Shown here piece after piece: positions 1-44,060 of a stretch of 44,060 nt of DNA. The notes below the pieces were generated by a model. It made no database searches. It was not told where the DNA came from and was given only the letters and a program-made list of their open reading frames with translations. Each line of letters begins with the position of its first letter. Position 1 is the first letter of the stretch. The stretch comes from Acidobacteriaceae bacterium. GTDB lineage: Bacteria > Acidobacteriota > Terriglobia > Terriglobales > Acidobacteriaceae. The stretch is from the NCBI GenBank assembly GCA_003156805.1, contig PMHV01000048.1, positions 2,464 to 46,523 on the forward strand, given 5' to 3'. The translations under genes were made by a program, and so were the position numbers.

Positions 1-885
1 CTGCCCGTGCTGGCGTTTGCTCCCATCCTGTGGCCGCGCAAGAAAATTCTCGCCGTCTGTGTGGCGAGTGGAATTGCGGCGTTTCTCATCAGCAGCGGTC
101 GAATCGGCCTCGGCGAAATGCTTTGGCCGTTTGAATTTTACCGACATTGGTTCCTGGTTGGCTCTCAGTTGACGCTCTTTATTGCCGGGGGATTTTCCGT
201 ACTGGCGCTGGCGGCCGCGGACGCATGGAAAGGCAGAGACGCCGACTCCCTGTTGCTGATGCTGTGGGTCTTCGGAACATTCGTTTTTACAGGGTTCTTG
301 AACTGGAACATCAACGCCCGTTCCGTGCTGCCGTTGATTCCGGCCGCTGGCATTCTTCTCGCGCGGCGCGTAGACACACTGCGGACTCACTCGATTCGGT
401 GGCGCCCCACTCTGTTGGCCATCCCGCTCGCCGTGGCAGGTGGGGTATCACTCTGGCTCACAGCGGCCGATACAGAGCTGGCAAATTCGGCGCGAACTGC
501 AGCAGCCGTCATCGAGCAGAAGACTCGCAATCAGCCCGGTGCGGTCTGGTTCCTGGGGCACTGGGGATTCCAATATTACATGGAGTCATTCGGGGCGCGT
601 GCCGTGGCGGTGGACGACCCGCCGCACCGCCCGGGAGATTTCCTCGCCGTGGCCGGGAACGACAGGCTGTTCGAAATCCGTCCCGAGTTCGTGTCTGCGC
701 GCGATGGGATTCAAATTCCCATGCGGCTCGGCATCACAACCATTCAAAGGGAACTCGGGGCAGGTTTTTATTCCTCGGATCTGGGCCCTCTGCCTTTTGC
801 CATCGGGCCAGTCCTGCCCGAGCGCTATGATCTGATTCGGCTGGGACCGAAATCGATCCCCGCCGCGACTGCGGCATCCCCCTAG
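1..885 (+). CDS. C-terminal part of a polytopic membrane protein, glycosyltransferase-39-like (partial)
   Basis: The reading frame is open from the first base, so the gene begins outside the window; about 294 codons are visible. The first half has several hydrophobic stretches separated by short basic loops (around residues 10-30, 50-70, 83-103 and 133-150 of the visible part). The second half is a soluble domain without recognisable motifs. A membrane half followed by a C-terminal soluble domain fits the dolichyl-phosphate-mannose/ArnT-like (GT39/GT83) glycosyltransferases common in Acidobacteriota, but the catalytic N-terminal loop is outside the window, so the family call is an inference. 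The TAG stop at 883-885 overlaps the stop of the convergent HD gene. Confidence 0.55.
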   Translation: MPVLAFAPILWPRKKILAVCVASGIAAFLISSGRIGLGEMLWPFEFYRHWFLVGSQLTLFIAGGFSVLALAAADAWKGRDADSLLLMLWVFGTFVFTGFLNWNINARSVLPLIPAAGILLARRVDTLRTHSIRWRPTLLAIPLAVAGGVSLWLTAADTELANSARTAAAVIEQKTRNQPGAVWFLGHWGFQYYMESFGARAVAVDDPPHRPGDFLAVAGNDRLFEIRPEFVSARDGIQIPMRLGITTIQRELGAGFYSSDLGPLPFAIGPVLPERYDLIRLGPKSIPAATAASP

Positions 886-1523
886 GCTGATCCGACAACC
901 TTCGCGGCGCTGCCATCCAGTCCTAGCTTATCGGCGATTCCCAGCAGCGCTTCGATGCAGAAGGCGATGTGTTCGTCCAAGTCCACGCCCAGCGCGGCGG
1001 CACCGTTGACGATGTCTTCGCGGTTCACTTTGCGGGCGAACGCTTTGTCCTTCATTCTTTTTCTCACTGATTTTGCATCCACTTCGACCAGGGATTTTCC
1101 CGGCTTGATCAGGGCCACGGCGGTAATGAATCCGGCAAGCTCGTCGCAGGCGAAGAGAGCTTTTTCGAGCGGCGTATCGCGCGTTACGCCGGTGTATTCG
1201 GCGTGCGACATAACGGCGCGGCGGATCACTTCGGGCCATCCGCGCTGCTTTAGAATCTCGTTCCCCTTGTAGGGATGGTCTTCGAGGCTGGGATACTTCT
1301 CGTAGTCGAAGTCGTGAACCAGTCCGACGATGCCCCACAGGTCTTCCGGCGACAACCCAAGCTCAGCGAACCCAAGTTCCGATAGCCCGGATGTCCCAGG
1401 ATCGGTGGCAAACTTGCGGGAGCAAGCGCGCATGCAAGCCTCCACCGCCAGCGCGTGCTTGCGCAAGCTTTCCGACTGAGTGAACTCAGTTAGTAAACAC
1501 CACGCGGTCTCGCGATTAATCAT
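882..1523 (-). CDS. HD-domain protein (putative metal-dependent phosphohydrolase)
   Basis: 213 residues from the ATG at 1523. The HD-superfamily signature is visible: H23 (in RKHALAVEA), the H70-D71 pair (LVHDFDYEKYP), H107 (MSHAEYTG) and D127 (ACDELAG). These are the usual metal ligands, so a phosphohydrolase acting on a nucleotide or another phosphate ester in the cytoplasm is likely; the substrate cannot be read from the sequence. The frame stays open 44 codons further upstream to 1655, but that part is basic and unlike the family, whereas MINRETAWCLLTEF looks like the usual family start. Its stop (882-884) is interleaved with the stop of the upstream convergent gene. Confidence 0.8.
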   Translation of the reverse strand: MINRETAWCLLTEFTQSESLRKHALAVEACMRACSRKFATDPGTSGLSELGFAELGLSPEDLWGIVGLVHDFDYEKYPSLEDHPYKGNEILKQRGWPEVIRRAVMSHAEYTGVTRDTPLEKALFACDELAGFITAVALIKPGKSLVEVDAKSVRKRMKDKAFARKVNREDIVNGAAALGVDLDEHIAFCIEALLGIADKLGLDGSAAKVVGSA

Positions 1524-1640
1524 GCTTTTCGCCCTGCTTCTGCGGGATTTCGCCGCTTCCTTGCGGTCTTCGCCGGCAAGATTTGCGACTTTATGCATTT
1601 TACCCTTGACATCCACAGGCCTTGTACCGCAGATTGGGTC

Positions 1641-1701
1641 GGAACCTTCCCCCATATTTATTTAGGTTCCGTTCTGTAGAAGTTGGTAGATGTGTAGAAG
1701 T
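1641..1701. promoter_or_regulatory. Possible operator region upstream of the XRE gene: inverted and direct repeats
   Basis: Between the divergent HD and XRE genes lie a perfect 7-bp inverted repeat (GGAACCT at 1641-1647, AGGTTCC at 1664-1670) and a 9-bp direct repeat (TGTAGAAGT at 1675-1683 and 1693-1701, 18 bp apart). Such symmetry upstream of a regulator suggests a binding site, possibly for the XRE protein itself. No clear -35/-10 pair was found. This is inference from symmetry alone. Confidence 0.3.
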
Positions 1702-1740
1702 GAAGTAAGGAGTAGCCGGCTCTGGCACTCCCACAACCCG

Positions 1741-2280
1741 ATGGCTACGACTCTTGCCCCGGTAGATTCTAGGGAAGTCGTCCGCTGCGATCACTGCCTG
1801 CTAGTTCAATTCCGTACGGTTAACAACAATTGCCGCCGCTGCCACTCGTCCCTGGACCAGGAGCCCGAGCCTGAGCCGGTCGAGATGGCACCGCCAGTGA
1901 TGATGCCCATGCCTGGCATTGGCCGTGGGCACCTGAACCTGGCAACGTCAATCCGGTCGCTGCGTTTGCGCAACGGGTTAAGCCAGCGGCAACTGGCAGG
2001 ACGCATGTCCGTGCCGCGGACGTATGTTTCCAAGATCGAAAACGAGAAAGCGACGCCCACGCTGTCGTCCCTGGAACGACTGGCGCGAGCCCTGGAGGTA
2101 ACTGTGCCGGAATTGCTCAGCGGTGGAGAAAAGAGCCGTCAGGACGAAATCAGCGAACTGATGAGAGACCAGTTTATCGCGGAGATCTTACCGTTTGTGT
2201 CGCAACTGAATGGGATGCAGATGTCGAGCATCCTGATGCAGGTGCGGGATTTGACGGTGCGGCCGAGACGGACGGCGTAG
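1741..2280 (+). CDS. Zinc-ribbon and XRE helix-turn-helix transcriptional regulator
   Basis: 179 residues from the ATG at 1741. The N-terminus has two CxxC pairs (C16-C19 and C31-C34), which look like a small zinc ribbon. After an acidic proline-rich linker comes a full HTH_3/XRE domain at about 66-121 (IRSLRLRNGLSQRQLAG ... YVSKIENEKATPTLSSLERLARAL). The C-terminal 50 residues are a short helical tail. It should bind DNA in the cytoplasm as a dimer; targets are unknown. No good Shine-Dalgarno site precedes the ATG. The frame continues upstream to 1690, but MATTLAP gives the more compact protein. A strong intrinsic terminator follows at 2409-2439. Confidence 0.85.
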   Translation: MATTLAPVDSREVVRCDHCLLVQFRTVNNNCRRCHSSLDQEPEPEPVEMAPPVMMPMPGIGRGHLNLATSIRSLRLRNGLSQRQLAGRMSVPRTYVSKIENEKATPTLSSLERLARALEVTVPELLSGGEKSRQDEISELMRDQFIAEILPFVSQLNGMQMSSILMQVRDLTVRPRRTA

Positions 2281-2330
2281 AGTTTAGCGCTTCGTGACGG
2301 CAGAGGCCGGGCTTCGCCCGGCCGGACAGC

Positions 2331-2356
2331 CCCTTCGGCTGCCGCTCAGGGCAGGC
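2331..2356 (+). repeat. Dispersed repeat, diverged copy
   Basis: This 26-bp stretch matches the 25-bp element at 3799-3823 and 41954-41978 except in the middle, where CTGCCGC replaces CTTCGC. It lies within the inverted repeat 2324-2370. Confidence 0.6.
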
Positions 2357-2408
2357 GAGGGCGGCTGTCCCCACATGACTTTTATCCGGGCAACCAGCCA
2401 ACTCATGG

Positions 2409-2439
2409 GCCGGGACCTTCGTGGTCCCGGCTTTTTTTT
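2409..2439 (+). terminator. Rho-independent terminator after the XRE gene
   Basis: A perfect 9-bp stem (GCCGGGACC at 2409-2417, GGTCCCGGC at 2423-2431) with a 5-nt loop (TTCGT) is followed directly by eight T residues. This is the clearest intrinsic terminator in the window. It should end transcription from the XRE gene about 130 bp after its stop and insulate the uppS cluster. Confidence 0.9.
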
Positions 2440-2441
2440 AG

Positions 2442-2490
2442 CAGACCTCAGACCTTGGACCTCAGACCTCAGACCTCAGACCTCAGACCT
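2442..2490. repeat. Heptamer tandem repeat (CAGACCT)
   Basis: Seven units of 7 bp; six are CAGACCT and the third is TGGACCT. It starts just after the terminator T-run. See the finding on 7-bp periodic repeats. Confidence 0.9.
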
Positions 2491-2859
2491 CGGCCAAACC
2501 TTCTACAGAAATCGCAGCTACACAAATTCCAGCCCGAAGATCCGAGGCCAAGGAACGGATGTCGGACGAGGAGTTTCGGCGGGCGGAAGAAGGGTTCGAT
2601 CGGATCGTCGCCAGAGTCCGCGCCAGGCGCAGACGACTGCCGGCGTCCCTCAGGGGCTGAGGGACGAGTCTTTAGTGGCTCTGGGCGGCACGGCTGGAGC
2701 CGTGCCCTTCCCGACCGTGCTCTTCCCGTCATTTCTTTCCTTCGCATGCCCTTGCCAGCCTTTCGCGGGCGAGGGCGCCCGCGCCGCGGGGCATGGATGT
2801 TCAGCGGTCATTGCAAGGGCCTTCCTCCCTGTGGTAGCTTCAATCCGAAGGGGATCACT

Positions 2860-3757
2860 TTGCAGGACAAAGTTCCCGCGGGACTGGATCGCAAGGAAGC
2901 GGAAATCTACCGAGAGCTCGATCCGGAGCGGCTCCCAAAACACATCGCCATCATCATGGACGGCAACGGGCGCTGGGCCAAGCGGCGGCACATGCCGCGC
3001 GTGGCCGGGCACCGGGCGGGAGTGACGGCGGTGCGTTCGACGGTGGAGACGGCGGCGCGCATCGGCATTCGATGCGCTGACGCTGTATGCCTTCTCGGAA
3101 GAAAACTGGAAGAAGCGGCCCAAGAGCGAAGTCGATTTTCTGATGCGGCTTGCTGAGCCGGTATCTGAAGGCGGAAGTTCCCACGCTGAACAAAAATAAT
3201 GTTCGGCATGGAGTACATTGGGCGGCAACACGAACTGCCGGAAGACGTGCAGGAGCGCATGGCGTGGGCGCGCCGAGAGCACCGAGAAAAATGGGGGCAT
3301 GGTGCTGACGCTGGCGCTGAACTACAGCGCGCGCAGCGAACTGGTGGATGCGTTTCGCGCGATGGTGAGCTCGGCTTCGCGCAATGGCGGCGTGGAGCAT
3401 CTGCGGATTGATGAGGAAACGGTCGCGCGACATCTTTATACGTCTCATCTGCCCGATCCGGATTTGGTGGTGCGCACGTCGGGCGAGATGCGGTTGAGCA
3501 ACTTCCTGCTGTGGCAGTTGGCCTATGCGGAGATCTACGTGACTGCGACGCTTTGGCCGGACTTCCGCGGGATGCATTTGCTGGAAGGCATTGCCGAATA
3601 TCAGAAACGCGAGCGGCGCTACGGCGGGCTGAATCATGCTTCGTTGGAACATGCTTCGGTGAGCCATGTTAAGTTGAACCAGGTTTCGTTGAACCAGGTG
3701 TCGTTGAACCATGGCGAGGCGCGGGCGCAGGCTGAACCGGCGAAATCTCACAGGTAG
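2860..3757 (+). pseudogene. uppS: Undecaprenyl diphosphate synthase, broken by four +1 frameshifts
   Basis: UppS condenses isopentenyl diphosphate with farnesyl diphosphate to make the C55 carrier lipid for cell-wall synthesis. The TTG at 2860 has GAAGGGGA 5-7 bp upstream. The first part shows the catalytic P-loop motif [16 protein letters not shown]; later pieces show [43 protein letters not shown] and AEIYVTATLWPDF. The pieces lie in shifting frames: one extra base is needed near each of 3070, 3150, 3207 and 3274. Removing them restores one continuous protein. The tail after YGGLNH is a 15-bp tandem repeat (3671-3715). cdsA and dxr follow, the normal neighbourhood. Clean conservation between the shifts points to sequencing or assembly error or a very recent break. 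Confidence 0.85.
3671..3715 (+). repeat. 15-bp in-frame tandem repeat in the uppS tail
   Basis: Three consecutive 15-bp units (3671-3685, 3686-3700, 3701-3715) built on TCGTTGAACCAGGTG encode LNQVS-like pentapeptides. Looser copies lie just upstream (from about 3643). They form a C-terminal extension not expected in UppS. Confidence 0.85.
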
Positions 3758-3798
3758 ATTCCGGGCGTCCGCTGGCGGGGACGGTGCCACAGCAGATT

Positions 3799-3823
3799 CC
3801 CTTCGGCTTCGCTCAGGGCAGGC
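3799..3823 (+). repeat. Dispersed 25-bp repeat, copy A
   Basis: This copy is identical over 25 bp to 41954-41978. It begins CCCTTCGGCTTCGCTC and ends CAGGGCAGGC, and can fold imperfectly (CCCT against AGGG). It is followed by CGGAATGACA, matching CCGGATGACA after the second copy, so the full element is longer than the identical core. It lies in the 178-bp gap between uppS and cdsA. Confidence 0.85.
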
Positions 3824-3935
3824 GCTATCCGGCTGAAGCCGGCTCGGAATGACAAGATTGTGTAGCATCATGAGGGCGCGGCTTTGGCCGCGCCCTTTCA
3901 AGTGAGGCCGACAACTTAAGGCGGGACGAACTTTC

Positions 3936-4832
3936 TTGCTGAAGCGCATTGCGACCGCGGCCGTGCTGATTCCGATAGTGGTGCTGCTGGTGCTGCGCGC
4001 GCCGGTGCCGCTGCTGGCGGTGATAGCGGCGGCGGTGGTTTTGCTCACGGTGCGGGAATTTCTGAAGCTCGCTGAATCGTACGGCGTACAGCCGCTGCGC
4101 TGGCCTACCTACATTTTTGTGGGATTGTTTTTTCTGCTGCTGGCGACGGAGTCGGCCGGCGATGCTCCGCAGCTTTCGACGCTGAAGTTCGTGCTGGTGC
4201 TGGGAGTGGCCAGCGCGCTGGCGCCGTTTATTTTTCTGACCATCGCCATGCGGCGCGGGCAGATGAATGGAGGATATCCGGCGGCGGCGGCTTCGGTGTT
4301 TGCCTTCGGCTACATCGCGTTGCCGATGGCTATGCTGGTGCAACTTCGCCAGCAGTGGGCGGGCGCGTTCCTGCTTCTGTATTTGCTGCTGGTGGTGTGG
4401 GCCGGAGACATTCTTGCTTATTTCGTGGGGCGTTCCCTGGGAAGACAACGGATGGCGCCGCGGGTCAGCCCGAAAAAAACCTGGGAGGGAGCGGCGGCAT
4501 CGCTGTGCGCCAGCCTGCTGGTGACGAGCCTGCTCTTCAGTCACGCATTGCAGATCAGTTCTTTCCTGTTGCGGGTGGGACTGATCCAGCGCCGCGACGG
4601 CTTGTTCGGCCTGGAAAAGCCTGAGATGTGGCCGATCATCCTGCTGACGGTCGCGCTGAACATCGCGGCGCAACTGGGCGATCTGGTCGAGTCGCTGATC
4701 AAACGCGGAGCGGGAGTGAAAGATTCGGGGAACCTGCTGCCCGGCCACGGGGGCATGCTCGACCGCATCGATGCCCTGCTCTTTGCCGCTCCAGTGCTGT
4801 GGTACTATGCAGCATGGCGCGTGATGCAGTAG
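3936..4832 (+). CDS. cdsA: Phosphatidate cytidylyltransferase
   Basis: CdsA makes CDP-diacylglycerol from phosphatidic acid and CTP in the cytoplasmic membrane, feeding phospholipid synthesis. The 298-residue protein is strongly hydrophobic, with about eight membrane helices. The C-terminal half carries the family signature: WAGDILAYFVGRSLG, then SPKKTWEGA, then GDLVESLIKRGAGVKDSG and LPGHGGMLDRIDALLFA, which holds the conserved acidic metal-binding residues. The start is TTG at 3936 with AAGGCGGGA about 9 bp upstream; no ATG is available near the N-terminus. It sits between uppS and dxr in the usual order. Confidence 0.95.
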   Translation: MLKRIATAAVLIPIVVLLVLRAPVPLLAVIAAAVVLLTVREFLKLAESYGVQPLRWPTYIFVGLFFLLLATESAGDAPQLSTLKFVLVLGVASALAPFIFLTIAMRRGQMNGGYPAAAASVFAFGYIALPMAMLVQLRQQWAGAFLLLYLLLVVWAGDILAYFVGRSLGRQRMAPRVSPKKTWEGAAASLCASLLVTSLLFSHALQISSFLLRVGLIQRRDGLFGLEKPEMWPIILLTVALNIAAQLGDLVESLIKRGAGVKDSGNLLPGHGGMLDRIDALLFAAPVLWYYAAWRVMQ

Positions 4833-4901
4833 CCTCCAGCCGCCTGCCAGAGATTCGGAAACCTCAGAAACCATAAGCGCGTAAAATAGGGTTTGGCTCG
4901 C

Positions 4902-6086
4902 ATGAGACGCATTGCCATCCTGGGATCGACGGGCTCCATTGGGCGCAGCACGCTGAGCGTCGCGGAAACTTATCCGGATCGTTTTCAGATTGTCGCGCTG
5001 GCGGCGGGAGCGAACCTGGATGCGGCGTTTGAACAAGCGTGCCGCTGGCGGCCGCGGGTGGTTTCACTGGCTGCGGAAAACGACGCCGAGATTCTGAGTT
5101 CGCGCCTGAAAAAAGAAGGCTCGGGAGAAATCGAAGTGGTTTACGGCGCGGCCGGAACCGTGCGCGCGGCCACGCACGGGGAAGTGGATTTCGTGGTTAG
5201 CGCCATTGTGGGCGTGGCGGGACTGAAAGCTACCTACGAAGCCGTGCGCGCGGGAAAAATCGTTGGCCTGGCCAATAAGGAGTGTCTGGTCGCCGCCGGC
5301 GAATTGATCACCGCCGAGGCGCGCAAGCAAGGCAAGCCGCTGCTGCCCATCGACAGCGAGCACAATGCGGTGCATCAATGCCTGCGCGGCGGGCGCATGG
5401 AGGAAGTGGAGCGCATCTGGCTGACGGCCTCGGGCGGGCCGTTTTTGAACCGGCCGCGCTCGCAGTTCGCGGCGATCACGGTGGAAGAGGCGCTGAACCA
5501 CCCCACATGGCGCATGGGCAAGCGCATTACCATCGATTCGGCGACCTTGATGAACAAGGGCTTTGAGGTAATCGAAGCGTGCAGATTATTTCACATGCCT
5601 CCGCAAAAAGTGGAAGTAATTGTCCATCCGCAATCGACAATTCATTCCATGGTGGAGTTTGTGGATGGCAGCATACTTGCTCAGTTTTCGGTGACGGATA
5701 TGCGCCTGCCGATTTTGTACGCTCTGACGTATCCCGAGCGGATTCAATCGGATATGCGTTTTTCGGTGGGTGACCTGCGGCATCTGGACTTTGGCCCGCC
5801 GGATATGAATAAATTTCCTTGTCTGCATTTGGCGTATCAGGCGGCGGAAGCGGGCGGCGCGAAAACGGTAGCGCTCAATGCCGCCGATGAAGTTGCGGTG
5901 GCCGCGTTTTTGGAAGGCAGCATCCGGTTCGACGAGATTCCCAGGGTCATCGAAGACGTGCTTTCTGCAACCAATTCCGGGAAGCTCGAGTCTATAGAGA
6001 AAGTGCTTGAAGCCGATGCGGAAGCCCGCCGATATGCACAAAAGCGGGTTGCGAAACTTCGAGTTACATCTACATCTTTCGTCTAG
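4902..6086 (+). CDS. dxr: 1-deoxy-D-xylulose 5-phosphate reductoisomerase
   Basis: Dxr performs the first committed step of the MEP isoprenoid pathway, turning DXP into MEP with NADPH. The 394-residue protein starts MRRIAILGSTGSIG, the NADPH-binding glycine motif. The catalytic and metal-binding segment LLPIDSEHNAVHQCL, the flexible-loop region WLTASGGPF, and HPTWRMGKRITIDSATLMNKG and HPQSTIHSMVEF are all present, and length is normal. A TTG three codons upstream (4893) is in frame, but the ATG at 4902 gives the canonical family N-terminus. With ispG at 12.9 kb, two MEP genes lie in this window. Confidence 0.97.
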   Translation: MRRIAILGSTGSIGRSTLSVAETYPDRFQIVALAAGANLDAAFEQACRWRPRVVSLAAENDAEILSSRLKKEGSGEIEVVYGAAGTVRAATHGEVDFVVSAIVGVAGLKATYEAVRAGKIVGLANKECLVAAGELITAEARKQGKPLLPIDSEHNAVHQCLRGGRMEEVERIWLTASGGPFLNRPRSQFAAITVEEALNHPTWRMGKRITIDSATLMNKGFEVIEACRLFHMPPQKVEVIVHPQSTIHSMVEFVDGSILAQFSVTDMRLPILYALTYPERIQSDMRFSVGDLRHLDFGPPDMNKFPCLHLAYQAAEAGGAKTVALNAADEVAVAAFLEGSIRFDEIPRVIEDVLSATNSGKLESIEKVLEADAEARRYAQKRVAKLRVTSTSFV

Positions 6087-6128
6087 AGTTCGGAATCTGA
6101 CAAGTTGGAGATTACGTACCTTACTGTT

Positions 6129-7457
6129 ATGCCTGATTTTCTCACGTCACTGATCGCCGTGGTGGTGGTTCTCGGCTTCATGATCCTGATCCACGAGTTC
6201 GGCCATTATGCGGTGGCCAAGCTGCTCGGGGTGCGAGTTGAAGTTTTCTCGATTGGCTTCGGCAAGCGGCTGCTGGGATTCCGCAAGGGCGACACCGACT
6301 ACCGCATCAGCGCGATTCCGCTGGGCGGCTACGTCAAGATGAGCGGCGAGAACCCAATGGATGAGCGCACGGGCGATCCGGCGGAGTTTATGAATCACCC
6401 GCGCTGGCACCGCTTTTTGGTGGCGATTGCCGGGCCGACCATGAACATTCTGCTGGCGGTGTTCCTGCTGGTCTGCGTGTACATGGTGCACTACGAGTAT
6501 CCGGCGGTGTATGACTCGCCAACCGTGATCGGCTGGGTGATGAAGGGTACGCCAGCGGCTAAAGCCGGCTTCGAGCCGGGCGACCGCATTGTCGGCGTGG
6601 ATGGCATCGCCAATCCGAACTGGGAGCAGGTCGATATACGTGAGGCGCTGAGCCCTGGTCAGCCTCTGGATGTCTCCGTGGAACGCAACGGGGAGATTGT
6701 GAAAAAGACGATCGTGCCGGAATCCTATGGAACGGATCAGATTGGGTTTGCGGGATGGGCTGCCAAAGAGCCGTGCGTTTGCATCACTGAGCTGCAACCG
6801 GACATGCCTGCGGAAAAATCGGGCTTGCGCGAGGGCGATGAAATCCTGGCGGTAGATGGAAAACCCATGCCCGCGCTGGCTGCCATGGCGGAAACCCTGG
6901 AAATCACGAAAGACAAGCCAGTCTCGATCACTGTGCGTCGCGGCAGCGAGCTGAAGACCTTTACGGTGCAGCCGGTTTTAACCGACAAGAGCTATCGCAT
7001 CGGCGTGGGAAGCATGCCGACCAAAGTCACGACCTTGCCGTTTCCTGCCGCCCTTCGGCTTTCGCTGCAAGAAAATAAGAAGGCTTCTCTGCTGATTCTC
7101 GAGTTGGTGCAGAAGATGCTGCAGCGCAAGATTTCCATGCGCTCCATTGAAGGGCCGATTCGCATTGGGCAAGCTGCGGGCGAAGCGGCGCGCCGCAAAG
7201 GCTGGACACCGCTGCTGTTGTTGACTTCCGCCATCAGCCTGAACCTGGGCGTGTTTAACCTGCTGCCGATTCCCATTCTCGATGGCGGCGTGATCATGTT
7301 CCTGTTCATCGAAGGCCTGATGCGGCGCGACGTGAGCCTGCGCATTAAGGAACGGGTCTACCAGGCCGCCTTCGTCTTTCTGGTGCTGTTCGCCGTGATG
7401 GTCATTTACAACGACCTGTTGAAGACCGTTCCGGGCCTGGTGGATCGCCTACCCTAG
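6129..7457 (+). CDS. rseP: RIP metalloprotease, site-2 protease family
   Basis: RseP cleaves membrane-spanning anti-sigma factors and leftover signal peptides inside the cytoplasmic membrane. The 442-residue protein has the zinc motif HEFGH at residues 22-26 in the first helix, two PDZ domains (starting near GWVMKGTPAAKAGFEPGD and ITELQPDMPAEKSGLREGD), and the second active-site motif NLLPIPILDGG near the C-terminus, followed by the last helix. The ATG at 6129 gives the standard family start; a TTG at 6105 is an alternative and neither has a good ribosome site. It is the last gene of the uppS-cdsA-dxr-rseP run. Notably, a membrane anti-sigma factor is encoded 1.1 kb downstream. Confidence 0.95.
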   Translation: MPDFLTSLIAVVVVLGFMILIHEFGHYAVAKLLGVRVEVFSIGFGKRLLGFRKGDTDYRISAIPLGGYVKMSGENPMDERTGDPAEFMNHPRWHRFLVAIAGPTMNILLAVFLLVCVYMVHYEYPAVYDSPTVIGWVMKGTPAAKAGFEPGDRIVGVDGIANPNWEQVDIREALSPGQPLDVSVERNGEIVKKTIVPESYGTDQIGFAGWAAKEPCVCITELQPDMPAEKSGLREGDEILAVDGKPMPALAAMAETLEITKDKPVSITVRRGSELKTFTVQPVLTDKSYRIGVGSMPTKVTTLPFPAALRLSLQENKKASLLILELVQKMLQRKISMRSIEGPIRIGQAAGEAARRKGWTPLLLLTSAISLNLGVFNLLPIPILDGGVIMFLFIEGLMRRDVSLRIKERVYQAAFVFLVLFAVMVIYNDLLKTVPGLVDRLP

Positions 7458-7937
7458 GCAAAAAACATCTCGAAATCTCTTCGTTATGCTGTTCTCCGCA
7501 ATGGCTAATCATTGGTCCGCCCTGGGCCAAAATACCTGGATCCACTGGGTGTCAATAATTCCGTGAAACGATCCGAGCGTTTTCGACACTATTCCAATCA
7601 GTGGGATATGTCGTGCCGTAACGCGACTGCACCACAGTTTAGGATCCCAAGTTAGCAACCACTTGCTGGGATTCCGTTAAGTGCCGGAAGCCGACGGGGG
7701 AAGCGGCTCCGGCACTTCCTGAACGCTTTCTTCTCCGAAGTTGTAGCTTTGTCCTCTCCAAGGGGTACGTTATTTTCCATGGGTACTTCTTACTCACTCC
7801 CGCCCGCCGGCCAAACGCACAGCAGATGTATCGCTAGGAAACGCAAACCTCTGCCTGCCCTCAGCCCGGAAAACAGCCGCAGCGCGCCTCCCCAGGTGCT
7901 ACACTGTTTCCCACTTCAGGGTCTCCGGGGCAGGTCC
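7458..7937. other. Intergenic region with hairpins between rseP and the sigma gene (480 bp)
   Basis: A long inverted repeat at 7679-7715 (AAGTGCCGG-A-AGCCG against CGGCT-CCGGCACTT) can form a stable hairpin that may end rseP transcription, although no T-run follows. A weaker stem-loop lies just upstream (ATCCCAAGT ... CTTGCTGGGAT, about 7646-7674). The sigma gene's frame is open back to 7749, but the extra N-terminus looks non-coding. No clear promoter was recognised. Confidence 0.5.
7679..7715 (+). terminator. Hairpin downstream of rseP, possible terminator without T-run
   Basis: The arms are AAGTGCCGG plus AGCCG on the left and CGGCT plus CCGGCACTT on the right, with one unpaired A and an 8-9-nt loop. 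The long GC stem would be very stable. Only scattered T residues follow, so a termination role is uncertain; it could equally be an mRNA-stabilising structure. Confidence 0.4.
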
Positions 7938-8522
7938 TTGCAATTTCAATCCTTTGACCAGTCTTATCTCGAGCGTCTGCGGGCGGGAGACTTCCGCACG
8001 CAGGAGCACTTCGGCGCGTATTTCAGCGCTCTAATCCAGATCAAATTGCGTTCCCGCTTGAAGTCACCGGAAGCAGTCGAAGACGTCCGTCAGGAAACTT
8101 TTGCCCGATTTTTTGTGGCTCTGCGCGAGGGAAGAATTCTGCAGCCGGAGCGCTTGGGCTCGTTCGTAAACTCCATTTGCAACCACGTCGTGCTGGAGCA
8201 TTACCGGGCGGGGTCCGGCTGCAGTTCGCTGGAAGATGAGAAGCAGCAGGACTTTCCTGCCAAAGGAACCGGCCCGCTGGGCTTCATCGCCGCCAGAGAA
8301 ACGGAAGAGAAAGTTCGGGAGATTCTGGAGCAACTTTCGGAGCGCGACCGGCGGTTGCTGAGCGAGGTTTTCCTCGAGGAGAGGGACAAGGACGAAGTAT
8401 GCCGTGACTTAGGTGTAGACCGGGATTATCTTCGGGTGCTGCTGCATCGCGCGAAACAATCGTTTAAGTCGTTGTATTTAGAGGATAGCGGAGACGATGA
8501 GCCAGGGCTGACTCCGGCCTGA
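7938..8522 (+). CDS. Sigma-70 family (ECF-like) RNA polymerase sigma factor
   Basis: 194 residues if translation starts at the TTG at 7938 (GGGGCAGG lies 4 bp upstream), giving MQFQSFDQSYLERLRAGD. The sigma region 2 is at about 24-85 (LIQIKLRSRLKSPEAVEDVRQETFARFF), and region 4 with its helix-turn-helix is near the C-terminus (LEQLSERDRRLLSEVFLEE ... DKDEVCRDLGVDRDYLRVLLHRAKQSF). It should direct RNA polymerase to a specific promoter set. The frame is open to 7749, but that extension is not sigma-like. The next gene encodes a zinc-binding anti-sigma-like membrane protein, the usual partner arrangement. Confidence 0.85.
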   Translation: MQFQSFDQSYLERLRAGDFRTQEHFGAYFSALIQIKLRSRLKSPEAVEDVRQETFARFFVALREGRILQPERLGSFVNSICNHVVLEHYRAGSGCSSLEDEKQQDFPAKGTGPLGFIAARETEEKVREILEQLSERDRRLLSEVFLEERDKDEVCRDLGVDRDYLRVLLHRAKQSFKSLYLEDSGDDEPGLTPA

Positions 8523-8578
8523 TTGTTTGAAACGCTGGGTCGCGCCGGCGCACTATATGTACGAGGGGGCATTAACCA

Positions 8579-9244
8579 ATGGACCACGATGTGGTGGTTC
8601 GTCAAAAAATGACGGAACGGTATCTGCTCGACGAGCTCGACCCGGAGGTACGGGGCGAATTTGAAGAGCATTTTTTCGACTGCCCGGATTGCGCGCTCGA
8701 CGTTCGCGCCGGGGCTTTATTCGTGGAGCAGAGCAAGGTTGCGTTGGCAAAGAAGTCCGAGCCGATTCCCGCCCGGTTGCCTACATTCGTCCCGGACAAA
8801 CCTGGGTGGCTTGCCTGGCTGCATCCGGGCTTTGCGGTGCCGGTGATGGCCTTGTTGCTGGCCGTGATCGGGTATCAGAATCTGCAACTGACGCGGAAAT
8901 TGAACAGCCCGCATGTCTTGCCGTTTGCGTCGGTGAATGTCGGCACCTATGGATCGGGCGGGCCGATCACGACACATGCGGGAGAAGGTTTTGTACTTCT
9001 TGTGAGGATCCCTCCCGACGGCGCCTATTCGCGTTACACGGCAGACTTGTATAATCCTGCCGGAAAGCCGGAATGGAGGTCGCTTACGATTCCGGCGTCA
9101 GCTTCGCAGGATCAGTGGCTGGTCCAGGTACCGGGAGCGAATTGGCAAGCGGGCAATTACATTTTGGCCGTGCGCGGGGTTACCGCCGCGGGGGAAAGTA
9201 AGGAAGTCGGTCCGGCCTCATTTGAATTGCAAGTTCAGAAGTGA
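8579..9244 (+). CDS. Anti-sigma factor-like membrane protein with HxxxCxxC zinc motif
   Basis: 221 residues. The N-terminal cytoplasmic part has a ZAS-type zinc motif, H31-x3-C35-x2-C38 (EEHFFDCPDC), in the context ERYLLDELDPEVRGEFEEH. One membrane helix follows at about 83-99 (PGFAVPVMALLLAVIGY). The outer domain of about 120 residues is predicted beta-rich (FVLLVRIPP ... YILAVRGV). Established biology: ZAS proteins hold an ECF sigma factor inactive until degraded. Here it would control the sigma factor encoded just upstream. GAGGGGG lies 9 bp before the ATG. Regulated proteolysis could involve RseP or the CHAT protease encoded nearby, both inferences. Confidence 0.8.
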   Translation: MDHDVVVRQKMTERYLLDELDPEVRGEFEEHFFDCPDCALDVRAGALFVEQSKVALAKKSEPIPARLPTFVPDKPGWLAWLHPGFAVPVMALLLAVIGYQNLQLTRKLNSPHVLPFASVNVGTYGSGGPITTHAGEGFVLLVRIPPDGAYSRYTADLYNPAGKPEWRSLTIPASASQDQWLVQVPGANWQAGNYILAVRGVTAAGESKEVGPASFELQVQK

Positions 9245-9270
9245 GAGCTCAAACGGGAGGAGCTAACAAC

Positions 9271-10290
9271 ATGGCGGCAAATCCGAAACCAATTGTTGGA
9301 CCGGTCCCTGTGACGGAACCGTACCACGTGTATCACGCCGAAGCCTACATACTCAAAGGCGAGCTGGAGCAGCCGATTAAGCAGCATATCGAACCATTTG
9401 GGCGCGTTGTTCTGGAGAACACCCGGCGCGAAAGTCTCGTCACGCAATCGGTTGGCGAGACCAATATTGAAGGTCTGATTTCCTTCAAGAGCGGACACAC
9501 GCGCGTGGCGGGCGCCCACGTCAAGCAGAAGGTTGATATTTTCGGCCAGGACCACGCCGGCTGGGTGACGCTGTCGACGGCGGTGCTCGAGGGATACAAC
9601 GTGGAAGATATCGTCACTGCCGACCGCGTGGTTGCGCAGCTTTCCACTCAGCATCCGCTAACGGACGACCCGAAGCAGCCCATCGGCCACGTTCCCCGGG
9701 TGAATTTCATCGGCACGCGCATTGAAAACCTGCGCATCGGCGGCTACCCGGTCGAGGTGGAACTCGACCTGGCATTCTGCGGCCCCAGGCCAGACAGCAA
9801 CCGCTCTTACCTGCAAGACGGCGGCTTTCTCGACCGCGTGCATCGCCAACTCGACGGCGTACTCGATACCGGCGATCTTCCCGAAAGCCTGGAGGAAAAG
9901 TACGGCGCCCAAATCGCCTACATCGACGATCTCAAGAAGCGCGCCAAGGATAGCCGGAACGAAGAAGGTGCGAATGGCGGTTCGAACGGCTATCCTAAGC
10001 TGCGATGTTCACTGGTCAAAAAGATCAAGCCGCAGGTGGAGATTCCCGGCGTCAGGACGTTCGGGAATGCCATCTACATTCGCGACTTTGGCACCGTCTA
10101 TTTGGCCGAGCTCGAAGTCGGCGTCAACAGCGGCCACAGCGAATTCAGGCACCGGAAGGGCGACGCTACGTCGGAGCCGGGCGACAGCAATTACTTCACC
10201 CTGAATATGCTGGATATCCGCCTGGGCTGCCCAGCTACCGGGAGTTCGAGCGGCGCTACAGTTTCGGGCAACGGCCAGACATCGCCGTAG
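9271..10290 (+). CDS. Conserved-looking protein of unknown function in the sigma/CHAT locus
   Basis: 339 residues. The ATG at 9271 has a strong ribosome site, GGGAGGAG, 9 bp upstream; the frame runs back to a GTG at 9241 inside the end of the preceding gene, but that start is less likely. There is no signal peptide or membrane helix, so it is probably cytoplasmic. The middle is rich in beta-type segments (VPVTEPYHVYHAEAYILKGELEQPI ending near GRVVLENTRRESL is one block); the end is Gly/Ser/Thr-rich. I do not recognise a family. Its position between an anti-sigma factor and a TPR-CHAT protease makes it a candidate substrate, adaptor or structural partner of that protease, which is inference only. 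Confidence 0.75.
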   Translation: MAANPKPIVGPVPVTEPYHVYHAEAYILKGELEQPIKQHIEPFGRVVLENTRRESLVTQSVGETNIEGLISFKSGHTRVAGAHVKQKVDIFGQDHAGWVTLSTAVLEGYNVEDIVTADRVVAQLSTQHPLTDDPKQPIGHVPRVNFIGTRIENLRIGGYPVEVELDLAFCGPRPDSNRSYLQDGGFLDRVHRQLDGVLDTGDLPESLEEKYGAQIAYIDDLKKRAKDSRNEEGANGGSNGYPKLRCSLVKKIKPQVEIPGVRTFGNAIYIRDFGTVYLAELEVGVNSGHSEFRHRKGDATSEPGDSNYFTLNMLDIRLGCPATGSSSGATVSGNGQTSP

Positions 10291-10388
10291 GTTTCTCTCT
10301 GCTGGTATGCCTGATCATCGCCTGCGGGTTAGCCTGCAGTCGTCGGGAGAGCCCGCAGGCTTCCTATGAGCATGCCTACAAGACGTTT
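10240..10388 (+). other. In-frame lipoprotein-like leader upstream of the CHAT gene, lacking a normal start codon
   Basis: Upstream of the GTG at 10389, in the same frame, the DNA encodes RRYSFGQRPDIAVGF then SLLVCLIIACGLACS, a basic segment, hydrophobic core and lipobox-like LIIAC. This is what the N-terminus of an exported lipoprotein should look like. The only canonical start codon in this frame before it is the ATG at 10005, deep inside the previous gene. A non-standard start, translational re-initiation at the TAG at 10288, or a sequence error could explain it. Confidence 0.5.
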
Positions 10389-12881
10389 GTGCACGGCAAT
10401 CTGAAAAAGTCTCAGGAAGAAGCCCACCGAGGATACCAACGTTTTCGCGATTCGAGCCCCGAGTGGGCCTGGAGATTCAGAATTCTGGAAGCGGAATCTC
10501 TCCTGTGGCAAGGGATGTACGCGGTGGCGCTGGCGACTGTCGACTCCCCGCCGACACGGCCCGGCGACAAAGATTCGCTCGTCGAAATCCTCGCGATCGA
10601 GGGCGCTGCCAATGCGCGTCTGCGCCAGTTCGCCGAAGCAGATGAGGAACTCAGACAGGCCACGCAAATGTGCCAGGTGTTCCCGGAGGTGACCTGCGGC
10701 GATGTCATACGGGCTCGCGGGGTCCTGGCCGTGCAACGAGGCCAACTCGACGCCGCAAGTCAGCTCTTCGAGCAGTCGTTGCAATTCGCTCGTGCGCACA
10801 ATGATCATTTCCTGGAGGAGACCGCGCTTCTCAACTTGGGCTTGACCTCGCTAAGGGAAGGGCACTTTGACGAAGCTATCGATTGGACGGACGCCGCCTA
10901 CCAGGCATCAACCACCTTGGGAGCTTACGGCGAAGCCCAAAAATCTCTCGGCAATCTTGGTTGGGCCTACTACTACCTAGGCGACTCCGAAAAGTCGTTG
11001 GAAAGATCCCTTGAAGCCGAGAAGCTGGCCAGCCAAGCGGGAAACGTCATCAGTCAGTTGACTTGGATCACGGCCGCCGGTTATGTCTACGCGAGCCGGG
11101 GCGACTTCGCTGGCGCCACACGGTCGTACCAAGAGGCGCTCGATCTAGCAAGCAAGACGGGCGGTAAGGAAGCTATTTTCGACGCCTATCGGGCGCTCGC
11201 TCTGGTGTCGGTTGAGAGCGGCGAAATGAGTGAGGCGCGCAAGTATTCGGACGCGGCAATGGCCATTGCACGCGCCGATAACAACCGGCTGGATGAACTT
11301 TACCCGCTCATGGTTGAGGGGATGATTGCCGCCCGCTCGCACGATGGCGCGGAAGCCGAGCGCATTTTTCACGAGGTCGAACATGACGTGAAGGCGAATG
11401 CCTCACTGAAGTGGCGATCCGAACATGCGCTGGCGCAACTCTATGAGGACGAGGGCCGCGCAGCTGCGGCGGATGGCGAATATCGGGCGGCGCTGGCCAC
11501 GTTCGAAACAGCCCGATCGTCGCTGCAGCGTAACGAGTCGAAGCTGCCCTTTTCTAACAACGCTGCGCGCATCTACGACGACTACATGCATTTTCTGGTG
11601 GCGCGGGGAAAGACGGACGATGCGCTGCGCTGGGCTGACTTCAACCGCGCCCGAACTCTGGCCGAGGGATTGGGATTGCCGAAGGGATCTGCCAATGGGC
11701 CTCCGGCGCTGGACGCCCAGCAAATCGCGCGGAGCGCAGGCGGCACGGTGCTTTTTTATTGGCTGGGCGAGAAGCAGTCGTATTTGTGGGCGAGTACGCC
11801 GCAGAAAACCAGCTTGTTTACACTTCCTCGCGGCTCGGAAATCGACGCCGCTGTGCAACGGTATCGCGAGGCTCTCGGCGGGCCTCAAGACGTTCTGGCA
11901 TCGGCCGACCTGGATGGGCGCTGGCTCTATCGCACACTGATTGCGCCGGCACAGGCACTGTTGATGAAGGACGCGAGGGTTATCGTCATCCCCGACGGCA
12001 GCCTGAACAACCTGAATTTCGAAACCCTGCTCGTCTCCGATCCAAAACTGTCTGATGCAAAGCGGTCTGATCCAAAGCAATCCGGAACAACGCCGTCCGA
12101 ACTCAAATCCGAAGCGAAGTTGCATTACTGGATTGAAGACGCGACCATCGCGAATGCCAGCTCGTTACGTGTGTTCGGTGCTGCGAACGCCGGCAGGAAT
12201 GCGAGCGCGGGCGGTGACAAGAACGAAGGCGGGCATGATCGCCGTCTGCTTCTCGTGGGCAATAGCATCGCGCCCAGCATTAAATATCCAGAACTCCCAG
12301 AGTCTGCTGCCCAAATGGACAACGTTGCCAAACATTTTCCGGCGGTGGAGCGGCTGATATTGGCGCGCGAGCGGGCCACCCCGGCGGCGTATCTGAACAG
12401 CAATCCGGAGCAGTTTTCCTACATCCATTTTGTTGCGCACGGGAAGGCCAACCGGCTGAGCCCGCTCGATTCGGAGATCGTGCTCTCGAGGCCTGTGCCG
12501 TCGGTAGGCAATGCGGAAGACGACTCATTCAAACTCTACGCTCGCGACATCGTTAGCTACCATAAGCAGCATCCCCTGCGGGCGAAGTTGGTTACGATCT
12601 CGGCGTGCTACGGGGCCGGCAAGCGTTGGTACGCGGGTGAGGGCCTGGTCGGACTCTCGTGGGCTTTCCTCAGAGCCGGCGCCCACAACGTGATCGCCGC
12701 CTTGTGGGACGCGTCGGACGCTCCCACGGCACTACTCATGGATAAGTTCTACGACGAACTGGCCAAGGGCGCGAGCCCGGATGCCGCCCTTCGCGCCGCC
12801 AAGCTATCCTTGCTTCGCAACAGCGATTTCCGGAATCCGTTTTACTGGGCGCCCTTTCAGCTCTATGCGCGTTTGGGCTGA
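10389..12881 (+). CDS. TPR-CHAT caspase-like protease
   Basis: About 830 residues from the GTG at 10389; the true start is probably earlier (see the leader feature). The first 500 residues are TPR-like helical repeats (for example [39 protein letters not shown]). The C-terminal third is a CHAT domain (caspase HetF associated with TPRs): the catalytic pair is His684 (YIHFVAHG) and Cys740 ([10 protein letters not shown]), followed by [25 protein letters not shown] and [12 protein letters not shown] linker has a 15-bp tandem repeat (12036-12080). CHAT proteins are cysteine proteases in bacterial defence and signalling. The preceding sigma, anti-sigma and unknown genes suggest a signalling role; ispG follows 49 bp downstream. 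Confidence 0.88.
12036..12080 (+). repeat. 15-bp in-frame tandem repeat in the CHAT linker
   Basis: Three 15-bp units (12036-12050, 12051-12065, 12066-12080) on a TCTGATCCAAAGCNN pattern encode [10 protein letters not shown] and SDPKQ. Degenerate copies continue to about 12113. The repeat lies between the helical repeats and the core of the CHAT domain. Confidence 0.85.
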
Positions 12882-12930
12882 GCCGTCGAGCCGCGAAGCG
12901 CCGTTTCCGCATGTTAAACTAGAAGTTCCC

Positions 12931-14196
12931 ATGGCTATGATTCAAAGCGGTATTCAGCGGAGAAAAACGGTTACCGCCGTCGTCGGCGGTGTGCGGGTCG
13001 GCTCGGATGCACCGGTTGTGGTGCAATCGATGACCAATACCGACACGGCCGACATTCCTTCGACAGTTCAACAGGTTGCGGCGCTGGCACGCGCCGGGTC
13101 TGAACTGGTGCGCGTCACCGTCAACAACGAAGCTGCCGCGGCCGCGGTGCCGCGCATTGTCGAGGAACTCGACAAGCAGGGCATGCGCGTGCCCATCATC
13201 GGCGACTTCCACTATAACGGCCACATTCTGCTGACGAAATATCCGGAGTGCGCGCGCGATCTGGCCAAGTACCGCATCAATCCCGGCAACGTTGGCATCG
13301 GCCGCAAGGATGACAACAACTTCCGCACCATGATCGAAGTAGCAGTGAAGTACCAGAAACCGGTCCGCATCGGCGTGAACTGGGGGTCGCTCGACCAGGC
13401 CCTGCTCACCCGCATGATGGATGAGAACTCGCTCCTCGACGAACCCAAAGACGCCCGCGAAGTCACCATGGAGGCGATGGTGGTGAGCGCGCTGAACTCG
13501 GCTGCGCTGGCGCAGAAATTCGGCCTGCGGGCCGATCAGATCATCCTGAGCGCGAAAGTCAGCGGCGTGCAGGATTTGATCGACGTTTACCGCGCGCTGG
13601 CCGCGCGCTGCGACTACCCACTGCATCTCGGGCTCACAGAAGCCGGCATGGGCGCGAAAGGCGTGGTGGCCTCGAGCGCGGCCATGGGAGTAGTGCTGCA
13701 GGAAGGCATCGGCGATACGATTCGAGTGTCGCTCACACCCGCCCCCGGCGGCGACCGCAGCGAAGAAGTTCGCGTGGCGCAGCAGATTCTGCAATCTATG
13801 GGCATTCGCAGCTTTACGCCGCAAGTCACGGCCTGCCCCGGCTGTGGACGCACCACCAGCACGTTCTTTCAGGAGATGGCCGAGCAGATTCAAACTTACT
13901 TGCGTGAGCAGATGCCGGCGTGGAAGGGCAACTACGTGGGCGTGGAAGAGATGAAGCTTGCCGTCATGGGCTGTGTGGTCAACGGTCCGGGCGAATCGAA
14001 ACATGCTAACATCGGCATTTCGCTCCCCGGGACGTTCGAGGAACCGAAAGCACCCGTCTACGTGGATGGCCGCCTGTTCACTACGCTGAAAGGCGACCGC
14101 ATCGTCGCCGAGTTTATCGAGATTCTTGACGAGTACGTCGACTCGCATTACGCCGCACGAGAAACAGCGAAAGAAGAAGTCGCAAGCAGAGCCTAA
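12931..14196 (+). CDS. ispG: 4-hydroxy-3-methylbut-2-enyl diphosphate synthase (flavodoxin-dependent type)
   Basis: IspG converts MEcPP to HMBPP, the penultimate MEP-pathway step, using a [4Fe-4S] cluster. 421 residues from the ATG at 12931. The TIM-barrel part starts [20 protein letters not shown] and includes [10 protein letters not shown] and [12 protein letters not shown]. The cluster-binding cysteines are C302 and C305 (ACPGCGRTT) and C348 ([10 protein letters not shown]), with the conserved Glu after it. The frame extends back into the CHAT gene, but [16 protein letters not shown] is the natural start. The 49-bp gap allows co-transcription with the CHAT gene, though the two functions are unrelated. 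Confidence 0.95.
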
Positions 14197-14251
14197 CGCC
14201 TGTCTGTCCCACTGCTGGAACATGAGTCTGACCTGTCCTGACTCTTCTGTT

Positions 14252-14296
14252 CTTCGCAGCTTTCTACTTCAGCCGACGGCATCGATCGCTGCGAAG
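14252..14296. other. Inverted repeat between convergent ispG and the YVTN gene
   Basis: Perfect 9-bp arms (CTTCGCAGC 14252-14260, GCTGCGAAG 14288-14296) are separated by 27 bp. The position between two convergent genes suits a bidirectional transcription stop, but there is no T-run, so this is tentative. Confidence 0.35.
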
Positions 14297-14361
14297 GCAG
14301 ACCCGCCATTCTCGATGGATGAGGCTGGAAGAAAATCTGATCGGCCAGTTCGCCCCAGGCG

Positions 14362-15891
14362 CTAATTCCCGGCAAACATGAACAAAGGATTTTGCAGAGG
14401 TGGGGCTGCGCCGCAACTGCCGGCCGTGCCCGAACACGAACCAAATGGTGCAGGCAGATCGGTAACCACCGTGTCGGCACCGACGCCAGCGCCAGGATTG
14501 TTGGTGTCGCTGTCGGTGGTGTTGATGACGGCCACAGAGCCAGCGTCGCACATGCTGACGAAAACATGCGTGCTATCGGCGGAAGCGGTGGTGAAAACAC
14601 GGAAGCGGGTGGACGCCGGCGAATAAGTGGCGGCGGTTGTACACGCAGTTACCGGGGGCACCGCGTAAGGCTCCGCCAACCCGGACGTTGCCGGCAGAAA
14701 GAGCGGCGGAGCCAGCAACAGCATCGGCATACCCGTCTCCAGGGTATTGGAGAGGCTGTCGATGGCCGTGAGTTCGGGGACCATGCAGGGCGAGACGGTT
14801 ACATTCGGGTCCGGGCAAGGCGAAGCGATTTGATAGCTCGCCACGTACGCCCGCGTGCCATCGGGCAGTGCGGTCACGGAAACCGGAACCGCGGCGCCGC
14901 ATCCCGGACATGCCGTGGTTGTAGTTGCGCCCAGCCCGGTAATCGGCAGCGTCGTCAGCAGGCTTGGCGTGTCATTGGCTCCGCCAGTATCGGAAAAAAT
15001 ATACAGCGTGCCGGTTGCCGGATTGGTCACATAAAGCCGATTGCCGTTCGAATCGAAATAGATGAAATTGGCCCCGGCGCCTACAGAAAAACTGCCGCTG
15101 ACCGTGTCCGTGGCTGTATCGATCGTAATCAGCTTGCCGTCGCCTTGGGTCAGCACGTAGATTTTCTGGCTATCGCCGCGCGCCGCCAGCCAGACCGGAG
15201 TAACTCCGCTAAAGCCGGTCACCGTATTCTGGGTCAGGCCCACTATGTTCAGGCTGGTTATCGTGTTATCGCCCTGGTTGGCTACATAGAGCTTGGTGGC
15301 GTCCGGAGTTTCTGCCAACGCCACGGGGTTCACTCCTACGGAAACGATGCTGCTCACGATGTTCGAGTTAGAGTTGAGAACAGCCACCGAATTTGTTCCG
15401 AAATCGGCTACGTAGGCCGCTGCATTCTCCATGGTGTTGACGAATACGGGCAAAGATCCGGCAGGCAGGCTAAACGTGGTAACGATGCCTAACCCTGAAG
15501 CGATCGCGGAATCGGCTACGGGTGTAAAAGCGGCGACCGTGTCCGCTCCGCCGGCAATAAGACTGCCAGCGTTGGTCACAAATACGCGGCCGTTATTCGG
15601 AGTAATGCCGGCGTGGGTAGGATTGAGGCCCGTGTTCGCCGCTCCGATATCGGTATCTCCGGAAACATCCAGCTCCATGCCGGTTCCCGCATAGAATGAT
15701 CCGTTGCCATTGATAGCGAACACGGCGTGGAAGTTGCTGGGGGTCGGATTGGTAACCGTGGGGCATCCGGGGACGCTGCCGTTGGTCCCCACGCAGGGAA
15801 TCACCACCGGACGGTAGTATTGCCCGCAGCCGATTTCAAAGAGACTCAGCCCCAACAATGCCATCCATTGACATACACGTCGCAAACTCAT
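14362..15891 (-). CDS. YVTN-type beta-propeller protein, probably exported
   Basis: 509 residues from the ATG at 15891. The N-terminus has a basic start, a hydrophobic core and a cysteine (SLRRVCQWMALLGLSLFEIGC), so export and perhaps lipid attachment are likely, although the residue before IGC is atypical for a lipobox. Several propeller blades follow, with YVTN-like motifs such as DATKLYVANQGDNTITSLNI, NGNRLYVTNPATGTLYIF and VFVTNAG. Such proteins are extracytoplasmic and usually bind partners or surfaces; no catalytic function can be assigned. The frame continues upstream to 16107 but that stretch looks non-coding. Confidence 0.75.
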   Translation of the reverse strand: MSLRRVCQWMALLGLSLFEIGCGQYYRPVVIPCVGTNGSVPGCPTVTNPTPSNFHAVFAINGNGSFYAGTGMELDVSGDTDIGAANTGLNPTHAGITPNNGRVFVTNAGSLIAGGADTVAAFTPVADSAIASGLGIVTTFSLPAGSLPVFVNTMENAAAYVADFGTNSVAVLNSNSNIVSSIVSVGVNPVALAETPDATKLYVANQGDNTITSLNIVGLTQNTVTGFSGVTPVWLAARGDSQKIYVLTQGDGKLITIDTATDTVSGSFSVGAGANFIYFDSNGNRLYVTNPATGTLYIFSDTGGANDTPSLLTTLPITGLGATTTTACPGCGAAVPVSVTALPDGTRAYVASYQIASPCPDPNVTVSPCMVPELTAIDSLSNTLETGMPMLLLAPPLFLPATSGLAEPYAVPPVTACTTAATYSPASTRFRVFTTASADSTHVFVSMCDAGSVAVINTTDSDTNNPGAGVGADTVVTDLPAPFGSCSGTAGSCGAAPPLQNPLFMFAGN

Positions 15892-16210
15892 CGGCACCCC
15901 AAAAGGAAAAGTTCCAGCCCCGCGCCAGAGGAATTCCACATTGTAACGGCTAACCGCAATCTGTGCCAGCGGCGCGGGACGCAGCAGGGACATTGTGACT
16001 ACAAGAAGGCTGCCATACATAGTCTGGTTCGAGAGATGCGGTTGGGAATGGAGAGGATGTATCTGCCCAACCGCATTTCGAGTGAGCGCGGATTCAAGGA
16101 CAGACAAAGGTCAGCGCCGGGCCGAGCTAAATCCCTTGCTTGCTGGTTGTCATAGGTACGCCAATGGCGTATAGTAGATGAACGTACTACAACAGTGAAT
16201 TACACGATGC
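15892..16210. other. Intergenic region with the promoter of the toxin-antitoxin operon (319 bp)
   Basis: Between the divergent YVTN and toxin genes. The only features seen are the promoter and palindromes at 16147-16190, listed separately. The rest holds no supported gene. Confidence 0.55.
16147..16175 (+). promoter_or_regulatory. Sigma-70 promoter of the HigBA-like operon with overlapping operator palindrome
   Basis: TTGTCA (16147-16152) and TATAGT (16170-16175) are separated by exactly 17 bp. A perfect palindrome TACGCC-AAT-GGCGTA (16157-16171) overlaps the spacer and the -10 box. A second, looser palindrome (GTAG 16174-16177, CTAC 16187-16190) lies next to it. Autorepression by the antitoxin is the rule for such operons, so the palindrome is the likely antitoxin binding site. 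Confidence 0.7.
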
Positions 16211-16585
16211 ATGGAGTTCATTGAAGCGCCTCCGTTTACACGTTACCTGGCGGCATATTTGAGCGACGACGGTTACAGAGAATTGCAGGACTGGCTGGCC
16301 GAGAATCCGGAGTGCGAAGATTTGATTCCGGGAACGGGCGGGCTCCGCAAGGTGCGCTGGGCGGATGCGCGGCGGGGCAAAGGCCGGAGAGGCGGACTGC
16401 GCATCATTTATTACCACTTCAGATCCGATCATCAGATATGGTTGATGACTCTATACGATAAAAACGAAGCTTCAGACCTGACAGCAAACGAGACAAAGGC
16501 GCTGAAAGGCGCGATCGAAAATGAGCTAGAAGCGCGCGCGGCGGCAAGAGTCGTCGGGCCACGCAGGGTGCGGAGGATACGGTAA
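16211..16585 (+). CDS. HigB/RelE-type mRNA-interferase toxin
   Basis: 124 residues with the HigB/RelE pattern: FIEAPPFTRYLAAYLSDDGY near the start, then DLIPGTGGLRKVRWADARRGKG, then GGLRIIYYHF and IWLMTLYDKNEASDLT. These toxins cut mRNA on the ribosome and are held inactive by the partner antitoxin. The gene is followed by the XRE antitoxin gene with a TAATG overlap (stop 16583-16585, next start 16585), so the two are translationally coupled. Toxin-first order is typical of higBA. No clear ribosome site lies before the ATG. Confidence 0.88.
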   Translation: MEFIEAPPFTRYLAAYLSDDGYRELQDWLAENPECEDLIPGTGGLRKVRWADARRGKGRRGGLRIIYYHFRSDHQIWLMTLYDKNEASDLTANETKALKGAIENELEARAAARVVGPRRVRRIR

Positions 16586-17052
16586 TGGCGAAGAGAAATA
16601 TTTTTGGCGAACTAATGGAAGGGGCGGCGGCGATGAAGAACCATCGCGAGGGCAAGCTCACATTGCGCAGTTACAAGGTTGATGTGATGCCGCTGCCCAA
16701 GGTGGATTCAAAGCTGCTTCGCGATACTCGAAAAAAACTGCGCTGCTCACGAGCGGTATTCGCGCGCAAACTGAGGATCAACGAAAGAACGCTGGAAAAA
16801 TGGGAACAGGGGCGTGCGAAGCCGAACCCTCAGGCGGCGGCACTTGTCCTTCTCGTCCGCAAATACCCGGACACGCTGGCGCGACTGGACGCGCTTGCGA
16901 ACGGTGAAACGAGATCGCCAGCCTTCCGCCAACAGGCAAAAGGACGAGCTCCCGGCGTCACTTCGTCCATTTATCCTTGTACTCCTGCTGAGAGACTGCT
17001 ACCGCACCGTCGTGCCCGCGCACGTAAACGTCATCTCTCACAGTTGTCTTGA
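16585..17052 (+). CDS. HigA-like XRE antitoxin with unusual C-terminal extension
   Basis: 155 residues. The helix-turn-helix core is at about 46-95 (LLRDTRKKLRCSRAVFARKLRINERTLEKWEQGRAKPNPQAAAL), which matches HigA/NadS-type antitoxins that neutralise a HigB toxin and repress the operon. Family members usually end shortly after the LVRKYPDTLARLDAL segment. Here the frame runs about 45 residues further, with a basic, low-information tail (RRARARKRHLSQLS at the end) that overlaps the 3' end of the convergent gene by 95 bp. Loss of the original stop codon is the likely cause. Confidence 0.85.
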   Translation: MAKRNIFGELMEGAAAMKNHREGKLTLRSYKVDVMPLPKVDSKLLRDTRKKLRCSRAVFARKLRINERTLEKWEQGRAKPNPQAAALVLLVRKYPDTLARLDALANGETRSPAFRQQAKGRAPGVTSSIYPCTPAERLLPHRRARARKRHLSQLS

Positions 17053-17401
17053 GCTCGTAGGTTTGGAATTTATCGGGGGCTCCGATTTCCCCGACCAACA
17101 GTTCCAGCTTCAGCGCGTCTTTTTTCCACTTTGCGGGATAATACGCGTCTCCGACGGTCCTATGGAAAGGTTCCGCCGAAGTGTAGCTAAAATCGAAACC
17201 GCGGATGGACTCGCCGTCCTTGATGTCCCCTCGTCCCCATCCATCTACAGTGCCAAAACGCCGGTCCACGGCGGTATACGCCCGGTTCCAATGAGATTCA
17301 ATTACCTGGATTTGCAACGGATAGTCAGCCGGATTCTTGCCGGCGAACAAGACCACTGAGAACAAGAATGGAATGCTGACAGCTACGCCCAATCTTCGCA
17401 T
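16958..17401 (-). CDS. Small exported protein of unknown function
   Basis: 147 residues from the ATG at 17401, with a good ribosome site (GAGGTG) 4 bp upstream. A signal peptide is visible (MRRLGVAVSIPFLFSVVLFAG). The mature part begins KNPADYPLQIQVIESHWNR and contains many aromatic residues and short charged turns, consistent with a small beta-rich periplasmic domain. No family is recognised. Its 3' end overlaps the antitoxin's C-terminal extension on the other strand. Confidence 0.75.
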   Translation of the reverse strand: MRRLGVAVSIPFLFSVVLFAGKNPADYPLQIQVIESHWNRAYTAVDRRFGTVDGWGRGDIKDGESIRGFDFSYTSAEPFHRTVGDAYYPAKWKKDALKLELLVGEIGAPDKFQTYELKTTVRDDVYVRGHDGAVAVSQQEYKDKWTK

Positions 17402-17578
17402 TTGACACCTCACTCAAGCGATCCAAAACGCACATATTACTAGGGCGGCCAGCATTGTGCAACGCGAACAGGGGCCGTGCGGGATATGTTCTTGGGCCGT
17501 TCGAATCGAGTCATGATCCCGGCTGGCTCCCCGGCGACCGGATCTGGGATAGGCCTGAAAAGCAAGTAAACTGAAGGT

Positions 17579-19777
17579 ATGACCACCACGACCCTCAACT
17601 CCCTCGCCCGCGCTTCTTCCGCCTACTTGCGTTCGGCTATGCATCAGCCCATCCAGTGGCACGAGTGGGGCGAGGAAGCGTTCGCCGCCGCGCAGCTGGA
17701 GAACAAACCCATGCTGCTCGACATTGGCGCGGTTTGGTGTCACTGGTGCCATGTGATGGACCGCGAGTCTTACGACAATCCCGAAATTGCGGCCATTGTG
17801 AATGAACATTTCATCGCCGTGAAGGTGGACCGCGACGAGCGTCCTGACATTGACAGCCGCTACCAGGCCGCGGTACAGGCGGTTAGCGGGCAGGGCGGCT
17901 GGCCGCTCACCGCATTTCTTACTCCCGATGGCAAGCCGTTTTATGGCGGCACGTATTTTCCGCCCGACGACGGCTACGGACGTCCCAGCTTCCGGCGCGT
18001 TCTGCTGAGCATCGCCAACGCCTACAAAGAAAAAAACGGCGACGTGGTTGAGCAGGCCAAGATGGTGGAGAGCGCAATTGCGCAGTCGGAGTCGTTCGCC
18101 GGACGCAGTGGGCGCGTTTCACCGAGCATCATCGCATCGATTCAGGAATCCGCATTCAAGATGTTCGACCCGCAGCACGGAGGATTCGGGCAGGCGCCGA
18201 AGTTTCCGCATCCTTCTGCGCTCGACTTATTGATCGAACAATATTCTCGAACCGGTGACGACAATCTGCGCAACCTGATTGTCACCACGCTCGAGCATAT
18301 GGCCAACGGCGGCGTCTACGACCAGCTGGCCGGAGGATTTCATCGTTACTCGGTCGACGAGCGCTGGGTGGTCCCGCATTTCGAGAAGATGTGCTACGAC
18401 AACTCCGAACTGCTGAAGAACTACGTGCACGCCTACCAGGCTACGGGCGCGGAGTTTTTCGCCGATGTCGCCCGCGACATCATCCGCTGGATGGACGAAT
18501 GGCTCAGCGACCGTGAGCGTGGCGGCTTCTACGCCTCGCAGGACGCCGACATCTCGATGGAAGACGACGGCGACTATTTCACGTGGACGCTCGACGAAGC
18601 CCGCGCCATCCTTACCGAAGAGGAAGCGCAGGTCGCGGCGCTGCACTACGACATCAACGAAGTCGGCGAGATGCACCACAATCCGGCGAAGAACGTTCTC
18701 TACGTGCGTGCGCCCATCGAAGAAATCGGCCGCCGGCTAAGCCTTGCGCGCGAACGCGTGGCGGCGTTGCTCGCATCGGCGAAGAAAAAGATGTACGCCG
18801 CGCGTTTGCAACGGCCCACGCCTTACATCGACAAAACCGTCTACGTCGGCTGGAACAGCATGTGCGTCTCCGCCTATCTGGAAGCGGCGGAGGTTCTTGG
18901 CCTTAACGATGCTCGCTGGTTCGCGCTGCGCTCGCTAGATCGTATTTTGTCGGAGGCGTGGAAACCGGCGCGTGATGAATCGCAGCGTGACGAAGCAAAG
19001 AGCGCGGGCGAGGGCGCCCTCGCCACACGGCTGTTGCACGTCGTCGCTTATTCGGATCCCAAAGCCCAGCATCGCGAAGTCCCGGGCCTGCTGGAGGACT
19101 ATGCCGCGACGGCCCTCGCCTGCCTCGACGCCTACGAAGCCACTGCCGACCTCAGCTACTTCAAGTTTGCGCAAGCCATCGCTGACTCAATGATCCAGAA
19201 GTTCTTCGACGCGACATCCGGCGGATTCTTCGATAGCGAGCCGGCTGCCGATGGAAACAGCCTGGGTGTGCTGGCGACGCGCCGCAAGCCCTTGCAGGAT
19301 TCGCCTACGCCTGCGGGCAACCCCATGGCCGCGATCGCCCTAATGCGCCTGCATCATTACACGGGAGACTCTGCTTATCGCGACCAGGCGGAGCAAACCC
19401 TCGAAACCTTCGCGGGAGTGGCCCCTCAGTTCGGAGTCTTCGCCGCAACCTACGGAATCGCTGTGGCGCACTTCCTCAATCCTCACCTGCAGGTGATCGT
19501 CATCTCATCCAACGCGGCAGACGCCCAGGCCGAAGAACTCTACTCGGTTGCCGCAGCGCCTTTTCGCTTCTCCAAGAGCGCGATGCGATTGACCGCGAGC
19601 GAAGCGGTTGCAGCAAACCTTCCTCCGGCGTTGGCCGCGACAATTCCACAGTTGCCCAGCCTGGCGGGAGGAAAGTCGTTCGCGGTCCTTTGCTCCGGAT
19701 TTAACTGCCAGCCACCGATCGCCAAGTCCGGCGAACTCCAGCGCCAGATGGAAATTGCCCTGAAGAAGAACAGATAA
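17579..19777 (+). CDS. DUF255 thioredoxin-fold protein (YyaL/SSP411 family)
   Basis: 732 residues, normal for the family. The N-terminal thioredoxin-like domain has the diagnostic WCHWCH motif at 53-58, after HQPIQWHEWGEEAF; then VDRDERPDID and GQGGWPLTAFLTPDGKPFYGGTYFP. The rest is an alpha/alpha barrel resembling N-acylglucosamine 2-epimerases and glycosidases (FDPQHGGFGQAPKFPHP, GGFHRYSVDERWVVPHFEKM, YDNSELL). The cellular role is unsettled. GAAGG lies just before the ATG. Around residues 460-485 there is an insertion-like, charged stretch ending SAGEGALATR that carries a GC palindromic core found also at 2765-2780. Confidence 0.93.
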   Translation: MTTTTLNSLARASSAYLRSAMHQPIQWHEWGEEAFAAAQLENKPMLLDIGAVWCHWCHVMDRESYDNPEIAAIVNEHFIAVKVDRDERPDIDSRYQAAVQAVSGQGGWPLTAFLTPDGKPFYGGTYFPPDDGYGRPSFRRVLLSIANAYKEKNGDVVEQAKMVESAIAQSESFAGRSGRVSPSIIASIQESAFKMFDPQHGGFGQAPKFPHPSALDLLIEQYSRTGDDNLRNLIVTTLEHMANGGVYDQLAGGFHRYSVDERWVVPHFEKMCYDNSELLKNYVHAYQATGAEFFADVARDIIRWMDEWLSDRERGGFYASQDADISMEDDGDYFTWTLDEARAILTEEEAQVAALHYDINEVGEMHHNPAKNVLYVRAPIEEIGRRLSLARERVAALLASAKKKMYAARLQRPTPYIDKTVYVGWNSMCVSAYLEAAEVLGLNDARWFALRSLDRILSEAWKPARDESQRDEAKSAGEGALATRLLHVVAYSDPKAQHREVPGLLEDYAATALACLDAYEATADLSYFKFAQAIADSMIQKFFDATSGGFFDSEPAADGNSLGVLATRRKPLQDSPTPAGNPMAAIALMRLHHYTGDSAYRDQAEQTLETFAGVAPQFGVFAATYGIAVAHFLNPHLQVIVISSNAADAQAEELYSVAAAPFRFSKSAMRLTASEAVAANLPPALAATIPQLPSLAGGKSFAVLCSGFNCQPPIAKSGELQRQMEIALKKNR
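19004..19019. repeat. GC palindromic repeat core inside the DUF255 gene
   Basis: The 16-bp GCGGGCGAGGGCGCCC is identical to 2765-2780, which is intergenic. Here it is part of an in-frame insertion encoding SAGEGAL. Confidence 0.65.
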
Positions 19778-19800
19778 GATTCCGCCCAAAAAGTAAGCAG

Positions 19801-19827
19801 GCCGGCGGGATATGAGTTCCCGTCGGC
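19801..19827. other. Hairpin between the DUF255 gene and the small secreted peptide gene
   Basis: A 10-bp stem with one mismatch (GCCGGCGGGA 19801-19810, TCCCGTCGGC 19818-19827) and a 7-nt loop lies 24 bp after the DUF255 stop. There is no T-run. It may end transcription from both sides of this convergent pair. Confidence 0.4.
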
Positions 19828-19923
19828 CCAAAATATTGCGAGCCCAAAATGGTTCGGCCCAGGGCCCAAGTTACCCGCAGGTTACTTTCGTGACCTTGCG
19901 CCACGCCAGTCCTGCGGCTAGGT

Positions 19924-20082
19924 TTACTTCATCTGAGGTGGCAACAAGGCACACTTCGGAGCAGTTGAGCCTGGGGGGCACAACGGCATAACGCCTCCAT
20001 CCAGGGCGGAAACCTGGACGGCAGCCGCGAACGTGCCCGCTAGCCCGAGCATCAGGATCGACATCCTGAGCACGCGTTTCAT
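19924..20082 (-). CDS. Small secreted peptide, 52 residues
   Basis: A short gene with a strong ribosome site: GGAAGGAG lies 7 bp before the ATG at 20082. It encodes a clear signal peptide, MKRVLRMSILMLGLAG then TFAAAVQVSA, followed by a mature peptide of about 25 residues with two cysteines in the pattern CPPGSTAPKC and ending LLPPQMK. No function is recognised. Export and the two cysteines suggest a small extracytoplasmic peptide that could form a disulfide loop. It stands alone, convergent with the DUF255 gene. Confidence 0.7.
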   Translation of the reverse strand: MKRVLRMSILMLGLAGTFAAAVQVSALDGGVMPLCPPGSTAPKCALLPPQMK

Positions 20083-20388
20083 GGGTTTTCTCCTTCCAAA
20101 CAATTACACGACAACAATTCCCGAACGAGGAATCTCGCCGTGGCCAGAAATTATACGGTAGCCTGTCAAGTCCTCGCGCGGTAATCGCTGACTTATCGTG
20201 ATTTCACTTGGAACGTTAGCCAAGGAAGTCCCACCGAAGTTGGTCAGCGACACAAGCGCACAAATCTATGCGCTCAGTATTTTAGCAAGAATATCTAATG
20301 TATTGATTGAATCTGGGTTCAAGGATTGGATCTGGGCGGCAAAGTCAATGGCAAACGTTTACGAAAACCGGACAAGAGTGGAAGCCGT
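20083..20388. other. Intergenic region upstream of the small peptide gene (306 bp)
   Basis: The region is AT-richer than its surroundings. On the minus strand a TATAAT (20150-20155) lies 68 bases before the small-peptide start, and TTGACA (20164-20169) is close to it but only 8 bp away, too close for a normal sigma-70 promoter. No supported gene was seen. Confidence 0.4.
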
Positions 20389-21297
20389 CTACCGCAACAG
20401 CTTTTCTGAGTCCAGTATTTTCGAGGTCGCGCCGACGGCTTTATTCTCTCCGCCTGGATTACAGCTTCCGCTAACCGAGTCGGTCGCAACCCGCGTGCGC
20501 GACAGCGCCCGGTCTACCATGCCTTCGAACATCGGGATCAGCGAGTCGGTCGGCAACGGGTGATGAATGTCGGTCAGGCTATGCTCCCAGCGTTGCGGTT
20601 GCAACAGGGTGGAAGCCGCCTCTCGTGCCGGGCTCTGGGCCAACATATATCCCAGCCAGACCGCCATCGAAGCATTGTAGGCGGCCATGTTCACCAGACT
20701 GAAAGTGACCTGCCCCAGATGGTCCCCGACCCACGAAGCCAACATGGCCAATTCCACCAGGGCGAAGCCTCCGAATCCCAGAGCGATGCCAAAGCTATGC
20801 TGGCGCCGGCTCACGCCCAGGTAACGGGCAAAGAAAAGCAGGAACAGCACCATGCCGCACTGGATGACGCGTACGCAGCGCTGAGCCGTCACAATGGCCT
20901 GCATCCACGGCACCACTTCCTTCGAATTGGAGGAGATCGAGACCACGCCCGCCACCAGCAACATGACTAAGCCGGCCCATTTGAACAGAACCGTGCCCAG
21001 GTCGCGCAAGGTGTGGAAGGGGCTGAACACGTCAAGAAAAACCTCGTGAATCACTTTGAATCCCAGAACCACGCTTACCGCCGTAATAAACCAGTAGATA
21101 TAAAAATAAGCTTCGAAATTGTGCCTCAGGAAAGCGGGAAACAATAGCGCGAAAGCCAGAATCTGGGATGCAACGTAGGTAAAGAAGAAGACGAACTTGC
21201 GCTGCAGCTTGTGCTGCAGCATAGCCACCACGACCGCCGTTTGCAGGACGGGGTGGGCGATCCAGAGACCGTAATAGAGGATTCTTGCCTCGCTCAT
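20389..21297 (-). CDS. Polytopic membrane protein of unknown function
   Basis: 302 residues with about seven hydrophobic helices (for example PVLQTAVVVAMLQ, FFFTYVASQILAFALLFPAF, YIYWFITAVSVVLGF, WAGLVMLLVAGVVSI, GMVLFLLFFARYLG, ALGFGGFALVELAML). The last 75 residues are soluble and hydrophilic. No conserved catalytic motif is visible. It is probably a cytoplasmic-membrane protein of a lineage-restricted type. No strong ribosome site precedes the ATG at 21297. A perfect 12-bp palindrome, AGTAACGTTACT (21440-21451), lies 140 bp upstream and may be a regulatory site. Confidence 0.7.
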   Translation of the reverse strand: MSEARILYYGLWIAHPVLQTAVVVAMLQHKLQRKFVFFFTYVASQILAFALLFPAFLRHNFEAYFYIYWFITAVSVVLGFKVIHEVFLDVFSPFHTLRDLGTVLFKWAGLVMLLVAGVVSISSNSKEVVPWMQAIVTAQRCVRVIQCGMVLFLLFFARYLGVSRRQHSFGIALGFGGFALVELAMLASWVGDHLGQVTFSLVNMAAYNASMAVWLGYMLAQSPAREAASTLLQPQRWEHSLTDIHHPLPTDSLIPMFEGMVDRALSRTRVATDSVSGSCNPGGENKAVGATSKILDSEKLLR

Positions 21298-21439
21298 CGA
21301 TCCAGGTAAATCCAGACCGTGCCGCGGCGAATCGGTTAGCGCTTGGCGGCCGGGCTGCGCGGTCGGAACCGCTCGTTCTCCTTGATGAGCTAAAGCTAAG
21401 CTCCTCCGTCCCAGCGTTCAATGTACGAAGGTAACCGTC

Positions 21440-21451
21440 AGTAACGTTACT
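21440..21451. promoter_or_regulatory. 12-bp palindrome upstream of the membrane protein gene
   Basis: AGTAACGTTACT is a perfect palindrome in the gap between the DUF58 gene and the membrane protein gene. It could be an operator; nothing else supports this. Confidence 0.25.
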
Positions 21452-21521
21452 TTCTTGCAAATTGGCAGGAACCGAGGTAACGGAGTATGCGTTGAGATGC
21501 GCCCCACAAGCCTATATAGTC

Positions 21522-23081
21522 TTACCGCTTCGAAATGCTCCTGGAGATGGCCTTGTCCCCGACGAAGACAAAGTAAGAACAATTCCACAACTCTGTGGGC
21601 AAACTTCCTCGCGGCCGCGCGGTCACAATAATGTTGTAATCGCCGGCGCCGCTCAAGTTCATTTCTCTCAGCACATCGCCTTGCGGTCTCTGTTCGGCAC
21701 TCAATTCGCGCTGAGGGTCGATCACCGCCAACCGCGCCAGAAACTCATGCAGATCGTCACCGCCACTCCAACCCGAAGCAGCAAACGAAACCTCCGCATG
21801 CTGCTCTGAAAAATGCCAGGCCAGCGACGCCGCCAGGTTCACCCCGCGCTCATAGGCGGACCCAGAGATCGCACCCGCCACCGGGTTATCGAACACAATA
21901 CGCAACTTGCGCTCGTCCTCGCGGCTGAATTCGCGCACCTTCAGCGAACCCGACTTCGCTGTTGCCTTCCAGTCCACGTGGCGCGCCGAATCTTCCGGCA
22001 TGTATTCGCGAATGCGGTACAAGTCCGAGCCGCGGCCGCGCACAAAACTTTCCCACTCCCCGCGCACCAACGGAAGGATTTCAAAGAACTCATCGGCCGG
22101 CTCCACCGGCGGATAAACCAGAATCTCGCGCGCCAGCGCCAGATGCCGCGTCTTGGTCAAGAAAGCAAACGGGAACCGCGTAGCCACGCCGAAGCTCGAT
22201 TCGCAGTATCGTCCCCGGCGATCGAACTTTAACTTCACCTCCGCTGCCAATTCCGTCTGGGGCGGCAGGTAAGGAAAGTAGACCATCCCCTCGAAAATGC
22301 CCGGCGCGGGCGGCAGGACGGTTACGCGGCGCACCCGCCAGTCGCGCATCCGCACCCACTGCTGCTGCGGCGGACGGCTGGCGGGAAAAACAAATGTCGT
22401 GGGTTCCCACTTCCAATGTTTGCGAGTCTTTTTCTTGTTTTTGTCGCGGCGCGCCGGCACAGCCCGGATCGAAAACGCCGGCAGGAAGCGCCGTGGGTTG
22501 CGCAGCACGATCCGTGCTGCCACCGCGCACCCGGCAAACACGTGCTCCGGCAAGCGTACGTCGAACTCAAGCCCCCGCAGCATCAGCGCGGAAACGAATC
22601 CCGAGACCAGAATCGCCGCCAGCATGGCCGCAACCACGATGTAAAGCAGATTGTTTCCCGTGTTCAGCGCCGCAATGCCGATCACCAGCGTGACCAGCAC
22701 GTACACCACGCCGCCACGCGTCACTTCGTAGTCGAAACTCTCGCGCAAGCGTTCAATCGCTACACGCCGTGCCAGGTAAGGCACGGTGACCAGTCCCACA
22801 AACGCCGCCAGCACGAGCGACAGCGTGGCCAGGGCCACCGACGCCCACAGATTGCCCGCCTCGGCAGAGGCCGTGGAAAACAATGCGGCGCCAAATGCCA
22901 GCCCCAGCCCCGCCAGCGCCAGCAGAAATTTCATCCACACTTCGACCGAGGCCGATTGCAGCCAGGACGCAGCGCGGCGCAGTCCGGATGCGCCGGAGAC
23001 CACCGGGGCGCCCGATTTCACGGAATCTGCATATGTGGAATGCACTGCTCGCAGCCTAGCACCGCAGACAAGAACGAACAA
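21522..23081 (-). CDS. DUF58 domain-containing membrane protein
   Basis: Up to 519 residues. Two pairs of membrane helices lie near the N-terminus (around FLLALAGLGLAFGAALF, VALATLSLVLAAFVGLVTV, YVLVTLVIGIAAL and LLYIVVAAMLAAILVSGF). The C-terminal half has the DUF58 signature: EYMPEDSARHVDWKATAKSG followed by LKVREFSREDERKL, and a region resembling a von Willebrand A fold. DUF58 proteins usually work with MoxR AAA+ ATPases in complex maturation; no MoxR gene is adjacent here. The start is uncertain: GTG at 23045 and ATG at 22934 are also possible. Confidence 0.85.
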   Translation of the reverse strand: MFVLVCGARLRAVHSTYADSVKSGAPVVSGASGLRRAASWLQSASVEVWMKFLLALAGLGLAFGAALFSTASAEAGNLWASVALATLSLVLAAFVGLVTVPYLARRVAIERLRESFDYEVTRGGVVYVLVTLVIGIAALNTGNNLLYIVVAAMLAAILVSGFVSALMLRGLEFDVRLPEHVFAGCAVAARIVLRNPRRFLPAFSIRAVPARRDKNKKKTRKHWKWEPTTFVFPASRPPQQQWVRMRDWRVRRVTVLPPAPGIFEGMVYFPYLPPQTELAAEVKLKFDRRGRYCESSFGVATRFPFAFLTKTRHLALAREILVYPPVEPADEFFEILPLVRGEWESFVRGRGSDLYRIREYMPEDSARHVDWKATAKSGSLKVREFSREDERKLRIVFDNPVAGAISGSAYERGVNLAASLAWHFSEQHAEVSFAASGWSGGDDLHEFLARLAVIDPQRELSAEQRPQGDVLREMNLSGAGDYNIIVTARPRGSLPTELWNCSYFVFVGDKAISRSISKR

Positions 23082-23131
23082 TCAGGATTGGCTTGCTGCG
23101 AAAGCCTTCGTAACCTGAAGGAATTGAAGAA

Positions 23132-24307
23132 TTATGGCTTCACCTGGAACACAACTCCGCAACCGCTTCCGCCGCACCCGGTTCCACCGCCGGCATAGGT
23201 AGTTCCATAGAGATTGCCTGCGGAATCCAAGATAAGCCCTACATCCGCGCGGCTTCCGTCGCTGCCGCCGGTGAAGCTGTGCAACTGAACCTGGCTCCAG
23301 GCTCCGCCGGTCGCGGGTGACAATTCGAAAACCGATCCCATGTTGGAAGTTCCGCCATTAAGGGTTGTGCCATAAAGATTTCCCAGACCATCAAATACCG
23401 GAGTCGATTCTGGTGAACCCGCAACTGTGGCCAGGCTGCTTTCGCTCCACTCGCCCCCGGAGGATGGGGTCAGCTTGAACACCAGATCATCAAACGAAGT
23501 CCCATACAGATTGCCCTGCGCGTCAAAAATCAACCCACCGACAGGACCCGCGCCGCTGAAGCTGTAGAGAATTTTTTCTTTCCACGGTCCCGTCATCGTG
23601 GGCGCCAACTCAAAAACCACTCCCGAGTCGTTAGCACCGCCGATCCAGGTCGTGCCGTACGCGTTCCCGGCCGAGTCAAGAACCACGCCGGCATAGGGAT
23701 TGGCTCCGTCCATCCCAGAGCCAAAGGTGTGCAGCGTTCTCAAAGACCAGTCACCTCTCGTCTGGGGCAAGAGTTCCCAAACAACCCCCTTGCCATTCAT
23801 TCCGCCGTAAAACGTTGTGCCATACAGGTTACCGGCATCGTCAAACACCAGGTTGCCCTCAGGAGCCTGTCCGCTCTCGCCACCTCCGAAGTTATGGAGA
23901 ACAGCTTCTTTCCAAGTGCCGTTGGAGGCGCGCTTCAACTCATACACTGTGCCACCTCCATGCACGCCCCCAGACGCCGTAGTTCCGTAGATATTGCCCT
24001 GCCCATCGAAGATGATCCCGCCATAGGGACCATATCCATCTCCGCTGGTGAAGCTGTAGAGTACTCGCTCTTTCCATCCCGCAGAACCAAGCGAGAGTTC
24101 ATACACCGTGCCTGCGCCATAGGCGCCGCCGTTGTAGGTTGTCCCATAAAGATGTCCAGCAGCGTCAGAAGTCAGAGTGGAATATGGCGTTCCACCGTCG
24201 GCGCCTCCGGTAAAGGCATACAGCACCTCTTCGGTCTGACCCGAGGAATTCGCGCTGAGCGAAAACATGACGAAGACGGCTGCGCTGATTGCAATCCAGA
24301 GCCTCAT
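23132..24307 (-). CDS. Secreted GloVer tandem-repeat protein
   Basis: 391 residues from the ATG at 24307, which has AGGAGAG 6 bp upstream. A signal peptide is present (MRLWIAISAAVFVMFSLSANSSG, cut near GQTEE). The rest is about seven repeats of roughly 50 residues with the pattern YSF-x-G-D-G ... GG-I/L-x-D-x-x-GN-L/I-YGTT-x-x-GG ... G-x-VYEL. This matches the GloVer repeat, which probably forms a beta-propeller outside the cell. Function is unknown. A second member lies at 39.5-40.8 kb. The longer frame upstream to 24592 looks non-coding. Confidence 0.85.
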   Translation of the reverse strand: MRLWIAISAAVFVMFSLSANSSGQTEEVLYAFTGGADGGTPYSTLTSDAAGHLYGTTYNGGAYGAGTVYELSLGSAGWKERVLYSFTSGDGYGPYGGIIFDGQGNIYGTTASGGVHGGGTVYELKRASNGTWKEAVLHNFGGGESGQAPEGNLVFDDAGNLYGTTFYGGMNGKGVVWELLPQTRGDWSLRTLHTFGSGMDGANPYAGVVLDSAGNAYGTTWIGGANDSGVVFELAPTMTGPWKEKILYSFSGAGPVGGLIFDAQGNLYGTSFDDLVFKLTPSSGGEWSESSLATVAGSPESTPVFDGLGNLYGTTLNGGTSNMGSVFELSPATGGAWSQVQLHSFTGGSDGSRADVGLILDSAGNLYGTTYAGGGTGCGGSGCGVVFQVKP

Positions 24308-25068
24308 GACAACTCTCCTGAAGACGCGGAATCGAACAAATCGGGGGGAGGAAAACGGCGAGAACTGCAAGACTATACAATGAAATGCACTCTGCCGCAA
24401 ACCATTCTGTCCGAAGGATGGTGTCTTAAATTCATCAGCCACAGAGGGCACAGGGGTTGGACGTTTTGGGAGCGTTGATGTTTTGCCGGATCCGGCCAGC
24501 GAGCAAAATAGGTTTTCATTCTGCCCGGCCGGCGGGTGTGGGTTTACCAGTTTAGCAACGGGTACCCTACCCCCCCACCCTATTAGAATCATCGAGTTAG
24601 GTGGGAAATTCGGCGCAAAATATAGTTTTCAAAGAACTTAGAGGCAAAATATTTCAAACAAAGGAGTTAGGGGCCGAGTCCTGGTCGGGATCGCCGTTGG
24701 CGCCGGCTCGGCTGTGCTGCCTCTGTTGGCAATAATGGAGCAGAGTGAGAACCGGGCGCAAGGTTAGATATCACAATGGGTTGTGGATTTCTTGCAGACG
24801 GCACCGGAAAATCTCTTGCTGTCGGCTGCATCGTTATCCAGCCTTCGAGAACCAGGCTTCGAAAACCGCGGAAGCTGGAGCATCCTCAGTTGCGATTGCG
24901 TGTGCCTTCAACGCAGATTTCAGACACTACCGTCCGAAGGGAAGAATGCCGGGGCAAGGCATTCTGGCGCATCTTCTCGGCTTGGCGCCAGGCCTGGCGG
25001 CTCGGCGCGTCCCGGTCAGTAGTATTCTTGGCTGAGTCGGCGTAAGTTTCGCTTCGGGAGATTCCTGC
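24308..25068. other. Intergenic region with a repeat-like element (761 bp)
   Basis: No supported gene. The middle contains a C-rich run (GGTACCCTACCCCCCCACCC, 24561-24580) followed by related motifs ending in a GAGTTAG/AACTTAG core: 24585-24600, 24614-24641 and 24644-24670. The last two are imperfect 27-28-bp direct repeats that both begin GCAAAATAT. Several overlapping frames from 24745 on have no ribosome site or coding character. Confidence 0.5.
24561..24670. repeat. C-rich/GCAAAATAT intergenic repeat element
   Basis: A seven-C run is followed by three copies of a degenerate unit ending in G-A-G/A-C-TTAG. Units 24614-24641 and 24644-24670 align over their whole length (GCAAAATATAGTTTTCAAAG and GCAAAATATTTCAAACAAAG, then AACTTAG or GAGTTAG). 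The style is that of a dispersed intergenic element, but only one copy lies in the window. Confidence 0.5.
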
Positions 25069-25704
25069 TTGGACATTCATCCGGTGCACGGCTCCATCCG
25101 CTCGGTGAAGGATTTCTTTCTTCACCTGCTGACCATCACCGTCGGCATTCTCATTGCTCTCAGCCTCGAAGCCACCGTCGAATGGTTCCACTATCGGCAT
25201 CTGGTGCACGAAGCCGAGACCAACCTAGCCAGCGAGATTCGCGCGAATCAGGATGAGCTCACCAAGACCGTGGCCGGGCTGCGGATCACGGATCAGCAGT
25301 TGCGCCGCTTCATTGCGCTGGTCCATGCGCTTGAATCTGATCGCTCAACTACGATCCACGATCTCGCTTTCAACTGGACGGTCGCCAGCCTGCATACCAC
25401 GAGTTGGAACACGGCGTCCGCGACGGGAGCCATCGCCCATATGGATTATGACGAGGTGCAGCGCTATACGCGCGTCTACGTCTTGCAGCAACAATACGTG
25501 TCGCTGCAGGAGCGCGCCTTTGCCTCGGCCAATGCGGTGGTCGGCCTGACCACGCTGCTCGATAAAGACGCAAAGAAAATCTCCGAAAGCGAACTGGAGA
25601 ACGCCGAGCGCACGCTCGGGCTGGCCCTGGCCAACACCAGCGCCGAGCAGGACATAGCCGCCGCCCTCATTGCCGAGTACCGACAATTCGCTCAATCGAA
25701 TTGA
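25069..25704 (+). CDS. Single-pass membrane protein of unknown function
   Basis: 211 residues starting with TTG at 25069; CGGGAG lies 8 bp upstream. A membrane helix is at about 15-33 (DFFLHLLTITVGILIALSLEA), leaving a short cytoplasmic N-terminus and a helical extracytoplasmic domain of about 175 residues rich in Glu, Gln and Ala (EAETNLASEIRANQDEL, YVLQQQYVSLQERAFASA). Coiled-coil structure is likely. No family or catalytic motif is recognised. It stands alone between two minus-strand genes. Confidence 0.7.
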   Translation: MDIHPVHGSIRSVKDFFLHLLTITVGILIALSLEATVEWFHYRHLVHEAETNLASEIRANQDELTKTVAGLRITDQQLRRFIALVHALESDRSTTIHDLAFNWTVASLHTTSWNTASATGAIAHMDYDEVQRYTRVYVLQQQYVSLQERAFASANAVVGLTTLLDKDAKKISESELENAERTLGLALANTSAEQDIAAALIAEYRQFAQSN

Positions 25705-25800
25705 AACGGCGCTTCGCGCGTTGTTCGGAGAATAATCGCCCGCATACCAATCGCCGCAACAGAAGTGAAAAAGACGTATGCGGGCAAGCGGCGTAGCACG

Positions 25801-25856
25801 CTCACTTCAATCCGCTCGCTTCAGTCCGCTCGCTTCAATCCGCTCACTTCAATCCA
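25801..25856. repeat. 14-bp tandem repeat (double heptamer) at the 3' end of the PQQ-like gene
   Basis: Four 14-bp units (25801-25814, 25815-25828, 25829-25842, 25843-25856), e.g. CTCGCTTCAATCCG, can be read as alternating heptamers. The last unit contains the stop and final codons of the propeller gene, so the gene end appears to be the source of the repeat. Confidence 0.85.
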
Positions 25857-27469
25857 AAGATCTGCAATTGCTTGTTCGTGCCCACATAGACTTTGCCGTT
25901 GGCCACGACAGGAACCAGGTTTGAGTTGCCGCCGACATTCGGCCAAGCGCCCGCGATGCTCTTGAAAATCGGCGCCATCGTGCTGCCGCCCGAGTCGGGA
26001 TTAAACGCGTAGAGACCGATCCCGTTCGAGGTTCGGGAAGCAGGACGCGACAGCGCCCAGATGATGGGATTGGCTGTCCCGTTCGATGAAATACTGGTGA
26101 AGAAGCCTGAATCCTGCCCATTTATCACCGGCGTCGAAGCCGCTACCCTGGTTAACGACGGGCGCGGCGAAGTCTGCAGTTTCCACACTCCAACTTTCTC
26201 GCCGCCACTGCTCACTACCCGCGCCGCGCCATCCGTCGGGTCCACAAAATACGACTCCCCGCACCAGCATCCACCGATGGCGTACGTGGCGAACACGTGG
26301 TTCTTGGTAGGCGAATACCCGCCCAAATCGTCTTCGTCCGTCAGGTACATTGATCCGTTCTTGCCCGCAGCCACCGCCAGGTGCGGATACGTTCCGCTCT
26401 GATCCGGCAGTACCAGCACCCCGCCAGAACCGAAGTCCTCATCCGCTTCATCGAGTTGCGCCCAGTTCGAGGGCGTGAACAAGTCCACCACACTGCTCAA
26501 GTCCGGCGACACCTTCACCAAGCTCTCCTGGATGTCGGTCACTCCATCATAAGTAGTGCCGGAGTAGTCGGAGTTGCCGGTTACAAATAGCACGTTGCCC
26601 GAATCGTCCGCCGTCGGCCCGTAGCCCGACATCCAGATCGATGACAGAAAGAAAGTGTCGGGCGAACTAGCTTGCGTATCGAGAAGCGTATTCGCCAAAA
26701 GCGGCGACAGCGTAGTGGCGTTCCAGCCCAGCAGCCAGCCCCGCGAAACATTCGCCGAAAAATCGCAGAAGCTGCCAAACCCCGCATACACCGTGCCGCT
26801 CGATAGCAACAGTGCCGGCCGCTGCCGCTGATAGGCGGCATTGAAAGCAAACGTCGACCCATCGGTCAGCATGTGCGAAGCCGCCACCACTTCGGGCGTC
26901 ACCTTGTCCACCAGGCTGCCCAGGTCCAAAGCGTGAAGGCGGTAATTTGGGCCGCTTGTATCCTGCGTATACGCCATCACATACAGCGTGCTCGCTATGG
27001 GATCGATCACCGGCGTCGCCGTCATGCCCACATTCGGCCCGTTGTTGGGGCAACCCAACGGCTTGGGCACAGGCGCTCCCATGCTCGCGGTCAGCAGCAC
27101 GGTGCCGCTGTTGGCGTCGATGGCATACACCGTGTCATTGCCCGTCACCACATACACCACGTCATGCTGCCCGGGATTGGCGCCCGCCGTGATGTTCACT
27201 GCCGGCACCACCAGTGGTTGCGCGTCAACCTGGTCGTCGAGCACGACCTTCACCAGCAAGCCAAATGACGAACCGCCCACATTCGCAGGTGTCAGCGTGG
27301 CTTCGCTCGCATTCCAGCCGGTGCGATAGTTGTCGTAGTGATAAGTAGTGATGGCTGTCTGAGCGGAAGCCTTCGAGGTGTTGGCAAGGATGACGATGAT
27401 AGTTATGAGAACAAGACTGGCAGTCCCTGCCAGCCCACGGACGTGAGCATTGAGACGAAGCAGCGGCAT
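25844..27469 (-). CDS. Secreted PQQ-like beta-propeller protein
   Basis: 541 residues with a signal peptide (GLAGTASLVLITIIVILANT, cut near SASAQTAI-like ASAQ). The mature protein has propeller blades typical of the quinoprotein/PQQ-like fold: VVYVVTGNDTVYAIDANSGTV, GSMYLTDEDDLGGYSP, GKVYVGTNKQLQIFGLK at the end. Dehydrogenase active-site residues were not recognised, so a binding or structural role is as likely as an enzyme. Its last codons are part of a 14-bp tandem repeat. It probably works outside the cytoplasmic membrane. Confidence 0.8.
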   Translation of the reverse strand: MPLLRLNAHVRGLAGTASLVLITIIVILANTSKASAQTAITTYHYDNYRTGWNASEATLTPANVGGSSFGLLVKVVLDDQVDAQPLVVPAVNITAGANPGQHDVVYVVTGNDTVYAIDANSGTVLLTASMGAPVPKPLGCPNNGPNVGMTATPVIDPIASTLYVMAYTQDTSGPNYRLHALDLGSLVDKVTPEVVAASHMLTDGSTFAFNAAYQRQRPALLLSSGTVYAGFGSFCDFSANVSRGWLLGWNATTLSPLLANTLLDTQASSPDTFFLSSIWMSGYGPTADDSGNVLFVTGNSDYSGTTYDGVTDIQESLVKVSPDLSSVVDLFTPSNWAQLDEADEDFGSGGVLVLPDQSGTYPHLAVAAGKNGSMYLTDEDDLGGYSPTKNHVFATYAIGGCWCGESYFVDPTDGAARVVSSGGEKVGVWKLQTSPRPSLTRVAASTPVINGQDSGFFTSISSNGTANPIIWALSRPASRTSNGIGLYAFNPDSGGSTMAPIFKSIAGAWPNVGGNSNLVPVVANGKVYVGTNKQLQIFGLK

Positions 27470-27710
27470 TAATCCCCCCCGGAAAGTCGAGCGCCGATTC
27501 TAGGGGACAGCGCCGCCGCGGTCAATCTGGAAGAAAGACTTTATCCCATCGATGACACAGGCAAGAATGGCGCCAGCACGGCCATGCCGCCGCGTCTCGA
27601 TTCTCCTCTCGAATTCTGCAAACCACCCGAACCAAGGCGTGATCTCAAAGATGGTTCCGAACCCGTCGTCAGTGCGGCGAAAGCAATCCCGGCGCAACAA
27701 ATCTCCCACA

Positions 27711-29942
27711 CTATGGACCCATATTAAGCAGGGTGGTGATATTGTCGCCTTCAACATTCGCCACTGCGAGGTCCATCTTGCCGTCGCCGTTGAAGTCGCC
27801 TGCAGCCAGGGAATACGGACCGGACCCGGCCAATACAGACGGCCCCGCCTTGAACGCCCCGCCGCCCGTACCCAGCAACAGAAGCGCGGAACCCGTTCCT
27901 CCGGTGCTGCCGGTATTGGCCACGGCCAAGTCCGGGATTCCGTCGCCGTTAAAATCGGCGACCGCCACGCCTTGCGGCTGTTGGCCTGCGGTATAGCTCA
28001 CAGGCGTCCCGAAGGTTCCATCGCCGTGGCCCAGGAGGACCTTCAAATTGTCGGTGGTGACCAGATAGTCGGTGACCACCAGATCCAATTTGCCATCGCC
28101 ATTTAGATCCGCGGCAAGTATGAAGCTCGGGTTGACTCCTACCAAAGGACCATTCATCAGCGGACCGAACGTACCATCGCCGTGGCCCAGAAGCACGCCC
28201 ACCGTTCCGGCATCTCCATATCCAGGGTTGACCACGGCCAGATCAAGCTTCCCGTCTCCGTTGAAGTCTCCCGACGTAATCCATTCCGGATAATTGTTCC
28301 CCACACTCACCGTAGTCGCAGCCTTGAAGGTTCCGTCTCCGTTGCCGATCAGCAGACTCACGCTTCCGTATACATTCCAGCCAAAGTTGTCCACCGCCAG
28401 GTCGGGGATGCCGTCGCCGTTGAAATCCCCAACCGTGACTGCCAGCGGAAAGGGTCCGGCCGTGTAGGCGACTGCGGCTTTGAATGTGCCATCTCCATTG
28501 CCCAATAGCACGCTCACTGGAGCGGCGACCGAGTTCGCTGTCACCACCAGATCAAGATGATGATCGCCGTTCAAAGCGACGGCCACCACCTGGCTCAACA
28601 CCGATCCACCCGTTGCTAATGCATAAGACACTGGCGCGGCGAAGGTTCCGCCTTTTTGGCCAAGCATTACGTTCACCGATCCGGCAGTGCCGGTCGTGAC
28701 CGCGAGATCAAGGATGCCATCTCCGTTGAAGTCCCCCGTTGCCACAAAGCCCGCCTGGGCCTTGTTGGCAAAATCGCGAGCCGCAGCAAAACCGTTACTC
28801 TTGCTTCCCAGGAGCACGCTGACGTTGCCCGCGCTGTTGACCGTCGCCACATCGGGCACTCCGTCCCCATTGAAATCGCCCACTACGACAAAGTACGGAC
28901 CCGAGCCCGCCGCCCAGTTCTCGGCATGTTTGAAGGTTCCATCGCCATTTCCCAGAAACTCGCTGACGTCGTCACTGACGCCGTTGCTCACCACCAGGTC
29001 CGCTTTGCCGTCACCATTGAAATCTGCCGTCGCTATGCTTACCGGCGACAGGTCCGTGGCCTGCGCGAAGACTTTGGCCTTCTGAAACGTTCCATCGCCG
29101 TTGCCCAACAACTCACTCAGGTCGCCTGAACCCGAGCACGACGTCTTGCTCCCGCAGGACACCGTGGCCAGGTCAAGCTTGCCGTCACCGTTGAAATCCC
29201 CCACCGTCAAAGCTGCCGGATAGTCTCCGCCCACCTGATAGTTCACCGGCGGCTGGAAGGTGCCGTTGCCGTTGCCCAAAAACACGGCCACGTCCGTAGA
29301 ACCGCTAAGCGCGGACGCAAAATCCAGTTTGCCGTCGCCGTTGAAGTCGGCTGCAACCACGGCCCCATACGTGTTCCCGCCGGTCAAAAGCAAAACCCCG
29401 GGCTTGAACGTGCCATCGCCATTGCCTGCCCAGAAGTAAATCTCCCCAGATCCCGTCGTCACCAGATCAAGATTTCCATCGCCATTGAAGTCTCCGGCGA
29501 CCACATAGAGCTGGTACGCATTCGGGGCATACTCCACCGCGCTCTGGAATGTTCCATCCCCTTTGCCCAGCAAGACTTGCACACCATGACTGGTGGCAAC
29601 TGCCAGATCCAGACTGCCGTCATGATTAAAATCGCCCACGGCGATTCCGTCCGGCCGTCCCGTGATGGGATAGTTCACCGCGGTCCCGAAAGCTCCTTTC
29701 GCATTCGCCAGCAGCACGCTCACCGAGCCGTTTCCGCTTGCCGGGTTGTTGGAAACAGCCAGATCCTGATAACCGTCGTTGTTAAAATCTCCCACCGCAG
29801 CTTGCACCGGGTTTGAGCCGACTTGATAGACGTGCGCGGCCCGGAACTGCTGGCCGTTCATCGGAATCTGGAATGCGAGAGCGAGAGCGCCAAACATCCC
29901 AACGCCGCGCAGAACCTTTGCGAACCTGAAGTTTCTTCGCAT
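27711..29942 (-). CDS. Secreted FG-GAP/VCBS repeat protein (integrin-alpha-like propeller)
   Basis: 743 residues. After an N-terminal signal (FAKVLRGVGMFGALALAFQI) come about thirteen very regular repeats of roughly 50 residues with the core VGDFNGDGKLDLAV followed by LLGNGDGTF. The D-x-D/N-x-D-G-x-x-D loops are typical calcium-binding sites, so the protein should fold as one or two calcium-stabilised beta-propellers outside the cell. These proteins bind ligands or surfaces; no enzyme domain is seen. AGGGGGA lies 9 bp before the ATG. The regular repeat makes the whole gene look internally repetitive at DNA level. Confidence 0.9.
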   Translation of the reverse strand: MRRNFRFAKVLRGVGMFGALALAFQIPMNGQQFRAAHVYQVGSNPVQAAVGDFNNDGYQDLAVSNNPASGNGSVSVLLANAKGAFGTAVNYPITGRPDGIAVGDFNHDGSLDLAVATSHGVQVLLGKGDGTFQSAVEYAPNAYQLYVVAGDFNGDGNLDLVTTGSGEIYFWAGNGDGTFKPGVLLLTGGNTYGAVVAADFNGDGKLDFASALSGSTDVAVFLGNGNGTFQPPVNYQVGGDYPAALTVGDFNGDGKLDLATVSCGSKTSCSGSGDLSELLGNGDGTFQKAKVFAQATDLSPVSIATADFNGDGKADLVVSNGVSDDVSEFLGNGDGTFKHAENWAAGSGPYFVVVGDFNGDGVPDVATVNSAGNVSVLLGSKSNGFAAARDFANKAQAGFVATGDFNGDGILDLAVTTGTAGSVNVMLGQKGGTFAAPVSYALATGGSVLSQVVAVALNGDHHLDLVVTANSVAAPVSVLLGNGDGTFKAAVAYTAGPFPLAVTVGDFNGDGIPDLAVDNFGWNVYGSVSLLIGNGDGTFKAATTVSVGNNYPEWITSGDFNGDGKLDLAVVNPGYGDAGTVGVLLGHGDGTFGPLMNGPLVGVNPSFILAADLNGDGKLDLVVTDYLVTTDNLKVLLGHGDGTFGTPVSYTAGQQPQGVAVADFNGDGIPDLAVANTGSTGGTGSALLLLGTGGGAFKAGPSVLAGSGPYSLAAGDFNGDGKMDLAVANVEGDNITTLLNMGP

Positions 29943-30259
29943 GGAACCGTCCCCCTGAGAAAACGCGCGTCTTCAGAAAAGTAACGCAGAACCTAGTGGA
30001 AGAACACAGAAGTCAAGCGCCCGAATTCCTCGAAGGATAAGGCGCCACTGTACCCTGTCTACGCTGCGACTGGGGCGCTGTCAAGATGAAGGATCTTGCA
30101 CACCGCAGGCAGTTTTCGGAAAGGCAATTTGCGCTTGGTGACGCAGTCTTCCGGACCCATGCGGGCAAGAAGAACAAGACCCAAACAAGAACCGCAAGAG
30201 GAACTAGCCGCTCTAGACTGGCAACTGACAACTGGCAACTGACAACTGGCCACTGCTTT
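29943..30259. other. Intergenic region ending in a heptamer repeat (317 bp)
   Basis: Between the FG-GAP gene start and the E1 gene stop. The right end holds the ACTGRCA heptamer repeat at 30217-30258. No supported gene; the short frames here lack ribosome sites. Confidence 0.5.
30217..30258. repeat. Heptamer tandem repeat (ACTGGCA/ACTGACA)
   Basis: Six 7-bp units alternate ACTGGCA and ACTGACA, the last two being diverged. The array abuts the stop codon of the E1 gene (30260-30262). Confidence 0.9.
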
Positions 30260-32602
30260 TCAGTACTCCGCCAGCTCTTTCATTGCGCGAAATAAATCGC
30301 CCACCTGCGGCAGGATGGCATCTTCCAAAATCGGCTGATACGCCACATAGGTGTCGGTTGCGGCCACGCGCCGCACCGGGGCGTCGAGGTGGTGAAAAAG
30401 CTGATCGCCGATCCTGGCCGCAATCTCGGCGCCGTAGCCCCAGCTCAGAGTGTCTTCGTAAGCTATGATCGCGCGGTTCGTCTTTTCCACCGACGCGGCA
30501 ATCGTCTCCCAGTCAAACGGATTCAGGCAGCGCAAATCAATCAGCTCAACGTGAACCCCGTGTTCGCGTTCCATCTTCTGCGCCGCCTGCAGCGCGCGCG
30601 GCACCACTGCGCCGTAAGTGATCACCGTCAGATCCGTCCCCGCCTGCACGACCTTCGCCTTGCCGAACGGAATCATGTATTCCGGCCCGGGATACGGGGC
30701 GCGTCCATAGGTCTCGCGATAAAGCCGCTTGTGTTCGAGAAACAGCACCGGATCGTCGCAACGGATCGCCGTGCGCAGCAGTCCGGCGGCATCCAGCGCA
30801 TTCGACGGGAAAATGACTCTCAGCCCGGGAATATGCGTGAACGCGCTCTCGCCGCACTGCGAATGATAAATCGCACCCCCCGTCAGATATCCGCCAATGG
30901 CCACGCGAATCACGCACGGGCACGAGAATCCGTTGTTCGATCTCCAACGAATCACTGCCAGTTCGTCGCGAATCTGCATCATCGCCGGCCAGATGTAATC
31001 GAAGAATTGGATTTCCACCACCGGCTTCAGCCCGCGCGTGGCCATGCCCGTCGCCCGGCCCACAATCGCAGCCTCGGCCAGCGGCGAGTTGAAAACGCGA
31101 TCCGGCCCGAACTCGCATTGCAAGCCGAAGGTCAGCTTGAAAACTCCGCCTTTTCCCTTCACCAGCTTCTGTTTCAAATATTCTTCGCGGCTGCAATCGG
31201 CCACGTCTTCACCGAAAATCACGATGCGCTCGTCGCGCTTCATCTCGTCCCGCAGCGTGAGGTTGATCAAGTCGGCCATGGTTTTCGCCGCCGGCTTCTT
31301 GCCCTCCGCAGCCTTGATTTCTGCCGCTGTCTCCGCCGCAGGCTCGGTATCGAACGCAGCCGCCGCCGGGTCCAGATCCGGCGAATACACATATTTCGTA
31401 ATGCTCTCGGGCGCGGGCGGCAGCGCCGCCAGCGCCTCGTCCACCGCCGCCTGAAGCTCTTCGTCGACCTGTTTTTCCAGTTGAGTGATGCCCTTATCGT
31501 CCAGAATCCCTTCGCGCAGCAGAAACATCTGCGTGCTGGTCACCGGATCGCGCGCCGCATCGCGCTCGCGCTCGCTGTCCGGCCGGTAAAGTTTTTCGTC
31601 GTCGGAAAGCGAGTGCGAATAGGGACGGATCACGTGCGCGTGTACAAACGACGGTCCGTGCCCCTCGCGGCAATACTGCGCTGCCCGCCGGAATGCGGCG
31701 AAGCTGGCCACCGGATCGGTGCCATCGATTTCTTCAAAATGAAAATTGGGAAAGCCCGAGACCAGCCGCGAAATGCTCCCGCCCGCCGTCTGCACTTCCA
31801 CCGGCACCGAGATCGCGTAGCCGTTATCCTGCACGCTGAAAATCACCGGCAGCTTGTTCAAAGCGGCCGCGTTCATCGCCTCCCAAAATTCGCCCTCGCT
31901 CGTCGTCCCATCACCCAGCGAAACGTATGTGACCTCGTCGCCCTCAAACGTCACCCGCTTGAACTGACGATAATCAACCAACCCGGACGTCCCATCAGAA
32001 CCGGCTATCCCATTCGCGTCGGCCGTTCCATTCGCGTCGGGTGCCCCATTTCTCGCGTCTTTTGCGAGAAGTGGGGTTTTTGTGAGTGTAGATCCAGGCG
32101 CAGGTATCTCCGCCGCCTTGGAGTGCTTCGCAAAATAACGCCCGCCCTCCGCGCACCCCACTGCCTGTAAAATCTGCGTGCCCGTGGGCGAAGACTGGGT
32201 CACAATATTCAGCTTGGGAGAGCTCCAGTGCGAAGGCATCTGCCGCCCGCCCGAACTCGGGTCGTTGGCCGCGCCTACTCCCTGCAAAAACATATCGAGC
32301 GGCTTCACCCCCAGCGCCAGGCATAGCGCGCGGTCGCGATAATACGGATAGAACCAGTCGTAGCTCGCCTTCAGCGCCAGCCCAGCGGCCGCGCCAACGG
32401 CTTCATGCCCCGCGCCCGACATTTGGAAGTAGATTTTCTGCTGCCGCTTCAGCATGATTTCCCGGTCGTCGATGCGCCGGGAGGTGTACATCACGCGGTA
32501 GAGTTCGATCAGTTGCTCGCGCGTCAGGCCGTCGTAATTCCGGCCTTTTCTTGCGCCGCTGGCCCCGAGGGCCAGTTTGGGGTCGGTTCTTGTCGTCGCC
32601 AT
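30260..32602 (-). CDS. Fused alpha/beta E1 subunit of a 2-oxo acid dehydrogenase complex
   Basis: 780 residues from the ATG at 32602 (AGGAAG lies 5 bp upstream). The N-terminal half is the alpha subunit: the thiamine-diphosphate motif runs from GDG (230-232) to QDN (258-260), with SGRRQMPSH-like RQMPSHWSS before it. The C-terminal half is the beta subunit ([52 protein letters not shown]). Such enzymes decarboxylate pyruvate or branched-chain 2-oxo acids; the substrate is undecided, with the branched-chain type favoured. Residues 160-210 are an insertion made of repeat DNA, just before the GDG motif. No E2 or E3 gene is adjacent. Confidence 0.92.
32010..32076. repeat. Palindrome and 18-bp repeat inserted in-frame in the E1 gene
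   Basis: Two copies of CCATTCGCGTCGG (32010-32022 and 32028-32040, 18-bp period) lead into a hairpin with 13-bp arms and one mismatch (CCCCATTTCTCGC 32044-32056; GCGAGAAGTGGGG 32064-32076). The E1 frame passes through it without interruption, giving the [19 protein letters not shown] region. Confidence 0.8.
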
Positions 32603-32812
32603 CAAGCTTCCTGAAGGAATGCGATGAATGAACGCTCTTTTATGATATCGCGGCGCGCGAATCTGGCGCCGCTAATTCCGGGCAGGTTGCATTGTAAATC
32701 GGAATCGGGGATTGGCAAACACTCAAGTTCTTGCCGCAGATTAAGACCGTGAAAACTCCGGTTAATCGCTTGAAGACATCTCCCCTGGAACCGGTGGCTC
32801 CTGCTGGGAACT

Positions 32813-33087
32813 TCACGGCCAGTCTTGCGCTCCATGGTAAATGCGAAGGATTTCCACGACTTGATCTTGAACTCATAAACAACAATGTAGGGTAATCCAG
32901 GAAAGACAAGCTCTCGGGTAGCTTCGATTCGTCCCTTGCGGCCCCGATAAGGAAAGTCTCTCAGACTCCCGCAGCCATCATAGAGAGTCTGCGCCACATC
33001 GGAAGCGGCAACCGGGTTGTCCTGCTGAATGCGCTGTACGATTTTGTAGAGATCGTTGGCGGCGGGAGTAGTCCAGCGCAGGCGCAT
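32813..33087 (-). pseudogene. ParE/RelE-type toxin with a frameshift near its C-terminus
   Basis: The ATG at 33087 gives a typical ParE-family start, RLRWTTPAANDLYKIVQRIQQ, then LRDFPYRGRKG and TRELVFPGLPYIVVYEF. The family normally continues with VEILRIYHGAQDWP and stops. That segment is encoded here with its stop at 32813, but in the next frame; the shift lies near 32856-32862. The actual frame instead runs on to 32602 with unrelated sequence. ParE toxins attack DNA gyrase and RelE toxins cut mRNA; the changed end may make this one inactive. It is coupled to the antitoxin gene by a TAATG overlap. Confidence 0.8.
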
Positions 33088-33311
33088 TACGGCTGCAAGA
33101 TTTTTTTCAGCTTCTTGCCTACTTCCTCGTGTTCCACGAAGTCTCCGCGCGCAGCAGCCGCGACGCCAAGATTGACCGCCTCGACGAAGTGTTTATCGTC
33201 TTCCAGATAACGACTCAGAACCTGCAGCGCGAGTTCGTCCCGGTCCAGCCCTCTCTGGGCAGCGATTTGCGCCAACTGCGCCTCTTTTTCGGGTTGAAGG
33301 CGGACTTCCAC
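33087..33311 (-). CDS. ParD-like antitoxin
   Basis: 74 residues starting with GTG at 33311. The N-terminal MEVRLQPEKEAQLAQIAAQRGLD pattern is a short ribbon-helix-helix type DNA-binding region, and the C-terminal half (FVEAVNLGVAAAARGDFVEHEEVG) is the toxin-wrapping tail common to these antitoxins. It should repress its own operon and neutralise the ParE-like toxin encoded directly after it (stop at 33087-33089 overlaps the toxin ATG). If the toxin is dead, this antitoxin may be a leftover. Confidence 0.8.
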   Translation of the reverse strand: MEVRLQPEKEAQLAQIAAQRGLDRDELALQVLSRYLEDDKHFVEAVNLGVAAAARGDFVEHEEVGKKLKKILQP

Positions 33312-33384
33312 GAAACCAGTCTAGGAATGTCAGGCTGCGCTGTCAAATACCCGGTGGTCATCGTCTGGAGGACGCTGGAATAAC

Positions 33385-34551
33385 TTACATACAGGCCAGC
33401 CCCCGCTCCAGATCCTCAATCAAATCCTCCGTATCCTCCAGCCCAATATTCAGCCGCACGATCCTGTGCCCATAATCCGAACGCGTTTTCGACCCATGAA
33501 AATCGTAAGCTACCGCCAGGCTCGTCACCCCGCCCCAGCTATAGCCGATCTCGAACAACTCCAGTTCATCCACAAAGCGCAGCACCTCCGCCTTCGTGGC
33601 CTGCGGCTTGAAAACAATGGAGAACACACCAGCCGATCCCGTGAAATCTCTTTTCCAGAATTCATGCCCGGGAGAGCTTTCGAGCGCGGGCTGCAACACC
33701 CGCTCAATCTCAGCGCGCCCCGCCAGCCACTGCGCAATGCGCAGCGATGAACCTTCAATATGTTTCAGCCGCACCGCCATCGTCTTCATGCCGCGCAAAG
33801 CCAGACTGCAATCGTCGGGCGCAGCGGCGCAGCCCAAGAGCTGGTGCGTCAAGCCCAGTTGCTGATGCAGAGCCTTGTCTTTCACCGTCACCGAACCCAG
33901 CAGCAAATCGCTGTGCCCGCCCACATACTTCGTCAACGCCTGCATCGTCAGATCCACGCCGTGCGCGAACGCGTCGAAATAAATCCCCGCGGACCAAGTG
34001 TTATCCATCGCCACCAGCGTGCCGTCGCCGTGCGCATGTGCGGCCTCGGCGATCGCCGGCACGTCCTGCACCTCCATGGTGATCGACCCCGGACTCTCGC
34101 ACCACACCAGCCGCGTATTCTCCCGTAATAATTCCTTGATCCCACCAGCAATCTCCGGCGGATAAGAACTCGACTCCACTCCCAGCCTACGCAACACGTG
34201 AAACGCCAGCTTGCGGTTCGGAGTGTACACGCTCTCCGGAATCAGCATGTGGTCGCCGCTCTTCAGCAGCGCCAGATTGATCAGCGCAATCGCGCCCTGT
34301 CCGCCGGCCGTAACGATGGTGCGGTAGCCTTTTTCCAGCTCGCAGATTCTTCCCGCCAGCTCCAGCGTCGTCGGCGTGCCGTAAAGCCCGTACGTATAGC
34401 CCGCTTCGTGCTGATCCCAACTGTCGTCGACCGAGGCGGCATCGGGAAACAGCGTGGTCGAGCCGCGATACACCGGACTCGCCAGCGACCGGTATCCCTC
34501 CGGAACTTTCGTGTCGGAATGAATCAACCGCGTTTTCCAGCTCTTCGCCAT
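33385..34551 (-). CDS. metC: Cystathionine beta-lyase (PLP-dependent Cys/Met metabolism enzyme)
   Basis: 388 residues from the ATG at 34551. The Cys/Met metabolism PLP family pattern is clear: YGLYGTPTTLELAGRICELEKG, then VTAGGQGAIAL, AMDNTWSAG with D183, and the PLP lysine K208 in ALTKYVGGHSDLLLGS. The C-terminus has SWGGVTSLA and HRIVRLNIGLEDTEDLIEDL. It likely cleaves cystathionine to homocysteine for methionine synthesis; cystathionine gamma-synthase is a less likely alternative because the SWGG and Trp-rich DNTWSAG variants favour the lyase. The first 10 codons of the longer frame (to 34581) are probably untranslated. Confidence 0.88.
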   Translation of the reverse strand: MAKSWKTRLIHSDTKVPEGYRSLASPVYRGSTTLFPDAASVDDSWDQHEAGYTYGLYGTPTTLELAGRICELEKGYRTIVTAGGQGAIALINLALLKSGDHMLIPESVYTPNRKLAFHVLRRLGVESSSYPPEIAGGIKELLRENTRLVWCESPGSITMEVQDVPAIAEAAHAHGDGTLVAMDNTWSAGIYFDAFAHGVDLTMQALTKYVGGHSDLLLGSVTVKDKALHQQLGLTHQLLGCAAAPDDCSLALRGMKTMAVRLKHIEGSSLRIAQWLAGRAEIERVLQPALESSPGHEFWKRDFTGSAGVFSIVFKPQATKAEVLRFVDELELFEIGYSWGGVTSLAVAYDFHGSKTRSDYGHRIVRLNIGLEDTEDLIEDLERGLACM

Positions 34552-34690
34552 GCAGGGATTATACGGGCGAGGTGGGACCACGGCGCCGCTGGCCTATCAG
34601 CCCGCGTTCGGCGCCACGCCCGGCTGGGATATGGCCACAGGCATCGGCAGCGTCAACGCCTATAACCTGGTCTTCGACAGCGCCTGGTAG
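34550..34690 (+). pseudogene. Relic of the C-terminus of an S53 (sedolisin/kumamolisin-like) protease
   Basis: A short plus-strand frame ends in TAG at 34688-34690 and encodes TAPLAYQPAFGATPGWDMATG then IGSVNAYNLVFDSAW. This matches the end of secreted S53 serine-carboxyl proteases, where a GWD-x-ATG-x-G-x-VNA pattern forms the calcium-binding region. The upstream catalytic part (Glu, Asp, Ser-Gly-Thr-Ser) is absent; the metC gene occupies its place on the opposite strand. It is therefore a broken remnant. The ATG at 34550 is accidental, overlapping the metC start. Confidence 0.7.
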
Positions 34691-34704
34691 TAGTTGAGCA
34701 TCTC

Positions 34705-34760
34705 GAAGCCCGAAGCCCGAAGCCTGAAGCCTGAAGCCTGAAGCCTGAAGCCTGAACGCT
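34705..34760. repeat. Heptamer tandem repeat (GAAGCCT)
   Basis: Eight 7-bp units: two GAAGCCC, five GAAGCCT and a diverged GAACGCT. The array fills the gap between the protease relic and the HAD phosphatase gene. Confidence 0.92.
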
Positions 34761-34788
34761 TCTCCCCGGATCGTTTATCCTGAGAAAG

Positions 34789-35532
34789 ATGATTCGCACT
34801 CTGCGCGCCTTCGACCCTCACGCCATCAAGCTGGTGATCTTCGACCTCGACGGCACGTTGATCGACTCGCGCCTCGACCTGGTGCACTCGGTCAACGCCG
34901 CGCTGCGCCACATCAAACGTCCGGAACTGACCGACGAAACTATCGCCAGCTACGTCGGCGACGGGGCGCCCATCCTGATTCAGCGCGCTCTGGGTGGCGA
35001 GATTGTCAGTGAGGCGTTGGTGCGCAAGGGGTTGGAGTTTTTTCTCGCCTACTACCGCGAGCACAAACTCGACCACACCACGGTTTACTCAGGCATCTTC
35101 GAAGCGCTCGGCGCGATTCAGAATTCGGACCGCGCCGATCCAAATACTGATCCGAAAGCAGATCCGAACCGAAATCGCAACGGCGCTGTGCGCAAGATGG
35201 CGGTGTTGTCGAACAAGCCGGTCGTCCCGTCGCGTGCCATTGTCGATGCGCTCGGCCTGGGAACATTTTTCACGCAAGTCTATGGCGGCAATAGTTTTGC
35301 CACGAAGAAGCCCGATCCCGAAGGCGCGCGCAAGCTGCTCGAAGAGTACGGCGCTCGCCCGGACGAGGCCGCGATCGTCGGCGACTCTCACGTCGACATC
35401 GAAACCGGGCGCAACGCCGGCTTGTGGACCATCGGCGTCACTTACGGCTTCGCTCCCCACACACTGGACGATCCCGCACCCGACGTCCTGATCGACGCGC
35501 CTCAGGAACTCTCAGAGCTATTCTCGCGCTGA
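34789..35532 (+). CDS. HAD-family hydrolase, phosphoglycolate phosphatase-like
   Basis: 247 residues. All four HAD motifs are seen: D19 and D21 in FDLDGTLIDS, the Ser/Thr motif in MAVLSNKP, the Lys in FATKKPDPEGA, and IVGDSHVDIETGRNAG. The cap and length match the Gph/PGP group, which dephosphorylates 2-phosphoglycolate or similar small phosphates in the cytoplasm; the substrate is not proven. A 12-bp tandem repeat (35137-35172) encodes a DPN/DPK linker between the cap and motif II, an unusual place for an insertion. Confidence 0.85.
   Translation: MIRTLRAFDPHAIKLVIFDLDGTLIDSRLDLVHSVNAALRHIKRPELTDETIASYVGDGAPILIQRALGGEIVSEALVRKGLEFFLAYYREHKLDHTTVYSGIFEALGAIQNSDRADPNTDPKADPNRNRNGAVRKMAVLSNKPVVPSRAIVDALGLGTFFTQVYGGNSFATKKPDPEGARKLLEEYGARPDEAAIVGDSHVDIETGRNAGLWTIGVTYGFAPHTLDDPAPDVLIDAPQELSELFSR
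35137..35172 (+). repeat. 12-bp in-frame tandem repeat in the HAD gene
   Basis: Three 12-bp units (GATCCAAATACT, GATCCGAAAGCA, GATCCGAACCGA) encode DPNT, DPKA and DPNR. Confidence 0.8.
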
Positions 35533-35682
35533 ACGGTTTTCGGCGTTTCGCGGGCGAAACGGTTCTAAGTGTTTCAGAATCAGTCGTCGAATTTCTCACG
35601 AGAAATCCTTCTTCCCCGCTAAGTTCTGCCGCGAGAGCGGCTTACAATCCGCAGCGGAGTCGGTAATAACTTTGAGTAAACT

Positions 35683-35865
35683 TTGCAATTAAACGCAATT
35701 CTAGCGCGCTTGCTGCGCCGGATGGACCTCTGGCTCGTCCCCGGGAACGATCGTCGCTCTGCACGCTTCCTGGACGAAATGGCGGGCATTCTACGTGACA
35801 ATCTGGACGCGCTCGCCGACCAGCTGGACCCAGATCTCCCAAATCCAGCTCGGCAGAATCAATAA
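35683..35865 (+). CDS. Small hypothetical protein, uncertain
   Basis: A 60-codon frame starting TTG at 35683, or 47 codons from the ATG at 35722 (MDLWLVPGNDRRSARFLDE). It ends in LPNPARQNQ; its last codons fall inside the left arm of the inverted-repeat element at 35856-35953. No ribosome site is obvious and no family is recognised. The amphipathic, acidic C-terminal half (ILRDNLDALADQLDPDL) is compatible with a small helical protein. Confidence 0.35.
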   Translation: MQLNAILARLLRRMDLWLVPGNDRRSARFLDEMAGILRDNLDALADQLDPDLPNPARQNQ

Positions 35866-35953
35866 CTTAGAGCTATGTAGTTGATTCTAAAAGGCAAAAA
35901 TGTGCGTCTGCAAATCCATCGTTTTCAATGGCTTGCGGCTAAGTTATTGATTC
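35856..35953. repeat. 98-bp element bounded by a perfect 15-bp inverted repeat
   Basis: GAATCAATAACTTAG (35856-35870) and its exact reverse complement CTAAGTTATTGATTC (35939-35953) enclose 68 bp. The interior is AT-rich with GGCAAAAATG and GTTTTCAATGG motifs that recall the GGCAAAATAT and GTTTTCAAAG motifs of the 24.6-kb repeat. It could be a MITE-like element, a dispersed intergenic repeat or a structured transcript end. Confidence 0.65.
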
Positions 35954-35996
35954 CGTTGGCAAAGAAAAATGGTGGGTAGTCGTTGTTTATGCCTGG

Positions 35997-36066
35997 CGAC
36001 TAACGACCAACGACTAACGACCAACGACTAACGACCAACGACTAACGACCGGAGGCCAACGACCGC
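35997..36066. repeat. Heptamer tandem repeat (CGACTAA/CGACCAA)
   Basis: Ten 7-bp units; the first seven alternate strictly CGACTAA and CGACCAA, then CGACCGG, AGGCCAA and CGACCGC. It ends 27 bp before the next gene. Confidence 0.92.
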
Positions 36067-36093
36067 TCTCCGGCTGTTACACTTGGCGACTGC

Positions 36094-36726
36094 ATGGACA
36101 ACACCTTCGATTGGGCTTCCGGCTTCACCTCGAAAGAATTGCGCAAACTGCGCAGCATGAAGAATCCCTGCGGCATTCAGAAGTTTCTCGACGACGCTCC
36201 CTATCACCTGGCCGACACGGCGTGGTCGCCGCGGCGCGTGCTCAACGAAGAGACGGCGCACTGTTGCGAAGGCGCGATTTTTGCCGCCGCAGCGCTGCGG
36301 GCAAACGGCTATCCTCCGCTGTTGCTTGATCTTGAAGCGGATCGCGACACCGACCACGTACTCGCCGTTTTTCGCGAAAACGGAGCCTGGGGCGCGATCG
36401 CGAAATCGAATTACACGGGATGCCGCTGGCGCGAGCCGGTTTACCGCACGCTGCGCGAACTGGCGATGAGTTACTTCAATGCCTACTTCAACTTGCGGCG
36501 CGAGCGCACCCTGCGCCGCTTTTCGCTTCCCGTGAATCTGAAGCGCTTCGACCGCCAGAACTGGATGACGACCGACAAGCCAGTATGGTTCATCGTCTAT
36601 CACCTGTTCGATATCAAGCACTACCCGCTGCTCAGCAAAGCGCAAGAGCAGCGCCTGCATCGCGTGGACGAGCGGTTGTTTCAGGCCGAATGTTTGGGCA
36701 AGGCGCTGAAGGGCAGTGGCCAGTGA
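36094..36726 (+). CDS. Transglutaminase/papain-like fold protein of unknown function
   Basis: 210 residues, no signal peptide. The order Cys-His-Asn/Asp typical of transglutaminase-like cysteine peptidases is visible: a cysteine in AHCCEGAIFAAAALRANGY, a histidine in DTDHVLAVFRENG, and the residue after it in AIAKSNYTG. The middle (LRELAMSYFNAYFNLRRERTL) is helical and rich in aromatics. It may be a cytoplasmic cysteine hydrolase, but the family is assigned by pattern only. The end of the gene runs into the heptamer repeat at 36714-36755, so its last residues (GKALKGSGQ) may be repeat-derived. Confidence 0.65.
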   Translation: MDNTFDWASGFTSKELRKLRSMKNPCGIQKFLDDAPYHLADTAWSPRRVLNEETAHCCEGAIFAAAALRANGYPPLLLDLEADRDTDHVLAVFRENGAWGAIAKSNYTGCRWREPVYRTLRELAMSYFNAYFNLRRERTLRRFSLPVNLKRFDRQNWMTTDKPVWFIVYHLFDIKHYPLLSKAQEQRLHRVDERLFQAECLGKALKGSGQ

Positions 36727-36755
36727 GCGCTGGTCAGTGAGCGGTGAGCAGTGGT
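36714..36755. repeat. Heptamer tandem repeat (CAGTGAG-like)
   Basis: Six degenerate 7-bp units: CAGTGGC, CAGTGAG, CGCTGGT, CAGTGAG, CGGTGAG, CAGTGGT. The stop codon of the preceding gene (36724-36726) lies in the second unit. Confidence 0.8.
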
Positions 36756-36817
36756 GGGTCGTCAGTCCTCGAAGTCGTCAGTGTCGACAGGCGTGCGATT
36801 CAGCGGATGTTTCGGCT

Positions 36818-38074
<1,257 letters not shown>

Positions 38075-38116
38075 GGACTGTTAGTTCCTTGGTGCGGACG
38101 CCTTGCTCTTAAGACC

Positions 38117-39373
38117 TTACTCCTGACGCAAGCATTCGATAGGGCTCAACGCGGCGGCCCGCTGCGCGGGATACATGCCGGCGCCCACCGTAATCAGCCC
38201 CAGAGTCAGCAGTGAAACCGCGATCGCTGCGGGTGAAATCACAGGATGCGGAATGAAATCGGGCAGTTCCGCATGACTTGCCAGCAGACAGATGCCCACC
38301 CCGATACCCAGACCAATCGCGCCGCTGATCACCATGAGCGCGGCCGATTCGGCGAAGAACTGATTGCGGATGTCTGAAGCGGTTGCGCCCAGCGATTTGC
38401 GAACGCCGATTTCGCGCGTGCGCTCGGTCACGGCCACGAGCATAATGTTCATCACTCCGATGCCGCCCAGCGAGAGCGTCATCAACGCGACTGCGCCGAA
38501 GAAAATCGTCATGATGTCGAAGATGCGTTCCACCAGCTTGGAACCATCCAGCGTGTCCCAGATGAAGAGAGCATCTTTGTCAGCCGGGTCGAAGCCGTGC
38601 TCGCGGCCAAGAATGCGATAAACCTGATGCATCGCTTCTTCGTGATGTTCGGGATCGGCGACTTCCACGACCAGGTTGTTGATCCATCCCTTGAAGATAC
38701 CGGGCTCTTCCGGCGGCGGGTAATCGCGGGCCATGGAAGAGTACGGAACAAAGAGCTGGGTATTATCGGGGCCGCTGCCGTAGCTGCCGTTTTGTTTTTT
38801 CTTCTCGAGCACGCCGATCACGGTGTAAGGCGAGCCGTTCATGGTGAGGAGCTCCCCGACCGCGGGCTTGCCGGCAAATAATTGATCGCGGGACTCGACG
38901 CCAAGAATAACAACGCGCCGTCCTTCGCTTTCGTCGTCGTCGGTCATCAAGCGGCCCTCTTCTACTCTGAGCGAGCGAAAGCGCTGATAATCGGGCCACA
39001 CGCCGCGCACCGGCCGGGAGGCGGCGTTGTAACGGCTGACCTCGGCGACGCTGCGGCGAAGTTCAGGGCTTACGGTCTTAATCAGATAGGCCTCGTTCTT
39101 GATGAGGTAGGCGTCGCGGATGGAAAGGCGGACGAGGCGGCCGGCGGCGTAGCCTCCGGCTTGTTCGCTGGTGCGGCCGCCCCAGATAATGGCCAGATCG
39201 ACGCCGATCGTCTTCAGGTGTTCTTTCTGATCGCGGCTGAATCCCTTGCCCAGGCCGACCAGCAGGATCACCGAAGTGATGCCCCAGATGATTCCGAACA
39301 TGGTGAGGAAACTGCGCAGCTTGTGGGCCGCAATGGAGCTGGCGGTTTGCCGCAAGACTTCCCGCAGGTTCAA
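38117..39373 (-). CDS. MacB/FtsX-type ABC transporter permease, second copy
   Basis: 418 residues, starting with TTG at 39373; AGGAGGA lies 9 bp upstream. The same plan as its neighbour: N-terminal helix (LTMFGIIWGITSVILLVGL), a MacB-type outer domain, then GAVALMTLSLGGIGVMNIML, VTERTREIGVRKSLGAT and C-terminal MYPAQRAAALSPIECLRQE. The two proteins share overall pattern but differ throughout, so they are old paralogues and probably form a heterodimer. It is the upstream gene of a two-gene operon. The ATPase and the membrane-fusion protein must be encoded elsewhere or be absent. Confidence 0.9.
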   Translation of the reverse strand: MNLREVLRQTASSIAAHKLRSFLTMFGIIWGITSVILLVGLGKGFSRDQKEHLKTIGVDLAIIWGGRTSEQAGGYAAGRLVRLSIRDAYLIKNEAYLIKTVSPELRRSVAEVSRYNAASRPVRGVWPDYQRFRSLRVEEGRLMTDDDESEGRRVVILGVESRDQLFAGKPAVGELLTMNGSPYTVIGVLEKKKQNGSYGSGPDNTQLFVPYSSMARDYPPPEEPGIFKGWINNLVVEVADPEHHEEAMHQVYRILGREHGFDPADKDALFIWDTLDGSKLVERIFDIMTIFFGAVALMTLSLGGIGVMNIMLVAVTERTREIGVRKSLGATASDIRNQFFAESAALMVISGAIGLGIGVGICLLASHAELPDFIPHPVISPAAIAVSLLTLGLITVGAGMYPAQRAAALSPIECLRQE

Positions 39374-39495
39374 AGCGTCGTCTCCTCCTAAGTCTTGGAC
39401 CAGATTTAGGTTAAAGGGTTAGCGAAGCGCGAAAGTGGAGGGTTCGCCGTGGTCGAGTGCCGCCATTCAAAATTACGGACTCGCGAAATCGCCGA

Positions 39496-40782
39496 CTACG
39501 GTCCGACCGCGAAGACAGTGCCGGCTTCGTCGGCGCCGCCGGTCAGGGTCGCGCCAAACAGATGGCCCGCTTTGTCCATCACCAGGCCGGCTTCAGGAGT
39601 GGCGCCGTCGAGGCCTTTGCCCAGAGTATGCAGCACGGTCTCGGTCCAGGCGCCGCCCGTCACTGGCGTCAACTCGAAAACCACGCCCGAAACATACTGG
39701 CCGCCGGCCTGCGTGTTGCCGTAGAGGTTTCCTGCTTGATCCAAGACCACTCCGCCGATTGGGCCGCGTCCGCCGCTGCCACAATCAAAGCTGAAGAGCA
39801 CGGTTTCAGTCCAGGCGCCGGGAGCGGGCGACAATTCAATGGGTGACAGTTCCGTGGGTGACAGTTCGTAGACCGTCCCGCAATCCTTGCCGACGCCGGC
39901 CGTGGTGGTGCCATAGAGATTGCCCGCTGCGTCGAAGACCAGGCCGGAAGAAGCAGTGTACCCGTCACCCGAAACATTGAAAGAATGCAGCACAGTCTCT
40001 TGCCAGTTTCCACCGGCCATCTGGGTCATCTCGAACGCGACGCCCGACTGATCGGAACCGCCAACTGTGGTAGTCCCGTAGAGGTTTCCGGCGGCGTCGA
40101 GAACCACACCGGCGCTCGGGAAACCGCCGTCGGCGCTGTTCGTGAAGTTATAGAGTACGCTCTCGGTCCAGTCGCCGCCGGTAGCTGGGCTGAGCTCGAA
40201 AACCATGCCTGCGTTATGATCCCCTGCAGCGTAGGTCGTGCCGTAAAGGTTTCCCGCGTCATCGAAGGCCAGGGTGCCATACGGCTCATTTCCATCGGCG
40301 CCGCTGCCGAAACTGTGCAGCGTGCTCTGGGTCCAAACGCCGCCACTGGAAGGGCGCGTCAGCTTGAAGACGACTCCGCCACTGTAGATGCCGCCCTCTA
40401 TCGTTGTGCCGTAGAGATTCCCCTGTTTATCCAAGGTCAGCGTCGTGAAGGGACGAAAGCCGTCCTCACCGCCGTGGAAAATGTAAATCACGCTCTCGCT
40501 CCAGCCGCCCGGAACCGGCGAAATTTCAAAGACCACGCCGCAACCTCCGCTGCAGTTCCCGTAGCCGCCGAATGCCGTGGTGCCATAAAGATTGTTTGCC
40601 CGGTCAAGGACCAGGCCAGCTTCGGGTTGCGCGCCATCCGATGCGCCAGCGGTAAAACTGTGAAGCACTTTCTCCTGGGAGGCTGCCCAAGCGTTGCTTG
40701 CCGACGTAATAGTCAGGGCCACGACCGTGGTTACGACCGCGAAGCCAACCCTGGCGGCGACCCAAAGTGCTTTCCGTGGCAT
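39496..40782 (-). CDS. Secreted GloVer tandem-repeat protein, second copy
   Basis: 428 residues with a signal peptide (VGFAVVTTVVALTITSASNAWA). About eight repeats follow with the pattern VLHSF-x-G-G-D-G ... G-L-V-x-D-x-A-GNLYGTT-x-x-GG ... G-V-V-F-E-L-x-P. It resembles the protein encoded at 23.1-24.3 kb. Extracytoplasmic propeller; function unknown. One inter-repeat loop holds a 15-bp tandem repeat (39826-39870) giving ELSPTELSPIELSP. The gene lies between the permease pair and the LolA-like gene, on the same strand as the permeases. Confidence 0.85.
   Translation of the reverse strand: MPRKALWVAARVGFAVVTTVVALTITSASNAWAASQEKVLHSFTAGASDGAQPEAGLVLDRANNLYGTTAFGGYGNCSGGCGVVFEISPVPGGWSESVIYIFHGGEDGFRPFTTLTLDKQGNLYGTTIEGGIYSGGVVFKLTRPSSGGVWTQSTLHSFGSGADGNEPYGTLAFDDAGNLYGTTYAAGDHNAGMVFELSPATGGDWTESVLYNFTNSADGGFPSAGVVLDAAGNLYGTTTVGGSDQSGVAFEMTQMAGGNWQETVLHSFNVSGDGYTASSGLVFDAAGNLYGTTTAGVGKDCGTVYELSPTELSPIELSPAPGAWTETVLFSFDCGSGGRGPIGGVVLDQAGNLYGNTQAGGQYVSGVVFELTPVTGGAWTETVLHTLGKGLDGATPEAGLVMDKAGHLFGATLTGGADEAGTVFAVGP
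39826..39870 (-). repeat. 15-bp in-frame tandem repeat in the second GloVer gene
   Basis: Three 15-bp units (39826-39840, 39841-39855, 39856-39870), such as GGGTGACAGTTCCGT, encode repeated ELSPx pentapeptides on the minus strand. Confidence 0.85.
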
Positions 40783-40956
40783 GGGATTTATCTCCGGCTG
40801 CGGGGGAGATGCGTGCAGCAGTGATTATACCCGCAATATTGCGGGCTTTCGGGTCCGGTGACACGGCTGGGAGCGCAGGAATTTTCACCTCACGTGGTGA
40901 AGGCCTTGACCCTCCGCGTCTGACTTCTGATAACTTCGAGCGATGGGGGCTAGGTT

Positions 40957-41919
40957 GTGAGAACCCGGAACTGTGGCATCGTCTTCTTTTTCCGCGTCAT
41001 CGTCCTGTTTGTTTCGCTGACGGGTTTTGGTCAGCAGGAAAAATCCGCAGACGCTCCTGCCGCATCGCAGGCTTCCGCGCCCGTGCCTGACCTCACGCCC
41101 GACGCCCATGGCGCGCTCTCGCAGCAGCAGATGGAGCAGTTGTTTCGCGTGGTCGCCGACAAAGACCTGGAAAATGACAAGCGTCTGCGCAACTACACCT
41201 ATACCGAGCGCGAGGTGGAGAACCAGCGCGACGGAAAAGGACAGACAAAATCCACGGAAGTAAAGACCTTCGAGGTCATGGAGATTTACGGCGAGCCGGT
41301 GGAGCGGTTGGTGGAAAAAGACGGCAAGCCGCTCGACGCCAAAGATGCGGCCAAGGAAGAGGGAAAAATCCAGAAGGTCATCGACAAGCGCAAGAACGAA
41401 TCGGAAGACGACCGGCGCAGGCGCGAGGAGAAAGCGGACAAAGACCGCGAAGACGACCGCGAGTTCGTGCGCGACGTGGCCAATGCCTATAACTTCAAGC
41501 TAGCGGGCACGGAGATTTTGGGCGGGCGCGAGGCGTGGGTGATCGACGCCGAGCCGCGTCCGGAGTTCGTGGCGCACGCCAAGGGCGCCAAATATCTTTC
41601 CAAGTTCCACGGACGAGTATGGATTGACAAGACCGACCTGCAACTGGCCAAGATGGATGTGGAATGCCTGGATACAATTTCGTGGGGATTGTTTCTGGCG
41701 CGCTTTCACAAAGGTTCGCGCTTTATGCTGGAGCAGACCCGGGTGAATGACGAAGTGTGGCTGCCGCAGCACCTAACAGCTAAGGTGGATGCGCGCATCG
41801 CTTTATTCAAGGGCGTCAACGTGGATGTGGAGCAAACTTACCGCGATTACAAGAAGTTCCGGACTTCGGCGAAGATTGTGGGAATTGGAGAAGTAGTGCC
41901 GCAGGACGCAAAGCCATAG
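40957..41919 (+). CDS. Exported LolA-like lipoprotein-carrier-fold protein, function unknown
   Basis: 320 residues starting with GTG at 40957. A signal peptide is present (GIVFFFRVIVLFVSLTGFG). The middle (about residues 125-170) is extremely charged and probably a long helix (KVIDKRKNESEDDRRRREEK). The C-terminal half (YNFKLAGTEILGGREAWVIDAEPRP ... HGRVWIDKTDLQLAKMDVE) resembles the curved beta-sheet of LolA/LolB-like proteins and DUF4292-type outer-membrane-facing proteins. It probably works in the periplasm. The assignment rests on pattern only. Nothing nearby suggests a pathway. Confidence 0.65.
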   Translation: MRTRNCGIVFFFRVIVLFVSLTGFGQQEKSADAPAASQASAPVPDLTPDAHGALSQQQMEQLFRVVADKDLENDKRLRNYTYTEREVENQRDGKGQTKSTEVKTFEVMEIYGEPVERLVEKDGKPLDAKDAAKEEGKIQKVIDKRKNESEDDRRRREEKADKDREDDREFVRDVANAYNFKLAGTEILGGREAWVIDAEPRPEFVAHAKGAKYLSKFHGRVWIDKTDLQLAKMDVECLDTISWGLFLARFHKGSRFMLEQTRVNDEVWLPQHLTAKVDARIALFKGVNVDVEQTYRDYKKFRTSAKIVGIGEVVPQDAKP

Positions 41920-41953
41920 CTGGTGTTGTGCCTGGGTCGAGGAAAGCCAGGGT

Positions 41954-41978
41954 CCCTTCGGCTTCGCTCAGGGCAGGC
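41954..41978 (+). repeat. Dispersed 25-bp repeat, copy B
   Basis: Identical over 25 bp to 3799-3823. Related sequence continues downstream (CCTCGCTTCGCTCCGGATG at 41989-42007), so the full element is about 55 bp. It lies 35 bp after the LolA-like gene. Confidence 0.85.
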
Positions 41979-42133
41979 TCTCCACTTCCCTCGCTTCGCT
42001 CCGGATGACAGAGTTTTTACGGCCCTGGGTTTGCTTCGACACGTTTGCGTCATCTTCGCGTTTGCGTCATCTAAAGGAACTCGCGTCTGGCGGCGGACGC
42101 GAATGTGTTTACTCTGCCTCTTCCAGGTGAAAT

Positions 42134-43849
42134 ATGTCTTCTCCGGTCATCATCGGCCCGCTCAATCCCAGTGGAGACAATCCCGCTCCCATGTTTTCCA
42201 GCGGGCCGGTGAATCAACAGCATGCTTTTCCCGCGCTGACTCCGTCGCAGATTGAGCACGTTCGTGCCTTCGGCAAAGTGCGCAAGGTGGAAGCGGGAGA
42301 GATTTTGTTCGAGCCGGGCGACATGACCGTCCCTTTTTTCGTGCTGCTTTCCGGGAGCATGGAGATTGTGCAGCCGGGCCTGCACGGCGAGCGATTGATC
42401 GTCACTCACCAGGCGGCGGGATTTACCGGCGAGATGACGATGATCTCGGGCCGGGGCGCGCTGGCGCGCGGGCGCGTGACCGCGCCCGGTGACTTCATCG
42501 AACTGAGTCCGGAGGAGTTGCGAAACCTGGTGACGCGGGACGCGGAGCTCAGCGAGATTTTTATGCGCGCGTTCATCCTGCGGCGGATATTGCTGATTTC
42601 CTCCGGCCAGGGAAACGTGATTTTGATGGGATCGCAGCATTCGGCGAAGACGCTGCAACTGCGGGAGTTTCTCAGCCGGAACGGGCATCCGCACACTTAT
42701 ATCGATCTGGACACGGACACGGGAGCGCAGGAGTTGCTGGACCGGTTCCTGGTGACGGCGGCCGAAATTCCCGTGGTTATCTGCAACGGCGCCACCGTGC
42801 TGCGCAGTCCGTCGATGCAGGAATTGGCCAAGTGTTTGGGACTCAACGCCCACATCGTGCAATCGCAGGTGCGTGATCTGGTGATTGTAGGAGCGGGGCC
42901 GGCCGGTCTGGCGGCGGCTGTGTATGGGGCTTCGGAAGGACTCGACGTGCTGATGATCGAAACCGAGTCTCCCGGCGGACAGGCGGGATCGAGTTCGAGG
43001 ATCGAGAATTATCTGGGTTTCCCTACGGGAATTTCGGGCCTGGAACTGGCGGGGCGAGCCTCGGCCCAGGCGCAGAAATTTGGGGCGAAGATGCTGGTTG
43101 CCTCGAGCGTGGTGCGCCTCAACTGCGACCGGCGGCCGTATGAGCTGGTGCTCGACGACGGCCAGGCCATTCCGGCACGCGCCGTCATTATTGCCAGCGG
43201 CGCGCGCTACAACAAACCGCAAATCGAAAATCTTGAGAAGTTCGAAGGCCAGGGAGTGTATTACGGCGCGACCTTCATCGAGTCGCAGTTATGCGGAAAT
43301 GAAGAGGTGGCCGTGGTGGGCGGGGGGAATTCGGCGGGACAAGCGGCGGTGTTTCTCTCGCAAACCGCGGGCAAAGTCCACATCCTGGTGCGTTCCGGCA
43401 AACTGGCGGACACCATGTCGCGCTATCTGATTCAACGCATTGAGGAGAATCCGGCGATCGATCTGCGATGCCGCACCGAAGTGATCGGCATGGAGGGAGA
43501 CACCCAACTCGAGCAGGTAACCTGGCTGGATAAAAATACAGGCGAGACTTCGACTCATGCTCTCCGGCACGTATTCATCATGACGGGAGCCTCGCCGCGC
43601 ACCGACTGGCTGCAAGGCTGCCTCGCGCTCGACAGTAAAGGTTTCATCGTAACCGGGCGCGACTTGGACGCGGCCGCTGGCGGGCGGACATGGCCGCTGG
43701 CCCGCCCTCCGCTTATGCTCGAGACCAGCCTGCCGGGCGTGTTTGCCGTGGGCGATGTCCGCTCCGGCAGCGTGAAGCGGGTAGCTTCGGCCGTGGGCGA
43801 AGGATCGATCGCGATTTATCTGGTGCACCGGGCACTGGCGGAGATGTAG
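42134..43849 (+). CDS. Cyclic-nucleotide-binding, glutaredoxin-like and thioredoxin-reductase-like fusion protein
   Basis: 571 residues in three parts. Residues 36-145 look like a cNMP-binding domain (EILFEPGDMTVPFFVLLSGSM). Residues 161-237 look like a glutaredoxin-type fold (VILMGSQHSAKTLQLREFL, IPVVICNG) but have SQHS (167-170) where CxxC is expected. Residues 247-571 are a thioredoxin-reductase-like flavoprotein (VIVGAGPAGLAAAVY, GGQAGSSSRIENYLGFPTGISG, VAVVGGGNSAGQAAVFL, GVFAVGDVRSGSVKRVASAVGEG), again without the usual CATC redox pair (here GATF). It should bind FAD and NAD(P)H and may pass electrons to a partner under control of a nucleotide. The uvrB start follows. Confidence 0.9.
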   Translation: MSSPVIIGPLNPSGDNPAPMFSSGPVNQQHAFPALTPSQIEHVRAFGKVRKVEAGEILFEPGDMTVPFFVLLSGSMEIVQPGLHGERLIVTHQAAGFTGEMTMISGRGALARGRVTAPGDFIELSPEELRNLVTRDAELSEIFMRAFILRRILLISSGQGNVILMGSQHSAKTLQLREFLSRNGHPHTYIDLDTDTGAQELLDRFLVTAAEIPVVICNGATVLRSPSMQELAKCLGLNAHIVQSQVRDLVIVGAGPAGLAAAVYGASEGLDVLMIETESPGGQAGSSSRIENYLGFPTGISGLELAGRASAQAQKFGAKMLVASSVVRLNCDRRPYELVLDDGQAIPARAVIIASGARYNKPQIENLEKFEGQGVYYGATFIESQLCGNEEVAVVGGGNSAGQAAVFLSQTAGKVHILVRSGKLADTMSRYLIQRIEENPAIDLRCRTEVIGMEGDTQLEQVTWLDKNTGETSTHALRHVFIMTGASPRTDWLQGCLALDSKGFIVTGRDLDAAAGGRTWPLARPPLMLETSLPGVFAVGDVRSGSVKRVASAVGEGSIAIYLVHRALAEM

Positions 43850-44019
43850 GAGTGCCTCAGCCGTGCGAAACTTCCGCTCCCACGGATTTACACGTCTAAG
43901 CCGCGTTCGCGGTTCAGCCTTTACGCCCGCGTTATAATACAGAGATTCTCACTCGACAAAATTGCCTTCTGTGAGGGCAGCGGCTGAAAGCTGATAGCTA
44001 ACAGCTAAGAGCTTCTTCC
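43850..44019. other. Gap before uvrB with a -10-like box and heptamers
   Basis: A perfect TATAAT lies at 43933-43938, 82 bp before the uvrB start; no -35 with correct spacing stands out. The heptamer repeat 43989-44016 lies just before the start codon, covering the place where a ribosome site would be. Confidence 0.4.
43989..44016. repeat. Heptamer tandem repeat (AGCTGAT/AGCTAAC)
   Basis: Four 7-bp units: AGCTGAT, AGCTAAC, AGCTAAG, AGCTTCT; a fifth diverged unit (GGCTGAA) precedes them. The repeat sits directly upstream of the uvrB start codon. Confidence 0.8.
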
Positions 44020-44060
44020 ATGGACTTCAAACTCGTTTCCGATTACAAACCGCAGGGCGA
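44020..44060 (+). CDS. uvrB: Excinuclease ABC subunit B, first codons only (partial)
   Basis: The ATG at 44020 opens MDFKLVSDYKPQG, which matches the conserved UvrB N-terminus that runs on as DQP in this family. UvrB is the DNA-damage verification helicase of nucleotide excision repair. Only 13 codons are in the window, so identification rests on this short but characteristic start. No Shine-Dalgarno site is seen because the heptamer repeat occupies that position. Confidence 0.7.
   Translation, partial: MDFKLVSDYKPQG

Follow-up and report, generated by a model that had tools for sequence, protein, structure and literature searches.

A conserved sigma, anti-sigma and TPR-CHAT protease cassette of soil Acidobacteria as a candidate envelope-to-gene switch

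Four genes, encoding an ECF sigma factor, a ZAS anti-sigma factor, an uncharacterised protein of 339 residues (339-aa protein) and a TPR-CHAT protease, form a conserved unit in soil Acidobacteria. We propose, giving it about an even chance, that this cassette might be an envelope-to-gene switch in which the extracytoplasmic TPR-CHAT protease would cut the outer domain of the anti-sigma factor and free the sigma factor. The cytoplasmic ZAS domain of the anti-sigma factor would hold the ECF sigma factor at the membrane, and the exported TPR-CHAT protein would be both the sensor and the site-1 protease. We infer that its TPR region, perhaps with the 339-aa protein, would recognise the signal, that its CHAT domain would cut the anti-sigma factor in its outer Ig-like part, and that an intramembrane protease with housekeeping duties (RseP, for instance) would complete the cut and release the sigma factor. 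The freed sigma factor would transcribe the genes for the anti-sigma factor, the 339-aa protein and the protease from P2, as feedback, and the operon from P1; it would also transcribe a limited number of further genes, which differ from genome to genome. Table 1 collects the features within the window, the whole 44,060-nt stretch of DNA that was analysed.

Table 1. Positions of the cassette features in the window
Feature	Position	Strand	Basis
RseP (site-2 protease)	6105-7457		TIGR00054 above cut-off
Putative promoter P1, TGAAACG-N16-CACTA, upstream of sigma	7564-7591	+	matrix 28.3, letters checked
ECF sigma factor, TTG start	7938-8522	+	TIGR02937, start survey
Putative promoter P2, in the sigma/anti-sigma gap, ahead of anti-sigma/339-aa gene/CHAT	8528-8555	+	matrix 21.1
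ZAS anti-sigma, single-pass membrane protein	8579-9244	+	zf-HC2, alignment, model
Anti-sigma membrane helix, residues 83-108	8825-8902	+	AlphaFold2 secondary structure
Predicted extracytoplasmic Ig/FN3-like domain of anti-sigma, proposed substrate	8909-9241	+	model and weak Ig/FN3-type fold matches
339-aa protein, choice-of-anchor-P relative (divergent), no signal peptide	9271-10290	+	profile scans, hydropathy
TPR-CHAT protease with predicted export signal, probable CTG start	10227-12881	+	PF12770, start-codon survey
Hydrophobic signal, lipobox-like Cys at 10323-10325 or 10335-10337	10290-10337	+	sequence, alignment
CHAT catalytic His	12438-12440	+	alignment, letters checked
CHAT catalytic Cys	12606-12608	+	alignment, letters checked

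Organisation and conservation of the cassette

The four genes run consecutively on the + strand of the window (7938-12881), as the preliminary description had it, and the search for their order in other genomes that it advised found the order kept. Among relatives, 36 of 38 loci had CHAT at the expected position, and a scan of the named collection, seeded with the 339-aa protein, found CHAT downstream in 70 of 71 loci, the anti-sigma gene upstream in 69 and the sigma gene in 67, with every missing sigma or anti-sigma gene falling at a contig end. Granulicella and Silvibacterium, which include cultured members, are among the carriers of the cassette. The same description had named as a weak point that homologous CHAT genes might mostly lie apart from a sigma/anti-sigma pair; those of orthologous loci do not, whereas at other CHAT loci both partners were near in just 5 of 20. 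One cassette, that of G035, has its CHAT detached with none nearby, which speaks against the switch reading; the promoter-matrix match of the detached gene is weak (10.9) and 1.25 kb upstream. The rseP gene ends ~480 nt before the sigma gene, closer than the 1.1 kb given earlier. RseP does occur in the genome, but a shared neighbourhood is not upheld: rseP, dxr, cdsA and true ispG had no match in the ~4 kb flanks fetched for relatives, and since the cassette flanks differ among relatives, the adjacency is incidental. RseP could act in trans; that it is not linked elsewhere is a further point against the switch.

The sigma factor, previously placed in the sigma-70 family, is of the ECF type: in a scan that ran from 7749 it scored 43.8 bits against TIGR02937 (sigma70-ECF, cut-off 42.9), which accounts for ECF regions 2 and 4, the single Pfam regions scoring slightly under their own cut-offs. 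TTG prevails among the 82 orthologous loci with a start found (TTG 69, GTG 12, ATG 1) and stop codons lie closely upstream of the start in many orthologous loci, which supports TTG 7938. For the anti-sigma factor, the ZAS motif and single membrane helix described earlier stand: zf-HC2 matched with 24 bits (cut-off 22.2), H3, H31, C35 and C38 are invariant in 38 of 38 aligned sequences (a set that excludes the truncated L127), and the H-x3-C-x2-C motif and membrane helix of class I (ZAS) anti-sigma factors are both present. The outer domain assumed earlier is likewise predicted, the part C-terminal to the helix forming a beta sandwich in the AlphaFold2 model. The anti-sigma profile matched Mycobacterium tuberculosis RslA (3hug, which we take to be RslA/SigL) at E 0.00068 over the ZAS stretch, profile positions 14-43 only, and the outer domain had no match there.

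The 339-aa protein was found as first described and is, as judged from profile scans and hydropathy, a divergent relative of the choice-of-anchor P proteins that carries no export signal. NF040603 matched about the N-terminal half of the orthologues, 30 of 38 with E values of 10 or below (the best 2.2e-12), and 8 of the 10 scanned closely exceeded the curated cut-off of 27 bits; the window member itself had no match to this profile. Choice-of-anchor P proteins are expected to have a signal peptide and a C-terminal anchor, a combination not seen in the orthologues: by hydropathy none of the 38 has a signal-like N-terminus, and the highest 19-residue mean hydropathy in any is a borderline 1.69. 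The profile of the 339-aa protein found no match among PDB sequences at E 10, the copy searched presumably including 8EEY, the entry for Csx30, and its confident model (pLDDT 87.8) found no PDB or viral fold at E <= 0.001. Because it has neither an export signal nor a match to solved proteins, its role as an alternative substrate of the exported CHAT, as once suggested, is doubtful.

The CHAT domain (PF12770, E 6.5e-43) retains the His/Cys dyad first noted, both residues being invariant in 35 of 35 aligned proteins, a set without those of L117 and L118, which are truncated or interrupted; the numbering His684/Cys740, however, implies a start at GTG 10389 that cuts off the signal peptide, and is abandoned here. 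In the CHAT frame, no ATG, GTG or TTG lies between ATG 10005 and GTG 10389, and CTG 10227, inside the 339-aa gene, is a plausible and likely start, from which CHAT would share 64 nt with the 339-aa gene, read in the -1 frame. A hydrophobic N-terminal stretch is present in all 35 CHATs (12-residue mean 2.07-3.38), and 62 of 88 loci have a lipobox-like Cys by script, 2 further by eye. The protease is probably exported, as a lipoprotein in most species, in keeping with the lipid-anchored protein outside the membrane that had been suggested. In E. coli, a residue other than Asp after the lipobox Cys directs a lipoprotein to the outer membrane; since this residue is not Asp in the sequences inspected, CHAT would by that rule end up in the outer membrane, at a distance from the anti-sigma factor. 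By sequence, the CHAT domain matched no solved structure, which also counts against the switch reading. The accessible parts of the Granulicella transcriptome paper (PMC7074687) and of the Solibacter genome paper (PMC3174227) hold nothing on CHAT.

A programmed -1 frameshift fusing the 339-aa protein to CHAT was set aside, because heptamers are few, the lipobox is kept and start codons are present. In 43 of 62 lipobox loci, the 339-aa gene stops right where the CHAT signal lies, with CHAT in the -1 frame in 40 of them; 8 of these 43 lack any ATG, GTG or TTG in the 70 codons before the lipobox Cys. An X_XXY_YYZ heptamer near the stop in only 6 of 40 loci argues against frameshifting. An NTG codon lies 32-36 residues before the Cys in 30 of the 43 abutting loci (19 CTG, 5 GTG, 4 TTG, 2 ATG), in many formed by Gly-Cys codons of the 339-aa gene, and among the 19 separated loci an ATG precedes the Cys by 20-45 residues in 14.

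Putative promoter motif and candidate regulon

P1 and P2 are the best and second-best matrix matches on both strands of the window, the best match outside the cassette reaching 12.1. With a matrix made from other sites, a P2-type site was found in 50 of 82 sigma/anti-sigma gaps, at the same place and in the same orientation, against 0 for the reversed one. Exact TGAAACG-N16-CACTA occurs in 40 of 42 cassette genomes versus 11 of 108 others, and within the window's own genus in 27 of 27 versus 4 of 18; of 101 genomes, the 13 that hold a longer form of the motif all carry the cassette. We infer from these sequence counts that the motif is the promoter of the sigma factor, which, because the motif found at P1 and P2 is concentrated in cassette genomes, probably transcribes the anti-sigma, 339-aa and CHAT genes. 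The direction TAGTG-N16-CGTTTCA was dropped in favour of TGAAACG-N16-CACTA after a scan of both strands.

The 42 cassette genomes hold 149 motif sites against 46 for the reversed control, and individual sites may occur by chance. Genes beside other copies of the motif include those for a pro-kumamolisin-type protein, a phosphoesterase and oxidases. In 58 regions fetched around listed motif copies, a part of all copies, 53 motif-downstream ORFs yielded no more than 5 families of two members. The 30 sheath loci of contractile-injection systems surveyed come from 16 genomes: G083 has an exact motif copy ~420 nt before the sheath gene, G060 a copy with one mismatch at ~240 nt, and G029 a copy 1.8 kb upstream with a sigma-54-activator ORF in between; the window genome had no match for a sheath gene. 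Inclusion of contractile-injection genes in the sigma regulon is suggestive only.

Given P2, CHAT probably belongs to the regulon and may therefore be an output, not the activator. It is possible, if on the unlikely side, that CHAT and the 339-aa protein are both outputs, the sigma/anti-sigma pair sensing an envelope signal alone and inducing the exported protease and its partner, which would act on other proteins; the place of P2 directly before the three genes and the pro-kumamolisin-type, phosphoesterase and oxidase genes beside other motif copies would suit this, but the near-obligate linkage of four genes amid changing flanks exceeds what a regulon member needs. Feedback control of the own anti-sigma factor is common among ECF systems, and P2 therefore does not separate this reading from the switch.

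Covariation, apparent natural mosaics and further readings

Between the outer domain of the anti-sigma factor and the CHAT domain, a covariation that looked strong with 33 loci weakened with 72 and is not robust; the partial r is 0.40 raw, 0.29 log and 0.13 by ranks (bootstrap -0.01 to 0.33), and by ranks the cytoplasmic half of the anti-sigma factor reaches 0.25, above the outer domain. The sigma factor covaries with the CHAT domain as strongly as the outer domain does (partial r 0.27-0.43), yet the switch model does not predict this, which speaks against it. In every mode, the partial correlations of most domain pairs stay small and positive. Natural mosaics apparently split the cassette near domain borders. 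In G017, the ancestry of the anti-sigma factor shifts near the membrane border, its cytoplasmic half grouping with the sigma factor and its outer half with the 339-aa protein and CHAT. In G014, the 339-aa protein and TPR region are of another lineage, and the CHAT domain, anti-sigma and sigma factors of the window's; these two mosaics speak for the switch. G004 has the TPR region swapped and not the 339-aa protein, another observation against the switch.

The steadiest pair is that of the 339-aa protein and the TPR region, whose partial r stays at 0.34-0.35 whichever of the three modes is used. This best-supported covariation of the 339-aa protein, the foreign origin of both partners in G014 and the place of the 339-aa gene before CHAT in 70 of 71 loci might suggest that the 339-aa protein is the real brake or substrate, like Csx30 in Craspase, with the ZAS protein as a second control. 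We consider this unlikely, given its covariation with the CHAT domain of -0.05 to -0.11, the missing PDB match of its profile at E 10 and the absence of a signal-like N-terminus in all 38 orthologues, whereas CHAT is predicted to be exported. A slim chance is left, in our estimate, for a kin-lysis or invasion alarm, in which the 339-aa protein, freed from burst or pierced cells, would activate the outer TPR-CHAT of neighbours, so that the anti-sigma factor is cut and the sigma factor turned on. With a surface-protein-like fold and no export signal, the 339-aa protein would be kept inside healthy cells; its binding to the TPR region would activate CHAT, and the sigma factor would induce protease, phosphoesterase and oxidase genes and, in a few genomes, those of contractile-injection systems. 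The 339-aa protein and TPR region would then be an exchangeable, fast-evolving recognition pair, and CHAT and the anti-sigma factor the fixed core.

That the neighbourhood is one of chance or housekeeping, with no functional link between protease and sigma factor, is scarcely credible: CHAT proteins abound in Acidobacteria, with matches to the window CHAT in 113 of 150 relatives, but the conserved order and the correlated distances of the four proteins (r 0.65-0.89, permutations at most 0.41) contradict it. If the envelope-to-gene switch is true, a caspase-like TPR-CHAT would serve as a site-1 protease beyond the inner membrane and independently of CRISPR, the way in which Craspase releases a sigma factor would exist as an ordinary envelope signalling module, and these abundant CHAT proteins would gain a definite candidate substrate, with a promoter as read-out for testing. 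Few site-1 proteases of anti-sigma factors are known, namely DegS, PrsW and relatives.

Comparison with known systems

The Craspase (CASP) locus of type III-E CRISPR systems (Csx29 as TPR-CHAT, Csx30, CASP-sigma), as far as the accessible parts of PMC10028731 describe it, combines a TPR-CHAT His/Cys protease, an ECF sigma factor and an inhibitor whose cleavage would free the sigma factor, and has sigma sites within its own locus. The cassette is alike in its TPR-CHAT with a His/Cys dyad, its ECF sigma factor, its inhibitor candidate and the motif sites within it. It differs in the CHAT export signal, in a membrane ZAS protein as the inhibitor candidate, and in a 339-aa protein and CHAT domain that match no solved protein by sequence; the profile (E 10) and fold (E <= 0.001) searches of the 339-aa protein yielded no Csx30 homologue. 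The locus had been called CRISPR-free, and in line with this the RAMP profile PF03787 (Cas7-11) had no match in the window genome, G000 (95% complete, 75 contigs; 4 of 14 control genomes did match) and no array-like repeats lie at 5000-17000; Rfam had no match across the window. By analogy, we regard the logic of the cassette as Craspase-like without a CRISPR system.

With regulated intramembrane proteolysis of the RseA/RsiW type, in which DegS or PrsW cuts before RseP (described in part in PMC10028731), the cassette shares a single-pass ZAS anti-sigma factor with an outer domain and RseP in the genome; it differs in having an operon-encoded TPR-CHAT as the candidate site-1 protease and a fourth conserved protein. 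ECF54, in the parts of PMC8999054 available, is an ECF sigma factor with CHAT, subtilase and carboxypeptidase neighbours and is proposed to function without an anti-sigma factor. The cassette shares with it an ECF sigma factor and a CHAT gene in conserved context and, going by that description, is set apart from ECF54 by the ZAS anti-sigma factor, present in 69 of 71 cassette loci.

The cassette and its spread

The preliminary description had read a sigma factor, an anti-sigma, a 339-residue protein (below, the third protein) and a TPR-CHAT protease as a single run, and all four genes are present in one row on the + strand, from 7938 to 12881.

Genes of the cassette in the window
Gene	Position	Strand	Remark
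ECF sigma factor	7938-8522	+	TTG 7938 supported by orthologue start codons
ZAS anti-sigma	8579-9244	+	
Third protein (339 residues)	9271-10290	+	
TPR-CHAT protein	ends 12881	+	likely start CTG 10227

Where a sigma start was found at orthologous loci (n=82), it is TTG in 69, GTG in 12 and ATG in 1. H3, H31, C35 and C38 of the zinc-binding cytoplasmic (ZAS) part are kept in 38/38 anti-sigmas aligned without the truncated L127, and the structural model of this protein predicts helices in the N-terminal part, a membrane helix spanning residues 83-108 and, at the C-terminus, a beta sandwich that has weak Ig/FN3-type matches. The CHAT dyad, His at 12438 and Cys at 12606, is invariant in all 35 aligned proteins; L117 and L118, whose CHATs are truncated or interrupted, were left out, and L103 and L116 have none.

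Among 150 related genomes, 39 have a match to the third protein, 46 to the anti-sigma and 113 carry CHAT relatives including paralogues. Forty regions were fetched: 38 contain a match to the third protein or the anti-sigma, one holds the detached CHAT gene of genome G035, and one is a short G010 contig. The four-gene order, whose recurrence in relatives had been proposed as a check, holds up well: CHAT is in place at 36 of the 38 loci, the other two being L116, at a contig end, and L103 of G035, with none nearby; the sigma of L129 was detected by ORF clustering alone. In a named-collection scan seeded with the third protein, a same-strand CHAT gene follows at 70 of 71 loci, the sole locus without it (L162) being, judged by its contig and span, the same place as in G035, while upstream lie the anti-sigma in 69 and the sigma in 67, all missing ones at contig ends. 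The two collections overlap in many genomes, and distinct loci, counted by stretch of CHAT DNA, number 88. Locus-to-locus distances of all four proteins correlate at r 0.65-0.89 (34-37 loci), whereas r did not exceed 0.41 in any of 200 permutations. No match to cdsA, dxr or rseP was found in the ~4 kb flanks of the 40 fetched regions; an ispG candidate in the L093 flank was a 37-residue match only, an artefact of the query overlapping the CHAT end.

As a contrast set, 20 loci of other CHAT genes were drawn from the CHAT matches among the 150 genomes. Sigma and anti-sigma matches, some weak, both lie near five of these and the third protein near none; thus the CHAT-sigma neighbourhood is broader than the cassette, and the four-gene form is specific. 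Locus L204 (G072:C104:48000-64000), with two tandem CHAT genes, then sigma and anti-sigma, without the third gene, is a different CHAT-sigma arrangement.

Sixty-nine of the 71 loci are acidobacterial, and the rest belong to one Thermoanaerobaculia genome and one isolate of Luteimonas, a gammaproteobacterium; that these two carry the cassette suggests that it moved as a unit between lineages. The Luteimonas locus (L195, Luteimonas panaciterrae contig8) holds the full cassette with two promoter-motif matches upstream, and for this non-acidobacterial isolate transfer across phyla is likely.

A few of the 71 loci have a second copy of the third gene or an inverted TPR piece between the third gene and CHAT. 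Partial second copies at L093/L135 (G040) and L132 suggest tandem duplication; L100/L133 (G030) and L102/L190 (G033) have a TPR-like gene in inverted orientation between the third gene and CHAT. The one case seen of a CHAT gene separated from its cassette is G035 (G035:C2 and G035:C13; L103, L131), where both promoters stay with the cassette and a weak motif match alone lies near the detached gene.

The predicted promoter motif and the putative sigma regulon

The motif TGAAACG-N16-CACTA emerged when the DNA upstream of sigma was searched for word pairs, and a matrix was built from 20 upstream sites, gap sites and the window's own sites being left out. In the sigma/anti-sigma gap the matrix found a forward site at 50/82 loci and a reversed one at 0/82; up to 500 nt upstream of sigma, 31 loci have forward and 25 divergent sites. 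At least one gap or near-upstream site is present at 69/82 loci, and no site whatsoever at 3/82. Farther upstream, sites are forward at 26 loci and reversed at 3, and downstream forward at 12 and reversed at 10. The window's top two scores over 44 kb are 28.3 (7564-7591) and 21.1 (8528-8555), followed by 12.1; shuffled upstream regions reached at most 10.6.

The exact motif occurs in 40/42 cassette genomes (149 sites, those within the cassette included) versus 11/108 others (14 sites), with a Fisher p of 7.6e-24 that is too small owing to genome relatedness; cassette status was taken from genome searches and fetched regions, and sites were tallied by hand. The reversed motif, as a control, gave 46 sites across these 42 cassette genomes. 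When only the window's genus is considered, the counts are 27/27 cassette genomes versus 4/18 others. A longer form, TGAAACG-N16-CACTATTC, is found in 13/101 genomes, all 13 among the 31 cassette carriers, with 10 of its 17 sites off the cassette's contig (control 0). Exceptions are G003, with four sites and no cassette, and G078 and G122, with a cassette and no exact site. Because of this placement in the cassette and concentration in cassette genomes, the sigma factor very likely reads TGAAACG-N16-CACTA and drives the anti-sigma, the third gene and CHAT, as far as sequence can tell.

The window genome has seven more exact sites, with neighbours including a pro-kumamolisin-type protein and a heme-binding protein; elsewhere a phosphoesterase, copper oxidase, FAD oxidase, isoamylase and choice-of-anchor D protein adjoin the motif, and these gene sets vary from genome to genome. 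Sheath genes of contractile injection systems have the motif or a close variant upstream in three cassette genomes (L347/L358 on G083:C5, L362/L379 in G060, L285 in G029); the G083 sheath was identified through PDB and Pfam matches.

Predicted CHAT export and candidate mechanisms

A strong hydrophobic stretch lies near the N-terminus of 35/35 aligned CHAT proteins, followed by a lipobox-like Cys at 62 of the 88 loci by script and two more by eye; a group with Occallatibacter, Granulicella and Terracidiphilus among its members has the stretch without the Cys. CHAT is thus predicted to be exported. At 43 loci its signal abuts the third gene's stop, 40 of these in the -1 frame. The window CHAT has no in-frame ATG, GTG or TTG between 10005 and 10389, and an NTG codon stands at matching distance in 30 of the 43 abutting loci, 19 of them CTG; the CTG listed in the table is the likely start.

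In this layout the predicted exported protease and the anti-sigma outer domain, beyond the membrane helix, would share one compartment, and sigma would feed back onto both CHAT and the anti-sigma. We therefore favour, at about even chances, the reading that CHAT would act as site-1 protease on the anti-sigma. Distance-based coevolution over 72 loci is unsteady for outer domain and CHAT (0.40, 0.29, 0.13 by mode) and as strong for sigma and CHAT (0.41, 0.43, 0.27), a pair that the site-1 model does not predict. The main rival, that CHAT is simply an output of the sigma regulon, appears to us possible but distinctly less probable.

That the third protein is an inhibitor or substrate like Csx30, the protein cleaved by the type III-E CRISPR TPR-CHAT protease Craspase, seems improbable. 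Its coevolution with the TPR region is steady (0.34-0.35), and a signal-like N-terminus is found in 0/38 orthologues aligned without L116, at a contig end (12-residue mean at most 1.61 versus 2.07-3.38 for CHAT; top 19-residue mean 1.69, borderline). For the window protein nothing convincing was found in Pfam, NCBIfam, PHROGs or PADLOC, its profile had no match among PDB sequences, and a fold search with its model, a confident, mainly beta structure whose two helices lie around residues 184-227, had none. NF040603 (choice-of-anchor P) is matched by 30/38 orthologues (NCBIfam, E up to 10; best E 2.2e-12), and its cut-off is exceeded in eight of ten scanned closely, over about the N-terminal half; full-length members also occur elsewhere in G034, G057, G120 and G131. 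An NG pair near the C-terminus is kept in 38/38.

Similarity profiles point to three apparent natural recombinants. In G017, sigma and the cytoplasmic anti-sigma half share 85-100% identity with G004, depending on the segment compared, and everything from the membrane helix through the third protein and CHAT follows G015 and relatives. G014 follows the window and its near kin in sigma, in anti-sigma and in the CHAT domain (from ~residue 511), and another lineage in the third protein and TPR region. In G004 the TPR up to ~residue 340 is of the window's lineage and the remainder of G020's. These mosaics, each of them a single event, fit a fixed core of sigma, anti-sigma and CHAT domain and an exchangeable sensing part, the TPR, once with the third protein.

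Comparison with known systems

The third protein, CHAT domain and sigma have no sequence match to solved proteins; the CHAT profile has 130 PDB matches, of which the best 60 fall on TPR or TPR-like segments. We found no description of the four-gene cassette in the portions of the open-access literature consulted, a coverage that leaves most subscription journals outside. CHAT genes near ECF54 sigma factors without an anti-sigma are described in the review PMC8999054. As marks of Craspase, a RAMP domain was sought in the window genome and a CRISPR array near the cassette, and neither was found; Craspase, as described in PMC10028731, and the cassette share their logic but not their membership.
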